Source: Marinobacter arenosus
GTDB lineage: Bacteria; Pseudomonadota; Gammaproteobacteria; Pseudomonadales; Oleiphilaceae
Length of the DNA: 64,000 nucleotides
Reading direction: 5' to 3'
Assembly: GCF_019264345.1 (NCBI RefSeq)
Contig: NZ_JAHVAO010000001.1
Coordinates: 124,001 to 188,000, forward strand
Of the stretch, positions 1 to 64,000 are shown one piece after another. Within the stretch, counting starts at the first letter, position 1; every line of letters starts with the position of its first letter. The translations under genes were made by a program, and so were the position numbers. The notes under the pieces are model-generated. The model saw only the letters and a program-made list of their open reading frames with translations, was not told where the DNA came from and did no database searches.

Positions 1-1
1 C

Positions 2-862
2 CGGATGGTCAGCAGCGTTATTCGCCAGCCCGACGCATTGCTGTGGCTGAGTCGGACACGCCAGCATGACGATTACATATACCGACATGCTCTCAACACG
101 TCCGTTTGGGCGTTGGTTTGTGGGCGCCACCTCGGGCTGAATGAAGGGCTGTTGAATCATCTCGGGCTTGGCTGTCTGATGTCTCAGGTGGGTAAGTGCG
201 CCTTGCCGAGGGAGCTACTGAACCGTGAGGGACAGCTGAGCACCGAGGAATATGCCCAGTACCGTGAGTACGTATCGAAAGGCGTAGAAATGCTCTCCGA
301 CAGTGGGCTTTCACGGGCTGTTCTGAGTGTTGTGCAGGGCCACCGTGAGCGACACAACGGCTCCGGCTTCCCGGAGGGCGTGCGGGGTGACCGTATTCCT
401 CTATTGGCCAAGGTAGCGGGTATTGCCGAGTTCTTCGAGTCGCTGATCGGGCCGCGGGAGACCTCTGAGCCGATAACGCCGGACAAGGCCGTGGCGATGC
501 TCTATGACATGAGAAACATCGAGTTTCAGGAAGACCTGGCTGAGAGCTTTATCCAGGCCATCGGAATTTATCCCACGGGTAGTCTGGTGGAACTGAATGA
601 CGGTCAACGTGGGATAGTTGTGTCCCATTCACCAGAGCGCCGACTGTGGCCCCGTGTGATGGTAATGACCGACAGCGATCACCGGCCGTTGAAGTCTGCG
701 AAGGTGATTGACCTGGCCCGGTTCAATGAGACCCGGGATGCCGGGGAAGCCATTACCATCCGTGAGTGCCTGCCCCATGGCACAGAGGGGCTGGATCCCG
801 CCGGCTACGATGTGACTGGCGGGGAATCCCGCTGGAACCTCTCCCGGCTGATCATCGGATAA
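2..862 (+). CDS. HD-GYP-type protein with degenerate catalytic motifs (5' partial)
   Basis: The gene runs in from before the window, so only the C-terminal 286 residues are visible; the ATG at 5 is probably internal. The fold matches the HD-GYP cyclic-di-GMP phosphodiesterase domain: a first conserved His (HALNTSVW), a GK-P segment, then GHRE, GSGFP and an AEFFESL helix. The metal ligands are mostly gone. The HD pair of the usual LLHDIGK is SQ (LMSQVGK), HHE is HRE, GYP is GFP, and the ADVFDAL Asp is Glu. I infer a non-catalytic protein, perhaps a binding or scaffold domain. The gene ends convergently with the lipoprotein gene, the two reading frames overlapping by 11 bases. Confidence 0.8.
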   Translation, partial: RMVSSVIRQPDALLWLSRTRQHDDYIYRHALNTSVWALVCGRHLGLNEGLLNHLGLGCLMSQVGKCALPRELLNREGQLSTEEYAQYREYVSKGVEMLSDSGLSRAVLSVVQGHRERHNGSGFPEGVRGDRIPLLAKVAGIAEFFESLIGPRETSEPITPDKAVAMLYDMRNIEFQEDLAESFIQAIGIYPTGSLVELNDGQRGIVVSHSPERRLWPRVMVMTDSDHRPLKSAKVIDLARFNETRDAGEAITIRECLPHGTEGLDPAGYDVTGGESRWNLSRLIIG

Positions 863-1970
863 TAACGCGCAGCTGCTTGCGTACCCATCGGTAGGTGTCG
901 TCCGGGCGGAAACTCACGACAAGCTCGGCTTCACCTCCGGTTGCGCCTGCGACAAAATACTCCACTTCCGCTTCCTGCCAACTGGTCGCATTGACCATGA
1001 CATCTGCCGGTCGGGTGCTGATGGCTTCGATATCCGCCAGTTCCGGGTTCCCCCCAATTTTCCTGATGCCTACCGTTTTAATCTCGGTGTCACTGGCAGG
1101 GTGGCTGGCCACGTCTTCATCCAGATAGAAACGGTTTGAGACGGCGGTCGTGATGGACGTGAGTTCGCGCGTCAGGTAAGTCTGTGCATCGTTCGCGTCA
1201 ATGTCCTCAAGAGACCGGACGGAGCCAAGAATGCGATCTCTTTTCGCCTGTAGATCTTCACGGTACTCAACGTCGGGGTCTCTTTCTTCCTCAAGGTCAG
1301 GCCGTGTTGGCGCTGCGGCTATTTCTGAAGGTGTCGGCGGATCCTCGCACAGTTCGTCGCCCTCTGGATAAAAACAGATGGCGGCAAGCAATTGGTTGGC
1401 GGGAGAGGGCGTTGAGCCACGCGCGGTGAATTCAGCCTCGGTGACGTTGAAATCGATTGGACCGGTCAGGTTGGGCAGGGCGGCATTCAATTGCTCGATG
1501 ACCCGGTCCCGAATGTCAATGCCTTCGCCCTCGCGAACGTTCTCCGTCCAGTTTAGGGCAATCAGGAAGCGGGTAAGGTTGTTCAGTGGAATATCGTCGA
1601 TCAGTTGCTGCTCGGTGATGGTATGGGTGCTGAGGCCCTCATCATCGAATGCCGGATTCGACAGTTCAGCGCGGAGTCCGGGGAAGAATTCCAGTGGCGT
1701 TACGTATCGTCTGGCGGGAACGCCGTCGACGATCGGCAGATCACCCACCCGCAGGCTCAGGGTTTCCCCGGGGTAATAGCGGAATTCGCCCTGGGCGTTG
1801 GTGGTCCCCGTCTGACTGGCGGTCTGGTAGGTCACTCCGCCAAAACCATTGAAATTGAGACGTCCGGTGCTGGTATCGTCGCTGCTGGAGCTGCTGTCAT
1901 GGAGGCAGCCAGTGACGGTAAGGGTGGCTAGCAGGGTGAGTGACAGGCGGATCGGGTGAGCGGATCTCAT
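852..1970 (-). CDS. hypothetical lipoprotein with Ser/Asp-rich tether
   Basis: A 372-residue protein with an N-terminal lipoprotein signal: basic start, hydrophobic stretch, lipobox TVTGC at about residues 18-22, then a flexible HDSSSSSDD tether. This predicts a lipid-anchored protein of the outer membrane or periplasm. The body has a short beta-type segment (FNGFGGVTYQT...GEFRYYPGETLSLRVGDLP) like the carboxypeptidase-regulatory-like modules of other marine gammaproteobacterial lipoproteins, a charged middle rich in Glu, Asp and Pro (about 205-245), and a C-terminal beta-rich part. I recognise no catalytic motif and no named family. It is transcribed away from the ABC operon; its upstream region is the 2.0-2.2 kb intergenic stretch. 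Confidence 0.75.
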   Translation of the reverse strand: MRSAHPIRLSLTLLATLTVTGCLHDSSSSSDDTSTGRLNFNGFGGVTYQTASQTGTTNAQGEFRYYPGETLSLRVGDLPIVDGVPARRYVTPLEFFPGLRAELSNPAFDDEGLSTHTITEQQLIDDIPLNNLTRFLIALNWTENVREGEGIDIRDRVIEQLNAALPNLTGPIDFNVTEAEFTARGSTPSPANQLLAAICFYPEGDELCEDPPTPSEIAAAPTRPDLEEERDPDVEYREDLQAKRDRILGSVRSLEDIDANDAQTYLTRELTSITTAVSNRFYLDEDVASHPASDTEIKTVGIRKIGGNPELADIEAISTRPADVMVNATSWQEAEVEYFVAGATGGEAELVVSFRPDDTYRWVRKQLRVIIR

Positions 1971-2232
1971 GGTGTGTCGTACATTCCCTTCACTTCAGCC
2001 CGCCCTTTTACAAGCGGCGAGCCGTTCGTTTGTAAGTTGTTGTAACCGCATTATAGGGATGGATACCTGGTGTTATCGGGATACCTGTCGCAGTTTCTGT
2101 TTTTGGTCAGGGTTCCGATTATCCGTTTGAACCTTGAAAAAATGGCAGCTGCCACAATCAATAGCATTCTACATTTTCGCCCTGGCGGTCCGTCCGGTCA
2201 GGCCAGGCTGACCCAGAATTTCAGGATCATCT
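1971..2232. promoter_or_regulatory. divergent intergenic region with a 12-bp palindrome
   Basis: This 262-base gap separates the lipoprotein gene (minus) from the ABC transporter operon (plus), so it should hold promoters for both. A perfect palindrome, TGGCAGCTGCCA, lies at 2144-2155, about 80 bases before the ATPase start, and could be an operator. A weak promoter-like pair (TTGTAA near 2030, TATAGG near 2053) is visible on the plus strand. The short frame through this region has no ribosome site or protein-like composition and looks non-coding. Confidence 0.3.
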
Positions 2233-3183
2233 ATGACCCATGCTCTGGAAATCGAAGGTTTGGTTAAAACCTACGGCGACGGCTTCGAGGCGCTCAAGGG
2301 AATAGACCTTCGTGTTGCAGAAGGCGATTTTTTCGCGTTGTTGGGCCCGAACGGGGCTGGCAAATCCACAACCCTTGGTATCGTTTGCTCGCTGGTCAAC
2401 AAGACGTCCGGTAAGGTCCGGGTATTCGGGAATGACATCGACACCCACCTGTCCGATGCCAAGCTGAACCTGGGCGTTGTGCCCCAGGAATTCAATTTCA
2501 ACCAGTTTGAAAAGGTCTTCGACATTGTCACGACCCAGGCGGGTTACTATGGCATCCCCCTGAAACAGGCTGCGGTGTCTGCGGAGAAATACCTCAAGAA
2601 ACTGGGCCTGTGGGATAAGCGCGACACCCCGGCAAGAATGCTGTCCGGGGGAATGAAACGCCGGCTTATGATTGCCCGCGCGCTGGTCCATGAGCCCAGA
2701 CTCCTGATTCTGGATGAACCGACAGCCGGCGTGGATATCGAGCTTCGGCGTTCGATGTGGGCGTTTCTCGAAGAGATGAACCGTCAGGGCACGACCATCA
2801 TTCTGACCACTCATTACCTGGAAGAGGCGGAAGCGCTTTGCCGGAACATTGCCATCATCGACCATGGCCGGATTCTCAAGAACACCAGCAAGCGCGACCT
2901 GCTCCAGGAGTTGAGTGTGGAAACGTTTGTTCTGGATACCGAGGTGCCACTGTCATCGGCCCCCGAGCTGGATGGATTTGCCACCCGGCTTGACGGCGAG
3001 GGCGCCCTGGAAGTGGACGTCGAGAAAGGCCAGGGGTTGAATCAGGTGTTTGTCCAACTCGACAAGCATGGGATCAAGGTAGTCAGCATGAGGACCAAAG
3101 CCAACCGGCTTGAAGAGCTGTTTATCCGAATGGTGGAAGAGAATGCCCGGGAGTCCCGCAAGGGGCTGGAGGGCGTGGCATGA
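2233..3183 (+). CDS. ABC transporter ATP-binding protein, YadG-like
   Basis: The ATPase of an ABC-2 type exporter, 316 residues. It carries Walker A GPNGAGKST at 38-46, the ABC signature LSGGMKRR at 137-144, Walker B LLILDEPTAGVD from 157 and an H-loop in TTHYLEEAE. Residues after about 225 form the extra C-terminal domain usual in the CcmA/YadG group. The next gene, a six-span permease, overlaps its stop by four bases (ATGA), so the two are translationally coupled and form one exporter. The substrate of this family (YadGH in E. coli) is not established; the start follows the GGATC at 2222-2226. Confidence 0.92.
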   Translation: MTHALEIEGLVKTYGDGFEALKGIDLRVAEGDFFALLGPNGAGKSTTLGIVCSLVNKTSGKVRVFGNDIDTHLSDAKLNLGVVPQEFNFNQFEKVFDIVTTQAGYYGIPLKQAAVSAEKYLKKLGLWDKRDTPARMLSGGMKRRLMIARALVHEPRLLILDEPTAGVDIELRRSMWAFLEEMNRQGTTIILTTHYLEEAEALCRNIAIIDHGRILKNTSKRDLLQELSVETFVLDTEVPLSSAPELDGFATRLDGEGALEVDVEKGQGLNQVFVQLDKHGIKVVSMRTKANRLEELFIRMVEENARESRKGLEGVA

Positions 3184-3953
3184 GAGCTCAGGCCCTGATG
3201 ACCGCCTTTAACACGATCGTGGTCCGGGAGATCCGGCGATTCACCCGGATCTGGGCGCAGACATTGCTGCCGCCGGCTGTCACCATGACACTCTACTTTA
3301 TCATTTTCGGCAACCTGATCGGCTCCAGGATTGGCCAGATGGGCGGCTTTGACTACATGGCCTTCATCGTCCCGGGCCTGATCATGATGGCCGTCATTAC
3401 CAATTCCTACGCGAACGTGGTGTCATCGTTCTTCTCGATGAAATTCCAGCGTAGCATCGAGGAACTCCTGGTGTCTCCGGTTCCGAACTGGGTGATTCTG
3501 GCGGGCTATGTCTGCGGTGGCATGGCACGGGGCCTGGGCATCGGGCTGATTGTTACGCTGTTGTCGCTGGCCTTCACCAATCTGTCGATCCACAGCCTGC
3601 CCATGATGGTTGCGACCGTATTCCTGACCTCGGCGCTGTTTGCGCTGGGGGGCTTTATCAATGCCATGCTGGCGACAAAGTTTGATGACATCTCCATCGT
3701 ACCAACCTTTGTTCTTACCCCGCTCACGTATCTGGGTGGGGTCTTCTACAGTATCGACCTGCTTCCGGATTTTTGGCAGGGGGTTTCCATGGCAAACCCG
3801 ATCCTGTACATGGTGAATGGATTCCGCTTCGGTATTCTGGGCGTTTCGGACGTTAATCCTTTCGTGTCTCTTGGTATGATTCTGGTTTTCATTTCCGTGC
3901 TCGCGTTCATCGCCCTCAGAATGCTGTCACGCGGAAAGGGTATCCGGCACTGA
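3180..3953 (+). CDS. ABC-2 type transporter permease, YadH-like
   Basis: An integral inner-membrane protein of 257 residues with about six hydrophobic spans and the ABC-2 family arrangement: a cytoplasmic amphipathic start (IVVREIRRFTRIWAQTLLPP), then SMKFQRSIEELLVSPVPNW between spans 2 and 3, then a TPLTYLGGVFYSIDLLP loop before the last spans. It is the partner of the ATPase encoded just upstream, whose stop codon it overlaps. Together they form a half-transporter pair predicted to export a hydrophobic or glycan-like substrate; the sequence does not reveal which. Confidence 0.92.
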   Translation: MRAQALMTAFNTIVVREIRRFTRIWAQTLLPPAVTMTLYFIIFGNLIGSRIGQMGGFDYMAFIVPGLIMMAVITNSYANVVSSFFSMKFQRSIEELLVSPVPNWVILAGYVCGGMARGLGIGLIVTLLSLAFTNLSIHSLPMMVATVFLTSALFALGGFINAMLATKFDDISIVPTFVLTPLTYLGGVFYSIDLLPDFWQGVSMANPILYMVNGFRFGILGVSDVNPFVSLGMILVFISVLAFIALRMLSRGKGIRH

Positions 3954-3967
3954 TCTCAGGACCTCTT

Positions 3968-4786
3968 ATGGCGCTACATGACGCACCGCTGGGCAAGGCC
4001 AGCGAGTACCCCGACCATTACGATTCAACTCTGCTTTTCCCGGTCGCAAGGGATGAAAATCGCCGCCGGTTGGGGTTAGGCGATGGCCGCTGGCCCTGGT
4101 TCGGTGAGGACCTGTGGCAGGCATGGGAAGTGTCGTGGCTTCGCCACAGTGGGGTGCCAGCAGTAGCCTGGGCGGAAATCCGGTTTCCCGCAGCGTCGCC
4201 GTCGATCATCGAGTCCAAATCACTCAAGCTGTACCTGAATTCGTTCAACCAGACGGTGTTCTCCTCCATGGAGCAGGTTGCCGAAACCATGGTTGAGGAT
4301 CTGTCCAGCGCCTGTGGTGCAGCTGTGCGGGTTGACATGAAAAGTGTCGACGAATCGGGAGAAGCGGTCGGACGTCCTGGGGGTTTTGAACTGATTGACG
4401 ACGAGCCGGTCACCGATCCCGTCTACGAGTATTCGCCCGAGGTGCTGATGGCCGGCGGCGAGACAGTCACAGAGCGTCTTTGCTCGCACTTGCTGAAGAG
4501 TAACTGCCCGGTGACGGGCCAGCCGGACTGGGCCACGCTGCTGATCACCTACACCGGTCCGCGGATTGATCGTGGGGCGTTGCTCAAGTACGTGGTGGCG
4601 TTCCGCCAGAAGCAGGATTTTCACGAACACTGCGTGGAGACGGTTTTCAGTGATCTGATGGCGAGGTGCCAGCCCGAACACTTGAGCGTCTGTGCCCGAT
4701 ACACGCGTCGGGGCGGGCTCGACATCAATCCCTGGCGCAGCACCGAACCGGATCCTGACACTACGCCGAGGCTGGTACGCCAGTAG
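3968..4786 (+). CDS. queF: NADPH-dependent 7-cyano-7-deazaguanine reductase
   Basis: Reduces the nitrile preQ0 to the amine preQ1 with NADPH, the step before base exchange into tRNA by Tgt. At 272 residues it is the long, two-lobed type found in gammaproteobacteria. Visible signatures are ESKSLKLYLNSFNQT in the N-terminal lobe, the nucleophilic Cys180 and Asp187 in SNCPVTGQPDW, the FHEHCVE segment, and the C-terminal ARYTRRGGLDINPWRS. An AGGA sits about 8 bases before the ATG. It starts 14 bases after the permease and may be in the same transcript. The later pathway genes queA and tgt are at 20.4-22.6 kb. Confidence 0.97.
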   Translation: MALHDAPLGKASEYPDHYDSTLLFPVARDENRRRLGLGDGRWPWFGEDLWQAWEVSWLRHSGVPAVAWAEIRFPAASPSIIESKSLKLYLNSFNQTVFSSMEQVAETMVEDLSSACGAAVRVDMKSVDESGEAVGRPGGFELIDDEPVTDPVYEYSPEVLMAGGETVTERLCSHLLKSNCPVTGQPDWATLLITYTGPRIDRGALLKYVVAFRQKQDFHEHCVETVFSDLMARCQPEHLSVCARYTRRGGLDINPWRSTEPDPDTTPRLVRQ

Positions 4787-4810
4787 GGGGGCAAGCGGAT
4801 TGCGCCCGGT

Positions 4811-6250
4811 TCAGGAAGCGTCTTCCTCCTGGCGCAGGCGATCCGCGGCATCTTCAAGCGCCGCCAGTATCGATTCGCGTTCCTTTTCGGTGATCTTGTC
4901 AGAGTCGAGGTACATGGCGAACCCGCTGTGTTCGTGCTCGAGGAAGCTGCGGTTGGGGCCCATATCCCGCCGGAAATCGACCACCTCGTAGATCGGCACC
5001 GGTTTGCCAAACCCCTTGACCGTTATCTCGCCCTTGTCCCGGCACATGATCTTGTCCTTGATCAGCGAGAAGGTCTCGTAGGAAACCAGAATCTCGCCCG
5101 CCTCGGCCAGAGACTCCAGTCGACTTGCCAGGTTCACCTCCTTGCCAATGATGGTGTAATCCATGCGGTTTTCAGCACCGAAGTTGCCTACCGTGGTGTA
5201 GCCGGTGCTGATGCCCATGCGAATTTCCAGCGGGGTTTTGATGCCCTGACTGCGCCATTTCTGCCGCATGATTTTCATGTGCTTGCGCATGTCGATCGCC
5301 ATCGACACACAGGCGAACGCATCCTCGCGCTGGCCCCTGCTGGTGGGATCACCGAAGAACACCATGATGGAGTCGCCCACGAACTTGTCGATAGTGCCGC
5401 CATACTTGAGCGCGACTTCCGACATTTCGTTGAAGTAGTGATTCAGCAGTTCGGTCAGTGCCTCGGGCTCCATTTCCTCCGAAAGCTCGGTAAAGCCCTT
5501 GATGTCGGAGAAGAACACCGCCAGCTTCTTCCGCTGTGTTTCCAGGCGAACATCACGCTCGCCGGTAAAAATTGACTGCCAGACTTGCGGCGACAGGTAC
5601 TTGGAGAGCTTGTGGGAGAGTGCGATGGACTGCTCCCGTTGATTCTGGATTTGCGTCTTTGCGAGCATCAGCGCCCGGGCCTGTTGATGCGAATAGTAGG
5701 CGGTAACACAGATGTAGAGCCCGGTCGCGGATATTGACAAGATGCTGGTCAACAGGGGGGATTGCAGCGATTCTGCCGGGCCAATGACCGCTACGGAGGC
5801 CGCGACGGCGGCTGCCATGAACACCGTTCCCAATAGCCATTGCCGGATACCGCCAACGATCAGGCAACTGAACATCAGCATCAGCACAACGGAGACGGAG
5901 GGAATGGCAACCACGCCGATACAACCGATAAAGGCCCCGCCCACCATGCAGTCGAAGATCAGCATCTTTTGGCGGATGCGCGGAGAGTTGCGCAGGAAAG
6001 TGCGCCGGGTCAGCATGTGGGCAACGTGGGGCCAGGTGAGGGCACCGGCTACGAGCCACAGCAACCAGTGGTCGAAGGCGCCCTGGAGAACCCCGGTCAC
6101 AATAATGGCGGCGGTCGCGGTGTAGGCAAGTATACGCCCGTTGTAGTCCGGCATCGGCGGGATGGCAACGGGGTTGTTGTGGTGATCAACGGTCAAGGTT
6201 TTGCCAGCACTGGTGCTGGCGTTACGCAGATCTGCCGGTGCACTCATCAT
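4811..6250 (-). CDS. membrane-bound class III adenylate/guanylate cyclase
   Basis: A 479-residue protein with about six hydrophobic segments in residues 40-190 (a MASE2-like membrane sensor is possible), a short linker, and a class III nucleotide cyclase domain from about 238 to 430. The two metal-binding Asp residues are present (FFSDIKGFT, Asp249; KFVGDSIMVFFG, Asp293), as is the C-terminal MDYTIIGKEVNLASRLE with the transition-state Asn and Arg. All catalytic positions look intact, so it probably makes cAMP; substrate choice cannot be settled by eye. It starts 1 base after the stop of the Mpo1-like gene, implying one transcript. The C-terminal 45 residues are acidic. Confidence 0.9.
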   Translation of the reverse strand: MMSAPADLRNASTSAGKTLTVDHHNNPVAIPPMPDYNGRILAYTATAAIIVTGVLQGAFDHWLLWLVAGALTWPHVAHMLTRRTFLRNSPRIRQKMLIFDCMVGGAFIGCIGVVAIPSVSVVLMLMFSCLIVGGIRQWLLGTVFMAAAVAASVAVIGPAESLQSPLLTSILSISATGLYICVTAYYSHQQARALMLAKTQIQNQREQSIALSHKLSKYLSPQVWQSIFTGERDVRLETQRKKLAVFFSDIKGFTELSEEMEPEALTELLNHYFNEMSEVALKYGGTIDKFVGDSIMVFFGDPTSRGQREDAFACVSMAIDMRKHMKIMRQKWRSQGIKTPLEIRMGISTGYTTVGNFGAENRMDYTIIGKEVNLASRLESLAEAGEILVSYETFSLIKDKIMCRDKGEITVKGFGKPVPIYEVVDFRRDMGPNRSFLEHEHSGFAMYLDSDKITEKERESILAALEDAADRLRQEEDAS

Positions 6251-6251
6251 G

Positions 6252-6563
6252 TTAGAAGCGGATCCGGCCGATAAGCATATCTCTGAACATGACCCAGTCG
6301 CCCATCAGGCTGTAGACCGGGTATTTGAAGGTCGCCGGCCGGTTCTTTTCAAACTTGAAGTGACCCACCCAGGCAAAGCCGTACCCGATAATCGGCAGCA
6401 GCAACAGCCAGACCAGCTTGCCCGAGGCGATTGCCCAGAACGCGACAACCAGTACCAGCAGGCTGCCCGCGAAGTGCAGCCGACGGCAGGTGACATCGCT
6501 GTGCTCTTCGAGGTAGTAGGGGTAGAATTCTGAAAAGTTGCTAAAAGTTCGTTGGTCACTCAT
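6252..6563 (-). CDS. Mpo1-like (DUF962) membrane protein
   Basis: A 103-residue protein with the DUF962/Mpo1 pattern: conserved His in FSEFYPYYLEEHSD and RRLHFAGS, two membrane segments at about 30-68, and the VGHFKFEKNRPATF..YPVYSLMGDWVMF block. The yeast member Mpo1 is an Fe(II) dioxygenase acting in 2-hydroxy fatty acid alpha-oxidation, and the conserved His residues would be the iron ligands. Bacterial members are uncharacterised, so the reaction here is inference. It is the first gene of a two-gene unit with the downstream cyclase, from which it is separated by one base. Confidence 0.85.
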   Translation of the reverse strand: MSDQRTFSNFSEFYPYYLEEHSDVTCRRLHFAGSLLVLVVAFWAIASGKLVWLLLLPIIGYGFAWVGHFKFEKNRPATFKYPVYSLMGDWVMFRDMLIGRIRF

Positions 6564-6709
6564 GGTGCTGCTACCAAGTCGTTTATAATTTTTAGGTAGA
6601 CCGGACTACGACTAAAGGTTAACAGTATTACGTATAACCCACAATTAACTGAACCGACGTAAATGTCCCAGACACCCCGCGTCGACCACCCATCCGATAG
6701 CGAGACGAT

Positions 6710-7264
6710 ATGACTGCAGTCTGTGAATTTCTGCTCAACCGGACCTCGGAACCAAGATTAGAGTCGCCGGCGCCGGATTCTGAAACTCTGGCCCGCGCAT
6801 TCGCCTGTGCCGCCCGGGCCCCGGATCATGCTCTGCTGCGGCCGTGGCGCTACCTCGTCATCGAGGGGGAAGGCCTGAGCGCATTGGGAGATCTGTTCGC
6901 ATCAACGTGTGCGAACAACAGCGATGAGCAGGAAATCGAGAAGCTTCGTCGGGCCCCACTGAGGGCGCCGATGATCGTTGTTGGCATCGCGTCACCGAAG
7001 CAACACCCCAAGGTTCCGGAAGTCGAGCAGATCATGTCGGCGGCGGCCGGCATGAGTTTTCTGGAGCTGGCCCTGCAGGATGCCGGTTTCGGCGTCATGT
7101 GGCGCACCGGCAGTGTGGCCTATCATTCGGCGGTGCATGACGGCCTTGGACTTGAAGAGGGCGAGTCGATCGTCGGCTTCCTTTATGTGGGAACCGTCTC
7201 CTCGGAAAAGCCGCCGGTTCCCCGTCCGGAGGTCCACGACTTCGTCCAGCACTGGCCGTCCTGA
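6710..7264 (+). CDS. nitroreductase family protein, YdjA-like
   Basis: A small FMN-dependent oxidoreductase of 184 residues, the length of the YdjA-type minimal nitroreductases. Family features are an ARAPDHALLRPWRYLVIEGE segment for flavin binding, a RAPMIVVGIASP strand, AAAGMSFLELALQDAGFGVMWRTG, and GFLYVGTVSSEKPPVPRP at the C-terminus. Physiological substrate unknown. It lies alone between the Mpo1-like promoter region and the flagellar cluster, and no function in flagella is implied. Confidence 0.87.
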   Translation: MTAVCEFLLNRTSEPRLESPAPDSETLARAFACAARAPDHALLRPWRYLVIEGEGLSALGDLFASTCANNSDEQEIEKLRRAPLRAPMIVVGIASPKQHPKVPEVEQIMSAAAGMSFLELALQDAGFGVMWRTGSVAYHSAVHDGLGLEEGESIVGFLYVGTVSSEKPPVPRPEVHDFVQHWPS

Positions 7265-7276
7265 ACAACAGGTACT

Positions 7277-7309
7277 CTCCCCCGACTGGAATCATGGGGT
7301 CTGGGGGAG
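7277..7309 (+). terminator. GC-rich hairpin after the nitroreductase gene
   Basis: CTCCCCC at 7277-7283 pairs with GGGGGAG at 7303-7309, with a short partly paired interior. A run of six T lies 17 bases further on (7327-7332). It may terminate transcription before the flagellar promoter, but the gap to the T run makes this weak. Confidence 0.4.
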
Positions 7310-7422
7310 GGGAAACCGCTTGCCGCTTTTTTCGTGTTCCGCTGCTTTCCTTCCCGCCCAACAGCACATCCAGTCCGTCTCAAGCCCTTTCCCGACAACG
7401 CTTCCGAGGAAATTCACAATAT

Positions 7423-7438
7423 TGGCATCGGCCTTGCT
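7423..7438 (+). promoter_or_regulatory. sigma-54 promoter of flgBCDE
   Basis: TGGCAT, five bases (CGGCC), then TTGCT matches the sigma-54 consensus TGGCAC-N5-TTGCW. The invariant GG (7424-7425) and GC (7436-7437) are separated by exactly 10 bases. It lies 67 bases before the flgB ATG and fits the RpoN/FleQ-type control of class III flagellar operons known in polar-flagellated relatives. Confidence 0.75.
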
Positions 7439-7504
7439 TTGTCCCTGTCAGAGAGCAGATTCGGCAAGAACAGCCGGCATGCGGGTGCAGTTTTGGGAGG
7501 CAAA

Positions 7505-7903
7505 ATGGCGATTTCATTTGATAAAGCGCTTGGGATTCATCAGTACGCATTGGAAGCCCGGGTCAAGCGGGCGGAAGTACTGGCGAATAACATGGCAAAC
7601 GCCGATACCCCGGGATTCAAGGCCCGCGATGTCGACTTCCAGGCCGTGATGCAGCGGGCACAGCAGGCCGCTACTGGCTTCGAGATGGCCAGGACGAACG
7701 CCGGACACATGGACACATCAAGCGGCGCCCCTGACAGCGAATTGCTGTACCGGACGCCTCACCAGCCCTCGGTAGACGGCAATACGGTGGATGCACAGCA
7801 GGAGCAGACCCGGTTCATGCGGAACGCCATGGATTACCAGGCCAGCTTCCAGTTCCTGAACAGTAAATTTTCCGGCCTGACCAAAGCCCTCAAGGGCGAA
7901 TAA
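7505..7903 (+). CDS. flgB: flagellar basal-body rod protein FlgB
   Basis: Proximal rod protein of the flagellar basal body, exported by the flagellar type III system. 132 residues from the ATG at 7505, preceded by GGGAGG at 7495-7500; longer upstream starts in this frame lack a ribosome site and run through the promoter. Signature: [38 protein letters not shown] at the N-terminus, and the C-terminal heptad segment ([27 protein letters not shown]) used for rod assembly. First gene of flgBCDE. Confidence 0.96.
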
Positions 7904-7937
7904 GCCGCAGCGACGCGATTAGCAAAGGAGAGTTTTC

Positions 7938-8387
7938 ATGTCATTGGGTAGCATTTTTGACATCGCCGGTTCCGGCATGACCGCGCAATCACTGCGGCTG
8001 AATACAACGGCATCCAACATCGCCAACGCGGAGACGGCCAGTTCCAGCACCGAGACAACCTATCGGGCACGCAAGCCGGTATTCGCTGCCATCCAGCAGT
8101 CCCTGCTCAATCCCGACAGCCAGGGCCTTGCCTTTACCGGTGAGCAGGGGCCCGGAGCCGGGGTCCGTGTTGAGGGCATCGTTGAGAGCCAGGCGGATCT
8201 CCAGATGCGGTATCAGCCCGAGCACCCGGCAGCGAATGAAGACGGCTATGTGTTCTATCCGAACGTGAACGTGGTGGAAGAAATGGCCGACATGATGTCC
8301 TCCTCCCGGAGTTATCAGATGAACGTGGACATCATGAATACCGCCAAATCCATGATGCAGCGAATCCTGACCCTTGGTCAGCAGTAA
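7938..8387 (+). CDS. flgC: flagellar basal-body rod protein FlgC
   Basis: Proximal rod protein, 149 residues. The N-terminal SGMTAQSLRLNTTASNIANAETASS and the C-terminal NVNVVEEMADMMSSSRSYQMNVDIMNTAKSMMQRILTLGQ are the two coiled-coil halves typical of rod/hook axial proteins. A clear AAAGGAG precedes the ATG. It lies 34 bases after flgB and in the same operon. Confidence 0.97.
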   Translation: MSLGSIFDIAGSGMTAQSLRLNTTASNIANAETASSSTETTYRARKPVFAAIQQSLLNPDSQGLAFTGEQGPGAGVRVEGIVESQADLQMRYQPEHPAANEDGYVFYPNVNVVEEMADMMSSSRSYQMNVDIMNTAKSMMQRILTLGQQ

Positions 8388-8405
8388 TCCGGAGAGGAGC
8401 ACGCA

Positions 8406-9083
8406 ATGAGCGCAATTAACGCAACAGACGCTTCGGATGTTCTGAGCCAATACCAGCTGAAACAGCAGAGAGGCGCCGACAGTAAGAGTGAATTGGGCCG
8501 CAACGAGTTCATGGAGCTGATGCTGGCCCAGTTGAAGAATCAGAATCCGCTGGAGCCCCAGGACAACGGCGAATTCATTTCCCAACTCGCCCAGTTCAGC
8601 TCGCTGGAAGAAATGCAAAAGCTGTCCGGTACTGTTGATGATGTGGTCGGTCAGTTTCGCTCGACCCAGGCCCTTCAAGCATCTGCGATGGTCGGCAAAA
8701 CCGTGTTGGCGCCCTCCAGTGTTGGCATCCTGGGCGCGGATGGCGAAGTCAGCGGCACGATTGCAGTGCCTGCCTCGACCGGTGGCCTGCGCCTGTCCGT
8801 GCAGAACCAGGCCGGTGAGCTGGTCCGTCAGATTGATCTGGGCAGCAGCCCGGCGGGCGTCAAGTCTTTCAGTTGGGATGGTCAGGACGGTAACGGCAAT
8901 CCATTGCCGCCAGGCCCGTACCGGATTGTGGCGGAGGCTTCCTATCCGGAGGGGACGCAGCAGTTGGGCACCATGGTCAGCGCGAACGTGGACAGTGTTT
9001 CGCTGGGCCAGAACGGCTCGATCACATTGAATCTTGCGGGCATGGGCTCGATCGCCCTGTCCGATGTAAAGCAAATCAACTGA
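8406..9083 (+). CDS. flgD: flagellar hook capping/assembly protein FlgD
   Basis: Hook cap scaffold, needed for polymerising FlgE and discarded afterwards. 225 residues. The N-terminal export and capping part contains LGRNEFMELMLAQLKNQNPLEPQDNGEFISQLAQFSSLEEM (about 28-67); the C-terminal part is the FlgD Ig-like and tudor-like region (SWDGQDGNGNPLPPGPYRI). Ribosome site GGAGAGGAG immediately upstream. It sits between flgC and flgE as in most flagellar clusters. Confidence 0.96.
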   Translation: MSAINATDASDVLSQYQLKQQRGADSKSELGRNEFMELMLAQLKNQNPLEPQDNGEFISQLAQFSSLEEMQKLSGTVDDVVGQFRSTQALQASAMVGKTVLAPSSVGILGADGEVSGTIAVPASTGGLRLSVQNQAGELVRQIDLGSSPAGVKSFSWDGQDGNGNPLPPGPYRIVAEASYPEGTQQLGTMVSANVDSVSLGQNGSITLNLAGMGSIALSDVKQIN

Positions 9084-9110
9084 TACCGGTGTCAGACCAA
9101 GGGGTGATTT

Positions 9111-10994
9111 ATGGCATTTAATACAGGGCTAAGTGGCCTTCGGGCTGCATCGGTGGATCTGGACGTCACCGGTAACAATATCGCGAATGCGAGTACGGTT
9201 GGCTTCAAGGGCAGCAGCGTTCAGTTCGGTGATCTTTACGCCAACGGCTTCCTGAGTGCGGGCACCAATCCGATCGGTGATGGTGTCCGGGTCCAGGATG
9301 TCAAGCAGTCGTTCGGGCAGGGCAATATCAGCTTCACCGATAACGGGCTGGACATGGCCATCAGTGGTGACGGCTTCTTTATCCTCAACAACGGGGGCGA
9401 GATTCGTTATTCCCGGGCGGGACAGTTCGGTATCGACAAAGACGGCTTCGTGACCAATAACCAGAACATGCGCGTTCAGGGGTACACCGCCGATGGTGAC
9501 GGAAACCTGTCCGGTATCCGGGGTGATCTCCAGATTGAGACTGACAACCTGGCGCCCAGACGAACCACCAATCTGACCACGGATCTGAACCTCGACTCCC
9601 GTGAGCCGGTACTGGAGAACCGGGTCCGCGATATCGGACCGCTCGGCGTTGCGGGCATCCAGGGTGAGACGTTCTCCGTCCAGTACACCGATGGGTCACC
9701 AGACTACGCCGTGACCATCGACCCGGCGGCTTCCGCACGTGAGGCGGCGGATACCCTCAATGGCGTCCCGGGCTTTAATGCGTCGGCGACAACCACGGCG
9801 CAGCTCAACGGACTCAATGATGCCTTTATCAACGGCGGCACCTTTTCGTTCAATCTGAACATCAACGGCAGCCCACTGAGCCTGGACACCAGCAGCATTT
9901 CTTCTTTGCAGGATCTGGCGGATGCGATAAACAATTCCAGTGAGACCGCGATCTCGGCTTCGGTTGTTGATGACGGCTCGGGCACCGATGTGTTGCGAGT
10001 CATTCATAACCAGGGTGAGACACTCGATTACACCTACAGCGATGGCACCACGACGGTAGGTCCGACCCAGGTTCTCGGCGATGTGAATGTGACCGCCGAT
10101 CGGGTGGTGGCCAGCGTTGATGATCCTGCGGACGGCAGTTTCGAGACGGCGTTCAACAGCTCTCCGATCCGGATCACCAACGAATTCAACCCGCTGGACC
10201 AGCGCACGTACAACCATGCGACATCCGCGACAATCTACGACAGCCTCGGTAACTCCCATGAAATTACCCAGTTTTTCGTAAAAGAGCCCTCGCCGGGCAA
10301 TGGCGTGGGTATCAGCGAGTGGTCTGTTTACCTGCAGATCGATGGTGAAATGGTTGCCGGCACCGATACCACGCCGTACACCGCACGCTTTGACCAGGAT
10401 GGCAACCTGCAATCCGTGAATGGCGATCCCGCCGGTGAGATCGTGGTGAGTGACTGGATCCCGAAAGATCAGAACGGCCAGCCGAATGGCGCAGATGGCC
10501 CACCAGCACCAGGCACGCAGGTCGTTACGCCCATTCCGGAGCCGCCAACCTCGTCCGCCTTTGTGGTTGATCTTGGTGGAACCACCCAGTACGGAGCCGC
10601 ATTCGGTGTCAATGACCAGCAGCAGAACGGTTATACCACCGGCCGCTTGTCGGGGCTGGACGTCTCCGACCAGGGGGTGCTTTTCGCCCGCTACACCAAC
10701 GGTCAGTCCAAAGCCCTGGGGCAGGTGGCCCTGGCCGCCTTTAACAACACCAATGGATTGTCTCCGGTTGGCGAAACCACATGGGTAGAAACCTTTGAAT
10801 CCGGCCAGCCGATTATTGGCGCACCGGATACCGGTACCCTGGGTTCCATCACCGCAAGTTCGGTGGAGGAATCGAACGTGGATCTGTCGGCGGAATTGGT
10901 CAACCTGATCATTGCCCAGCGCAATTACCAGGCGAACGCCAAGACCATCGAGACCTCCGATGCGGTCACCCAGACCATCATCAACCTCCGCTAA
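9111..10994 (+). CDS. flgE: flagellar hook protein FlgE (long form)
   Basis: Hook subunit, the universal joint of the flagellum. 627 residues, clearly longer than the roughly 400 of enterobacterial FlgE. The conserved N-terminus (MAFNTGLSGLRAASVDLDVTGNNIANASTVGFK) and C-terminus (EESNVDLSAELVNLIIAQRNYQANAKTIET) form the inner D0/D1 core. The extra length is in the central exposed domains (roughly 150-450), which are rich in Asp, Thr, Asn and Gly, acidic, and without Cys. Such acidic surface insertions are common in marine bacteria. Ribosome site AAGGGGTGA before the ATG. Last gene of the first operon. Confidence 0.95.
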   Translation: MAFNTGLSGLRAASVDLDVTGNNIANASTVGFKGSSVQFGDLYANGFLSAGTNPIGDGVRVQDVKQSFGQGNISFTDNGLDMAISGDGFFILNNGGEIRYSRAGQFGIDKDGFVTNNQNMRVQGYTADGDGNLSGIRGDLQIETDNLAPRRTTNLTTDLNLDSREPVLENRVRDIGPLGVAGIQGETFSVQYTDGSPDYAVTIDPAASAREAADTLNGVPGFNASATTTAQLNGLNDAFINGGTFSFNLNINGSPLSLDTSSISSLQDLADAINNSSETAISASVVDDGSGTDVLRVIHNQGETLDYTYSDGTTTVGPTQVLGDVNVTADRVVASVDDPADGSFETAFNSSPIRITNEFNPLDQRTYNHATSATIYDSLGNSHEITQFFVKEPSPGNGVGISEWSVYLQIDGEMVAGTDTTPYTARFDQDGNLQSVNGDPAGEIVVSDWIPKDQNGQPNGADGPPAPGTQVVTPIPEPPTSSAFVVDLGGTTQYGAAFGVNDQQQNGYTTGRLSGLDVSDQGVLFARYTNGQSKALGQVALAAFNNTNGLSPVGETTWVETFESGQPIIGAPDTGTLGSITASSVEESNVDLSAELVNLIIAQRNYQANAKTIETSDAVTQTIINLR

Positions 10995-11012
10995 ACCCTA
11001 GCACGATAAACA

Positions 11013-11028
11013 TGGCACAACTCCTGCA
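11013..11028 (+). promoter_or_regulatory. sigma-54 promoter of flgFGHIJKL
   Basis: TGGCAC, AACTC, CTGCA: a near-perfect sigma-54 -24/-12 element with GG (11014-11015) and GC (11026-11027) 10 bases apart. It lies 41 bases before the flgF ATG in the 75-base gap between flgE and flgF, so the second half of the cluster has its own promoter, as in Pseudomonas. Confidence 0.8.
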
Positions 11029-11069
11029 GGAAGACTGGAAACAGTCAAAATTCCGGCAGGAGTTTTCCC

Positions 11070-11822
11070 ATGGACAAAGCCCTCTACATCGGTATGTCAG
11101 GCGCCAAGCAGAATATGCTCGCCCAGCGTGCCCATGCCAACAACCTGGCTAACGTCAGCACGACCGGCTTCAAGAAAGATTTTGCCCAGGCCCGCAGCAT
11201 GGCCGTGTTCGGGGAACATCATCCGACCCGCGCCTACGCCATGACCGAGCGTCCCGGAAGCGATCTGTCTGCCGGTGCCTTGATGGAAACCGGCCGGAAG
11301 CTTGATGTGGCCCTGGAAGGTGAAGGCTGGCTGGCGATTCAGAATGATCGCGGCGAAGAGGTATTCACCCGCACCGGCAGTCTCCAGATTGATGTTAACG
11401 GTCTTATGCGCCTGCCCGGCGGTGAGCTCGTTCTGGGCAACGGCGGGCCGGTGGCTTTGCCGCCGTTCGATAACGTCCAGATCGGGGCTGACGGTACCGT
11501 CTCTGTCGTGCCGGTCGGTGGCGCGCCGGATGAGTTGGTCGAGGTAGACCGGTTGAAGCTGGTGAATCCGCCCTCTGATGCATTGGAGAAAGGGCTTGAT
11601 GGCTTTATGCGCCGCAAGCCCGACCAGGCCATCGATGGCGTTGAGCCGCCTGATGCCAATCTCCGGGTGGCGACCGGTTTTCTGGAAAGCTCGAACGTGA
11701 ACGCCGTTGAGGAAATGATTTCCAACCTGCAGTTGTCCAGGCAATACGAGATGCAGGTGAAGGTCATGACCACGGCCAATGAAAATTCCGAAGCAGCGGC
11801 ACGGCTGTTGCAGAACCTCTGA
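11070..11822 (+). CDS. flgF: flagellar basal-body rod protein FlgF
   Basis: Proximal rod protein, 250 residues. N-terminal DKALYIGMSGAKQNMLAQRAHANNLANVSTTGFKKDF is the FlgF form of the axial-protein motif, and the C-terminal SSNVNAVEEMISNLQLSRQYEMQVKVMTTANENSEAAARLLQNL the matching helix. Start at 11070 follows GCAGGAG. First gene behind the second sigma-54 promoter. Confidence 0.96.
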   Translation: MDKALYIGMSGAKQNMLAQRAHANNLANVSTTGFKKDFAQARSMAVFGEHHPTRAYAMTERPGSDLSAGALMETGRKLDVALEGEGWLAIQNDRGEEVFTRTGSLQIDVNGLMRLPGGELVLGNGGPVALPPFDNVQIGADGTVSVVPVGGAPDELVEVDRLKLVNPPSDALEKGLDGFMRRKPDQAIDGVEPPDANLRVATGFLESSNVNAVEEMISNLQLSRQYEMQVKVMTTANENSEAAARLLQNL

Positions 11823-11904
11823 TAACAACTGAATACATTGGCCTGATGGGCTGAAAGCGGCAAAAAATGGCCGCCCGGTCAGCCCCCGGCAAGGAGTAAG
11901 AATC

Positions 11905-12693
11905 ATGCATCCAGCACTTTGGGTCAGTAAAACCGGGTTGAGCGCTCAGGACACCAACATGTCCACCATTTCCAACAACCTGGCGAACGTGAACACCACC
12001 GGCTTCAAGCGGGATCGTGCAGTCTTCCAGGATTTGCTGTACCAGATCAATCGCCAGCCGGGCGGCCTGAGCACGCAGAACTCGGAGTTGCCCTCCGGCC
12101 TGCAGTTAGGCACCGGTGTTCGTGTGGTTGGCACCGCCAAGCAGTTTTCCCAGGGCAATCTTCAGGTCACCGAGCAGCCCCTGGACATGGCGGTGAATGG
12201 GCGTGGATTCCTTCAGGTCCAGCTCCCGGACGGCCAGATCGCCTACACCCGGGACGGGCAATTTCAGCTTAACGCCGATGGCGACGTCGTGAACCCGGAC
12301 GGGTACGCGCTTGAACCCGCCATCACGGTCCCGGAAAACGCCACTAATATTACGATCGGTAAGGACGGCACAGTATCCGCCGTGACCGACGACCAGTCTG
12401 CCCCCGTCAACCTTGGACAGATCACGCTGGTTGATTTCATCAACCCCCAGGGGCTCCAGGCAATCGGCAACAATCTGTTCAAGGCGACCAACGCCAGTGG
12501 CGATCCTGCCGAGGGTGAGCCCGGTCTTGCGGGCCTGGGTACCATTGAGCAGGGCTCGGTTGAGGCCTCCAACGTGGAAGTGGTGGAAGAGCTGGTCAAT
12601 ATGATCACGACCCAGCGTGCCTATGAGATGAACTCGAAGGTCGTATCCACCACGGATCAGATGCTGCAGTTCATCACCAACAACATCGGTTAA
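11905..12693 (+). CDS. flgG: flagellar distal rod protein FlgG
   Basis: Distal rod protein, 262 residues, the usual length. Conserved ALWVSKTGLSAQDTNMSTISNNLANVNTTGFKRDRAVFQDLLYQ and the C-terminal EASNVEVVEELVNMITTQRAYEMNSKVVSTTDQMLQFITNNIG. GCAAGGAGTAAGA provides the ribosome site. Followed after 3 bases by flgH. Confidence 0.97.
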   Translation: MHPALWVSKTGLSAQDTNMSTISNNLANVNTTGFKRDRAVFQDLLYQINRQPGGLSTQNSELPSGLQLGTGVRVVGTAKQFSQGNLQVTEQPLDMAVNGRGFLQVQLPDGQIAYTRDGQFQLNADGDVVNPDGYALEPAITVPENATNITIGKDGTVSAVTDDQSAPVNLGQITLVDFINPQGLQAIGNNLFKATNASGDPAEGEPGLAGLGTIEQGSVEASNVEVVEELVNMITTQRAYEMNSKVVSTTDQMLQFITNNIG

Positions 12694-12696
12694 GCC

Positions 12697-13398
12697 ATGA
12701 AACGCATCATTCCAAGCCGCATGTTCCAACGGGCACCGACGCTGACACTGGTTGGTGCACTGATTGTGCTGCAGGGGTGTACGGCCATGAGCCGCCCCCG
12801 GGCAGTACCGGACGATCCCGAGTTCGCGCCGGTTCGTGCGCAGGCGATGATGCAGCGGGATCCGGAATCCGGAGCGATCTTCCAGAGCTCCCGGAATTAC
12901 AACTTCTACGGCGACACCACGGCGCTGAACGTGGGTGATGTGCTGACCATCACGCTTGAAGAATCCACCCGGGCGAGCAAGAACGCAGAAACCAGCATCA
13001 GCAAGGAAAGCGAGGTCACGCTTCCGGAGCCGACCATCCTGGGCAAGAGCAACATCGGGCTCGACACCGCCCTCACTCACGACCGGGACTTCGAGGGTGC
13101 TGCGGAAGCGGACCAGAGCAATAGCCTGGCCGGCAACATCACCGTAACGGTCACCGAGGTTCTGCCGAACGGTGTCTTGCGTATTCGCGGTGAAAAGTGG
13201 CTGTCACTGACCAATGGTGATGAATATATTCGCCTGACTGGCCTGGTGCGGCCCGAGGATATCCAGCCGGATAACACCGTTGCCTCGACGCGCATCGCCG
13301 ATGCCCGGATCGCCTATGGCGGTACCGGCGATTTCGACCAGGCGAACCAGATGGGCTGGCTGGCCCGCTTCTTCAACAGCGAGTGGTGGCCATTATGA
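12697..13398 (+). CDS. flgH: flagellar L-ring lipoprotein FlgH
   Basis: Outer-membrane L-ring of the basal body, 233 residues. Lipoprotein signal with lipobox VLQGC ending near residue 28, then the conserved [42 protein letters not shown] and [59 protein letters not shown]. Its stop overlaps the flgI start by four bases. Confidence 0.97.
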
Positions 13399-14492
13399 AC
13401 CTGAAAAAATTGTTGGCTACGGGGTTGATGCTGTCGGTCTTCGCAGGGCCAGTGCTGGCGGATCGACTCAAGGATCTGGCCCGAATCAAGGGTGTCCGTA
13501 ACAACCAGTTGGTGGGTTATGGCCTGGTGGTGGGCCTCGATGGTACTGGCGACAAAGCGCCGTTCACCAACCAGACCTTCCGCAACATGATGAACCAGTT
13601 TGGCGTGACCCTGCCGGAGGGCGTGAACCCCAACCTGGCCAACGTCGCTGCGGTTACTGTCAGTGCCACCTTGCCGCCTTTTGCCAAGCCGGGCCAGGAG
13701 CTTGATATTACGGTCTCTTCCATCGGCAACGCCGATAGCCTGCGCGGCGGTACGCTGCTGATGACGCCGCTCAAAGGGGCCGACGACAACATCTACGCCA
13801 TGGCCCAGGGCAGTCTCGTCGTTGGCGGTTTCGGTGCCCAGGGGCAGGATGGCTCCCGTATTACCGTCAATATCCCCAGCGTAGGCCGGATTCCCAACGG
13901 AGCGACCATCGAACGGGAAGTGGTCTCGCCATTCTCCAAGGGCGATACCATCACGTTCCATCTGTTGCGTCCGGATTTCACCACCGCTCGCCGGGTCGTT
14001 GAGGCGGTGAACGGCCACCTTGGTCCCGACATGGCGTATGCCCATGACGCAACGTCCATTTCCGTTCGCGCGCCACGGGACCCGTCCCAGCGTGTGAGCT
14101 TCCTGTCGATCCTAGAAAACATTGATGTTGATCCTGCACAAGATGCCGCAAAGGTGGTCATCAACAGTCGGACCGGGACCATTGTTGTTGGCCAGAATGT
14201 CCAGGTCAGTCCGGCGGCCGTAACCCACGGCAATCTCACGGTCACCATCCAGGAGAACCCGAACGTTGTTCAGCCCAACCCGTTTGCCCAGGGCGAGACG
14301 GCGCTTGAGCAGGACAGCCAGATTGCCATCACGGAGGAGCCGGCACGGATGTTCAAGTTCGGCCCGGCGGTCACGCTGAACGATATCGTCCAGGCGGTGA
14401 ACCAGGTCGGCGCAGCACCGGGTGATGTCATGGCGGTGCTTGAGGCGCTCAAACAGGCCGGCGCGCTGCGCGCCGAACTGATCGTGATCTAG
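13395..14492 (+). CDS. flgI: flagellar P-ring protein FlgI
   Basis: Periplasmic P-ring around the rod, 365 residues. I place the start at the ATG at 13395, giving a normal Sec signal peptide ([22 protein letters not shown]) and an ATGA overlap with flgH; a GTG four codons earlier is possible but breaks the signal pattern. Conserved [30 protein letters not shown] at the mature N-terminus and [46 protein letters not shown] at the C-terminus. Confidence 0.96.
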
Positions 14493-14500
14493 GTGGCGAG

Positions 14501-15481
14501 ATGCAGGACTATCAGGTGAAACAGGCTCAGGTGTATACCGATTTCAGTGGGTTGAATGCCCTGAAATCCCAGGCCCGTACCGACAAGCAGGCCGCGCTTG
14601 AGGAAGTGGCGCGCCAGTTTGAAAGCCTGTTTCTGTCCGAGATGCTGAAATCCATGCGCAAGGCTGGCGATGTCTTTGCCGAGGGCAATTACCTCAACAG
14701 CAGTCAGTCCGAGTTCTACCGGGACATGTTTGACAGCCAGCTGAGCCTGACCATGGCAAAAGGACAGGGCACGGGCCTGGCCGAGGCCCTTGTTCGCCAG
14801 TTGGGGCAGCAGGTTCCGGGCCTGGACAATCAGGGCGGCAAACTGGCAGGCCACAAGGCGACACTTGCCGATTACGATCGCAGCCTGCCAGCGCTGTCCA
14901 TCCGCCTTCCAGAGCAGCTGGAAAAGGTTGAGACCGTTGCACAGAGCGCAGCGCCGGCGGTGGAAGCACGGGCTTTACCCGAGCGGTTTGATTCGCCGGA
15001 GCATTTTGTTCGTGAACTTCTGCCGGTGGCCGAGCGCATCGCCCGCGACTCCGGCATCGATCCCAAGCTAATGATTGCACAGGCGGCCCTCGAAACCGGT
15101 TGGGGGCGCCACATGATCAAGGGGGATGACAGCCGGCCGAGTTTTAACCTGTTCGGTATCAAGGCCGACAGCCGGTGGCAGGGCGAGGCCGTCACGATTA
15201 CCACCACGGAATACCGCGAAGGGTTGCCCTTGAAAGAACAGGCCGATTTCAGGGCCTATCCGGATTACGAATCCAGCTTCCGCGACTATGTGTCGTTCCT
15301 TGAGTCCAATCCCCGTTACCGGGAGGTTCTTTCCGTTGCGGACCAGCCCGAGGTGTTCGCGGACAAACTCCAGGAAGCCGGTTACGCAACCGACCCCCAT
15401 TATGGTGAAAAGATCCGTCGGATCATGAACCGGGATTCACTGATGACGCTGTCCATGGGCAGTGACGGGATGAAGGAGTAA
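14501..15481 (+). CDS. flgJ: flagellar peptidoglycan hydrolase FlgJ
   Basis: A two-domain rod-cap and muramidase, 326 residues. Residues 25-110 are the rod-binding domain (ALEEVARQFESLFLSEMLKSMRKAGDVFAEGNYLNSSQSEFYRDMFDSQLS). Residues 165-320 are a beta-N-acetylglucosaminidase domain with the catalytic Glu198 in MIAQAALETGWGRH and the FNLFGIKADSRWQG segment. It opens the murein for the growing rod. Dual-domain FlgJ is typical of beta- and gammaproteobacteria. Confidence 0.96.
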   Translation: MQDYQVKQAQVYTDFSGLNALKSQARTDKQAALEEVARQFESLFLSEMLKSMRKAGDVFAEGNYLNSSQSEFYRDMFDSQLSLTMAKGQGTGLAEALVRQLGQQVPGLDNQGGKLAGHKATLADYDRSLPALSIRLPEQLEKVETVAQSAAPAVEARALPERFDSPEHFVRELLPVAERIARDSGIDPKLMIAQAALETGWGRHMIKGDDSRPSFNLFGIKADSRWQGEAVTITTTEYREGLPLKEQADFRAYPDYESSFRDYVSFLESNPRYREVLSVADQPEVFADKLQEAGYATDPHYGEKIRRIMNRDSLMTLSMGSDGMKE

Positions 15482-15486
15482 CTGTA

Positions 15487-17535
15487 ATGGCAGGACTCAT
15501 AGGCATTGGCCTGACCGGTATCCTGAGTCATCAGTCGGCTCTGAATACCACCGGCAATAACATCACCAACGCGAACACGCCGGGCTACAGCCGCCAGGAA
15601 GTTCTGTTTGAGACCCTGGAAGGCCAGCGCACCGGCGCCGGCACCGTGGGCAGCGGCGTCAGCATTTCCGATATCCGGCGTCTGGCGGATGAGTACCTGG
15701 TCCAGCAGGTCCGGGAGGACAGTACCCTGTTCAGCGAGCAGGAAACCCTGAACTCCGAGCTGACGCGGCTGGATAATCTGCTCGGTGGCGAATCCACGGG
15801 GCTGAGCAATGCCCTGAATAATTTCTTTGCCGCTCTGCAGAATGCCGCAGAGGACCCGACGTCATTGCCTCAGCGACAATTGGTGCTGAGCGAGGCGCAA
15901 CAGATCGTCAACCGATTCCAGGCACTCAACCAGGAATTCGTCCAGCAGCGGGAATCCGTCAAAACCCAGATGGAGCAGGGGGTCAAGGATGCAAATACGC
16001 TGCTCAAGAGCATTGCTGAATTGAATCTTGCCATTTCCGAATCACCGGGCATCGCGCAGGGCCAGATGCCCAATGAGTTGCTCGACAAGCGCGACGAGAA
16101 GCTCCGACAGCTGTCAGAGCTGGTCAACATCAAAGTCACCGAGGGTGAGGGCAGCCAGGTCAATGTGTCCCTGACCAACGGTCTGTCCCTGGTGGTTGGC
16201 AGCAATGCCGCACAGTTCGGGACCGAGGAAAGTGCCGAAGATCCGACACGGCTCTCGTTCACGCTCTCCAATGGCGGCCGCACCCTCAATATTGACGAGC
16301 AGATTACCGGCGGCAAGCTCGGCGGCCTGCGTCGGTTCGATAATGAAGCACTGAAGCCGGCGTTTGATGAACTCGGTCGTATCGCCATTGCCCTGTCGGC
16401 CACGATGAACCATCAGCATGAAATCGGGATGGATCTGGAGGGAGATCTCGGCGGCCTGTTCTTTACTGACATCAACTCGCTGGCGGCGCAGCGCAGCCGG
16501 GTCGTCGCCAATGCCAACAACCAATCTCCCCAGACCGGCCAGTTGGCCGTAGAGATTACGGACAGCGCGGCGCTGGGAGCCCGAAGTTACACGCTGCAAT
16601 TCAGCGGCGATGGTCGCAGCTTTGAATTGATCGACAAGGCCACGGGAGAAACCGTGAACCAGGGCCGGCTGCCGGACCCGGTACAATCCGAGATCTCCAT
16701 GCCTGGGTTCAACATCCGCGTGGAAGGCGGCACCTTCAATCCCGGTGACAAGTACCTGATCCAGCCTACGCGGAACGCCGCGGAGAGCATAGGTCTTGAA
16801 GTATCCCGGGAAGAGGATCTGGCGTTCGCAAGCCCGATTCGTGCCGAGGCGGGTGACCAGAATATCGGCACCGGCGAAATCGATCAGGGCACCATGCTCA
16901 ATGTGAGGAATCCGTTTACCAACTCGGTTCTGCCGGCGTTCTCCCAGCAGGGCCAGCTGTCGCCGCCTCTGGAAATCCGGTTTCGGGACGATGCCGGAAC
17001 CCTGGTCTATGACGTATACGACGCCTCCAGCGGCGCCATCCTTGAGGCGGGTGACGCCAGTGCCGTGCCTCCGGTCAACACGTTCACTCCCGGTGTAACG
17101 AACAAGCTCTTCCCGGAAGATCCGTCCGACCCGGGATACCGGGGGTTCCAGTTTCAGGTGAGCGGAGAGCCCGCGCCTGGTGACAGCTTCGTGATTGACT
17201 ACAACAGCAACGGCGTTTCCGATAACCGGAATGCTGAATTCCTGGCGGCACTGGGTACGGCCAACACCATGAATAACGGTAGCCAGAGCTTTGCCGAGGG
17301 CTACGCCGGTCTGGTGGAGGACATTGGCGTCAAAACACGCCAGAGTCAGCTCGACATGGATGCCGGCAAGACCCTGCTGGAGCAGTCGACCAATCAGAGG
17401 GAGTCGGTGTCTGGCGTCAACCTCGACGAGGAGGCGGGCAGGTTGATTCAGTACCAGGCCGCTTACAACGCGTCCGCCCAGGTAATGTCGGTGGCGCAGG
17501 ATTTGTTCAATACGCTGTTACAGAGTTTCCGGTAA
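15487..17535 (+). CDS. flgK: flagellar hook-associated protein 1 FlgK
   Basis: First hook-filament junction protein, 682 residues against about 550 in E. coli, the excess lying in the variable middle. N-terminal LIGIGLTGILSHQSALNTTGNNITNANTPGYSRQEV and C-terminal SGVNLDEEAGRLIQYQAAYNASAQVMSVAQDLFNTLLQSFR are diagnostic. Begins 5 bases after flgJ and is followed by flgL. Confidence 0.97.
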   Translation: MAGLIGIGLTGILSHQSALNTTGNNITNANTPGYSRQEVLFETLEGQRTGAGTVGSGVSISDIRRLADEYLVQQVREDSTLFSEQETLNSELTRLDNLLGGESTGLSNALNNFFAALQNAAEDPTSLPQRQLVLSEAQQIVNRFQALNQEFVQQRESVKTQMEQGVKDANTLLKSIAELNLAISESPGIAQGQMPNELLDKRDEKLRQLSELVNIKVTEGEGSQVNVSLTNGLSLVVGSNAAQFGTEESAEDPTRLSFTLSNGGRTLNIDEQITGGKLGGLRRFDNEALKPAFDELGRIAIALSATMNHQHEIGMDLEGDLGGLFFTDINSLAAQRSRVVANANNQSPQTGQLAVEITDSAALGARSYTLQFSGDGRSFELIDKATGETVNQGRLPDPVQSEISMPGFNIRVEGGTFNPGDKYLIQPTRNAAESIGLEVSREEDLAFASPIRAEAGDQNIGTGEIDQGTMLNVRNPFTNSVLPAFSQQGQLSPPLEIRFRDDAGTLVYDVYDASSGAILEAGDASAVPPVNTFTPGVTNKLFPEDPSDPGYRGFQFQVSGEPAPGDSFVIDYNSNGVSDNRNAEFLAALGTANTMNNGSQSFAEGYAGLVEDIGVKTRQSQLDMDAGKTLLEQSTNQRESVSGVNLDEEAGRLIQYQAAYNASAQVMSVAQDLFNTLLQSFR

Positions 17536-17576
17536 TGGAACGGGTAACGGTTAAAGGCAGCGTGAGGTGATGTGAA

Positions 17577-18803
17577 ATGATGCGAATTTCATCACAACAG
17601 ATTTTTTCTGGCGGAATCAGTCGCCTTCAGGAGCTCAACAGCAGCCTGAACAACACTCAGCAGCAGATCTCCACCGGTAAGCGGGTGAACAAGCCCTCCG
17701 ACGATCCCGTGGCGGCGGCCAGGATTCTGAAGCTTGATCAGGAGCTTTCGCGGGTCGAGACCTATCAGCGCAACGTGAACCTCGCGGATAACCGGTTGAA
17801 TCAGGAAGAAAGCGCGTTGGCGAGCTCCATCGACATCATCCAGCGTATCCGGGAACTGACTGTGCAGGCGGGTAATGGCTCGCTCTCCGCAAACGATCGT
17901 CAATCCATTTCGTCCGAGCTCAAGGAGCGCCTGAGTCAACTGGCGGATGTGGCGAACACCCGCGATCCCTCCGGAGAATACATATTCAGTGGCTTCCAGG
18001 GGACACGTCAGGCGTTTGTCCAGGCCGCCGATGGCAGCTGGCAGTACCAGGGTGATGAGGGTCAGCGCGTTCTGGAGATCGATGACGGCGTGACGGTGCC
18101 AATCAGTGATCATGGCAAGGGTATTTTTGTTAGCGTGCCCAAGGCCATTACCGGGGTAGAGGCGGCCGGCAACAGTGCGGGCTCCTACATTTCCGGGGTT
18201 GAACTGGCGGACGGCAATGCCCTGCAGAGTGCATTTGGCGGGGCGGTACCCAATGATATCCAGTTGATCGTGAATGCGGCCGGCGAAGTCGTTGCTGAAA
18301 ACCGCAACACCGTGCCTGCGACCGTACTGACAACCAACCCCTCGCCAGCACTCGTCGGTGAAGAATTCGAGGTGGCCGGCATCCGAGCGACGGTCAGTGA
18401 TGCCACGCCCGGCGATGAGTTCACTCTGGCGATCAGTGACAAGCAGTCCGTCTTCAAGACCATCGAGAACCTGATTGCGGGTCTGGACTCGCTGGGTAAG
18501 GACACACCCAAGAGTGCGGCCCAGTTTGATACGCTGATCGCGGATTCCCTGAATAACCTCGACAACGCTCAGGAAAGCATCGTGCTCAAACAAACCGAGC
18601 TGGGCGGGCGCATGAACGCAGTGGCGTCCACGAAGGACTTTCTGGAGGACTCGTCGGTGTACACCAACGAGATCCGGTCCGAATTGCGGGACGTGGACTA
18701 CGCCGAAGCGATCAGTAACCTGAGTTTCCAGAGCTTCGTTCTGCAGGCGGCCCAGCAGTCGTTTGCCCAGGTATCCCAGCTGTCCTTGTTCGACAGGCTC
18801 TAA
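17577..18803 (+). CDS. flgL: flagellar hook-associated protein 3 FlgL
   Basis: Second hook-filament junction protein, 408 residues, flagellin-like at both ends (RISSQQIFSGGISRLQELNSSLNNTQQQISTGKRVNKPSDDPVAAARIL; DVDYAEAISNLSFQSFVLQAAQQSFAQVSQLSLFDRL). Two adjacent ATGs (17577, 17580) are possible starts behind GTGAGGTGA. It ends the operon; no flagellin gene follows, and tRNA-Leu comes next. Confidence 0.96.
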   Translation: MMRISSQQIFSGGISRLQELNSSLNNTQQQISTGKRVNKPSDDPVAAARILKLDQELSRVETYQRNVNLADNRLNQEESALASSIDIIQRIRELTVQAGNGSLSANDRQSISSELKERLSQLADVANTRDPSGEYIFSGFQGTRQAFVQAADGSWQYQGDEGQRVLEIDDGVTVPISDHGKGIFVSVPKAITGVEAAGNSAGSYISGVELADGNALQSAFGGAVPNDIQLIVNAAGEVVAENRNTVPATVLTTNPSPALVGEEFEVAGIRATVSDATPGDEFTLAISDKQSVFKTIENLIAGLDSLGKDTPKSAAQFDTLIADSLNNLDNAQESIVLKQTELGGRMNAVASTKDFLEDSSVYTNEIRSELRDVDYAEAISNLSFQSFVLQAAQQSFAQVSQLSLFDRL

Positions 18804-18811
18804 ATAATTGA

Positions 18812-18847
18812 GCCAGCGGGCGGATCTGTCCGCTGGCGTTATTGATT
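18812..18847 (+). terminator. terminator after flgL
   Basis: GCCAGCGG (18812-18819) pairs perfectly with CCGCTGGC (18830-18837) and is followed by GTTATTGATTT, a T-rich but broken tail. It closes the flgF-flgL operon; its tail overlaps the -35 box of the tRNA-Leu promoter. Confidence 0.65.
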
Positions 18848-18869
18848 TCGCGAGCGAGCTCAGTATAAT
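18842..18869 (+). promoter_or_regulatory. sigma-70 promoter of tRNA-Leu
   Basis: TTGATT at 18842-18847 and a perfect TATAAT at 18864-18869 with a 16-base spacer. The predicted start of transcription is about 10 bases before the mature tRNA 5' end. Confidence 0.65.
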
Positions 18870-18885
18870 CGCCTCTCTCTCCGAT

Positions 18886-18972
18886 GGCGGCGTGGTGAAA
18901 TTGGTAGACACGACGGATTCAAAATCCGTTGGGGTAAAACCCGTGGCGGTTCGAGTCCGCCCGCCGCTACCA
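18886..18972 (+). tRNA. tRNA-Leu (anticodon CAA)
   Basis: An 87-base class II tRNA with a long variable arm. The anticodon stem ACGGA/TCCGT encloses TTCAAAA, giving anticodon CAA at 18920-18922, which reads UUG. The T arm is GGCGG-TTCGAGT-CCGCC, the acceptor GGCGGCG pairs with CGCCGCT (G1-U72, as in E. coli tRNA-Leu UAA), and CCA is encoded at 18970-18972. TGGTAGACAC in the D arm is typical of Leu. Confidence 0.95.
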
Positions 18973-19145
18973 CCTTCCGGGATGCACCCCGGATCTCTCA
19001 TATCTGTTTAGCCCTTCAGTCAGAACCCTCCTCAGCGCACAGTTCGAGCAATTTGGATCGCAAAATCAATTGCGTAGGTTCTGAATTGTTCTATCTTTAA
19101 CAAACACCTGTGTCAGGGAAACACGAGAATCCTAGAGGGACCGAC

Positions 19146-19775
19146 ATGTTGAGAGTTGCATACCTTTGCCTGATCGCACTGTTTGCCGGGTGCGCAGGTT
19201 CAACCACCGAAGTTCAGCGCATCGAGGCGGTTCCCGAAGTCGATAAGACTTATAAGCGGATTCTCGTGTTTGCCGTCACGAAAAAAGAACAGATTCGAGT
19301 TGCCGTTGAATCCGAGCTGGTGTCGGAACTGAACAAGAGCGAGTTCGAGGCCAGCCGGTTTGAAGAGCCGAATGCCAACATTCCGTGGGAGGACCCCGGC
19401 GCCATTCAGCAGCTGGTGGCAGAAGAGGCCAGGAGCGGAGACTACGACGGTGTGCTCGTGGTGTCACTGATCCGGAAGAATCGCGAATCCCGTTACGTTC
19501 CGGAGCAGGTGGTCTACCAGCCGATCGTCACATCCATCGGTCCGCTGGCGTCAACCACCTACATGGACACCACGGTGGTTCCGCCGTCTTACCAAGAAAC
19601 CGTGAACTACGTTCTCAAATCGACGCTGTTTGATACCGTCTCTACCAACCCTGTCTGGCAGCTCTATTCAAAAACGGTGAATCCCGATTCTCTCGACGCC
19701 GCAGCCAAGGATTTTGGCAAGGTCGTCGTCAAGGCGCTCAGAAAAACCTTGCCGCATGCGGCGGAGGAAAAATGA
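19146..19775 (+). CDS. hypothetical lipoprotein (first of an overlapping pair)
   Basis: 209 residues from the ATG at 19146, chosen because AGAGGGA lies just upstream and because this start gives a clean lipoprotein signal with lipobox LFAGC (Cys15). The mature part has an IEAVPEVDKTYKRILVFAVTKKEQIRVAVESELVSEL segment, a Ser/Thr/Tyr-rich stretch (SIGPLASTTYMDTTVVPPSY) and a C-terminal helix DAAAKDFGKVVVKALRKTL. This arrangement resembles small periplasmic lipoproteins that form the N-terminal domain of LpoB/DUF4136-like folds, but I cannot assign a family. The next lipoprotein gene overlaps by four bases. Confidence 0.75.
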   Translation: MLRVAYLCLIALFAGCAGSTTEVQRIEAVPEVDKTYKRILVFAVTKKEQIRVAVESELVSELNKSEFEASRFEEPNANIPWEDPGAIQQLVAEEARSGDYDGVLVVSLIRKNRESRYVPEQVVYQPIVTSIGPLASTTYMDTTVVPPSYQETVNYVLKSTLFDTVSTNPVWQLYSKTVNPDSLDAAAKDFGKVVVKALRKTLPHAAEEK

Positions 19776-20311
19776 ACCTGATCCGGTCAAAATCGATGTC
19801 CCTTGGGCTGGCGGTGGTGCTGACCGGCTGCGCCAGCGATTCGCGGTTGTCCCTGGGGGTGTCTGATCCCTGCGACAGCCTTCAGTCAATCATTGCGGAT
19901 TTCGACACGGGTTTTGCAAGTTACCGGGGCGCACGCAACGATTTCGACTCCTTCACCCTGTTCCGGGCGAAGGAAGAGTTGGTCAAGGGGCACTGCGAGG
20001 TCTGGTTGTGGGCGGGGGGCGACAGTGCCTACGTCTGTTCGGCCAATACGCCCGTGGAGGAAGTTGCCGAGCAGCGGTACCAGAACAGTCTCGCGTTCGT
20101 TGAGGGATGCATGGGGAGTGGCTGGCAGCAGGAGACTGAGTCACGGGAACGTGATGGCAAGTACCTCGGGGAGGCAACCCGGTTTACCAGCGCCAGTCAG
20201 CCCGGCCTGGTGATCTCCGTGCAAAATATCACGCCTCCGGGGTCTTACCGGAATTTACGCAGCAATTACCTGTTTATTGGCTCGACTGGACGCAGTCCGA
20301 AACCAGAATAA
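19772..20311 (+). CDS. hypothetical lipoprotein (second of an overlapping pair)
   Basis: 179 residues with a lipoprotein signal (basic start, then LGLAVVLTGCASDS, Cys at about 20). The mature protein has four or five Cys (DPCDSL, KGHCEVW, YVCSAN, EGCMGSG), suggesting periplasmic disulfides, and an aromatic-rich centre. Its ATG overlaps the preceding stop (ATGA), so the pair is co-translated. No family recognised. It ends about 90 bases before queA. Confidence 0.72.
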   Translation: MNLIRSKSMSLGLAVVLTGCASDSRLSLGVSDPCDSLQSIIADFDTGFASYRGARNDFDSFTLFRAKEELVKGHCEVWLWAGGDSAYVCSANTPVEEVAEQRYQNSLAFVEGCMGSGWQQETESRERDGKYLGEATRFTSASQPGLVISVQNITPPGSYRNLRSNYLFIGSTGRSPKPE

Positions 20312-20397
20312 GCATTCTTGCTGTTCAGGCGCGACGCATTCCGTGGTAAATTCCGCTTTCTTTTTACAATTGCTGTCGCGCCTCGACATTCCTTTCT

Positions 20398-22637
<2,240 letters not shown>

Positions 22638-22666
22638 ATTATTTGCCAAACCAACGGAGATAGTGA

Positions 22667-23029
22667 ATGAAATCAATCAAAATGCTCGTAGCCGGCCTTC
22701 TGGCCATGATGCCTGCACTGGCCATGGCTCAGGACCCGGGTGCTCAGGGAATGGGTGTTATGGGGCAGGTGATCTTCTTCGCCGGCTTTATCCTGATCTT
22801 CTACTTCCTGATCTGGCGTCCGCAGTCAAAGCGTGCCAAGGAGCACAAGGCGCTGATGTCCGGCCTGAACAAGGGTGACGAGGTAGTTACCTCCGGTGGT
22901 GTTGCCGGCAAGATCACCAAGGTAACCGACGATTTCATCGTGGTAGAGGTTGCGGATAACGTAGAAATCAAAGTGCAGAAAGTCGCCGTTGCAGCGGCTC
23001 TGCCGAAAGGCACCTTGAAGGACATCTGA
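22667..23029 (+). CDS. yajC: preprotein translocase subunit YajC
   Basis: Small inner-membrane partner of SecDF-YidC, 120 residues. N-terminal signal-anchor-like stretch, one strong membrane span (VIFFAGFILIFYFLIWRPQ) and the conserved RPQSKRAKEHKALMSGLNKGDEVVTSGGVAGKITKVTDDFIVVEVADNVEIKVQK. Between tgt and secD as usual. Confidence 0.96.
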   Translation: MKSIKMLVAGLLAMMPALAMAQDPGAQGMGVMGQVIFFAGFILIFYFLIWRPQSKRAKEHKALMSGLNKGDEVVTSGGVAGKITKVTDDFIVVEVADNVEIKVQKVAVAAALPKGTLKDI

Positions 23030-23034
23030 GCCGG

Positions 23035-23061
23035 AGTCCGAACCTTGCGGACTGATTTTTT
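23035..23061 (+). terminator. intrinsic terminator or attenuator between yajC and secD
   Basis: AGTCCG (23035-23040) pairs with CGGACT (23048-23053) across a seven-base loop and is followed by GATTTTTT. This is a compact rho-independent signal inside a normally continuous operon, so it may reduce secDF expression relative to yajC. Confidence 0.6.
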
Positions 23062-23078
23062 CTGGCTGAAACACCAAG

Positions 23079-23096
23079 GCCGACCTTCGGGTCGGC
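23079..23096 (+). promoter_or_regulatory. UUCG-tetraloop hairpin in the secD leader
   Basis: GCCGACC, TTCG, GGTCGGC: a perfect 7-bp stem with a UUCG loop, ending 13 bases before the secD ATG and followed by TAAAAGGGAT. There is no T run, so it is not a normal terminator; it could stabilise the processed secD message 5' end or affect initiation. Confidence 0.5.
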
Positions 23097-23109
23097 TAAA
23101 AGGGATCCC

Positions 23110-24984
23110 ATGCTGAACAAGTATCCTCTTTGGAAAAACCTGGTCATTCTGGTCGCTCTCGTGATCGGGTTTATCTATGCCTTGCCTAATCTTTTCCCCG
23201 ACGATTATGCCATCCAGATCACCGGTGCTCGCAGCAGTACCGAGGTCAACTCAACCGTTCTCGATCGCGCTGTCAAGGCGCTGGAGTCTGAGGGCATCGA
23301 GGTAAAAAGCAGCACGCTTCAGGATCGGGATGCCCTGATTCGCCTTACCAGTGGAGAGGATCAGCTTCAGGCCCGTCCGGTTGTTCAGTCGGCACTGAGC
23401 AACGATTACCTGGTCGCACTTAACATGGCGCCCTCAACGCCTGATTGGCTGAAAAGCCTCGGTGCGGGCCCGATGAAGCTTGGTCTGGATTTGCGCGGTG
23501 GTGTTCACTTCCTGCTGGAGGTGGATATGGAAACTGCCTTGAATACCCGTCTCGAAGCGCTGTCCAGCCAGATTAAAGGTGATCTTCGGGAAGAGAGGAT
23601 CCGGTATCGCGGCGGCGACGTTGAAGGTCAGCGGCAAATCGTTCTTTCCTTCCGTGATGAACAGTCGCGTGCCGAAGCGTTTGATCTGATCCGCGCCCAG
23701 TACAACCAGTTCCTGATGGATGAGAGAACGGTGGAGGACGAGCGACAGATCGTGCTCTCGCTGTCCGAGGCCGAGGTTAAATCCATCCAGGAATACGCGC
23801 TCGAGCAAAACCTCACCACGATCCGCAACCGCGTCAACGAGCTGGGCGTTGCTGAGCCGCTTGTTCAGCGTCAGGGTGCTGATCGGATTATCGTGGAATT
23901 GCCGGGTGTGCAGGATACCGCCCAGGCCAAGCGGGTCCTGGGCGCGACTGCAAACCTCGAGTTTCGCCTGGAGGCCCGTCAGGACGCATCGGCCAGCGAG
24001 GTTGAGGAATTCAGTTTCCGTGATAACCCTCAGCGTACAGCGCGGCTTGAGCGTGACGTGATCACGACCGGTAACAATGTTGCGAACGCCCAGCAGGCGT
24101 TTGACGAGAACGGTCAGCCTCAGGTCAATATCACCATGGATTCGGTTGGCGGTGATCAGATGAACCGTGCGACCCGGAACGCCATCGGTCGCCGTATGGC
24201 TGTGCTCTTCATCGAATTCCGTACAGAAACCGAAACCCGGATGGTGGACGGGGAGATGACGTCCGTCGACAAGCGTGTCGTAGAAAAGGGCATCATCAGC
24301 CTGGCAACCATTCAGTCCGCACTGGGCAGCAGTTTCCGGATCACTGGCCTGGATTCCATTCCGGAAGCGGCAGAGCTGGCGCTGTTACTCCGTGCGGGTG
24401 CGCTGGCCGCACCGATGTATTTCGTTCAGGAGCGCACGATTGGTCCAAGCCTGGGGCAGAAAAACATCGATGCCGGTGTGATGTCGGTAGCGCTTGGTTT
24501 CGGGCTGGTGCTTCTGTACATGCTGGTGTATTACCGGGGCTTCGGTCTGGTGGCCAACGTTGCGCTTACCCTAAACCTGATGTTGTTGATCGCCTGCATG
24601 TCCATCCTCTCGGCGACGCTTACGCTTCCGGGTATCGCCGGTATCGTACTGACGGTAGGTATGGCAGTTGACGCCAACGTGCTGATTTTTGAACGAATAC
24701 GCGAGGAGCTCAAGGCAGGCGTTCCGCCTCAGTCGGCCATCAATTCCGGGTATTCGCGGGCCTTCGTGTCCATTTTTGATGCCAATATCACGACCTTGCT
24801 GGTCGCGGTGATTCTGTTTGCCATGGGTTCCGGCCCGGTGAAAGGGTTCGCGGTCACCTTGTGCCTGGGCATCCTGACCTCGATGTTCTCGGGGCTGATG
24901 GTCAGTCGCAGCATTGTGAATTTTGTATATGGCGGTCGAAAGATCGAGAAGTTGTCGATCGGAGGAAAGCTGGCAAATGTCTGA
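23110..24984 (+). CDS. secD: protein translocase subunit SecD
   Basis: RND-type membrane component that uses proton motive force to pull proteins across the inner membrane. 624 residues, with a first span (LVILVALVIGFIYALPNLFP), a large periplasmic P1 head (about 35-440, beginning with the KLGLDLRGGVHFLLEVD motif at about 120), and five clustered C-terminal spans containing TVGMAVDANVLIFERIREE. The stop overlaps the secF start. Confidence 0.97.
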   Translation: MLNKYPLWKNLVILVALVIGFIYALPNLFPDDYAIQITGARSSTEVNSTVLDRAVKALESEGIEVKSSTLQDRDALIRLTSGEDQLQARPVVQSALSNDYLVALNMAPSTPDWLKSLGAGPMKLGLDLRGGVHFLLEVDMETALNTRLEALSSQIKGDLREERIRYRGGDVEGQRQIVLSFRDEQSRAEAFDLIRAQYNQFLMDERTVEDERQIVLSLSEAEVKSIQEYALEQNLTTIRNRVNELGVAEPLVQRQGADRIIVELPGVQDTAQAKRVLGATANLEFRLEARQDASASEVEEFSFRDNPQRTARLERDVITTGNNVANAQQAFDENGQPQVNITMDSVGGDQMNRATRNAIGRRMAVLFIEFRTETETRMVDGEMTSVDKRVVEKGIISLATIQSALGSSFRITGLDSIPEAAELALLLRAGALAAPMYFVQERTIGPSLGQKNIDAGVMSVALGFGLVLLYMLVYYRGFGLVANVALTLNLMLLIACMSILSATLTLPGIAGIVLTVGMAVDANVLIFERIREELKAGVPPQSAINSGYSRAFVSIFDANITTLLVAVILFAMGSGPVKGFAVTLCLGILTSMFSGLMVSRSIVNFVYGGRKIEKLSIGGKLANV

Positions 24985-25930
24985 GAAAGAGAAGAAACCA
25001 TTTGATTTCATGGGGTTCCGGAAGCTTGCTTCCGTTCTCTCGGTCACGTTGCTGGTTGCCTCCGTCGTGTTGCTGGCGGTTCGGGGCCTAAACCTGGGCA
25101 TGGACTTCACGGGCGGTACGTCGGTGGAATTCGAGTATGCCGAAGCACCGCAGCTGGATGAAATTCGTTCCACGCTGACCGAGGCAGGCTACGAGCAGTT
25201 CGTCGTGCAGAATTTCGGTGCCGATACCACCGTGCTGGTTCGACTCGCTGAGGCTGGTAACGATGAATTGGCGGTCGAGGTGACCGAGGCGCTGACGGCC
25301 GGTGGGGAAAGCCTTGAGCTGATCAGCTCCGAGTTCATTGGCTCCCAGGTTGGCGAAGAGCTGAGAGAGGACAGTGGCCTGGGACTGTTGCTTGCGTTGG
25401 CGGTGGTACTGATCTATGTCGGTATGCGATTCCAGTTCAAGTTCGGCATCGCCTCTGTCCTTCCGTTGGCCCACGACGTGATCATCGTCCTGGGCGTGTT
25501 CGCACTGTTCCAGTGGACCTTCGACCTGACGGTTCTGGCGGCCTTGCTGGCAGTCATCGGCTACTCCCTGAACGATACCATTGTTGTGGCTGACCGGATC
25601 CGGGAAAACTTCCGCAAAATGCGGGTGGGGGATTCCTGGCACGTCATCAATACCTCCATTCACCAGACCATCAGCAGGACAATCAACACGTCCGGTACGA
25701 CGCTTGTCGTTCTGTTCGCGTTGTATCTGTTTGGGGGCGAAGCTATCAATAACTTCGCACTGGCGCTGATTATCGGGGTGGTTGTCGGTACCTACTCGTC
25801 CATCTACGTGTCTGCAAATCTCTTGATTGCGTTTGGTGTGTCGCGGGAAGACCTGGTACTTCCGGTAAAAGAGGGTGCCGCGGACGCCGAAGAAGAGGAG
25901 CAGCCGCCGGAGTGGCTGAACCGGATGTAG
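24977..25930 (+). CDS. secF: protein translocase subunit SecF
   Basis: 317 residues from the ATG at 24977, behind GGAGGA at 24961-24966; it overlaps the secD stop by 8 bases. First span near 20, GLNLGMDFTGGTSVEFEY in the periplasmic part, and SLNDTIVVADRIREN plus NTSGTTLVVLFALYLFGGEAINNFALALIIGVVVGTYSSIY in the C-terminal membrane bundle. Complex partner of SecD and YajC. Confidence 0.97.
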   Translation: MSEKEKKPFDFMGFRKLASVLSVTLLVASVVLLAVRGLNLGMDFTGGTSVEFEYAEAPQLDEIRSTLTEAGYEQFVVQNFGADTTVLVRLAEAGNDELAVEVTEALTAGGESLELISSEFIGSQVGEELREDSGLGLLLALAVVLIYVGMRFQFKFGIASVLPLAHDVIIVLGVFALFQWTFDLTVLAALLAVIGYSLNDTIVVADRIRENFRKMRVGDSWHVINTSIHQTISRTINTSGTTLVVLFALYLFGGEAINNFALALIIGVVVGTYSSIYVSANLLIAFGVSREDLVLPVKEGAADAEEEEQPPEWLNRM

Positions 25931-25945
25931 TTTCTTCTTCGGAAA

Positions 25946-25983
25946 CAAAAAAACCGCCTTCCCAAGGGAATGGCGGTTTTTTT
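25946..25983. terminator. bidirectional terminator between secF and suhB
   Basis: CCGCC-TTCCC-AA-GGGAA-T-GGCGG (25954-25976), a ten-pair stem with one bulged base, flanked by seven A on the left and seven T on the right. It can stop transcription from secF (plus) and from suhB (minus), whose stop codon is just beyond. Confidence 0.9.
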
Positions 25984-26001
25984 ATGACGGCCTGCCGGGG
26001 A

Positions 26002-26814
26002 TCAGCGGGGCAGGCGACCCCGGAACGGGTGCAGTGCTTTCAGCACTTCACGGAACAGCTTGGGGTTGGCCACAACCAACTGGCGGGCGCCAGCCGTTGA
26101 CGGGTTGCCGGAGAAGTCGCCCGTCAGGGCGCCTGATTCCATGGCAATCGTTACGCCAAGATCCAGGTCCACGGTCTCCGGGCGGAAGATGACGGCCGCG
26201 TCCAGGTTGCCGGCAGATACGCGGGCAATGTCCAGAACCACACAGCCAGAAGTGCGGAACATCGCAGATTCACGGGCGAGGACGGAGGCCATTTCACCCC
26301 ACAATTGAGTGTCTTCGCTTCTGCGCGCCTGATCCAGCAGGTTGGTGGCAATGGCAGCCTTGTTGGCGTGCTTGATGTCGGACGCCCGAACTCGACGGCT
26401 GTTCAGTGCAGCTCCGTGTCCGCGGCTGGCGGAATACTCTTCGCCGGTTACCGGGTTGATCACCAGAAGGTTCTCGGTACGGTTGTTCTTTTTCTGGGCC
26501 AGGGCCAGGGCAAATTCCGGGATGCCTCTCAGAAAATTCTCGCGACCAAGAACCGGGAAGACGTGCCAGCTTCGTTCGCTGGTACCCGCATTCGCTTCAT
26601 TCAGAGGGGCGATGCTGTGGTCCTTGTAGGCCTTTTCGAGTTGCTCCGCAAAGTTGTCGTAAATCGACTGCTCGACCCGGTCCAACTGACGGCGGCGTTC
26701 CTCGTCGTCCTTGCCGGTGGGTTCCTGGCGCTCGAAATGGGCTTTCAGATAGTCGGACCCCTGACGCGCGACGCGCAGGGCCATTTTAATAGCTGGTTGC
26801 ATCTGAGTGTTCAT
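26002..26814 (-). CDS. suhB: SuhB-type inositol-monophosphatase family protein, metal-binding motif lost
   Basis: 270 residues, alignable to E. coli SuhB over its full length (from MQPAIKMALRVARQG against MHPMLNIAVRAARKAG), with the expected location beside trmJ. The catalytic signature is gone: the usual DPLDGTTNF is FPVLGRENF here, so both Asp ligands are replaced, the ITEESG Glu region reads IAPLNEANAG, and the third metal site (RPWDFAAG) reads RPETVDLDLG. By family knowledge this cannot bind the two or three Mg ions needed for phosphatase activity. I infer that the retained role is the activity-independent one of SuhB in rRNA antitermination with Nus factors. Confidence 0.85.
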   Translation of the reverse strand: MNTQMQPAIKMALRVARQGSDYLKAHFERQEPTGKDDEERRRQLDRVEQSIYDNFAEQLEKAYKDHSIAPLNEANAGTSERSWHVFPVLGRENFLRGIPEFALALAQKKNNRTENLLVINPVTGEEYSASRGHGAALNSRRVRASDIKHANKAAIATNLLDQARRSEDTQLWGEMASVLARESAMFRTSGCVVLDIARVSAGNLDAAVIFRPETVDLDLGVTIAMESGALTGDFSGNPSTAGARQLVVANPKLFREVLKALHPFRGRLPR

Positions 26815-26941
26815 TATCCGGGTGTGTGAAGGCCGGGTATCATAGCAAAAGATCAGGGTGCTTGTATGTTTTTTGACTTAGCAATAGCACGGATACCAAA
26901 GGATTACGGCATCTCCGGACGGGCGGGACATGTTGGTTTTC

Positions 26942-26950
26942 TGCTATCAT
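26942..26950 (+). promoter_or_regulatory. extended -10 promoter of trmJ
   Basis: TGCTATCAT is an extended -10 element (TG-N-TATCAT) 36 bases before the trmJ ATG. No good -35 is visible at the right distance, which extended -10 promoters tolerate. Confidence 0.5.
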
Positions 26951-26986
26951 GCCCGCCTCAATTAATTCAGTCTGGACCCATACTCA

Positions 26987-27850
26987 ATGCACAAGCCGGC
27001 ACTTCCCCTGGAGGGCACTGACTCATTTCAGGATCAGATCCGAATCGTTCTGGTCGAGACCTCTCATTCAGGCAACATTGGTGCGGTGGCTCGTGCCATG
27101 AAAAACATGGGGCTCGGGAATCTGTGGCTGGTCAACCCGAACTCTTTCCCGGACGAGGCGTCTTACGCCCGTTCCTCGGGCGCGTCCGATGTGCTGGATC
27201 GGGCAAACGTTGTGTCGTCCCTGGACGAGGCGCTTGCGGACTGCGTTCTGGTAATGGGAACCAGTGCCCGGGGGCGGAAAGTGCCCTGGCCAGTCATTGC
27301 GCCCCCGGAAGCGGCTGTGGCAGCCTCGGAAAATGCCGCCAATGGCCCGGTGGCACTGGTGTTCGGGCGGGAGAATCACGGCCTGAGCAATGAGGAGCTG
27401 CAACGCTGTCATTACCACATTCACATTCCCTCCAATCCCGATTACAGCTCCCTGAACCTGGCGATGGCGGTTCAGGTTATGTGTTATGAGCTCAGGATGC
27501 ATTTTCTTCGTGGCCTTGAAGGTGGTGAGGGGAGCCCATACCTAAAGCCCATGACGTCGCCGGGTGATCCGGGCTGGGACGTTCCACCCGCACCCGTGAA
27601 CGATGTGGAAGGTTTCTTTGGTCACCTTGAGCAGGTGTTGGTGGACGTCGAATTTCACCGGCGGGAAAATCCTCGTCAGCTCATGACACGCTTGCGGCGA
27701 TTGTTCCAGCGCGCGAGACTGGACCAAATGGAAATTAATATACTCAGAGGCATACTGACGTCAGTGCAAAAGGCCGCTGGCGCCAAGGCTGACAACAAAA
27801 CAACCGAGGCCGATCCAAAGGCGACGGGGCAGGACAATGGCCATGTTTGA
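26987..27850 (+). CDS. trmJ: tRNA (cytidine/uridine-2'-O-)-methyltransferase TrmJ
   Basis: SPOUT-class methyltransferase modifying position 32 of tRNAs. 287 residues; conserved [33 protein letters not shown] at the N-terminus, the knot segment [50 protein letters not shown], and a C-terminal helical domain. Divergent from suhB, the arrangement known in many gammaproteobacteria. The tail after about 265 is Lys/Asp-rich and poorly conserved and runs into the cysE start. Confidence 0.96.
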
Positions 27851-28622
27851 GCGTTTGAGGGAAGATATCAACAGCGTTTTTCACCGCGACCCCGCGGCTC
27901 GGAACACCTTTGAGGTGTTAACGAACTACCCGGGGCTGCATGCGTTGCTGTTTCATCGGCTGGCGCACCGGCTCTGGCGAATGGGCCTGAAGTGGATTGC
28001 CCGCACGATCTCCACGATTGCCCGCTGGCTGACCGGCGTCGAGATTCATCCGGGTGCGACCATCGGCAGGAGGTTCTTCATCGATCACGGCATGGGCGTC
28101 GTCATTGGTGAAACGACCGTGATCGGAGACGACGTAACGCTCTATCAGGGCGTTACGTTGGGCGGCACCAGCTGGAACAAGGGCAAGCGGCACCCGACCA
28201 TCGGAGACGGTGTGGTTGTCGGCGCCGGCGCCAAGATTCTCGGACCGTTTGAGGTGGGAGCCGGCGCGAAGGTCGGCTCCAATTCAGTCGTCACCAAGGC
28301 GGTACCCCCGGGGGCCACCGTCGTCGGGATACCGGGACGAGTTATCGTCAAGCGTCCGAGTGAGGATGACGATGTGCGTCGTAAGGAAATGGAAGAACGC
28401 ATGGGCTTCGATGCCTACGGTGTCACCGAGGAAATGCCGGACCCGGTCGCGCGGGCCGTTCGATCGTTGCTGGACCACATGCATGCCGTGGATGATCGGA
28501 TTGAGAACATGTGCAAGGCCCTTCGGAAGGTGAACAGTGAATACCAGAACGGTGAGTTGCCGCCTTTGCCTGAAGAGGACTTCGATTGCGTCCGAGACGA
28601 GAGTGAGGAGACGCGGGGGTGA
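27843..28622 (+). CDS. cysE: serine O-acetyltransferase
   Basis: Acetylates serine with acetyl-CoA, the first step of cysteine synthesis. Start taken at the ATG at 27843 (MFERLREDI, the common family start), nine bases after GGGGCAGG; an ATG two codons earlier is also possible. N-terminal helical domain, then a left-handed beta-helix of hexapeptide repeats ([37 protein letters not shown]) with the catalytic DHG-H. The tail after about 190 is longer than in E. coli CysE. Overlaps trmJ by 8 bases and lies next to iscR, linking cysteine supply to Fe-S assembly. Confidence 0.95.
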
Positions 28623-28655
28623 ATACTTGACTGAAATAGTAGGTCAATTCATACT
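28623..28655 (+). promoter_or_regulatory. iscR promoter with an IscR type-1 operator
   Basis: ATACTTGACTGAAATAGT at 28623-28640 and the following seven bases match the left half and centre of the type-1 site bound by [2Fe-2S]-IscR; the right half is weaker. The site covers the promoter: TTGACT (28627-28632), a 17-base spacer and CATACT (28650-28655). This is the known autorepression layout of isc operons. Confidence 0.78.
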
Positions 28656-28699
28656 CGCTGCTGTAATTCGAGATTCAATCCCATCACGGGGCTGATGCC

Positions 28700-29197
28700 A
28701 TGAAGCTGACCACCAAAGGCCGCTATGCCGTCACGGCAATGCTGGATCTGGCTCTGCACGGAGACCAGGGGCCGGTGAGTCTTGCTGATATTTCAGCCCG
28801 TCAGGAAATCTCACTTTCCTACCTGGAACAGCTCTTCTCCCGTCTGCGTCGTCAGAACCTGGTGGTCAGCATTCGTGGCCCCGGCGGCGGCTATCGCCTG
28901 AGTCGCGATGCTGGAAAGGTGTTCGTAGCTGAAGTTGTGGACGCCGTCAGCGAGTCTCTGGACACCACACGATGCGGTAACAAAGGGGACTGTCAGAAAG
29001 GCGAGAAGTGTCTGACCCACCACCTTTGGTCCGATCTGAGTGACCAGATTCATCAGTTCCTGAGTGAAATCAGCCTCGGCGACCTGATGCAGAAGCACGA
29101 AATCCGCCAGGTTGCGGACCGGCAGAACCGCCGTCAGTCTGACAACGGCTCTGAAACGATTAATACCGAACGCCTGTCTGACCAGGCGCCGGCCTGA
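28700..29197 (+). CDS. iscR: Fe-S cluster-sensing regulator IscR
   Basis: Rrf2-family repressor, 165 residues. Winged-helix N-terminus ([20 protein letters not shown] ... [33 protein letters not shown]) and the three cluster Cys with the CX5CX5C spacing in [21 protein letters not shown], plus the nearby His. Senses the [2Fe-2S] state and represses its own operon through the upstream site. Only iscS follows it here. Confidence 0.97.
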
Positions 29198-29216
29198 AAC
29201 ATTACTCCTTGAAATC

Positions 29217-30365
29217 ATGAAAAAGCCCGTATACCTGGATTATGCGGCGACGACGCCCGTTGATCCGTCTGTCGCCGAAGAAATGGTGAAGTACCTGACA
29301 CCCGATGGAATTTTTGGGAATCCGGCTTCGCGATCGCACGCCTTTGGCTGGAGGGCGGAGGCTGCCGTTGAGGCGGCGCGTCGGGAAGTTGCCCAACTGA
29401 TCCACGCTGATCCCAGAGAGATCGTCTGGACCTCTGGCGCCACTGAGTCGGACAATCTCGCCATCAAGGGTGCGGTCGCCGGACGCACTGGCGTCCATCT
29501 CGTGACCTCATCCATCGAGCACAAAGCGGTGTTGGATACCTGTAAATGGCTGGAGCAGCATGGCGTAGAGGTGACCTGGCTGTCACCGGACCGTGATGGT
29601 CGAATTCATCCGGATCAGGTGACCAATGCCTTGCGGGACAATACGGTTCTGGTCAGTCTCATGCTGGTCAACAACGAGCTGGGTTGCGTGACCGATGTTG
29701 CCGCCATTGGTCGCGAACTTCGTGAGCGAGGCGTGCTCTTTCACGTCGATGCCGCCCAGGCAGCCGGCAAAATGCCAGTCGATGTGACGGCAATGCCGGT
29801 CGATCTGATGTCGTTGTCCGGGCACAAAGTATACGGGCCCAAGGGGGTCGGGGCGCTTTACGTGAGACGTTCACCGGATGTGCGCATCGAGGCCCAGATT
29901 CATGGCGGTGGACACGAGCGAGGCATGCGCTCCGGGACGTTGCCGACGCACCAGATCGTGGGCATGGGTAAGGCATTTTCCATCGCCCAGGAGTGCCTTG
30001 AATCGGATAGGGAAGAGCTGGAGCGCCTGCGGACCTCTTTCCTTGGCGGCCTCGAAGGTCTGGATGGCGTCAGCCTGAACGGAAGCGCCGAGTTTCGTGT
30101 GCCGGGCATCGTGAACCTTTCCTTTGACGGGGTCGAGGCGGAGTCCTTGATGCTGGGCCTGAGGGATCTGGCCGTGTCGTCGGGATCAGCCTGTGCGTCG
30201 GCCACGATCGAACCCTCGTTTGTCCTGCGTGGAATTGGTTTGAGCGACGAGCAGGCCCACAGGGCGCTGCGTTTCTCTTTCGGCCGGTTTACCACGGCCG
30301 AGGAAGTGGTTTTTGCCAGTTCGCAAATAGTTGATGTTGTTAGCCGACTGCGTGCAGTGCGGTAG
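29217..30365 (+). CDS. iscS: cysteine desulfurase IscS, C-terminally short
   Basis: PLP enzyme that removes sulfur from cysteine for Fe-S clusters and tRNA thiolation. From the ATG at 29217 ([17 protein letters not shown]) it is 382 residues. Catalytic Lys204 (SGHK) and the sulfur-carrying Cys326 ([11 protein letters not shown]) are intact, so the enzyme should be active. It ends at SRLRAVR, lacking about 20 residues (SPLWEMYK...IEWAHH in E. coli) that contact the scaffold IscU. No iscU, iscA, hscBA, fdx or iscX follows; ndk comes 68 bases later. The start is not preceded by a strong ribosome site. Confidence 0.95.
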
Positions 30366-30433
30366 GCAGTTGCCCCTGGACTGCGTATAATCGCAGGCCG
30401 GAATTTTAACCTGAACCCTAGTGGAGAAAGACC

Positions 30434-30862
30434 ATGGCGAATGAGCGTACGCTCTCGATTATCAAGCCCGACGCAGTTGCTAAGAACGTGATCGGTGAAA
30501 TTTACAGCCGTTTTGAGAAGGCGGGGTTGAACATCGTTGCTGCCAAGATGATGCACCTTACCCAGGAGCAGGCTGAAGGTTTCTATGCGGAGCACAAGGA
30601 ACGCCCGTTTTTCAACGACCTGGTGGCATTCATGACCTCCGGTCCAGTTGTTGTTCAGGTTCTGGAAGGCGAAGGCGCCATCCTCAAGAACCGTGACCTG
30701 ATGGGGGCAACCAACCCGAAGGAAGCGGACGCGGGCACTATCCGCGCTGATTTTGCGTCTTCTATCGATGCAAACGCTGTTCACGGCTCTGACTCAGCAG
30801 CGTCAGCTGAGCGTGAAATCGCGTATTTTTTCAATGACAACGAGATCTGCCCGCGCGGCTGA
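30434..30862 (+). CDS. ndk: nucleoside diphosphate kinase
   Basis: Balances nucleoside triphosphate pools. 142 residues with the phospho-His117 in [20 protein letters not shown] and the N-terminal [12 protein letters not shown]. Preceded by GTGGAGA. A perfect TATAAT at 30386-30391 in the iscS-ndk gap, without a good -35, may be its own promoter. Confidence 0.98.
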
Positions 30863-30927
30863 TTCAGTTGATCGGGGGGCGGTCGTCGGACCGCTCCCCG
30901 AATTGGTTATCTGATCGAGGTTATGAA

Positions 30928-32040
30928 ATGACAGCGGCCGCTGAAAAAACCAATCTTCTCGGGATGCCGAAAGCCAAACTTGAGGCTTTCTTCGATTCCC
31001 TGGGGGAAAAGCGTTTTCGTGCCACCCAGGTTTTGCAGTGGATTCATCAGCGTGGGGCTGATGACTTCGATCAAATGACCAATATGAGCAAGGCGCTCCG
31101 GGAAAAGCTCAAACAGGTCGCGGAGATTCGCGGCCCCGAAGTGGTCTACGACGAAACTTCCAAAGACGGTACCCGGAAATGGGTTATGCGCATGGACAAC
31201 GGGAACAGCGTTGAAACCGTGCTGATTCCCGATGGTGAGCGTGGAACCCTCTGCGTTTCCTCACAGATTGGCTGCAGTCTGGATTGCACGTTCTGCTCGA
31301 CCGGCAAGCGAGGGTTTAACCGGAACCTGACCGCGGCCGAGGTGATCGGACAGGTCTGGGTTGCTCGCAAGGCCTTTATGCCGTTTGAGCCCGGTCCGGA
31401 CCGCCCCATCACCAACGTTGTGATGATGGGGATGGGTGAGCCGTTGCTGAACTTCGACAACGTGGTTGATGCCATGAACCTCATGATGGAGGATCTGGCT
31501 TATGGGATCTCCAAGCGCCGGGTCACGTTAAGCACCTCCGGGGTCGTTCCGGCCCTCGACCGCCTGGCGGAAGTTACCGATGTTTCACTGGCTATTTCGC
31601 TTCATGCCCCGAATGATGAGCTCCGTAACAAGTTGGTGCCGCTCAATAAAAAGTATCCGATTTCGGAGCTGCTTGCGGCCACCAAGCGATACTTCGCCCG
31701 GCTACCGGACAAGCGCAAGGCCACCATCGAGTACACCGTGATTGAGGGAATGAACGATCAACCGGAACATGCCCGGGAACTTGCGGTGCTGTTGCGGGAT
31801 CTTCCCTGCAAGATCAATCTGATACCCTTCAATCCGTTTCCTGAAAGTGATTTCCGGCGGCCGAGCATGAACGCAACCCGCCGATTCCAGGCGGTGCTCA
31901 ATGAGGCTGGATACATCACCACAATCAGGACCACCCGTGGTGACGACATTGATGCGGCCTGTGGCCAGTTGGTCGGCAAGGTCGAGGATCGTACCCGTCG
32001 AAGTAAACGATACATTGAGGTCCAGCAGGTTAATCCCTGA
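30928..32040 (+). CDS. rlmN: dual-specificity 23S rRNA/tRNA adenine-C2 methyltransferase
   Basis: Radical-SAM enzyme methylating A2503 of 23S rRNA and A37 of some tRNAs. 370 residues from the ATG at 30928, which is behind GAGG; upstream in-frame codons lack a ribosome site. Cluster Cys116, 120 and 123 (GCSLDCTFC), and the second catalytic Cys near 353 ([10 protein letters not shown]). It needs Fe-S clusters, of which iscS lies 0.6 kb upstream. Confidence 0.97.
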
Positions 32041-32080
32041 CACGGCACCGACAACGAGTTGAAGCGAGGAATGCGAAACT

Positions 32081-32884
32081 GTGACCTATAGATCGACGAG
32101 CTGGCGTTTTTCTGTCGTGGCGCTGATGTTGGCCGCGTTGTTTGTCACAGGGTGCGTCACAACCACGGACAGTCGTTTTTCCCGCGAGGCAGATCGCCAG
32201 GAAGCTGTCGAGGACTATGTTCAGCTGGCCACCGCCTACATAGGGCAGGGCAATCTTGATCGTGCCCGCCACCACCTCGACCGTGCTCTTGATCTGGACT
32301 CCGACAGCCCAAAGGCGAAGGCGGCCATGGGATTGGTCTATAACGCCGAGGGCGAAGCCGAGTTGGCAGAATCGAGTTTCAAGGAAGCTATCTCCTCAGA
32401 CCCCGGTTACACCCGTGCGCGCGTGTACTACGGCGCGTTCCTGTATGGTCAGGGTCGTATGGAGGATGCGCGGAACCAGTTTCGTGCCGCTTCGCGGGAC
32501 ACGGAATACAAAGACCGGGGCTCAGTCTTCTTTAACCTGGGTATGACCCAGGAGCGGCTCGATGAGCTCGACAATGCGGCTACGTCCTATCGACGTGCGG
32601 TCGAGCTGTCTCGTGGAGACGCGCGGTCGCTGCTGGCGCTGTCCCGTGTGCTGGCAGACCAGGGAGACTTCAACTCGGCGGCACGTTATTACTCCCGACT
32701 TTCCTCAATGATGCAGAGAGATGAGCGTCTGCGTCACTCCCCTGAAAGCTTGTTGACGGGCATCCGTATTGCCCGCCATCTGGACAACCGCAACCAGGAA
32801 GCCAGCCTGGCCTTGCAACTGAAGAACAACTTCCCGGAGTCAGTCGAATACCAACAATACAAGGTGCTGATTTCTAATGACTAA
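32081..32884 (+). CDS. pilW: type IV pilus biogenesis lipoprotein PilW/PilF
   Basis: Pilotin that helps the PilQ secretin reach and assemble in the outer membrane. 267 residues from a GTG; lipobox FVTGC (Cys25) and about five tetratricopeptide repeats (DYVQLATAYIGQGNLDRARHHLDRAL, AKAAMGLVYNAEGEAELAESSFKEAI and following). Found between rlmN and rodZ in many pseudomonads and relatives. Overlaps rodZ by 8 bases. Confidence 0.93.
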   Translation: MTYRSTSWRFSVVALMLAALFVTGCVTTTDSRFSREADRQEAVEDYVQLATAYIGQGNLDRARHHLDRALDLDSDSPKAKAAMGLVYNAEGEAELAESSFKEAISSDPGYTRARVYYGAFLYGQGRMEDARNQFRAASRDTEYKDRGSVFFNLGMTQERLDELDNAATSYRRAVELSRGDARSLLALSRVLADQGDFNSAARYYSRLSSMMQRDERLRHSPESLLTGIRIARHLDNRNQEASLALQLKNNFPESVEYQQYKVLISND

Positions 32885-33911
32885 TGAAGAAACCTCCCAG
32901 CCGGTGAGCGGAGATCCTGTCGGGCAGCAGCTGCAACGCGCACGAGAGCAAAAAGGTTTGAGTGCCGATGACGTAGCCAAGGCCCAACATCTCCGGCCGG
33001 CTGTCATTCACGCCATTGAGGCTGGTGATTACAAACAGATTGACAGTGAACTCTTCCTGAAAGGGTATGTCAGGGCCTATGCGAAGCAGGTTGGCCTGGA
33101 AGCCAACGATGTAATAGCCGACCTGGACCGTGAACTTGAGCCATTGCGGCAAAAGCGAGAGCAGGAGTTCGAGGCCAACCCACTGGTTGATATCGAGCGT
33201 CGACGTCTCAAGAAACGTCGTGCGGCCAAACTGGCGCTGTTATTGTGTGTCGCCGCGCTCGCAGGCTACCTGGTCTTCACGTTTGTACTGCCCCAGCCTG
33301 AGTCCATGGCACCGTCGGATGTGGCGGAAGAGGCAGAGCAAGGCGTATCGGCCACCGATGCGCCCGAGAGCCAGACCGAGACGGCTGTTCCGGAAGACGT
33401 CTCCGCCGACGTGAATGAGGAGGCGACCGTAGAGCCAATCTCAGAGCCAGAGCCAGACCCCGAACTCGTGGCAGCTGCCCCTGACGAGGAGGTGCCGGCG
33501 GCCGAGCAGGCGACGGACGTCACGCCAACAGAACCGGTCGAGCCGATGGGCGACGATTCGGTCACCAGTGACGATATCGTGGATCCAGTCGAGTCTGCCC
33601 CCGTGGTCACGCAATCCACGGACCCTGTGCTGGGAGATCCGGCCGAGCCAGTGGTCGTGACGGATACCGGGAGACTACAGATTACCTTTACGGGTGACTG
33701 CTGGGTTCAGGTCAGCGATGCCGCCGGCAATCGACTGGTCAATTCACTGCAACGGAATGGCGACCGGATCGACGTGACCGGCGAGGTTCCCCTCAGGGTG
33801 GTGATTGGCGCTGTCGACGCGGTCGGCTCGATCAGCTTCCAGGGGGAGCCGGTGGACATGGACGGTTACCGTGTGGTCAATAATCGGTCAGAATTTACCC
33901 TGACGATCTGA
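32877..33911 (+). CDS. rodZ: RodZ-like cell-shape helix-turn-helix membrane protein
   Basis: 344 residues: a cytoplasmic HTH of the Xre type (about 10-75, GQQLQRAREQKGLSADDVAKAQHLRPAVIHAIEAGDY), a basic stretch, one membrane span (about 120-140), a long acidic Pro/Glu/Thr-rich linker (145-260) and a C-terminal beta domain (GRLQITFTGDCWVQVSDAAGNRL, DUF4115). In E. coli RodZ the HTH binds MreB. The linker is unusually acidic and repetitive. Confidence 0.9.
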   Translation: MTNEETSQPVSGDPVGQQLQRAREQKGLSADDVAKAQHLRPAVIHAIEAGDYKQIDSELFLKGYVRAYAKQVGLEANDVIADLDRELEPLRQKREQEFEANPLVDIERRRLKKRRAAKLALLLCVAALAGYLVFTFVLPQPESMAPSDVAEEAEQGVSATDAPESQTETAVPEDVSADVNEEATVEPISEPEPDPELVAAAPDEEVPAAEQATDVTPTEPVEPMGDDSVTSDDIVDPVESAPVVTQSTDPVLGDPAEPVVVTDTGRLQITFTGDCWVQVSDAAGNRLVNSLQRNGDRIDVTGEVPLRVVIGAVDAVGSISFQGEPVDMDGYRVVNNRSEFTLTI

Positions 33912-33944
33912 AACTTGAAACTCATTGAAATCGGTCAGTAAGCC

Positions 33945-35063
33945 ATGAAACACGAATCCCCAATCGTTAGACGCAAATCTCGCCAGATCATGGTGGGTAA
34001 TGTACCTGTTGGTGGTGATGCGCCGATTGCGGTTCAAAGCATGACCAATACCAGCACGTGTGACGTCGACGCCACCGTCGGACAGATTCGGGCGCTTGAG
34101 GACGCCGGCGCCGATATCGTTCGCGTGTCAGTTCCGACCATGGATGCCGCAGAAGCCTTTGGCAAGATCCGGGAGCAGGTCTCTGTTCCGCTGGTTGCCG
34201 ATATCCATTTCGATTACAAGATTGCCCTGCGTGTGGCCGAACTCGGCGTGGACTGCCTTCGAATCAATCCGGGAAATATCGGTCGGGAAGACCGCGTCAG
34301 CGCGGTGATCAGTGCCGCGAGGGACCGGAATATTCCGATTCGCATCGGCGTGAATGCGGGTTCTTTGGAGAAAGAGCTTCAGCGTAAATACGGGGAGCCC
34401 ACCCCGGATGCCCTCGTTGAATCCGCAATGCGTCACATCGATATTCTCGATCGCCACGATTTTCAGGATTTCAAGGTCAGTCTGAAAGCGTCGGAAGTGT
34501 TCATGACCGTCGCGGCATACCGAAAGATCGCCGCACAGATTGAGCAGCCGTTGCACCTTGGTATCACCGAGGCAGGCGGCTTCCGTTCCGGAACAGTGAA
34601 GTCTTCCATTGGCTTGGGAATGCTACTGATGGACGGTATTGGCGATACCATTCGTGTATCCCTCGCCGCAGACCCGGTTCAGGAAATCAAGGTGGGCTAT
34701 GACATCCTGAAGAGTCTCCGTCTGCGCAGTCGCGGTATTAATTTCATCGCCTGCCCAAGCTGCTCCCGCCAGAATTTCGATGTGATCCAGACCATGAACG
34801 ACCTAGAGGCGCGCCTCGAGGACGTGAATACGGCCATGGATGTCGCGATCATTGGTTGCATTGTGAATGGTCCCGGTGAGGCGAAAGAAGCGGATATCGG
34901 GCTGACCGGTGGAAGCCCGAAGAACCTGTTCTATATGGCGGGCAAGCCGAATCAGAAACTGGATAACGCGACGCTGACCGACGACCTGGAGCGCCTGATT
35001 CGCGAAGAAGTCGCGCGGCGCAAGGAAGAGGAAGACGCAATCATCGCCCGTTCGGGCAGCTGA
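33945..35063 (+). CDS. ispG: 4-hydroxy-3-methylbut-2-enyl-diphosphate synthase (flavodoxin)
   Basis: Penultimate [4Fe-4S] enzyme of the MEP isoprenoid pathway. 372 residues, with [34 protein letters not shown], the CPSCSRQ pair and [20 protein letters not shown] with the third Cys near the C-terminus. Usual neighbour of rodZ and hisS. It depends on Fe-S cluster supply. Confidence 0.97.
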
Positions 35064-35115
35064 TCCCGTCTGGTTTCCCGGCATGAATACTCAGAAATAC
35101 GTTTAAGGGTTTAAC

Positions 35116-36396
35116 TTGGCTAAGATTCAGGCAATTCGCGGGATGAACGACATCCTGCCCGAACAGACGCCCGTCTGGCAGTTTGTTGAAGACACCGTAC
35201 GCAAAGTGCTCGCGCAGTATGGGTATCAGGAAATCCGGATGCCCATCGTTGAGCAGACCGAACTGTTCAAACGTTCCATTGGGGAAGTCACCGATATCGT
35301 CGAAAAGGAAATGTATACCTTCGACGACCGAAACGGCGACAGCCTGACCCTCAGGCCCGAGGGAACCGCCGGCTGCGTGCGGGCAGCGGAAGAGCATGGT
35401 CTGCTGTTCAACCAGACTCGCCGGTTGTGGTACACCGGCCCGATGTTTCGCCATGAACGGCCGCAGAAGGGACGCTATCGCCAGTTTCACCAGATTGGGG
35501 TGGAGTGCTTCGGCATGGAAGGGCCGGATATTGATGCGGAACTGTTGGTCCTGACGGCTCGCCTCTGGAAAGCGCTTGGTCTTCAGGAGCATACCCGCCT
35601 GGAAATCAACTCCATTGGTACCTCGGAAGCGCGCAAGGTCTATCGTCAGGCCCTGGTGGATTACCTGAGCCAATACAAGGCCGAACTCGACGCAGACAGT
35701 CAGCGCCGGCTGGACACCAACCCACTGCGCATTCTCGATAGCAAGGACCCGTCAACCCGAAAGATCCTGGAAGGCGCACCGAAGCTTGACAGCTATCTGG
35801 ACGATGAGTCCCGGGCACACTTCGACAGGTTGCGGGAACTGCTGGATGCCGCTGGTATCCGCTATTCCGTGAACCCGGCGCTGGTTCGCGGTCTCGATTA
35901 CTACGGCAAGACCGTGTTCGAATGGATTACCGACAGCCTGGGCGCCCAGGGAACGGTCTGCGCCGGTGGGCGTTATGACGGGCTGGTTGAGCAGCTTGGC
36001 GGCAAGCCGACCCGGGCCGTTGGCTTCGCCATGGGGCTGGAGCGGCTTATTCTCCTGCTTGAGACCCTGGGGCTCGTCCCAGCGCACGTGAACAGCAATG
36101 CGGATGTGTATGTGACGGCAATGGGTGAGGGCGCCGTTGCCTCTGCACTGGCGCTGTCAGAGGAACTTCGAGGGGCCTTGCCGGGCACCGTGGTGATATC
36201 CCATTGTGGCGGGGGAAGCTTTAAAAGCCAGATGAAGAAGGCTGACAAGAGCGGTGCCCGGTATGCCGTCATCCTCGGGGAGAACGAGGTGGCCAATGGC
36301 ACCGCCGGACTCAAGCCCCTGCGGTCCGATGAGCCCCAGCGAGACGTTGCTCGCAATGAGCTCGCCCCAGCCCTGGCGGAAGCGCTCAAGTACTGA
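35116..36396 (+). CDS. hisS: histidine-tRNA ligase
   Basis: Class II synthetase, 426 residues. Start is TTG at 35116 behind TAAGGG. Motif 1 in [37 protein letters not shown], motif 2 in [17 protein letters not shown] ... [28 protein letters not shown], and motif 3 in [11 protein letters not shown]. His-specific [15 protein letters not shown] is present, and the C-terminal anticodon-binding domain is complete. Confidence 0.98.
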
Positions 36397-36440
36397 ACCC
36401 AACTTAAACAAAAGCAAAGTAGTCGACTACAGGAGTCATC

Positions 36441-37094
36441 ATGGCTGAACTGCGCACCGAAGAAGAACAGGTCCAGGCGATCAAGGACTGGTGGAAGAAT
36501 AATGGCAGCTCTTTGCTGATCGGTATCGGTGCCGCCCTGGCCATCGTTTTCGGTTGGCAGGCCTGGCAGAACCATCAGGCACAGCAGCGTACTGAAGCTG
36601 CTAACCAGTTCGCCAATCTGCTCAACGCCTTTAGTGAACAGGCTGACGAGAACAGCGCAGAAACCGTGGCCTTTGTGGCGAAAACACTCCGGGAAGATTA
36701 CACCGACAGTGCCTACGCGGTTTACGGCAACCTTATTCTCGCCAAGCAGCAACTGATGTCTGACGATTCGGCCGGTGCGATCGATTCCCTTACCTGGGCG
36801 CTGGATCAAAGTGGTGAGCAACAGGCGTTGGCGTTGGTTGTTCGAAGCCGTCTTGCGCGAGCCCAGTTTGAAGCCGGGCAATACGAGGACGCGCTGGCGA
36901 CGATCGACGCTGCGACAAGCGCCGATGCGTTCGACGCGATTTTTTCCGAACTTCGCGGCGATATTTTGCTGGCCCAGGGTGACAAAGAGGGGGCCCGCGA
37001 GGCTTATCTGGCGGCGCGTGAGCAGAGCCAGCAGGGCCGAAGTGGTGTCCTGCAGCTGAAATTGTCGGATCTCGGTGTTGGGGAGGACGCCTGA
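36441..37094 (+). CDS. yfgM: YfgM-like periplasmic chaperone-associated membrane protein
   Basis: 217 residues: short cytoplasmic EEQVQAIKDWWKNNGSSLLIGIGAALAIVFGWQAWQ with one membrane span at about 25-45, then a helical TPR domain. YfgM is an ancillary subunit of the SecYEG translocon with PpiD. It is followed at once by bamB (TGATG overlap), the conserved order hisS-yfgM-bamB-der. Confidence 0.92.
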   Translation: MAELRTEEEQVQAIKDWWKNNGSSLLIGIGAALAIVFGWQAWQNHQAQQRTEAANQFANLLNAFSEQADENSAETVAFVAKTLREDYTDSAYAVYGNLILAKQQLMSDDSAGAIDSLTWALDQSGEQQALALVVRSRLARAQFEAGQYEDALATIDAATSADAFDAIFSELRGDILLAQGDKEGAREAYLAAREQSQQGRSGVLQLKLSDLGVGEDA

Positions 37095-38266
37095 TGCGAT
37101 TCCATCGCAACAGGTTTGTGCGTGCCGGACTTGTAAGCGGCTTGCTTGCGGTCATGGGGCTGACCGGTTGCAGTACCACCGACACCTTTGAACAACCCGC
37201 TCCGGTGCCTGAGATCGAGAGCTCGGTGGAGTTCAAGCAGGTCTGGAGCATGTCGGTGGGAGACGGTCATGATGAAGACTTTCTCTACCTGGCGCCGTTG
37301 AATACCGGCGACCTGCTGTATGCCGCTTCGGCCGACGGCGAACTCTATGCCGTTCAGTCGGAAGACGGCAAGGTGGTCTGGGAGACCGAACTCAGCGACC
37401 GTATTTTCGCGGGCGTTGGTGGTGACGGTGAGCGGCTTTACCTGGCAACCCGGGAAGCCGAACTCATAGCCCTGTCGCGGGAAGACGGCACGGAACTCTG
37501 GCGCGCAGCATTGCCGACGGAAGTTCTGGCCGCGCCGCAATCTAACGGCAACCTGGTGGTTGCCCAGACGACCGATGGTCGGGTCCTGGGATTCGATGCA
37601 GAGAGTGGCGAGAAACGCTGGCAATACGATGGCGTCGTCCCGGTTCTTTCAATCCGGGCCGCTGCGGCGCCGCTTGTGGGTGGCGACATAGTCCTAGCCT
37701 CCTTTGCCAATGGTAAGCTCATTGCGCTGAGTGCAGAGGCCGGGCAGCCGCTGTGGCAATATGAGGTAGGGCAGCCCCAGGGCCGAACCGAACTCGAACG
37801 ACTGGTGGACATAACCGGTCAGCCACTGGTCCTCGAATCGGCGGTGCTCGTGGTCGGTTACCAGGGCAAGCTGGCTCTCGTGGATATCCGAACCGGCCAG
37901 GAGATCTGGAGCCGAAAGGCGTCGAGCCTTTATTCGCCGATGATCGGCAATGGCGATATCTATCTCGCCGCTGCCAATGGCGATATTGTGGCGTTGCGGG
38001 GCTCTGACCGGAGGGAGCTCTGGGTCCAGAACCGGTTGTCCTGGCGTCAGCTAACCCAGCCGATGGTGGTGGACGATTACCTTGTGACCGCTGATTTCGA
38101 AGGTTATCTGCACATCCTGTCCCGGGAAGATGGCCGCCTTCTGGGGCAGCTGGAATTCGATGATGAGGGTATACGCGTACCGGCACAGCGGCTGGGCAAT
38201 GGTAACCTGCTGGTCTTCGGTAACAGCGGAGACATGGCGGTTCTCAAAATCCGACCCATTGAATGA
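37094..38266 (+). CDS. bamB: outer-membrane assembly lipoprotein BamB
   Basis: Beta-propeller lipoprotein of the BAM complex, 390 residues. Lipobox LTGC (Cys26), then repeated blades each ending in a WE/WR tryptophan (GKVVWETELSDR, GTELWRAALPT, GEKRWQYDG, GQPLWQYEVG, GQEIWSRKAS). The acidic tether (EQPAPVPEIESSVEFKQVW) is near residue 35. A strong terminator follows. Confidence 0.95.
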   Translation: MRFHRNRFVRAGLVSGLLAVMGLTGCSTTDTFEQPAPVPEIESSVEFKQVWSMSVGDGHDEDFLYLAPLNTGDLLYAASADGELYAVQSEDGKVVWETELSDRIFAGVGGDGERLYLATREAELIALSREDGTELWRAALPTEVLAAPQSNGNLVVAQTTDGRVLGFDAESGEKRWQYDGVVPVLSIRAAAAPLVGGDIVLASFANGKLIALSAEAGQPLWQYEVGQPQGRTELERLVDITGQPLVLESAVLVVGYQGKLALVDIRTGQEIWSRKASSLYSPMIGNGDIYLAAANGDIVALRGSDRRELWVQNRLSWRQLTQPMVVDDYLVTADFEGYLHILSREDGRLLGQLEFDDEGIRVPAQRLGNGNLLVFGNSGDMAVLKIRPIE

Positions 38267-38274
38267 ATACGTTT

Positions 38275-38309
38275 CAGCCCGGCACAGAAGCCGGGCTGTT
38301 TTCCTTTTT
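38275..38309 (+). terminator. terminator after bamB
   Basis: CAGCCCGGC (38275-38283), ACAGAA, GCCGGGCTG (38290-38298), a perfect 9-bp stem followed by TTTTCCTTTTT. It separates the long trmJ-bamB run from der, which begins only 16 bases downstream. Confidence 0.88.
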
Positions 38310-38324
38310 GCATAGCGACTTATT

Positions 38325-39746
38325 ATGACCCCAGTAATTGCCCTTGTCGGCCGCCCCAATGTTGGCAAGTCGACCTTGTTTAACCAGATGACCCGATCCC
38401 GGGACGCCCTGGTCGCGGATTTTCCGGGACTCACCCGTGACCGGAAGTATGGTGAGGGCAACTACGAGGGCCAGCGGTTCATCGTGATCGACACCGGTGG
38501 TCTGACCGGTGATGAGCAGGGACTGGATGCCGAAATGGCCCGGCAGTCACTGCAAGCGGTGGAAGAGGCGGACATCGTGTTGTTCCTGGTGGATGGTCGC
38601 GCCGGACTGACAGCGGGTGATGAGACCATCGCCAATCATCTGCGGCGGTCGGGCAAACAGGCCCATCTGGTGGTTAACAAAACGGATGGCCAGGATCCTG
38701 ATATTGCCGCGGCCGATTTCTACAGCCTCGGTTTTGAATCCACCTTCCTGATTGCGGCCTCCCACAACCGTGGCATCCGCTCCATGCTTGAGCTCCTGCT
38801 TCCGTCAGAGGAAGAGCGTGAGGAAGCTGATCGGGCGGACCGCTATCCGGGTATCCGTATTGGCGTAGTTGGCCGGCCCAACGTGGGCAAATCGACGTTG
38901 GTTAACCGGATGTTGGGTGAGGACCGGGTGATCGTGTATGACATGCCTGGCACCACGCGGGACAGCGTCTACATTCCCTATGAGCGCCAGGGGCACGAAT
39001 ACACCCTGATCGACACCGCTGGGGTCCGCCGACGGAAAAATGTCCGTGAAACGGTCGAGAAGTTCTCGATCATTAAAACTCTGCAGGCCATCGATGATGC
39101 GCATGTCGTCATTCTCGTTATCGATGCCCGGGAGGGGCTGGTCGATCAGGATCTCCATCTGATCGGTTTTGTCCTGGATGCCGGTCGCTCACTGGTGATC
39201 GCGGTCAACAAGTGGGACGGCATGGACCCGGAGGACCGCGCCCGTGTCAAAGAGCAGGTCCAGCGTCGTCTTGATTTCCTGGACTACGCCGACAAGCACT
39301 ATATTTCGGCGCTTCATGGCTCAGGCGTTGGTGTCATGTACGACTCCGTGCAGGCCTGCTACGAGTCTGCCATGGCCAAATGGCCAACCAACCGTCTGAC
39401 GGCCATTCTTCAGGATGCAGTTGCGCAGCACCAGCCACCGATGGTTCATGGTCGAAGAATCAAACTTCGGTTCGCCCATCAGGGGGGCTCCAACCCGCCG
39501 GTGATTGTTGTTCACGGCAACCAGGTTGATGCGCTTCCGGGTGCCTACAAGCGTTACCTGGAAAATACGTTCCGCAAGGTTCTCAAGGTGACCGGTTCAC
39601 CCATCCGCTTTGAGTTCAAGTCGGGGGAAAACCCGTTTGCTGGTAAGGTTGACCGGCTCACGCCACGGCAGAAGGTCAAGAAAGATAACGACCTGAAGAA
39701 GGGTAGGCGGATCAAGAAAACCCGCCAGAAGAGCCTCAAGCGCTAA
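38325..39746 (+). CDS. der: ribosome biogenesis GTPase Der (EngA)
   Basis: Tandem GTPase for 50S subunit maturation, 473 residues. Two G domains, each with GRPNVGKST (residues 9-17 and about 185-193), DTGG/DTAG and NKxD motifs (NKTD, NKWD), and a C-terminal KH-like domain. The basic tail ([16 protein letters not shown]) is typical. The start follows a terminator directly, so transcription must begin within or read through it. Confidence 0.97.
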
Positions 39747-39750
39747 TCCG

Positions 39751-39770
39751 GGGCCGGAAACGTCCGGCCC
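39751..39770. terminator. hairpin between der and pta
   Basis: GGGCCGGA, AACG, TCCGGCCC: a perfect 8-bp stem in the 27-base gap between convergent der and pta. Neither side has a clear T run, so it is a weak or rho-independent-like stop for both strands. Confidence 0.5.
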
Positions 39771-39773
39771 GAG

Positions 39774-41927
39774 TCACTTCGATTCTGCCGAAGCCACCTG
39801 TTTCGCCTGGACCGCCGTCAGCGCAATGGTGAACACAATATCTTCCACCAGAGCGCCACGGGACAGGTCGTTGACCGGTTTCCTCAGGCCCTGAAGCATG
39901 GGGCCGATGCTGACCACATTGGCACTTCTCTGAACCGCCTTATAGGTCGTGTTGCCGGTATTCAGGTCTGGAAAAACGAAGACGGTTGCTTTCCCCGCCA
40001 CTTTGCTGCCCGGCGCCTTGCTCTTGGCAACGCTCTCTATGGCCGCGGCATCGTACTGCAACGGCCCGTCGATGAGCAGGTCCGGGCGCCGTTCCCGGGC
40101 AATCCGGGTGGCTTCCCGCACCTTGTCGACGTCCTGTCCGGTTCCCGATTCGCCGGTGCTGTAGCTGATCATGGCGACCACCGGTTCGATGCCAAAGGCT
40201 TCCGCCGATTCCGCACTCTGAATGGCGATGTCGGCCAGCTCTTCGGCGTTGGGGTCCGGGTTGATCGCGCAGTCGCCGTAGACGACCACCTGCTCCGGCA
40301 GAAGCATAAAGAACACCGACGACACGACCCGGGCGTGCTTATGGGTCTTTATCAGCTGCAATGCCGGTCGAACAGTATTGGCAGTCGTGTGTACCGCGCC
40401 GGATACCAGGCCATCTGCCTCGTCCTGGGCCACCATCATGGTGCCAAGAACCACGTTGTCCTCGAGCATGGCTTCGGCCATATCAGGAGCCAGTCCCTTG
40501 TGCTTTCGCAGTTCCACCATGGGGGCGACATACTCGCCACGCACCTCGGCTGGGTCGATGACCTCTATGTCGTCAGGCAGGTCTAAGCCCTGGGAGGCTG
40601 CCACGTTCCGAATCTCTGCGGGGTTTCCGATCAGGACGCAACGGGCCAGTCCACGCTGATGACAGATGATGGCCGCCTGTATGGTTCGCGGCTCGTTGCC
40701 TTCCGGCAAGACAATTCGTTTGTTGGCAGCCCGGGCGCGTTCAGACAGCTGATGGCGGAACGCCGGCGGAGACAATCGGCTCTGGCGCTGGACCTTCAGG
40801 TGGTTCTGGAGCCAGTCAGTATCGATTCGGGTGGCAACCATCTCCATGGCCTTTTCGATGCGGTCGGGATCGTCGATCGGGATCGCCGCGGATAGGTTGG
40901 CCAGCATATGGGCGGTTTCGTAGGTGTTGTTGTCGGAGCCAAGGACGGGAAGCCCCGTATCCAGAGCCCGCCGACACAGGTTGATGACCCGGGAATCCGG
41001 CATAAGGCCACCAGTCAGCATGAGGCCGGCCAGCGGCACACCGTTGAGGGCCGCAAGGGCCGTGGTCACCACGATGTCCTCCCGGTCCCCAGGGGTGACC
41101 AGCAATGTTCCTGGCCTGAGCGTTTCGGTCATGTTCTGGATCGTTCTGGCACAAACGGAAACACTTTGCACCCGACGGGTATCTATCTGCCCCTCGTTGA
41201 GCACCGTGATGTCCAACTCGCGAACGATGTCCGACACCCTCGGAGCCAGGAGGTCCGGCTGCCAGGGAATTTCGGCGAGCAGGCGGAAGCGATTCTCGCT
41301 GAACACCTTGCATTGGCGACGGTAGTCGGTCGAATCCGTTGCCTGGGTGGGGGAGCGCTGCAACGACAGGCCGGATTGCTCCGGCTCGCCCACCTTGTTA
41401 AGGATGACGGCTATCACGTCCGGATCCGAGGGGGCGGCAAAGAGCCTTGCCGAGAAGTCGAGCTCTTCGTCCAGCGCCTCAGGGTCACTGCTCTCGGGTG
41501 TACTGACCAGGATAACTTCCGAGCCGAGGTTGCGGGCCACCTCGACGTTCAGTCGGGCAATGTAGGCTTCGCTCCGATCGGGGACCAGGCCCTCGATGAC
41601 CACGACATCCACGTCCTTGGCCACTTTCTGGTACTCACCGACGATGGTTTCCATCAGCTGATCGGACTTGCCCCGGTTCAGCAGGTGTTGTGCCTGTTTC
41701 AGGGAGATGGGCTCCGGTGGCTCGAGGTTGCTTCGGGCCCGAACAAACTCAACGGAGGTGTCCTTGCCAGCGTTATGGCTGGATTCGCCATGATGCACCG
41801 ACTGGTGGAAAGGCTTGTAAAAACCAACGCTGACGCCAACCCGTTCCAGCGCCCGTAACAGCCCCAGGCAGACAGAGGTCAGGCCGGAATTCATGGACGT
41901 AGGCGCGATGAAAAGACTTTTTGCCAT
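39774..41927 (-). CDS. pta: phosphate acetyltransferase
   Basis: Interconverts acetyl-CoA and acetyl phosphate. 717 residues, the long form: N-terminal P-loop-like/BioD-like domain (SLFIAPTSMNSGLTSVCLGLLRALERVGVSVGFYKP), a central DRTGG domain (about 220-330) and a C-terminal PTA_PTB catalytic domain (about 390-710; SERARAANKRIVLPEGNEPRTIQAA, VVYGDCAINPDPNAEELADIAIQSAESAEAFG). Follows ackA by 22 bases with AAGGA before the ATG; together they convert acetyl-CoA to acetate with ATP gain. Confidence 0.97.
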   Translation of the reverse strand: MAKSLFIAPTSMNSGLTSVCLGLLRALERVGVSVGFYKPFHQSVHHGESSHNAGKDTSVEFVRARSNLEPPEPISLKQAQHLLNRGKSDQLMETIVGEYQKVAKDVDVVVIEGLVPDRSEAYIARLNVEVARNLGSEVILVSTPESSDPEALDEELDFSARLFAAPSDPDVIAVILNKVGEPEQSGLSLQRSPTQATDSTDYRRQCKVFSENRFRLLAEIPWQPDLLAPRVSDIVRELDITVLNEGQIDTRRVQSVSVCARTIQNMTETLRPGTLLVTPGDREDIVVTTALAALNGVPLAGLMLTGGLMPDSRVINLCRRALDTGLPVLGSDNNTYETAHMLANLSAAIPIDDPDRIEKAMEMVATRIDTDWLQNHLKVQRQSRLSPPAFRHQLSERARAANKRIVLPEGNEPRTIQAAIICHQRGLARCVLIGNPAEIRNVAASQGLDLPDDIEVIDPAEVRGEYVAPMVELRKHKGLAPDMAEAMLEDNVVLGTMMVAQDEADGLVSGAVHTTANTVRPALQLIKTHKHARVVSSVFFMLLPEQVVVYGDCAINPDPNAEELADIAIQSAESAEAFGIEPVVAMISYSTGESGTGQDVDKVREATRIARERRPDLLIDGPLQYDAAAIESVAKSKAPGSKVAGKATVFVFPDLNTGNTTYKAVQRSANVVSIGPMLQGLRKPVNDLSRGALVEDIVFTIALTAVQAKQVASAESK

Positions 41928-41949
41928 AACAGAATCCTTGGAAAGCCGG

Positions 41950-43146
41950 TCAGACCGTTTGTGATGTTTCAGCGAGGCGTAGCGCTTCCCGGGCGATAAC
42001 CAGCTCTTCGTTGGTCGGGATCACCATGATCGGAAAGCGAGAGCCTTCGCTGTCGATGCGACCGTCGCTGTAAAGGCCGTTGCATTGGTTGAGTTCCGGG
42101 TCGAGCTCGAAGCCCAGAAGTCGCAGGTGACTCAATGTCTGTTGCCTGACTCGCGCGCTGTTCCCTCCAATACCACCGGTGAAGACCAGCGCATTCAGCC
42201 TTGTTAACGAGGCCATCATCGAGCCTATGTATTTCGCCAGGCGGAAGCAGAAAACGTCGATCGCCAGCTCGGAGGGCTTGTGTCCGTGATCAGCCAGTTC
42301 GCACAAGGATCTCATATCGTTTGACTGGCCAGACAACCCGAGCAGTCCGCTCTTCTTGTTCAACACCTCGTGAAGCTCGGTTGCGGAAATGCCTTTGCCG
42401 GCCAGGAAATCGAACAGGCCGGGATCAACATCCCCGCTCCGTGTGCCCATCACCAGGCCTTCCAGGGGAGTGAGCCCCATACTGGTATCCACACTGATGC
42501 CATCCCGGATAGCGGCGATGCTGCAGCCATTGCCGAGATGGGCCGAGATGATCGAAGTGCCGGCCGGCGTGATGCCCAACAGTCGAGCGGCTTCCTGGGT
42601 CATGAAGTAGTGGCTGGTTCCGTGGAAGCCGTATCGCCTTACTGCCCAATCGCGGTAATAGGCTTCCGGCAGGGCGTAGTGAAACGCTCTGGGCGGCAAG
42701 GTCTGGTGGAATGCGGTATCAAAAACGGCGACCTGGGGCACATCGGGGAACAGGGCACGTGTGGCCGAGATGCCAGACAGGTTGACGGGATTATGCAGGG
42801 GCGCCAGACCCGAGCAATCCCGGATGGCGGTGATGGCATCATCATCGAGCAGCGCCGCCTCCCGGAAGGTTTCGCCACCGTGGACGACTCTGTGGCCAAT
42901 AGCCACGGGGTCCCGTTCCAGGATTCCACGAGCCCTCAAGGCATCGATCAGCGCCTGAAGGGCAGCTTCGTGAGAGGCGCCTGACGGCAATGACAGCGGC
43001 GCTTCATCACCGGCAAAGCGGGCGAAGGCGTCGTCTGTGCTCAGTCGTTCGGCGAGGGCCGAGACGACCTTATTGTAATGGCTGTCGAATACGGCAAGTT
43101 TCAGCGACGAACTGCCGCAATTGACGACCAGTATGATGTCTTCCAT
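41950..43146 (-). CDS. ackA: acetate kinase
   Basis: Transfers phosphate between acetyl phosphate and ADP. 398 residues, with the N-terminal VNCGSSSLKLAV, GHRVVHGGETF, the catalytic Arg/His region RYGFHGTSHYFM and DTSMGLTPLEGLVMGTRSGDVDPGL. Middle gene of an apparent unit with the GGDEF/EAL gene 18 bases upstream and pta 22 bases downstream. The acetyl phosphate it handles can also phosphorylate response regulators. Confidence 0.97.
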   Translation of the reverse strand: MEDIILVVNCGSSSLKLAVFDSHYNKVVSALAERLSTDDAFARFAGDEAPLSLPSGASHEAALQALIDALRARGILERDPVAIGHRVVHGGETFREAALLDDDAITAIRDCSGLAPLHNPVNLSGISATRALFPDVPQVAVFDTAFHQTLPPRAFHYALPEAYYRDWAVRRYGFHGTSHYFMTQEAARLLGITPAGTSIISAHLGNGCSIAAIRDGISVDTSMGLTPLEGLVMGTRSGDVDPGLFDFLAGKGISATELHEVLNKKSGLLGLSGQSNDMRSLCELADHGHKPSELAIDVFCFRLAKYIGSMMASLTRLNALVFTGGIGGNSARVRQQTLSHLRLLGFELDPELNQCNGLYSDGRIDSEGSRFPIMVIPTNEELVIAREALRLAETSQTV

Positions 43147-43164
43147 GGTTCCAGAGGTCCTGAT

Positions 43165-45582
43165 TCAGATCTGTACGCGCTGGTTGGTCTTGAGCCAGCT
43201 CTCGAAGTCACGCGCGGGAAGGGGGCGACTGTAGAAGTAGCCCTGGGAAAAGTCGCAGCCTTCCTGCTTGAGGAAATGCGTCTGCGCTTCTTCTTCGACA
43301 CCTTCGGCGATCACGCGCAGCCCCAGACTGTGGGCCATGTTTATGATAGCTCGGACCAGCGAGGCATCTTCGGGTTCCTTCATGACATCCTGGACGAAGG
43401 ATTTGTCGATTTTCAGGGTGTCGAAAGGGTAACTCTTCAGGTAGCTGAGCGCCGAATAGCCGGTGCCGAAGTCGTCCACTGACAGGCGTATGCCGGCGCG
43501 GTCGAGGTGGCGCAGTATTTCCGCCGTCTCAATGGAGTTATCGAGAATCAGGCGCTCGGTGATTTCCAGTTCGAGCTGATCGGCGGCTAGGCCGCTATTC
43601 GTCAGCGCCCGCATGACAATATCGGTAAAACCGGGATCGCGGAATTGCCGGGGCGACACGTTGACGGAGATGCCGACGTCCCGGCCGGCTATCTCTTTCC
43701 ACTCGACCGCCGCTTTGCACGCTTCCTCAAGGACCCATTCGCCGATCGGGATAATCAGGCCGGTTTCCTCGGCCAGCGGAATGAATCGGTCGGGCATGAC
43801 CATACCCATGGTCGGGTTATTCCATCGGAGGAGGGCTTCAACGGCGCACAAGTTGCCGGAATCGGTGTGGACGATCGGTTGGAAGTTCAGTTCGAACTCC
43901 TGCAGTTCAAGCGCTCGCCTCATCCGTGATTCCATCTGCAATCGCTCGTGGGAGACTTCTGTCATCTCGGGCGCAAAGTGGGCATAGGCACTCTTGCCCT
44001 TGTGCTTGGCCTGGTACATGGCCGCGTCTGCGTGCTGCAGCAGGGTTCCACTGTTGTCGGAGTCCGTGGGGAAGATCGCAATACCGATACTGGTGGTAAC
44101 GAAGACCTCCTGGCCATTGAGAATGTAGGGCGGTGCAAACGTCTTCAGGATCCGGTCAGCAACCTGGTAGGAGGCTTCGGGGCCGTTCAGGCCAGGCAGG
44201 ATGACCAGGAACTCGTCGCCGCCCAACCGGGCAACGGTGCTGGTTCCCCTCAAACAGCTGGAAATCCGACGCGCGGCTTCTATCAGCAGGTTGTCGCCGG
44301 CATCGTGCCCCAGGGTATCGTTGATGTGTTTGAAGTTGTCGAGATCCAGGAACATCACCCCAACCAATGTATTTTCACGCCGTGCCTGGGCCAGCGCCAG
44401 CTTGAGCCGGTCCAACGCAAGCATCCGGTTGGGCAGGCCCGTCAGAATGTCGTAGTTCGCCTGACGCAACAACTGTTGCTCATAGCGTTTGCGGATGCTG
44501 ATGTCCTCGCCAAGAATGAGGTATCCCGTGGCCTGGCCCGAGGCATCCTTGATCGGAGTCACGATCAGCTGCTCCCAGAACCGCTCGCCGCTCTTCCGGA
44601 CACTATTCACTTCCCCCTGCCAGACACCCACGCGCTGAACCTGGAGTCGGATCGACTGCCACAGATGCCGGCTTTCCCGGTTCTCGACACTGCTTTCCCC
44701 CAGTGCTCCTGGGTGCTTGCCAAGGATGGACTGGGCGTCGTAGCCGGTCAGCTGCGTGAATTTCTGGTTGGCAAACTCGATCCGCCACTGGCGATCACAA
44801 ATCAGGACCGACGAGGGGCTCTGTTCTATGGCTTTGGAGAATTTGTGGATTTCGGCCGCGTCCCGCTCCTGGCGTGCGAGGTCGTCGTTCAGGCGCTCGC
44901 GCATCTGATTGATGGCTTCGGTCACTCGGCCAAGTTCATCATTCCGGTTTGATGGGGTGTCAGGACGGTCCAGAACCAGAGGCCGGGAGAGATTGGAGAG
45001 GGAAAAGTCCCGGGCATAAACCGCCATCGAAGACAGGTGTCGGGTCACGAAATGCTGGAAGATCAGGATGATCAGGATCGATACGAAGAACGTTTTCAGA
45101 AACTGGGTGGCCAGAATCACGCCGACTTTTCGTTCCATCTCTTCATAGACCCGCTTGAGGTCGGCGGTGACGGTGAGTTCGCCCAGCTTGAACATTTCGT
45201 CGCCCTGATGGACCAGGCTGAAACTGTGTGACCGGGTTTGTGCGCCCCGGTCTATGTCCCCCATCACCAGCTCTGAGTCCGGCTCGATCCTCAGTCTCAG
45301 GTGCACGATATCCGGAAGGCTGAGTATGCCCTCCATCTGTGTTTGGAGCAGTTTCTGATCGAGGGCCCAGAGGCTTCTTGCAAGGCTGGAGGCATACCCT
45401 GACTCCACAACCTCCATGCGATTATCAATCTGGGACAGGTCTTTGCGGTAGTCAGAGTAGATCTGGATGCCGGAAGCGATCAGGGTAAAAACCGAGCTGA
45501 ACAGAAGTATCCACGCCAGCAGCCGGAAGGATAGGGGAGAACCTTTTCGGAATCGTTGGAGCCGTGTCGACAGTTTTGGCAT
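43165..45582 (-). CDS. membrane PAS-GGDEF-EAL cyclic-di-GMP enzyme
   Basis: About 805 residues from the ATG at 45582 (a GTG six codons earlier is possible). Order: N-terminal span (about 20-40), periplasmic sensor (about 45-150), a second span with the HAMP-like segment (about 160-245), a PAS domain (about 260-380), GGDEF (about 400-560) and EAL (about 570-805). GGDEF is intact in VARLGGDEFLVILPG, but the upstream I-site RxxD is RGTS, so product inhibition is probably absent. EAL is intact (CAVEALLRW, ELEITERLIL, VDDFGTGYSALSYLKSYPFDTLKIDKSFV, VIAEGVEEEAQ). It may make and degrade c-di-GMP. Confidence 0.92.
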   Translation of the reverse strand: MPKLSTRLQRFRKGSPLSFRLLAWILLFSSVFTLIASGIQIYSDYRKDLSQIDNRMEVVESGYASSLARSLWALDQKLLQTQMEGILSLPDIVHLRLRIEPDSELVMGDIDRGAQTRSHSFSLVHQGDEMFKLGELTVTADLKRVYEEMERKVGVILATQFLKTFFVSILIILIFQHFVTRHLSSMAVYARDFSLSNLSRPLVLDRPDTPSNRNDELGRVTEAINQMRERLNDDLARQERDAAEIHKFSKAIEQSPSSVLICDRQWRIEFANQKFTQLTGYDAQSILGKHPGALGESSVENRESRHLWQSIRLQVQRVGVWQGEVNSVRKSGERFWEQLIVTPIKDASGQATGYLILGEDISIRKRYEQQLLRQANYDILTGLPNRMLALDRLKLALAQARRENTLVGVMFLDLDNFKHINDTLGHDAGDNLLIEAARRISSCLRGTSTVARLGGDEFLVILPGLNGPEASYQVADRILKTFAPPYILNGQEVFVTTSIGIAIFPTDSDNSGTLLQHADAAMYQAKHKGKSAYAHFAPEMTEVSHERLQMESRMRRALELQEFELNFQPIVHTDSGNLCAVEALLRWNNPTMGMVMPDRFIPLAEETGLIIPIGEWVLEEACKAAVEWKEIAGRDVGISVNVSPRQFRDPGFTDIVMRALTNSGLAADQLELEITERLILDNSIETAEILRHLDRAGIRLSVDDFGTGYSALSYLKSYPFDTLKIDKSFVQDVMKEPEDASLVRAIINMAHSLGLRVIAEGVEEEAQTHFLKQEGCDFSQGYFYSRPLPARDFESWLKTNQRVQI

Positions 45583-45641
45583 GCCGTGAACTTCTGCCAC
45601 CCAGTCTGGTTTCGGGGAACGGAGGAGTCGTTACCTTTTCG

Positions 45642-45650
45642 ACTATAGCA
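45642..45650 (-). promoter_or_regulatory. extended -10 promoter of the GGDEF/EAL-ackA-pta unit
   Basis: On the minus strand TGCTATAGT is an extended -10 (TG-N-TATAGT) about 60 bases before the ATG at 45582. No clear -35. Confidence 0.45.
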
Positions 45651-45823
45651 GCAGTTTCTTTTCATTGCTTTGCAAATACAGGAAAAATCGAGAGAAATGT
45701 GGTCCGGTTCAGTATTTTGAACCCGTCTTATGACGGCTTTCCGTTGATGTGGGTCAATACCCCTGATTCGCAGCCGGCGTATTCTGATTTCAATGAATTA
45801 GATCGTTGGTAGGAGAAGACAAA

Positions 45824-45973
45824 ATGTATATGGATGCGGTTGTTATTGCTGGGATTGTTGCCGTACTGCTGGTTCTGGGTTTCTTCGTGGGCGTCGGGAT
45901 CTTCGTTATGAAAGACCAGAAGGCGCATGGCCGGGGGGCGGAACGCGGAGAGCGTGGCGGTAAACCAACCTGA
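45824..45973 (+). CDS. 49-residue single-span membrane protein
   Basis: Reads MYMDAVVIAGIVAVLLVLGF at the start, one strong membrane span (about 5-29), then a short basic Gly/Arg tail (MKDQKAHGRGAERGERGGKPT). AGGAG lies 9 bases before the ATG, a good Shine-Dalgarno. The clean span, positive-inside tail, ribosome site and stop support a real gene. I recognise no family. It sits alone between the GGDEF/EAL promoter and tRNA-Glu. Confidence 0.6.
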   Translation: MYMDAVVIAGIVAVLLVLGFFVGVGIFVMKDQKAHGRGAERGERGGKPT

Positions 45974-46010
45974 CAGCGGGAACAGTGCCCCGCCGGTCAA
46001 GGAAAAGAAA

Positions 46011-46086
46011 TGGCGTCCCCTAGGGGGTTCGAACCCCTGTTGCCGCCGTGAAAGGGCGGAGTCCTAGGCCACTAGACGAAGGGGAC
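46011..46086 (-). tRNA. tRNA-Glu (anticodon TTC)
   Basis: On the minus strand GTCCCCTTCGTCTAGTGG begins the gene. The anticodon stem CCGCC/GGCGG encloses CTTTCAC, giving TTC. T arm AGGGG-TTCGAAC-CCCCT, acceptor GTCCCCT/AGGGGAC, discriminator G and encoded CCA (complement of 46011-46013). 76 bases. Confidence 0.96.
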
Positions 46087-46125
46087 GCAACGTTTTCAAA
46101 ACCTTGCCTCGTCGAGGTGGCGCGT

Positions 46126-46154
46126 ATATTAAGAAAGCCTCCCGGGAGTGTCAA
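46126..46154 (-). promoter_or_regulatory. sigma-70 promoter of tRNA-Glu
   Basis: On the minus strand a perfect TTGACA (46149-46154), a 17-base spacer and TAATAT (46126-46131), 40 bases before the tRNA 5' end. A strong consensus promoter, as expected for a stable RNA. Confidence 0.8.
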
Positions 46155-46198
46155 CGCCTTTTTTAAAAAAAATTAGGGCGTACGCCTCCCGGCCTGCC

Positions 46199-47101
46199 TC
46201 ATTTCACGCAAGCCGCGAGTGCCGGCTCAAGCTCCGGGTAACGGAACTCAAATCCCTGCCCGGTCAGTTTGGCGGGGATGGCGTGTTGGCCCGTCAATAA
46301 GAGACGGGACATTTCGCCAAGCGCCACTCGCAAAACCGGAGCTGGCGCCGGGAAAAGCGTGGGCCGATGGAGAACCCGGCCAAGGCAGCGAGTAAAGTCG
46401 GCATTGGTCACCGGATTCGGGCTGACAACATTGTAGGGCCCGGCAGCTGTTTCGGTTTCAGACATCCAGATCAGGGCGTTGACCACATCGTCTCTATGCA
46501 CCCAGGGCATATACTGCAGCCCGCTGCCAAGTCTGCCGCCCAGTCCAAGCCTGAACGGCGGCACCATCCGGGACAGGAAGCCACCGCCCGGTCCTGCCAC
46601 GACACCGGTTCTGGACAGGCAGATTCGAACCCCCTCATCGCTCAAGGCCAGCGCCGCATTCTCCCAGTCCCGGCATAGCTGATGGGTGAATTCGTCATGG
46701 GGCGCGGTCTCTTCGGTTACCACTGACGAACCCTGGTCGCCGTAAAACCCCACCGCCGATCCTGAAACCAGAACCGTCGGGCGCGACTCCCAACTGCGGA
46801 TAACGTCGACAAGCGTTTCAGTCACGCCTATTCGGCTGTCCCTGAGCTGACGCTTGCGCTGCTCAGACCAACGCTTGTCCGCTATCCCTTCGCCGGCGAG
46901 ATTGATGACGGCGTCGAAGCCAGGGTGGGATCGGAGCTGATTGAGGTCCTGAGTTGGTTCCACCCGACCGCAGCTGGCCAGGACGTCTTCGGTCGTCTGG
47001 CGGCTGAAGACAGTTAGCTCATGCCCACGCGCAAGCAGTTCCCGGCACAGAACTTTGCCTATGAAGCCAGTGCCCCCGGTAATCAGAATGCGCTTTGTCA
47101 T
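46199..47101 (-). CDS. TIGR01777-type sugar-nucleotide epimerase-like protein, YfcH-like
   Basis: 300 residues of the extended short-chain dehydrogenase fold. The N-terminal MTKRILITGGTGFIGKVLCREL has the GxxGxxG nucleotide-binding motif. INLAGEGIADKRWSEQRKRQLRDSRIGVTETLVDVI and FRLGLGGRLGSGLQYMPWVHRDDV are the diagnostic blocks of the YfcH/SulA group. A C-terminal DUF1731 segment ends it. AAGGAG precedes the ATG. Substrate unknown; it is 56 bases downstream of the CbiX-like gene. Confidence 0.9.
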   Translation of the reverse strand: MTKRILITGGTGFIGKVLCRELLARGHELTVFSRQTTEDVLASCGRVEPTQDLNQLRSHPGFDAVINLAGEGIADKRWSEQRKRQLRDSRIGVTETLVDVIRSWESRPTVLVSGSAVGFYGDQGSSVVTEETAPHDEFTHQLCRDWENAALALSDEGVRICLSRTGVVAGPGGGFLSRMVPPFRLGLGGRLGSGLQYMPWVHRDDVVNALIWMSETETAAGPYNVVSPNPVTNADFTRCLGRVLHRPTLFPAPAPVLRVALGEMSRLLLTGQHAIPAKLTGQGFEFRYPELEPALAACVK

Positions 47102-47157
47102 TGGTCTCGTGCTCCTTGGTCGTCGTCCCTGGCGGAAGGTTTCCGGGAAACCCCGGC

Positions 47158-47529
47158 TTACCCGGCGGTTTCGGTCAGTTGGTGAACAACCACGTCTTTG
47201 ATGGCCTCCCCAAGTTGCGGGTTCTCGCCAATTGGCGGCGCGAGTTCGATGTGAACGTTGTGCGTTTCCTCGAGGGCTTTGATCATGGCGGGGACATCCT
47301 TGCGAAGGTGGCGCCCGGCCGCAAGAAAGAGCGGCACAATGGTGAATCGGGAGGCACCGTCGGCGACGCCGTCTGCCACAACGTCATCCAGTGAGGGCTC
47401 GGCCAGTTCCATGTAGGCGATGCGGGAATCCGCCACCGCTTCGAGGGTGGGAGTGGCCAGATGTTCGAAGGTGTCACACCAACGCTTGTCACTGCTTCCA
47501 TGTGCCAACAGAATAATGCGGTTGCTCAT
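47158..47529 (-). CDS. single-domain CbiX/sirohydrochlorin chelatase-like protein
   Basis: 123 residues from the ATG at 47529 (MSNRIILLAHGSSDKRW), chosen because AGGAG is just upstream; a longer frame start lacks one. The metal-inserting His is in LLAHGSS and a second block SRFTIVPLFLAAGRHLRKDVP carries the other conserved His. Proteins of this family put Co, Ni or Fe into sirohydrochlorin. The short length is that of CbiX-S. No other tetrapyrrole gene is nearby. Confidence 0.85.
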   Translation of the reverse strand: MSNRIILLAHGSSDKRWCDTFEHLATPTLEAVADSRIAYMELAEPSLDDVVADGVADGASRFTIVPLFLAAGRHLRKDVPAMIKALEETHNVHIELAPPIGENPQLGEAIKDVVVHQLTETAG

Positions 47530-47630
47530 CAGCGCTCCTGAGTCATCGTAGTTAGGGGGCCTGTCGTAAATTTTCACCGTTCACCCGAGAGTGGGGTGCG
47601 CAGACCTTCAAAATAGCAGGGTACCCGGTA

Positions 47631-48233
47631 ATGTTCGATTGGAAAGAAATTCTGGATTTCTGGTTCGGGGAACTGGATGACCATGGACTCCCCGACAGGG
47701 ATCACCGTAACCGGTGGTTTCGGTCAGACCGACGTTTCGATCAGGAGATCCGGCGCCGGTTTCTGTCCATGGTGCTGTTCGCCTCGGAACAGGGGCTTGA
47801 TCACTGGCGGCGCGAACCGGGTGGCGTCCTTGCCGAGATCATTTTGCTGGATCAGTTTTCCCGGAATATTTTCCGTGGCGTCGCAATGGCCTTTGACCAG
47901 GACGTTCAGGCGCGGAAGCTGTGCCGGCAGGCGATGAACAAGGGGCAGGATGTCGTCCTTGAGCCAGTACACAGGGCTTTTCTGTACATGCCTTTGCAGC
48001 ACTCCGAACGCATCGAGGATCAGCGCACGTCTGTGGAGTGCTATGAGCAACTGGCTGCGTCGTCATCCGGTATCCTCCGTGAATTTCTTGAAAGTTTTGC
48101 CCAATCAGCCCGGGACCATCACGACATAATCCGTCGGTTTGCCCGATTTCCCCATCGGAACAAGGCCCTCGGACGTGCGTCTACGGCCGAAGAACAAGAG
48201 TATCTTGCCGGCGGGTCCCGATTCGGCCAGTGA
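47631..48233 (+). CDS. DUF924 family protein
   Basis: 200 residues with the family pattern: EILDFWFGELDD at the N-terminus, RNRWFRSDRRFDQEIRRRF, LILLDQFSRNIFRG-like block (IILLDQFSRNIFRGVAMAFDQD) and YMPLQHSERIEDQ. The fold is all-helical and related to TPR-like proteins; biochemical role unknown. Divergent from the CbiX-like gene. Confidence 0.9.
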   Translation: MFDWKEILDFWFGELDDHGLPDRDHRNRWFRSDRRFDQEIRRRFLSMVLFASEQGLDHWRREPGGVLAEIILLDQFSRNIFRGVAMAFDQDVQARKLCRQAMNKGQDVVLEPVHRAFLYMPLQHSERIEDQRTSVECYEQLAASSSGILREFLESFAQSARDHHDIIRRFARFPHRNKALGRASTAEEQEYLAGGSRFGQ

Positions 48234-48338
48234 TCCTCGCTGCGGGTAGGTGAAAATTGCAGAACCTATCAATGTTTGGGGCGGGGCGTTACGTCATACT
48301 GGCGGTGAAAACAGCAACAGGTATTGACGGAACGACGC

Positions 48339-49070
48339 ATGGCAGAGGATCAGGCTGGGTTTGAAGAGGTTTGCGGTACCGGTTCAGGTCATTACGACAG
48401 GGAACAGTCACCGGGTTACCGAGGGCGCCGCGTAGCCCGTGCCAAGAGTGAGGTACGCAGACGCGAGATCCTTGAGGCGACGTTGAGAATTGCCGCCCGG
48501 GACGGTATCCGGGGCATCAAGCATCGCTCTGTGGCGCGCGAGGCTGAGGTTCCTTTGGCGGCCACTACCTACTATTTCCGGGATATCGGTGAGTTGATCA
48601 GCGATGCGTTTCTGCTGTTTGCCGAAAAGGCGAGCGGCGACCTCGAGGCCTTTTACGAGACGATCAACCTTGTCCTCGATAGCCAGCCGCCAGAGCAACT
48701 GTCGCGAACCAGTCCGGAACGCTGGAATCTTGCCCGCCGCCTTTCCGCCATAGCGTCGGCCTACCTGGAGAGTCAGTTTACGGAAGGACGCGAGCGAATC
48801 CTTGCGGAGCAGGTCTTTCTGATGGAGGCGCTGCGCGATGAGCGACTGGCAAAATTGGCGCGTAGCTACCGGCAGGCATGGATGGCCGGCCTGGAAAAAC
48901 TGCTTGCTCGACTGGATTCGCCACTCCCGCAAAGGGATGCCGCACTGATCGTCAACGTGGCGCTTGGCATGGGGTACGACATGCTCCTGGGCCTGCCCGA
49001 GGGCGAGGAGGATTCACTCCACAAAGCCGTCGACAGGATCGTTGATCTCGCCCTCGGTGTGGGTGTCTAG
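48339..49070 (+). CDS. TetR family transcriptional regulator
   Basis: 243 residues from the ATG at 48339 (a TTG five codons earlier is possible). A 30-residue polar N-terminal extension precedes the HTH (RREILEATLRIAARDGIRGIKHRSVAREAEVPLAATTYYFRDIGELISDAF, about 40-90), and an all-helical ligand-binding domain follows. The ligand cannot be told from the sequence. Candidate targets are its neighbours; an imperfect inverted repeat lies 20 bases after its stop. Confidence 0.92.
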   Translation: MAEDQAGFEEVCGTGSGHYDREQSPGYRGRRVARAKSEVRRREILEATLRIAARDGIRGIKHRSVAREAEVPLAATTYYFRDIGELISDAFLLFAEKASGDLEAFYETINLVLDSQPPEQLSRTSPERWNLARRLSAIASAYLESQFTEGRERILAEQVFLMEALRDERLAKLARSYRQAWMAGLEKLLARLDSPLPQRDAALIVNVALGMGYDMLLGLPEGEEDSLHKAVDRIVDLALGVGV

Positions 49071-49089
49071 CAGCTTCAGTCGTGCCTTT

Positions 49090-49150
49090 GATGTCAATTC
49101 GTATAGAAATTGTACATCTTGAGGGATGTATCAAGCTGGCCTGATAGAAT
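49090..49150 (+). promoter_or_regulatory. promoter region of the L,D-transpeptidase with an inverted repeat
   Basis: GATGTCAATT (49090-49099) and AATTGTACATC (49108-49118) form an inverted repeat differing by one inserted A. TGATAGAAT at 49142-49150 is an extended -10, giving a leader of about 57 bases before the ATG at 49214. The repeat would lie near -40 to -65, a position for an activator or repressor. Confidence 0.4.
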
Positions 49151-49213
49151 GCGCATCATCTCTTGAGGTGGGGTTTCCGTTGCGGCACCCCCGCGTTTTA
49201 TTGGGGAAACTTG

Positions 49214-49987
49214 ATGGTCTGTTTGGGACGATGTCTGCGCCCAGCGCTCGCTGTATTCATTTGCTCCTTCTTTCCTGTCTCTGCCCAGGCTGGATCTGGT
49301 TCTTTGAACGATGAACTTCTGGATCGTTTGACGGCCGCTGCGCCACTGCTTGATGGCTTCGTACTCGAAGCCGCGTTCAACGCCTCCCGTTGCGCGGTGT
49401 CTGCTGGGCTCGCGGTGCCGGAACGGCTTGCTGTTATCGACTTCTCGTTACCTTCGGCGAAAAAGCGGCTCTGGATCTTTGATCTGAACCTTGGAAAATT
49501 GGTCCTGAGTGACCTGGTGGCGCACGGAAAAAACTCCGGGAACGTTCTTTCAACAGAGTTTTCGAACGTCGAGGGTAGCCACCAATCCAGTATTGGCCTG
49601 TTTCGAGGCAGCGAATCCTACTATGGCAAACACGGGTATTCGCTTCGTCTGGATGGACTTGAACCGGGGTTCAACGATCGGGCTCGTGAACGGGCCATTG
49701 TCATCCATGGCGCTGGATACGTGAATGAGACCTGGATAAACCGTTATGGCAGGATTGGCCGAAGCCATGGGTGTCCGGCTGTTGATAGCCGGGTCATTGA
49801 GCGAGTGGTGGATAACCTCAAGGATGGCCAGTTTGTGTTCAAGTATTACCCCGACCAGGAATGGCTTCGCGGCTCGGAATACCTGAATTGCACCGATGGC
49901 ACTGTGGCAGGCGAGGTTGACGGCACTGAAAGCGGGGCAGGCGGGATCGCTGACAAAGCCGAAATTGGTTACCCCGTAAACAGTTAA
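49214..49987 (+). CDS. murein L,D-transpeptidase (YkuD-type) family protein, exported
   Basis: 257 residues from the ATG at 49214, preferred over upstream starts because GGGGA precedes it and because it opens a signal peptide (LRPALAVFICSFFPVSAQA). The catalytic block is HGAGYVNETWINRYGRIGRSHGCPAVDSRV at about 170-200, with the His of IVIHGAG and the nucleophilic Cys of RSHGCPAV. It matches the murein L,D-transpeptidase catalytic-domain family, which makes 3-3 cross-links or attaches proteins to peptidoglycan. The Gly/Glu-rich tail is variable. Confidence 0.87.
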   Translation: MVCLGRCLRPALAVFICSFFPVSAQAGSGSLNDELLDRLTAAAPLLDGFVLEAAFNASRCAVSAGLAVPERLAVIDFSLPSAKKRLWIFDLNLGKLVLSDLVAHGKNSGNVLSTEFSNVEGSHQSSIGLFRGSESYYGKHGYSLRLDGLEPGFNDRARERAIVIHGAGYVNETWINRYGRIGRSHGCPAVDSRVIERVVDNLKDGQFVFKYYPDQEWLRGSEYLNCTDGTVAGEVDGTESGAGGIADKAEIGYPVNS

Positions 49988-50029
49988 TCGGCGGTTCGAA
50001 AAGATCCATAAAAAGTTCGGAAAAAGAGG

Positions 50030-50057
50030 TTGACGACCGCCGCCTGATCCGTAGAAT
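50030..50057 (+). promoter_or_regulatory. sigma-70 promoter of tRNA-Gly
   Basis: TTGACG (50030-50035), 16-base spacer, TAGAAT (50052-50057), 35 bases before the tRNA. Confidence 0.65.
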
Positions 50058-50091
50058 ACGCCTCCGTTGTCGGTATCAACCGTTCAGCACT

Positions 50092-50167
50092 GCGGGAATA
50101 GCTCAGTTGGTAGAGCACAACCTTGCCAAGGTTGGGGTCGCGAGTTCGAATCTCGTTTCCCGCTCCA
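50092..50167 (+). tRNA. tRNA-Gly (anticodon GCC)
   Basis: GCGGGAA acceptor, D arm TAGCTCAGTTGGTAGAGC, anticodon stem CAACC/GGTTG around TTGCCAA giving GCC, T arm TTCGAAT, acceptor TTCCCGC, discriminator T and encoded CCA (50165-50167). 76 bases. Confidence 0.96.
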
Positions 50168-50173
50168 GATTAC

Positions 50174-50205
50174 AAAACCCGGTTTCGCGAGAAACCGGGT
50201 TTTTT
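50174..50205 (+). terminator. terminator after tRNA-Gly
   Basis: AAACCCGGTTTC pairs with GAAACCGGGTTT across GCGA, ending in six T. Strong intrinsic terminator directly after the tRNA. Confidence 0.92.
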
Positions 50206-50302
50206 CGTTTCTGCTACCCTCAAACTCGGCGTTGCCAAGCCCGGTCAGGTATAATCGGCAGCCTTGATCGCTGCATGACGACGGCTCCGGAGGCGCACCC
50301 CT

Positions 50303-51097
50303 ATGAAAGTCCACTCGCTCTGGGTTTATCCCGTGAAATCTCTCGCAGGCATTCCGGTGGATGAGTTTGCGCTGGACGACTTTGGTCCTGTCGGAGACCG
50401 GAGATGGATGATCATTGACGCCGACCGGCAATTCGTCACCCAGCGAAACCATCCTGAGCTCGCGCGGATCGGCGTCTTCCGCAGGGGCGACGACGTTGAA
50501 GTCGCAATTCCGGGGCAGGGCCGGTACACGCTGTGCCCGTCAGGCGAATCCCTCCGGGCGCTGGTCTGGCGCGACTGGACACAGGCGATTGTTGGGCAGG
50601 CTGAGGCTAGCGAAGCTCTCAGTCAATTCTGTGGTAAAGCTCTCCGATTCGTTTACATGCCGGACGACTCCTTTCGAAGGGTTGATGCCGCCCGTGTCCG
50701 GGACTTGCGTCGGGTCAGTTTTGCCGATGGGTTTCCGCTGTTAATCACCAATCTCGCGTCCCTCGAGGAGCTGAACGGTCGCCTGGACAAGCCGGTAGAG
50801 ATGCGCCGCTTCCGTCCGAACATCGTCGTCGAGGGGGCTACGCCATGGGCAGAGGATCATTGGCGGGGACTGCGTGTGGGAGAGTGTGAATTCGATCTGG
50901 TCAAACCCTGCTCCCGTTGCGTCATGACCACCGTCGACCCGGATTCCGGTGTCAAAGACGCCGCCGTTCAGCCACTTCGAACCCTGTCCAAGTATCGGCG
51001 CACCGACGATGGTGTCATGTTTGGCATGAACGCGATTCATGAGTCGGAAGGATGGGTTCGTGTGGGCGATCCAGTCAAAATCACCAAAACGGAGTAA
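50303..51097 (+). CDS. MOSC domain protein, YcbX-like
   Basis: 264 residues: an N-terminal beta-barrel (HSLWVYPVKSLAGIPVDEFALDDFGPVGDRRWMIID) and a C-terminal MOSC domain with the molybdenum-cofactor sulfurase-type Cys in LVKPCSRCVMTTVDPDSG. YcbX-like proteins reduce N-hydroxylated bases; E. coli YcbX also has a C-terminal ferredoxin domain, which is absent here. GGAGG precedes the ATG; TATAAT at 50250-50255 may be its -10. Confidence 0.9.
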   Translation: MKVHSLWVYPVKSLAGIPVDEFALDDFGPVGDRRWMIIDADRQFVTQRNHPELARIGVFRRGDDVEVAIPGQGRYTLCPSGESLRALVWRDWTQAIVGQAEASEALSQFCGKALRFVYMPDDSFRRVDAARVRDLRRVSFADGFPLLITNLASLEELNGRLDKPVEMRRFRPNIVVEGATPWAEDHWRGLRVGECEFDLVKPCSRCVMTTVDPDSGVKDAAVQPLRTLSKYRRTDDGVMFGMNAIHESEGWVRVGDPVKITKTE

Positions 51098-51105
51098 TAC
51101 CGGAC

Positions 51106-53043
51106 GTGCCATTGTTAACGTTGGATTCAGTGTCCCTGGCTTATGGAATGCAGCCCTTACTCGATCAGGCCTCGCTGGTTGTTGAGGCCGGTGAGCGAGT
51201 GTGTCTGCTTGGGCGAAACGGGGAGGGTAAATCGACCCTGCTGAAGATCGTCAGTGGCGAGGTGGTTCCCGATGGCGGCCTGGTGCGCCTTGAGGATGGG
51301 GCGGTGCTGGCGGTCCTGCCGCAGAATCTGCCAACCGAGGATGCGCGAACCGCCTACGAAGTTGTCTCCGGAGCCTTTCCGGAAACCGGAGGGTTGCTGG
51401 CTGAATTTCACCACCTGTCGCAACAGGCTGATGAAGCCAGTCTCGATCGGTTGATGAAGGTTCAGGAGCGACTGGAGGCGCTGGATGGGTGGCGCCTGGA
51501 CCAGAAAGTGACCACCATTCTCGCCCAGTACGGAATCGATCCGGAGCGGCGGCTGGATACGCTTTCCGGTGGCTGGCAACGTCGCGTCCTGTTGGCCAGA
51601 GCGCTGGTCGGGGAGCCCGATATCCTGCTGCTGGATGAGCCCACCAACCACCTCGATGTTCCCGCCATCGCGTGGCTCGAGGAAGCGCTGGGACAGTTCC
51701 GGGGCGCGATGCTGTTTGTCAGCCACGATCGGGCGTTCATCCGCCGTATGGCGACTCGGATTGTGGAGCTGGATCGTGGCCACCTGGTCAGTTTTGCGGC
51801 CACTTACGACAAGTATCTTGAGTTGAAAGAAAAGGCGCTCGAGGAGGAGGAACGACAGAATGCCCTCTTCGATAAGCGCCTGAAACAGGAGGAGGCCTGG
51901 ATCCGCCAGGGTATCAAAGCCCGGAGGACCCGGAATATGGGGCGTGTGCGGGCCTTGAAAGCGATGCGGGAAGAGCATCGCCAACGCCGGGTTCGCGGCG
52001 GCACAGCCAGTTTCGCGGTGGAAGATGCCGCTCGCTCAGGCAAGCTGGTGGTTGAGACCCGGGATGCCGGTTTTGGCTACGGACAGGGTGCAGACATCAT
52101 TCGGGAAATGAACCTGACGGTGCTTCGCGGAGACAAGATCGGGCTTGTTGGAGAGAACGGAACCGGAAAGACCACCCTGGTCCGCCTGCTGCTCGGGGAT
52201 CTTAAACCGACGGAAGGGGCGGTTCGGCTGGGTACCAATCTCCAGGTCGCGTACTTCGATCAGCTGCGCGGAGAACTGGATCTGACCAGGAATGCGCTGG
52301 ACAACCTCTCGGAGGGCCGCGAGTTCATTGAGATCAATGGCCAGAACAAACACGTGCTCGGGTATCTGCAGGAGTTCCTGTTCACCCCGGAGCGGGCCAG
52401 GTCTCCGGTGAGGGTATTCTCCGGTGGGGAGCGGGCACGGCTCCTGTTGGCAAAACTGTTCAGCAAGCCCGCCAATATCCTCGTTCTGGATGAGCCGACC
52501 AATGATCTGGACGTGGAAACGCTTGAGCTGTTGGAAGAGCAGCTTGCGGAGTTCAAGGGGACGGTCATTGTTATCAGTCACGACCGTGAATTCCTGGATA
52601 ATGTGGTGACCGAGACGGTTTTCCTGGATGGAACGGGCCACGTGCGTGAATACGTTGGCGGTTACAGCGATTGGCGCCGCCAGGGTGGTAGATTTCCGTC
52701 AGAAGCCGGCGGGAATCGTCCGGACAAACAGGATAAGCACACCGGGACTGGCCAGAACGGTAAGTCCGCAAAGCAGGCTGCCAAACCTGTGGGCCAGTCG
52801 ACAAAATCAAAGCCCGCAAAACTCAGTTACAAGCTAAAACTTGAGTTGGATGAATTACCTGGAAAAATTGAGGCATTGGAACAGGAAATTGCCACACTGC
52901 AGAGTACAATCGCAGACGCAGATTTTTATTCAGGTCCACCGAACGAAGTATCAGCGACTCTCGAAGAGTTGGCGGACAGGGAAGCCCGGCTGGAGCAGGT
53001 GATTGAGCGGTGGATGGAGCTGGAGGAACAGGCAAGTCAATGA
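51106..53043 (+). CDS. uup: ABC-F ATPase Uup
   Basis: A soluble tandem ABC ATPase, 645 residues from a GTG at 51106 behind GGAG. First ABC domain with GRNGEGKST and LSGGWQRRVLLARALVGEPDILLLDEPTNHLD, linker helices, second domain with GENGTGKTT, FSGGERARLLLAKL and LVLDEPTNDLDVETLELLEE. The C-terminal 75 residues are the Uup coiled coil (KPAKLSYKLKLELDELPGKIEALEQEIATLQ). Uup acts on ribosomes or branched DNA. A cysteine-rich gene overlaps its stop by four bases. Confidence 0.93.
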   Translation: MPLLTLDSVSLAYGMQPLLDQASLVVEAGERVCLLGRNGEGKSTLLKIVSGEVVPDGGLVRLEDGAVLAVLPQNLPTEDARTAYEVVSGAFPETGGLLAEFHHLSQQADEASLDRLMKVQERLEALDGWRLDQKVTTILAQYGIDPERRLDTLSGGWQRRVLLARALVGEPDILLLDEPTNHLDVPAIAWLEEALGQFRGAMLFVSHDRAFIRRMATRIVELDRGHLVSFAATYDKYLELKEKALEEEERQNALFDKRLKQEEAWIRQGIKARRTRNMGRVRALKAMREEHRQRRVRGGTASFAVEDAARSGKLVVETRDAGFGYGQGADIIREMNLTVLRGDKIGLVGENGTGKTTLVRLLLGDLKPTEGAVRLGTNLQVAYFDQLRGELDLTRNALDNLSEGREFIEINGQNKHVLGYLQEFLFTPERARSPVRVFSGGERARLLLAKLFSKPANILVLDEPTNDLDVETLELLEEQLAEFKGTVIVISHDREFLDNVVTETVFLDGTGHVREYVGGYSDWRRQGGRFPSEAGGNRPDKQDKHTGTGQNGKSAKQAAKPVGQSTKSKPAKLSYKLKLELDELPGKIEALEQEIATLQSTIADADFYSGPPNEVSATLEELADREARLEQVIERWMELEEQASQ

Positions 53044-53708
53044 ATGTTAATTACAGTTTCAGGTTTCAGGACGGGCGAGCGGTTGAGTTCAAGGTGACCG
53101 ACGAGCCGACAAAGGTGTCGGAAAAGCAGCCCTCCTGGGTCAAACTGGAGCACTGCCAGTGTTCGAATTGCCCATTGAAGGCCAGTGAAGCGGCGAATTG
53201 CCCGGCAGCGACAGAAATCCTGCCGGTTGTGGAAGCCTTTCAGGCCGAGGACGCCTATCAGAAAGTTGAGGTCACCGTCACCGATGAGCGCCGGAGCTAC
53301 GTAAAGCACACGGCGCTGGAGGAGGCGCTCCGGTCGCTGCTGGGACTGAAGATGGCGACCAGTGGCTGCCCGGTGCTGACCGAGTTGAAACCGATGGCGG
53401 TTCATCATCTGCCGTTTGCCAACAGTGATGAATTTATTATGCGCAGCGTCTCGCACTACTTGCTTCAACAGTATTTTGCCAAGCGGAATCATCAGGAACC
53501 GGATTGGGAGTTGAAGGGGCTTGTAGAGCGGAACCAGCGGCTTCAGTTGGTCAATCAGGCGCTGTGGCAGAGAATCCACTCCGTCTGCAAAGGCGACAGC
53601 AATCTGAAGGCGCTGCTGAATTTCTTTTCAATGGCCTCGAGTGTCAGCTTTTCTTTGGAAAGCCAGCTACGAAAACTGGAAGCCAAGATGGGCGGGGAAG
53701 TGCAGTAA
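53040..53708 (+). CDS. conserved cysteine-rich protein coupled to uup
   Basis: 222 residues starting at the ATG overlapping the uup stop (ATGA). The N-terminal third has C-X-C-X2-C...C in HCQCSNCPLKASEAANCP (Cys at about 38-55) and another SGCP at about 115, suggesting a metal or Fe-S site. The rest is helical, with a C-terminal leucine-rich segment. I think this is the DUF6901 family but cannot confirm it. Role unknown; the tight overlap with uup suggests shared expression. Confidence 0.75.
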   Translation: MNVNYSFRFQDGRAVEFKVTDEPTKVSEKQPSWVKLEHCQCSNCPLKASEAANCPAATEILPVVEAFQAEDAYQKVEVTVTDERRSYVKHTALEEALRSLLGLKMATSGCPVLTELKPMAVHHLPFANSDEFIMRSVSHYLLQQYFAKRNHQEPDWELKGLVERNQRLQLVNQALWQRIHSVCKGDSNLKALLNFFSMASSVSFSLESQLRKLEAKMGGEVQ

Positions 53709-53737
53709 CGGTTTACGAACAATCGAATGCCGGAATA

Positions 53738-53760
53738 AGCCCGGGACGCATTCCCGGGCT
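53738..53760. terminator. hairpin between the cysteine-rich gene and uspA
   Basis: AGCCCGGGA pairs perfectly with TCCCGGGCT around CGCAT between convergent genes. Tails are only weakly T-rich; it probably serves both directions. Confidence 0.6.
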
Positions 53761-53770
53761 CTCACTTCGG

Positions 53771-54202
53771 TCAGTTGATTCTTACCGCGAGTACGTCGCA
53801 CTCCGTGCCATGCAAAACGCCATTCGCGGTGGATCCCAGCAATAGCTGAAAGCCCTTCCGGCCGTGGCTCCCGACAATAACTAGATCCACTTCCTGTTCC
53901 TTCGCAAGCCGATGAATTTCTGATTCCGGACGGCCAACGGTGACAATCTGGTGACTCTTGGGGATGCCGTACTGGTCGCCATAGCTTGCAAGCTGCTCAT
54001 GGGCAGCCTTGTCCAACTGGTCCTGAAGTTCGGTCAGGTCCATGGGAATGTCGCCGCCATACGCGTATCCAACCGGCTCTACCACGTGAATCAGCATTAA
54101 TTCAGCACCGTGTGCTTCGCATACGGCCTTGGCTTTGTTCAACACCTGCGGAGCTTCTTCAGTGAGATCAATGGCAACAAGCATTTTCTTGTAGGCGGAC
54201 AT
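53771..54202 (-). CDS. universal stress protein UspA family
   Basis: 143 residues, single Usp domain. MLVAIDLTEEAPQVLNKAKAV at the N-terminus and the ATP-binding loop VGSHGRKGFQLLLGSTANGVL (GX2GX9GS) at the C-terminus place it among ATP-binding members. AAGGAG lies 11 bases before the ATG on the minus strand. Cytoplasmic stress protein; specific role unknown. Confidence 0.93.
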   Translation of the reverse strand: MSAYKKMLVAIDLTEEAPQVLNKAKAVCEAHGAELMLIHVVEPVGYAYGGDIPMDLTELQDQLDKAAHEQLASYGDQYGIPKSHQIVTVGRPESEIHRLAKEQEVDLVIVGSHGRKGFQLLLGSTANGVLHGTECDVLAVRIN

Positions 54203-54358
54203 CGCATCACTCCTTCGTACGCGGAAATATGTTTAGAGTAGTACTTGGAATCTATTCCGAAAAGTTTAGCTGGTAACTGATGCGCATCAATTAAACGGGG
54301 AGAAAATTGAATTCTGACGGGCAATTACACCCGTCAGAGATCATCGGGGAGGGGCAGG

Positions 54359-55177
54359 TCAGACGTTGCTCTGCAACAACTCAATGGTCGTTGAAAGACC
54401 CTTGAGAATTCCCTTGGAGTATCGATCAATAACGAAACCGACGTTTTTCTCGTTGTAGTTGATGTAAGAGCCGCGGATAAACTCCCATTTCGACGATACG
54501 TCTTCCATCACATCTTTCAGTTCCGCGCCCGATTCGCCCCGCATGACGGTCGCAAGCAGTTGGTCGAACTCCCGAGCCTGCTCGTCGAGCGGCTTTTCAG
54601 TGGCGGAGCCCTGGAAGGTCTGTGAGACGGATGAATTGGTACGAACCGAGTATTTGGCCATCATCTGGGCCATTTTGACCGCGGCTGATCGGGCGGCTTC
54701 GATTCGGGGGCTGGTTTCCGTCTGACCACTTTCCTGGGCAACCTGGTAGAGATCGGTCGCCATGTTGTTCATGGTCAGTGCCTGGTTGGCCATGTCGGAC
54801 ACAAGGCGGAGATCCGGGTAGCCGGTCTTGCGAACGTCGTTGATGTTGCTGCGCATCAGGCTCTTGAACTTGTCAAACTCCTGGTTCAATCCTTCGATCT
54901 GTTCGGCCGACAATACGCCCGTGGTGCTTCCGATGATCGTGTTCATGGCGTCATTGGCGGAATTAATGCCGAGCACAATCTCGTTCAGTGTCTCGGTGTC
55001 GCCGCTGGCGCTGAATCGGTAGTAAGCGTCGAGCGCCATGTAGTTGTTGACGCGGAATTCGTGCAAGTCCGAGAGAAATCCGCCGGCAGTTTCCTGGGCT
55101 TTGACACCCAGCGACGTGAAGGCGAGCAGTACCAGGGCAGCTACCAGGGAGCGAACCCGCAGGCGAGTGTCTTTCAT
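54359..55177 (-). CDS. exported all-helical protein of unknown function
   Basis: 272 residues with a cleavable signal peptide (MKDTRLRVRSLVAALVLLAFTSLGVKA). The mature part is helical, without Cys, and has the heptad spacing of ligand-binding four-helix sensor domains (resembling the PilJ or methyl-accepting periplasmic domain) but no cytoplasmic signalling part. FLSDLHEFRVNNYMALDAYYRFSASGDTETLNEI is a recognisable block. GGAGAT precedes the ATG. Possibly a periplasmic binding partner; function unassigned. Confidence 0.75.
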   Translation of the reverse strand: MKDTRLRVRSLVAALVLLAFTSLGVKAQETAGGFLSDLHEFRVNNYMALDAYYRFSASGDTETLNEIVLGINSANDAMNTIIGSTTGVLSAEQIEGLNQEFDKFKSLMRSNINDVRKTGYPDLRLVSDMANQALTMNNMATDLYQVAQESGQTETSPRIEAARSAAVKMAQMMAKYSVRTNSSVSQTFQGSATEKPLDEQAREFDQLLATVMRGESGAELKDVMEDVSSKWEFIRGSYINYNEKNVGFVIDRYSKGILKGLSTTIELLQSNV

Positions 55178-55617
55178 CGGATGGATCTCCGTAATGCTGT
55201 TTTATTATTGTGGACCAAAGTCGTAGCTCGAAGTTAAAGTAAGTTCGACGGCCAATCAAGCGGTTTTGGCCGCCTAGCGGGCGACAACTGTAAACAAGTA
55301 TGAAATTTAAGAGATTGGATTCGTCAATCGTCTCAGCGGTCTTTCGTACGCCTGTGAAAAAGCAGAAAAGTAGTGAATTCATTCCCGGCGTTGCCCGAGG
55401 CGCAGTGACTTTTCTGCCTCCCCAACAAGAAACAAATTGACAAACGTCCGTTTTTTTTTCATCGTGTGCCCTCACGATTCAAACGACTGTATGAATTTTG
55501 GATCGAATGATCGGGCAGTGACCGAAATCTCGCTGCACAAACAGCCATTGCGATCACCGGGTTGAGGGATGGTCGGGTGGCTGGAAGCAGTTCCAAACAC
55601 AGACTGGAGATCAGTTG
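55178..55617. promoter_or_regulatory. 440-base divergent intergenic region upstream of fadB
   Basis: This gap lies between the exported helical protein (minus) and fadB (plus). No convincing coding frame is present. Within it, TTGACA at 55437-55442 overlaps CAAACGTCCGTTTT (55441-55454), which resembles the CAAAC-N4-GTTTG box of the fatty-acid-responsive repressor PsrA. A good -10 is not clear at 17 bases, so the promoter assignment is tentative. The fadB ribosome site is GGAGAT at 55605-55610. Confidence 0.35.
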
Positions 55618-57765
55618 ATGATTTACGAAGGTAAAGCCATCACGGTTAAAGAGATCGAAGGCGGGATCGCTCAGTTGAACTTTGACTTGCAGGGCGAGTC
55701 AGTGAACAAGTTCAACCGTCTCACTATCGAAGAGCTGGGTGCCGCTACTGACGCAATCAAAGCGCAGAAGAACCTCAAGGGTCTGGTAGTTACCAGTTCC
55801 AAGGACAGCTTTATTGTTGGCGCCGACATTACCGAATTCACCGAGCTGTTTGCCGGCTCGGAAGAGGATCTGGTAGCCAACAACCTCAAGGCCAACGAAG
55901 TGTTCAATGCGGTTGAGGACCTTCCGTTCCCGACCGTGACCGCCATTAATGGCATGGCGCTGGGTGGTGGTTTTGAAATGTGCCTGGCCACCGATTACCG
56001 CGTCATGGACAAGAAAGCGAAGGTCGGGCTGCCGGAAGTCAAGCTGGGTATCTTCCCCGGCTTCGGCGGTACTGTACGTCTGTCTCGTCTGGTGGGTGTG
56101 GATAACGCCGTTGAGTGGATCAGCGGTGGCACCGAGAACCGGGCTGACGCGGCACTGAAAGTCGGTGCTGTCGACGCGGTTGTCGAATCCGACAAGCTGG
56201 TAGAGGCTGCCGTTGGCATCATCAATCAGTGCAACGACGGCAAGCTGGACAACCAGGCCCGTCGGGAAGAAAAGAAAGGCAAGATCAAGCTCAATGCCAT
56301 GGAAAGCATGATGGCGTTCGAGATCTCCAAGGCGTTCGTTGCCGGCAAGGCTGGCAAGAACTACCCGGCTCCGGTTGAGGCCATCAAGGTCATGCAGAAG
56401 CATGCTGGCATGACCCGCGACAAGGCGATTGAAGTTGAAGCCAAGGGCTTTGCCAAGATGGCGAAGACCAACGTTGCTGCCTGTCTGGTTGGTCTGTTCC
56501 TGAATGACCAGGAGCTCAAGAAGAAAGCCAAGGCCTGGGAAAAAGAAGCCAACGAGGTCAATCTGGCCGCGGTACTGGGCGCTGGCATCATGGGTGGCGG
56601 TGTCGCCTTCCAGTCGGCTCTCAAGGGCACGCCGATCATCATGAAAGACATCAACCAGGACGGCATCAAGCTGGGCCTGGATGAGGCCAAGAAGCTCCTC
56701 GCCAAGCGTGTGTCCAAGGGCAAGATGGACGCCAGCAAGATGGCGGACGTGCTGAACAGCATTACGCCCACGCTGAACTACGGCGACTTCAAGAACGTTG
56801 ACCTGGTAGTAGAGGCGGTTGTTGAGAACCCGAAGGTGAAGGACGCGGTTCTGCGCGAGACCGAAGATGCGGTTCGTGAAGACGCCATCCTGACCTCCAA
56901 CACGTCCACGATTTCCATTGATCTGTTGGCCAAGAACCTGAAGCGCCCGGAAAACTTCTGTGGCATGCATTTCTTCAACCCGGTACACATGATGCCCCTG
57001 GTTGAGGTTATCCGTGGCAAGAAGACCAGTGATCGCGCTATCGCGACCACGGTTGCTTACGCCAAGGCCATGGGCAAGACGCCGATCGTCGTCAACGACT
57101 GCCCGGGCTTCCTGGTCAACCGCGTTCTGTTCCCGTACTTCGGCGGCTTTGCCGGCCTGGTTCGCGACGGTGCTGACTTCCAGAAAGTCGACAAGGTAAT
57201 GGAAAAGTTTGGTTGGCCGATGGGCCCCGCGTACCTGCTGGACGTGGTCGGCATGGACACCGCCAAACACGCCAACGAAGTGATGGCCGAAGGTTTCCCG
57301 GATCGCATGAAGGACGAGAACAAGTCCGCCATTGATGTGATGTTCGAGAACAAGCGCTACGGCCAGAAGAACGACAAGGGTTTCTACAAGTACGAAACCG
57401 ATAAGAAGGGCAAGCCCAAGAAGGTTGTAGACGAAGAAACCTACAAGCTGATTGAGCCTGTTGTTCAGGGTAAGAAGGACTTTGATGAAGAAGACATCAT
57501 TGCCCGGATGATGATCCCGCTGTGCCTCGAGACCGTTCGTTGCCTGGAAGACGGCATCGTTGAGGATCCGGCCGACGCGGATATGGGTCTGATCTTCGGT
57601 ATCGGCTTCCCGCCGTTCCGTGGTGGCGCCCTGCGCTATATCGACGACATGGGTGTAGACAAGTTCGTCGAGCTGGCAGACAAGTACGCAGATCTTGGTC
57701 CTCTTTATCACCCGACCGAGAAGCTGCGTGAAATGGCCAAGACTGGCAAAAAGTTCTTTGGCTAA
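55618..57765 (+). CDS. fadB: fatty acid oxidation complex alpha subunit
   Basis: Enoyl-CoA hydratase, 3-hydroxyacyl-CoA dehydrogenase and isomerase in one chain, 715 residues (the Pseudomonas length). Start ATG at 55618 with GGAGAT upstream. Hydratase domain at 1-190 ([36 protein letters not shown]), dehydrogenase at 310-500 ([19 protein letters not shown] nucleotide fold, [18 protein letters not shown]). Forms the alpha2beta2 complex with FadA, encoded 33 bases downstream. Confidence 0.98.
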
Positions 57766-57771
57766 CCCTGA

Positions 57772-58974
<1,203 letters not shown>

Positions 58975-59007
58975 TTCTCGGATGAGAATTGGTAGCGCTC
59001 TCCCAGA

Positions 59008-59038
59008 AGGCCCGGCTGCACGCCGGGCCTTTCTGTTT
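59008..59038 (+). terminator. terminator after fadA
   Basis: AGGCCCGGC (59008-59016), TGCAC, GCCGGGCCT (59022-59030), then TTCTGTTT. A nine-pair stem with a T-rich tail. Confidence 0.85.
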
Positions 59039-59112
59039 CCGGTGGGCCAACGGCCGTTCCGGGTATATAAAAAAGCAGGGCAGAAACCAAAGAATGGGTT
59101 GTCTTGCTATTC

Positions 59113-59141
59113 TTGACCCTGTAAAACAGTGAGCCTATACA
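59113..59141 (+). promoter_or_regulatory. topA promoter with a CTGT-N3-ACAG motif in the spacer
   Basis: TTGACC (59113-59118), 17-base spacer, TATACA (59136-59141): a very good sigma-70 promoter about 100 bases before the topA ATG. The spacer begins with CTGTAAAACAGT (59119-59130). A second near-copy on the opposite orientation, ACTGTTTTTACAG, lies at 59172-59184 in the leader. Confidence 0.7.
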
Positions 59142-59243
59142 GAATGGCGGCGTGTGTTTGTTTTCTAGCCGACTGTTTTTACAGCGAGTTTACGGTTTGC
59201 TGATTTATTGACCGATTTATCGCCAAGGATACAGATCTCCGAT

Positions 59244-61880
59244 ATGGGTAAAAGTCTCGTAATTGTCGAGTCACCAGCGAAAGCGAAGACCATCAACAAA
59301 TACCTCGGCTCTGACTTCATTGTGAAGTCCAGCGTAGGGCACATCCGTGATCTTCCCGTCAGCGGCAGCGGGTCCCAAAGCGATCCGAAAGAGCGCGCAA
59401 GGCAAGCGGCGCTTACCCGCAAGATGAATCCGGAAGAGAAGGCCGCCCATAAGAAACGCAAGGCCCGGGAGCAGTTGGTAGCGCGGATGGGGGTTGATCC
59501 GGACAAGAACTGGGACGCGCGGTACGAGATCCTTCCTGGCAAGGAAAAGGTCGTCAGCGAACTCAAGCGGCTGGCGAAGTCCGCGGATCATATCTATCTC
59601 GCAACGGATTTGGACCGCGAGGGGGAGGCCATTGCCTGGCACCTCCAGCAAACCATTGGCGGCGAGCCTGAGAAGTACCGTCGAGTGGTGTTCAACGAGA
59701 TCACCAAGCGGGCTATTCAGGAAGCGTTCAATGATCCCGGCGCGCTCGACAACAACCGGGTGAATGCGCAGCAGGCGCGTCGATTCCTTGATCGCGTCGT
59801 TGGCTATATGGTCTCTCCATTGCTCTGGGCCAAAATTGCCCGGGGTCTGTCTGCAGGCCGGGTTCAGTCTGTTGCGGTGCGGCTCATTGTTGAGCGCGAA
59901 CGCGAGATCCGGAAGTTTGTACCGGAGGAATTCTGGCAACTGCATGCCAATCTGGCGTCGGCGCAGGCGGAGCAGCCCGTACGGTTCGAGGTTACCCGTC
60001 ATGCGGACAAGCCCTACCGTCCGGTCAACGAAAAGCAGAGCAACGAGCACGTGGAGCGCCTTAAAAGCGGCAGCTTCAGAGTCGCCAAGCGCGAGGACAA
60101 GCCCACCAGGTCCAGGCCTTCGGCTCCGTTTATTACCTCGACGCTGCAACAGGCGGCCAGTAACCGCATGGGGTTCAGCGTCAAGAAGACCATGATGCTG
60201 GCGCAGCGTCTGTACGAAGCTGGCTTCATCACCTACATGCGTACCGACTCCACGAATCTGAGTCAGGACGCCATTGCCGGTTGCCGGGATTACATCAACA
60301 AGCAGTTCGGCGAACGTTACCTGCCGGAAAAGCCGCGGGTTTACGGCAGCAAGGAAGGCGCTCAGGAGGCTCACGAGGCCATCCGTCCGACGGAAGTTAG
60401 CCGCCGGCCTTCGGATATCAGCGGGCTTGAGAAAGACGCTGAGAAGCTCTATGACTTGATCTGGCGGCAGTTCATCGCCTGCCAGATGTCGGATGCCGAG
60501 TTCCTGAGCACCTCAATTGTGGTCGCCAACGGCGATTACGAACTGAGAACTCGTGGCCGGATCATCAAGTTCGACGGTTTCCTGAAAGCCGCTCCTCAGG
60601 CGGCGAAGAAAGACGAAGACGTGGCGCTCCCTGATATTCAGGTGGACGAAGTGCTCGATCTCAAGAAGCTGGATCCGAGCCAGCATTTCACCAAGCCGGC
60701 TCCACGCTACACGGAGGCAAGCCTGGTGAAGGAGCTTGAAAAACAGGGAATTGGGCGACCGTCCACCTATGCCTCGATCATCTCCACCATTCAGGATCGC
60801 GGCTACGTCAGGCTTCAGAATCGTCGCTTCTACGCTGAGAAAATGGGTGAGATTGTCACCGAGCGTCTGACCGAGTCGTTCCCGAACCTGATGGATTTTG
60901 ATTTCACCGCCAAGATGGAAGATGAGCTGGATGAGATCGCCGAGGGGGATGTGGAATGGAAGAAAGTCCTCAACGATTTCTACGGCCGGTTCCGTCAGCA
61001 ACTCGAGACCGCCGAGGGCTCGGAAGGCGACGGCATGCGTGCCAACACGCCGACGGAAACCGATATTCCATGTCCGACCTGTGGCCGGAACATGCAGATA
61101 CGCGTGGCCAGCACCGGTGTCTTCCTGGGCTGCTCGGGCTATTCGCTGCCGCCCAAGGAGCGATGCAAGACCACGATCAACCTGGTTTCGGGTGATGAAG
61201 TTGTCAGTGCCGATGACGACGTGGAAGGTGAAGGCGAGACCCGGCTCTTGCGCAAGAAACGTCGTTGTTCCAAATGTGGCACGGCGATGGACAGCTATTT
61301 GATTGATGAAACCCGGAAGCTGCATGTCTGTGGTAACAATCCGGACTGCTCGGGCTATGAGGTCGAGCAGGGCACATTCCGGATCAAGGGTTATGACGGG
61401 CCTACGCTTGAGTGCGACAAATGCGGTTCCGAGATGCAACTCAAGACCGGCCGCTTCGGCAAGTATTTCGGGTGTACCAACACCGAGTGCAAGAATACCC
61501 GCAAGCTGTTGAAGAATGGCGAGCCGGCACCGCCCAAAATGGACCCGGTACCGATGCCGGAGCTGCAATGCCAGAAGGTGGATGACACCTATGTGCTGCG
61601 CGACGGTGCCTCCGGTTTGTTCCTGGCGGCCAGCAAATTCCCGAAGAATCGGGAGACTCGTCCGCCGCTGGTGAAAGAGATCAAGCCGCATCGCAAGGAA
61701 ATCGATCCGAAATACGACTTCCTCATGGAGGCGCCCGAGGCAGATCCTGAGGGTAATCCGACGGTCATACGGTACAGCCGCAAAACCAAGGAGCAGTACG
61801 TCATGTCGGAAAAAGAGGGCAAGGCGACAGGCTGGTCGGCGTGGTACGTTAACGGCAAGTGGCAGCCGAAAGAAAAATAA
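59244..61880 (+). CDS. topA: DNA topoisomerase I
   Basis: Relaxes negative supercoils by single-strand passage. 878 residues from the ATG at 59244 ([21 protein letters not shown]); an upstream TTG in frame has no ribosome site. Toprim acidic residues in [14 protein letters not shown] (from 121), catalytic Tyr331 in [11 protein letters not shown], and [17 protein letters not shown]. Three C-terminal tetracysteine zinc ribbons ([27 protein letters not shown]) are followed by a basic tail. Confidence 0.98.
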
Positions 61881-61896
61881 GATCGACCGGTTGTAC

Positions 61897-61925
61897 AAAA
61901 AAAGGGGGCTTTTGCCCCCTTTTTC
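61897..61925. terminator. bidirectional terminator after topA
   Basis: GGGGGC-TTTT-GCCCCC with A7 on the left and T5 on the right (61897-61925). It terminates topA on the plus strand and the dehydrogenase gene on the minus strand. Confidence 0.9.
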
Positions 61926-61932
61926 GTTACAT

Positions 61933-62805
61933 TTATCGGAATTTGCGCAATCGTTGAATCAGCGAGGAGGTGTCCCAGCGGCGCCCACCCATTTCCTGGA
62001 CATCGCCGTAGAACTGATCCACGAGTGCCGTCACGGGTAGGGAGGCCTTGACCTTGCGGGCCTCCTCCAGGCAAATGCCGAGATCCTTGCGCATCCAGTC
62101 AACGGCGAAGCCATGGTCGAACTCACCGTTGATCATGGTGCCCGAGCGGTTTTCCATCTGCCAGGATTGGGCCGCGCCTTTCGAGATCACATCCACGACT
62201 TTGGCAACGTCCAGTTGGGCTTGCTCGGCAAAATGCAGGGCTTCCGAAAGGCCTTGAACGAGGCCGGCAATGGCTATCTGATTGACCATTTTGGTTTTCT
62301 GGCCGCTGCCGGCAGGACCGAGCAGATTAACAGCGCGGGCGTAATGATCCATCAGTGGCCGGGCTTTGGCAAAGTCGGATTCCGAGCCGCCGCACATGAC
62401 GGTCAGCTTGCCATTCTCCGCTCCCTGCTGTCCCCCTGACACCGGCGCGTCAATGAATCCCTGATTTCTGCCAGCTGCGCCAGCGGCCAGTCGTTCTGCA
62501 ATACCCGCCGATGCTGTCGTGTGATCGACTAGGATGGCGCCCTCCGGGGCGTTGCTGATGATGCCCTCGTCGCCTTCAAAGACTTCGATCAGGTCCTTGT
62601 CTGCGCCGACACAGGTCATGACAAAGTCTGCGTCTTTCACCGCCTCGGCAATCGACTTGCAGGCCTCACCAGGGTAATCCTTGGCCCATTGCTCAGCCTT
62701 GGCGTGTGTCCGATTCCATACTCTGACGTTAATCCCGGCGTTCGCCAGGTGTCCGGCCATCGGGTAACCCATAACCCCGAGGCCAATAAAAGTTGCCGTA
62801 GTCAT
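61933..62805 (-). CDS. beta-hydroxyacid dehydrogenase, 3-hydroxyisobutyrate dehydrogenase family
   Basis: 290 residues. N-terminal FIGLGVMGYPMAGHLANAG (GxGxxG, NAD(P) fold), DAPVSGGQQGAENGKLTVMCGG substrate loop, catalytic Lys in the GSGQKTKMVNQIAIAGLVQGLSEAL helix and a C-terminal helical domain. Family members oxidise 3-hydroxyisobutyrate or reduce tartronate semialdehyde; the exact substrate is not decided. AGGAG before the ATG. Confidence 0.92.
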   Translation of the reverse strand: MTTATFIGLGVMGYPMAGHLANAGINVRVWNRTHAKAEQWAKDYPGEACKSIAEAVKDADFVMTCVGADKDLIEVFEGDEGIISNAPEGAILVDHTTASAGIAERLAAGAAGRNQGFIDAPVSGGQQGAENGKLTVMCGGSESDFAKARPLMDHYARAVNLLGPAGSGQKTKMVNQIAIAGLVQGLSEALHFAEQAQLDVAKVVDVISKGAAQSWQMENRSGTMINGEFDHGFAVDWMRKDLGICLEEARKVKASLPVTALVDQFYGDVQEMGGRRWDTSSLIQRLRKFR

Positions 62806-62900
62806 AGTCCGCTCCTGAAGTCGTGATTCGGTTCTTGTGATCAGAAGTTATCACAGTCGCGTTGTCTGCTTTGGTAGAACTTTAGTGTAGGGGATGGCAC

Positions 62901-62932
62901 AAAAAAAAGGCCGCTGATTTCAGCGGCCTTTT
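62901..62932 (-). terminator. terminator after gltA
   Basis: GGCCGCTG pairs with CAGCGGCC around ATTT; on the minus strand it is followed by a run of eight T. Lies 30 bases past the gltA stop. Confidence 0.92.
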
Positions 62933-62961
62933 CCGATTGCTCCAATGAGCAGGTACCGGGC

Positions 62962-64000
62962 TTACTTCTTCGGGTAGTCCCGAGCGTCGGACCCAGTGTA
63001 GAGCTGGCGCGGACGGCCGATACGGTAGTTGCCGCTGACCATCTCGTTCCAGTGGGAGAACCAGCCAATGGTGCGGGACAGGGCAAAAATGACGGTGAAC
63101 ATCGACGTCGGGATGCCGATCGCCTTGAGGATCAGGCCGGAATAGAAGTCTACGTTCGGGTACAGTTTGCGCTGTACGAAGTACTCGTCTTCCAGGGCGA
63201 TTTTTTCAAGGCGCTGGGCGATTTTCAGGAGCGGATCGTTTTCCAGGCCAAGCTCAGTCAGAACCTCGTGCGCAGTTTCGGCCATGACCTTCGCGCGCGG
63301 GTCGAAATTCTTGTAAACCCTGTGGCCGAAGCCCATCAGGCGGAACGGGTCGTCCTTGTCCTTGGCTTTGGCGATGAACTTCTCGATGTTTGATTCGTCG
63401 CCGATCTCCGCGAGCATGTCCAGAACGGCTTCGTTTGCGCCACCGTGCGCGGGGCCCCAGAGTGCTGCAATGCCGGATGCAATGCAGGCGTACGGATTGG
63501 CGCCGGTAGAGCCTGCCAGGCGGACCGTTGACGTCGAGGCGTTCTGCTCGTGGTCAGCGTGAAGGATAAAGATCTTGTCCATGGCTTTGGCCAGGACCGG
63601 GTTAGGCTTATATTCCTCGCAGGGAACGCCAAACATCATCTGAAGGAAGTTTTCAGAGTAAGACAGGTCGTTCCGCGGATACATGAACGGCTGGCCAATG
63701 CTGTATTTGTAACACCACGCAGCGATGGTCGGCATCTTCGCAATCAGGCGATGCGCAGTGATGTCCCGCTGGTGCTCGCTGGTGACGTCCATCTGATCGT
63801 GATAGAAGGCAGACAGGGCGCCGACCACGCCGCACATGATCGCCATCGGATGGGCGTCGCGACGGAAACCGTGGAAGAAGTTCCGCATCTGGTCATGCAG
63901 CATGGTGTGGTTCTTGATGGTGTCGTGGAACCGCTTGTTTTCTTCCGCCGTCGGCAGTTCGCCCTTCAGCAGCAGGTAGCAGACTTCGAGGTAGTCCGAA
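62962..64000 (-). CDS. gltA: citrate synthase (5' partial)
   Basis: Condenses acetyl-CoA and oxaloacetate at the entry of the TCA cycle. The gene continues past the window's right edge; 345 C-terminal residues are visible, in frame to the edge ([21 protein letters not shown] at the cut). Catalytic His in [17 protein letters not shown] and [15 protein letters not shown], and the Asp in [21 protein letters not shown]. The sequence is the hexameric, NADH-inhibited type of gammaproteobacteria. The terminator at 62901-62932 follows. Confidence 0.97.

Follow-up and report, generated by a model that had tools for sequence, protein, structure and literature searches.

The window, the whole stretch of 64,000 nucleotides of Marinobacter arenosus DNA analysed here (contig NZ_JAHVAO010000001.1, positions 124,001 to 188,000), encodes a SuhB protein without the inositol-monophosphatase (IMPase) metal site, and we consider it probable, at roughly 0.8, that this protein is a pseudophosphatase kept as an rRNA antitermination (Nus) factor, representing a natural separation of function. 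Besides being a phosphatase, SuhB serves in rRNA synthesis, and arguments over whether the phosphatase is important there have drawn on E. coli mutants. A lineage that has no active site but retains the NusA contact would give an evolutionary answer to this question, and in such site-less SuhBs the two jobs would already be separate. The idea that the two functions have been separated in nature, raised in the earlier note on this DNA, is favoured by the loss of metal ligands, the linkage to trmJ, the retained SuhB-specific residues, the AR2 contact, the presence of AR2 in NusA and purifying selection. The features of the window are the following.

26002..26814, minus strand: suhB orthologue (270 aa) lacking the metal site of inositol monophosphatases
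26533..26559, minus strand: F86-F94, FPVLGRENF replacing DPLDGTTNF (D84 to F86, D87 to L89, T89 to R91), from the alignment
26599..26604, minus strand: L71-N72, aligned to the E. coli metal ligand E67 and to E68; loop two residues shorter
26167..26172, minus strand: V215-D216 replacing W211-D212, Asp retained
26041..26052, minus strand: R255 to L258, corresponding to the NusA-AR2 contact residues K251 and L254 of E. coli
26386..26394, minus strand: R141 and R143, corresponding to E. coli R139 and R141
26764..26796, minus strand: P7, R14 and R17, corresponding to E. coli P3, R10 and R13, present in SuhB whether or not the metal site remains and rare in paralogues
26987..27850, plus strand: trmJ, divergent from suhB, orthology marker
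24923..25930, plus strand: secF (longest ORF), flanking suhB on the side away from trmJ

The window protein is SuhB by descent. Its 270-residue open reading frame starts with ATG, is free of frameshifts and lies beside the divergent trmJ at 26987-27850, so that the earlier description of a full-length gene keeping its neighbour is correct; the same divergent trmJ-suhB arrangement is found in E. coli. The protein matches the Pfam Inositol_P family (PF00459) at 73.5 bits against a cut-off of 27, its structural model keeps the IMPase fold, and its closest solved structures are the Nus factor SuhB of P. aeruginosa (PDB 8wip, 8wdq) and E. coli SuhB, itself a Nus factor and inositol monophosphatase (PDB 6IB7, 6IB8, 6TQN), to which it is 25% identical; the fold comparison gave no separation of SuhB from other IMPases. 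All the marks of SuhB orthology are present, namely the PF00459/IMPase fold, grouping with canonical SuhB, and a neighbourhood containing both trmJ and secF. Since trmJ lies within the flanks of 25 of the 36 canonical rows, and either trmJ or secF in 30, the neighbourhood marker is not universal. The protein scores 104.9 bits against the NCBIfam equivalog NF008027 and thereby misses its cut-off of 332, which is weak evidence, because just one of five canonical Pseudomonadales SuhBs (346.4 bits) passes it, the others scoring 331.9, 320.9, 258.1 and 240.6 bits.

With E. coli K-12 SuhB (locus L144) as the reference for residue numbering, Glu67, Asp84, Asp87 and Thr89 are replaced in the window protein by L71, F86, L89 and R91, and R184 by T188. 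Of these positions E67, D84 and D87, together with D212, are the metal ligands of the IMPase family, as known for human IMPA1 and SuhB. P. aeruginosa SuhB, unlike the window protein, has complete DPLDGTTNF and GEE motifs. The earlier note had read FPVLGRENF in place of DPLDGTTNF with both metal-binding Asp residues gone, and the alignment bears this out (D84 to F86, D87 to L89). It had also called the ITEESG and WDFAAG regions altered, which stands for the E67-E68 loop, now shortened and replaced, and for the W and AA adjoining the third site, but not for the third metal ligand itself, since D212 is present as D216. By every ligand test but D212 the Marinobacter protein is not an IMPase, and judging from its sequence catalysis has presumably been lost. 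The loss of the metal site makes the automatic annotation of such genes as inositol monophosphatases misleading.

The loss is general in the genus. A suhB search of 124 Marinobacter genomes found a match in all of them, near full length and at least 62% identical in 121; the match in G076 (82% complete) was weak and paralogue-like (best E 4.2e-11), and that in G063 only a fragment. In G001 the suhB match (C1:1559723-1560531) runs through two overlapping frames and contains a TGA, which may be a frameshift, a sequencing error or a young pseudogene. Residues were read at 109 loci, giving 86 distinct proteins, a set that leans to the better matches and mostly leaves out the most diverged members of the genus. 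None of the 86 proteins retains E67, D84 or D87. The D84 position is F in 86/86, and the D212 position carries an acid throughout, D in 78 proteins and E in the other 8. The altered loop, too, shows conservation, with G88 in 86/86 and R at the T89 position in 82/86. Because F occupies the Asp84 position in every one of these proteins, the sequencing error that had been held out as a possible refutation is excluded and the loss is genuine. The record of one protein within this set, 88% identical to that of the window, is titled Halomonas sp. SAT58 (L046, a metagenome bin), and its name is probably wrong.

Beyond Marinobacter, the GTDB family comprised 39 genomes in 15 other genera, of which 29 were searched again and 28 yielded an orthologue that was read. 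E67 or D84 is retained in none of these 28, and the D87 position is D in three and E in one; in G139 (68% complete) a SuhB orthologue was not found. A local loss in one strain is ruled out by this distribution across Marinobacter and its family.

The alignment across a wider group, which the earlier note had suggested as a check, shows that the loss runs through the entire GTDB family, as far as it was sampled, and affects eight others in part. E. coli SuhB found a match in 384 of 390 genomes of the order, and 53 of these genomes (26 + 27) were examined, mostly picked for a weak best match and hence not a random sample. Eight further families have a trmJ-linked site-less SuhB, and two of these also have intact ones. 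Specifically, site-less trmJ-linked proteins occur in all genomes examined of families f36 (7/7), f26 (4/4), f7 (2/2), f37 (8/8) and f38 (8/8), and in f6 in the six read of eight examined, the locus covered in the other two being that of a paralogue. In f44, four of five genomes are site-less and the fifth (L209, genus g127) is intact; in f39, both g93 genomes are site-less and G374 is intact. Intact SuhBs were found in f35 (3/3) and in G454 of f15; in three other f15 genomes (G176, G217, G363) a trmJ-linked locus was not found, and the f12 locus, an intact-looking fragment, was excluded from the counts. The 30 best-scoring loci of the order search are all intact, as expected from a ranking by score against E. 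coli SuhB.

A further 24 outliers were taken from a class scan (370 genomes, match in 365) and from the order. Outside the order, replaced ligands together with trmJ or secF linkage were seen in G554, G539, G658, G755 and G782, while G562, G575 and G681 are linked to these genes but intact; most other outlier loci read have no such linkage. The five site-less linked proteins from outside the order (L269, L272, L280, L281, L287) come from genomes of 1.1 to 1.8 Mb. Within the order, this set added four more f6 genomes and a trmJ-linked fragment in f8 (G486, genus g144; L273), which has RQ for EE and reads DPLAGR. G503, of the same genus, has a strong match to E. coli SuhB (1.2e-85), and the loss in G486 is possibly very recent.

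The way in which the motif is replaced varies between lineages. At positions 67-84-87-89-212 the window protein reads L-F-L-R-D, f36 proteins R-E-H-Y-D (7/7), f26 proteins R-D-Q-Q-E (4/4), f44 proteins R-D-x-N-x (4/4) and several f37 proteins E-N-D-x-E. These last (among L205-L212) keep E67, D87 and an acid at D212 with D84 and T89 replaced, so that f37 looks like a half-eroded state. Such partial retention, with one to three of the four acids left in some families (three in 5/70), and the persistence of D216 in the window protein are what could be cited for an enzyme that is still a phosphatase and holds its metals through other residues. We consider this very unlikely, as E67, D84 and D87 are found in 0/86 Marinobacter proteins, T89 is replaced in all or nearly all, and the replacing residues differ between families.

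Selection on suhB is strongly purifying (median dN/dS 0.039), which agrees with the earlier inference that the gene is maintained as a protein. Together with the 86 Marinobacter proteins, this value rules out a sequencing error or a pseudogene. In a SuhB tree of 70 rows, built with the catalytic columns omitted, four paralogues split from all 66 SuhB rows with support of 100/100. Forty of the 45 site-less rows (f1, f6, f7, f26, f36, f37 and f38) fall into one group, with support of 87/95, below the starred level; f44 and the g93 genomes of f39 stand apart from it, and the tree makes the intact g127 protein the sister of the site-less f44 proteins (93/52). The site-less label requires two changes on this tree, and the AU test does not reject placing all 45 in a single clade (p 0.101); on the NusA tree it requires five, at least two of them forced by starred branches. 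Since fast-evolving rows may attract each other, a single main loss is likely without being proven.

The residues through which SuhB meets NusA are retained. In E. coli, changing SuhB K251 and L254 lowers binding to NusA-AR2 more than thousandfold, and AR2 contacts contribute to antitermination (PMC6614801). K or R occupies the K251 position in 37/37 canonical proteins, 69/70 site-less proteins from outside Marinobacter and 86/86 Marinobacter proteins (155/156 over all site-less proteins), compared with 1/12 intact paralogues. Additionally, K or R at K251 combined with a large hydrophobic residue at L254 is found in 36/37 canonical, 63/70 site-less and 86/86 Marinobacter proteins and in 0/12 paralogues. 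The 12 paralogues exclude CysQ, and two of the 70 site-less entries (L110 and L119) are one gene.

Several residues elsewhere in the protein follow the same pattern. P3 and R139 are present in 193/193 SuhB proteins of all kinds and in 2/12 and 5/12 paralogues, respectively, R141 in 191/193 and 4/12, G232 in 188/193 and 0/12, and R10 in 184/193 and 1/12. Conservation of 90% or more among 21 non-redundant canonical proteins is seen in 78 columns; 26 of these count as SuhB-specific, their residue occurring in at most half of the paralogues. Across 55 non-redundant site-less proteins, the canonical residue is kept at a mean of 0.64 in the 26 SuhB-specific columns and 0.58 in 41 general ones, so the specific columns as a class are only slightly better kept, and at 0.19 in the five catalytic columns; some SuhB-specific columns are lost (D118 0.09, G225 0.22). 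The own-majority mean is 0.28 for the five catalytic columns, 0.68 for the 26 SuhB-specific ones and 0.44 for all 267 columns. Both catalytic figures (0.19 and 0.28) are partly so by construction, because weak similarity and loss of acids served to select the site-less proteins from outside the family.

These columns bear on whether site-less SuhB has taken up a different job, in which its old pocket would bind RNA, a protein or a new ligand and the Nus role would be lost or minor. Such a job would suit the very low dN/dS and the conservation of the altered loop within Marinobacter (F at D84 86/86, G88 86/86, R at T89 82/86). Against it, a comparison across families puts the catalytic columns near the bottom in conservation among the formerly conserved ones, with the qualification just given, and K251, R139, R141 and R10 stay; we therefore regard a new job as improbable.

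A second question is whether another IMPase stands in for SuhB. The second canonical IMPase that the earlier note had proposed looking for does exist in the window's genome: L001 has intact DPIDGTVNY and WDFAA motifs, and one further PF00459 protein, L002, is CysQ (313.8 bits, cut-off 228.8). Both share the PF00459 fold family with the window SuhB but differ from it in keeping the catalytic acids and in having no trmJ linkage; L001 also lacks the AR2-contact residues, with A and R at the K251 and L254 positions. One may thus ask whether L001 took over the SuhB role and left the trmJ-linked gene a relic, seeing that L001 has all ligands and an RRxGSAAL motif and reaches 152.7 bits on the NCBIfam IMPase model, more than the 104.9 bits of the window protein. 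That motif is described as typical of SuhB (PMC5516325). We give such a take-over very little credence: the tree separates the paralogues from all SuhB rows (100/100), none of 12 has both AR2-contact residues, they lack the SuhB-specific residues, and 0/13 adjoin trmJ. In a PF00459 search of 28 genomes (25 site-less and three canonical controls), the site-less SuhB is the only match in four of the 25 (G210, G373, G480 and G527, 99 to 100% complete); SuhB is likewise the sole match in one control, G347. Nor is a dN/dS of 0.039 what a relic would have.

Taken together, a retained Nus role is the most economical explanation of what keeps site-less SuhB, with binding and antitermination predicted from sequence. 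SuhB would no longer be a Mg-dependent phosphatase but a structural Nus factor, whose C-terminal helix (R255/L258 here) would bind the AR2 domain of NusA as in E. coli; it would help to position NusB/NusE on boxA in the rRNA leader and to protect rRNA while it is transcribed and folds, and its catalytic pocket may have drifted once the activity was unneeded. Pseudoenzymes are proteins in which an enzyme fold is retained for binding after loss of catalytic residues; site-less SuhB resembles them in keeping the fold and differs in that the function kept is proposed to be its already described second job. More tentatively, SuhB may in much of Pseudomonadales have become a dedicated transcription factor, with most of the loss of catalysis falling in one ancestor, the surface towards NusA and a set of SuhB-specific arginines frozen, and the emptied pocket reworked in each lineage into a new contact site. 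If so, P3, R10, R13, R129, R139, R141, G232 and K251 would map the complete Nus surface of SuhB; the list of SuhB-specific residues in any case supplies candidates for its still unmapped parts.

Separation of the two functions was foreshadowed by E. coli genetics: phosphatase activity is reported not to be required there to relieve the effects of suhB mutants (PMC6614801), and the IMPase activity has no obvious metabolic use in E. coli (PMC4807359). To find the separation in nature, so widespread and with the NusA contact retained, would be new. Site-less SuhB is undescribed in the open-access literature searched, and prior notice elsewhere is possible, most subscription journals lying outside that scope. 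The same literature held nothing pairing SuhB with pseudoenzyme, pseudophosphatase or Oceanospirillales, or inositol monophosphatase with pseudoenzyme; texts matching SuhB and Marinobacter either treated HisN or contained 'suhb' only as letters within a written-out pronunciation.

The partner of SuhB is present as well. Among 30 genomes in which NusA was read, all 30 have a C-terminal AR2-like stretch, and Trp490-Phe491 is WF in 29; in the window's genome, too, NusA carries AR2 together with W490-F491. Since the RNAP alpha CTD and NusG are likewise bound by AR2, little can be concluded from the retention of this domain by itself. The exception is a single case, G412: its NusA has MF for WF, and its SuhB (L230) is the sole site-less protein in which the K251 position holds neither K nor R. 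In G264, of the same genus, NusA WF and the SuhB K251 residue are both retained. It is through W490-F491 that AR2 recognises SuhB and other partners (PMC7171158).

Scans for promoters and terminators around suhB found none of either. E. coli suhB is reportedly repressed by the Nus complex and is said to have a boxA leader; in the suhB-trmJ intergenic stretch of the window (26815-26986), by contrast, a boxA-like GCTCTTTA was not seen by eye. The one assembled rRNA contig of the window's genome does contain a boxA-like CGCTCTTTAAAA (L296:103-114), found by eye about 140 bases before 16S and matching what we take to be the E. coli boxA sequence at 10 of 12 positions; a pattern scan that demanded TG at the start did not list it. 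Just ahead of it, at L296:45-72, lies a promoter-like pair, TTGACA-16-TAGAAT, likewise seen by eye.
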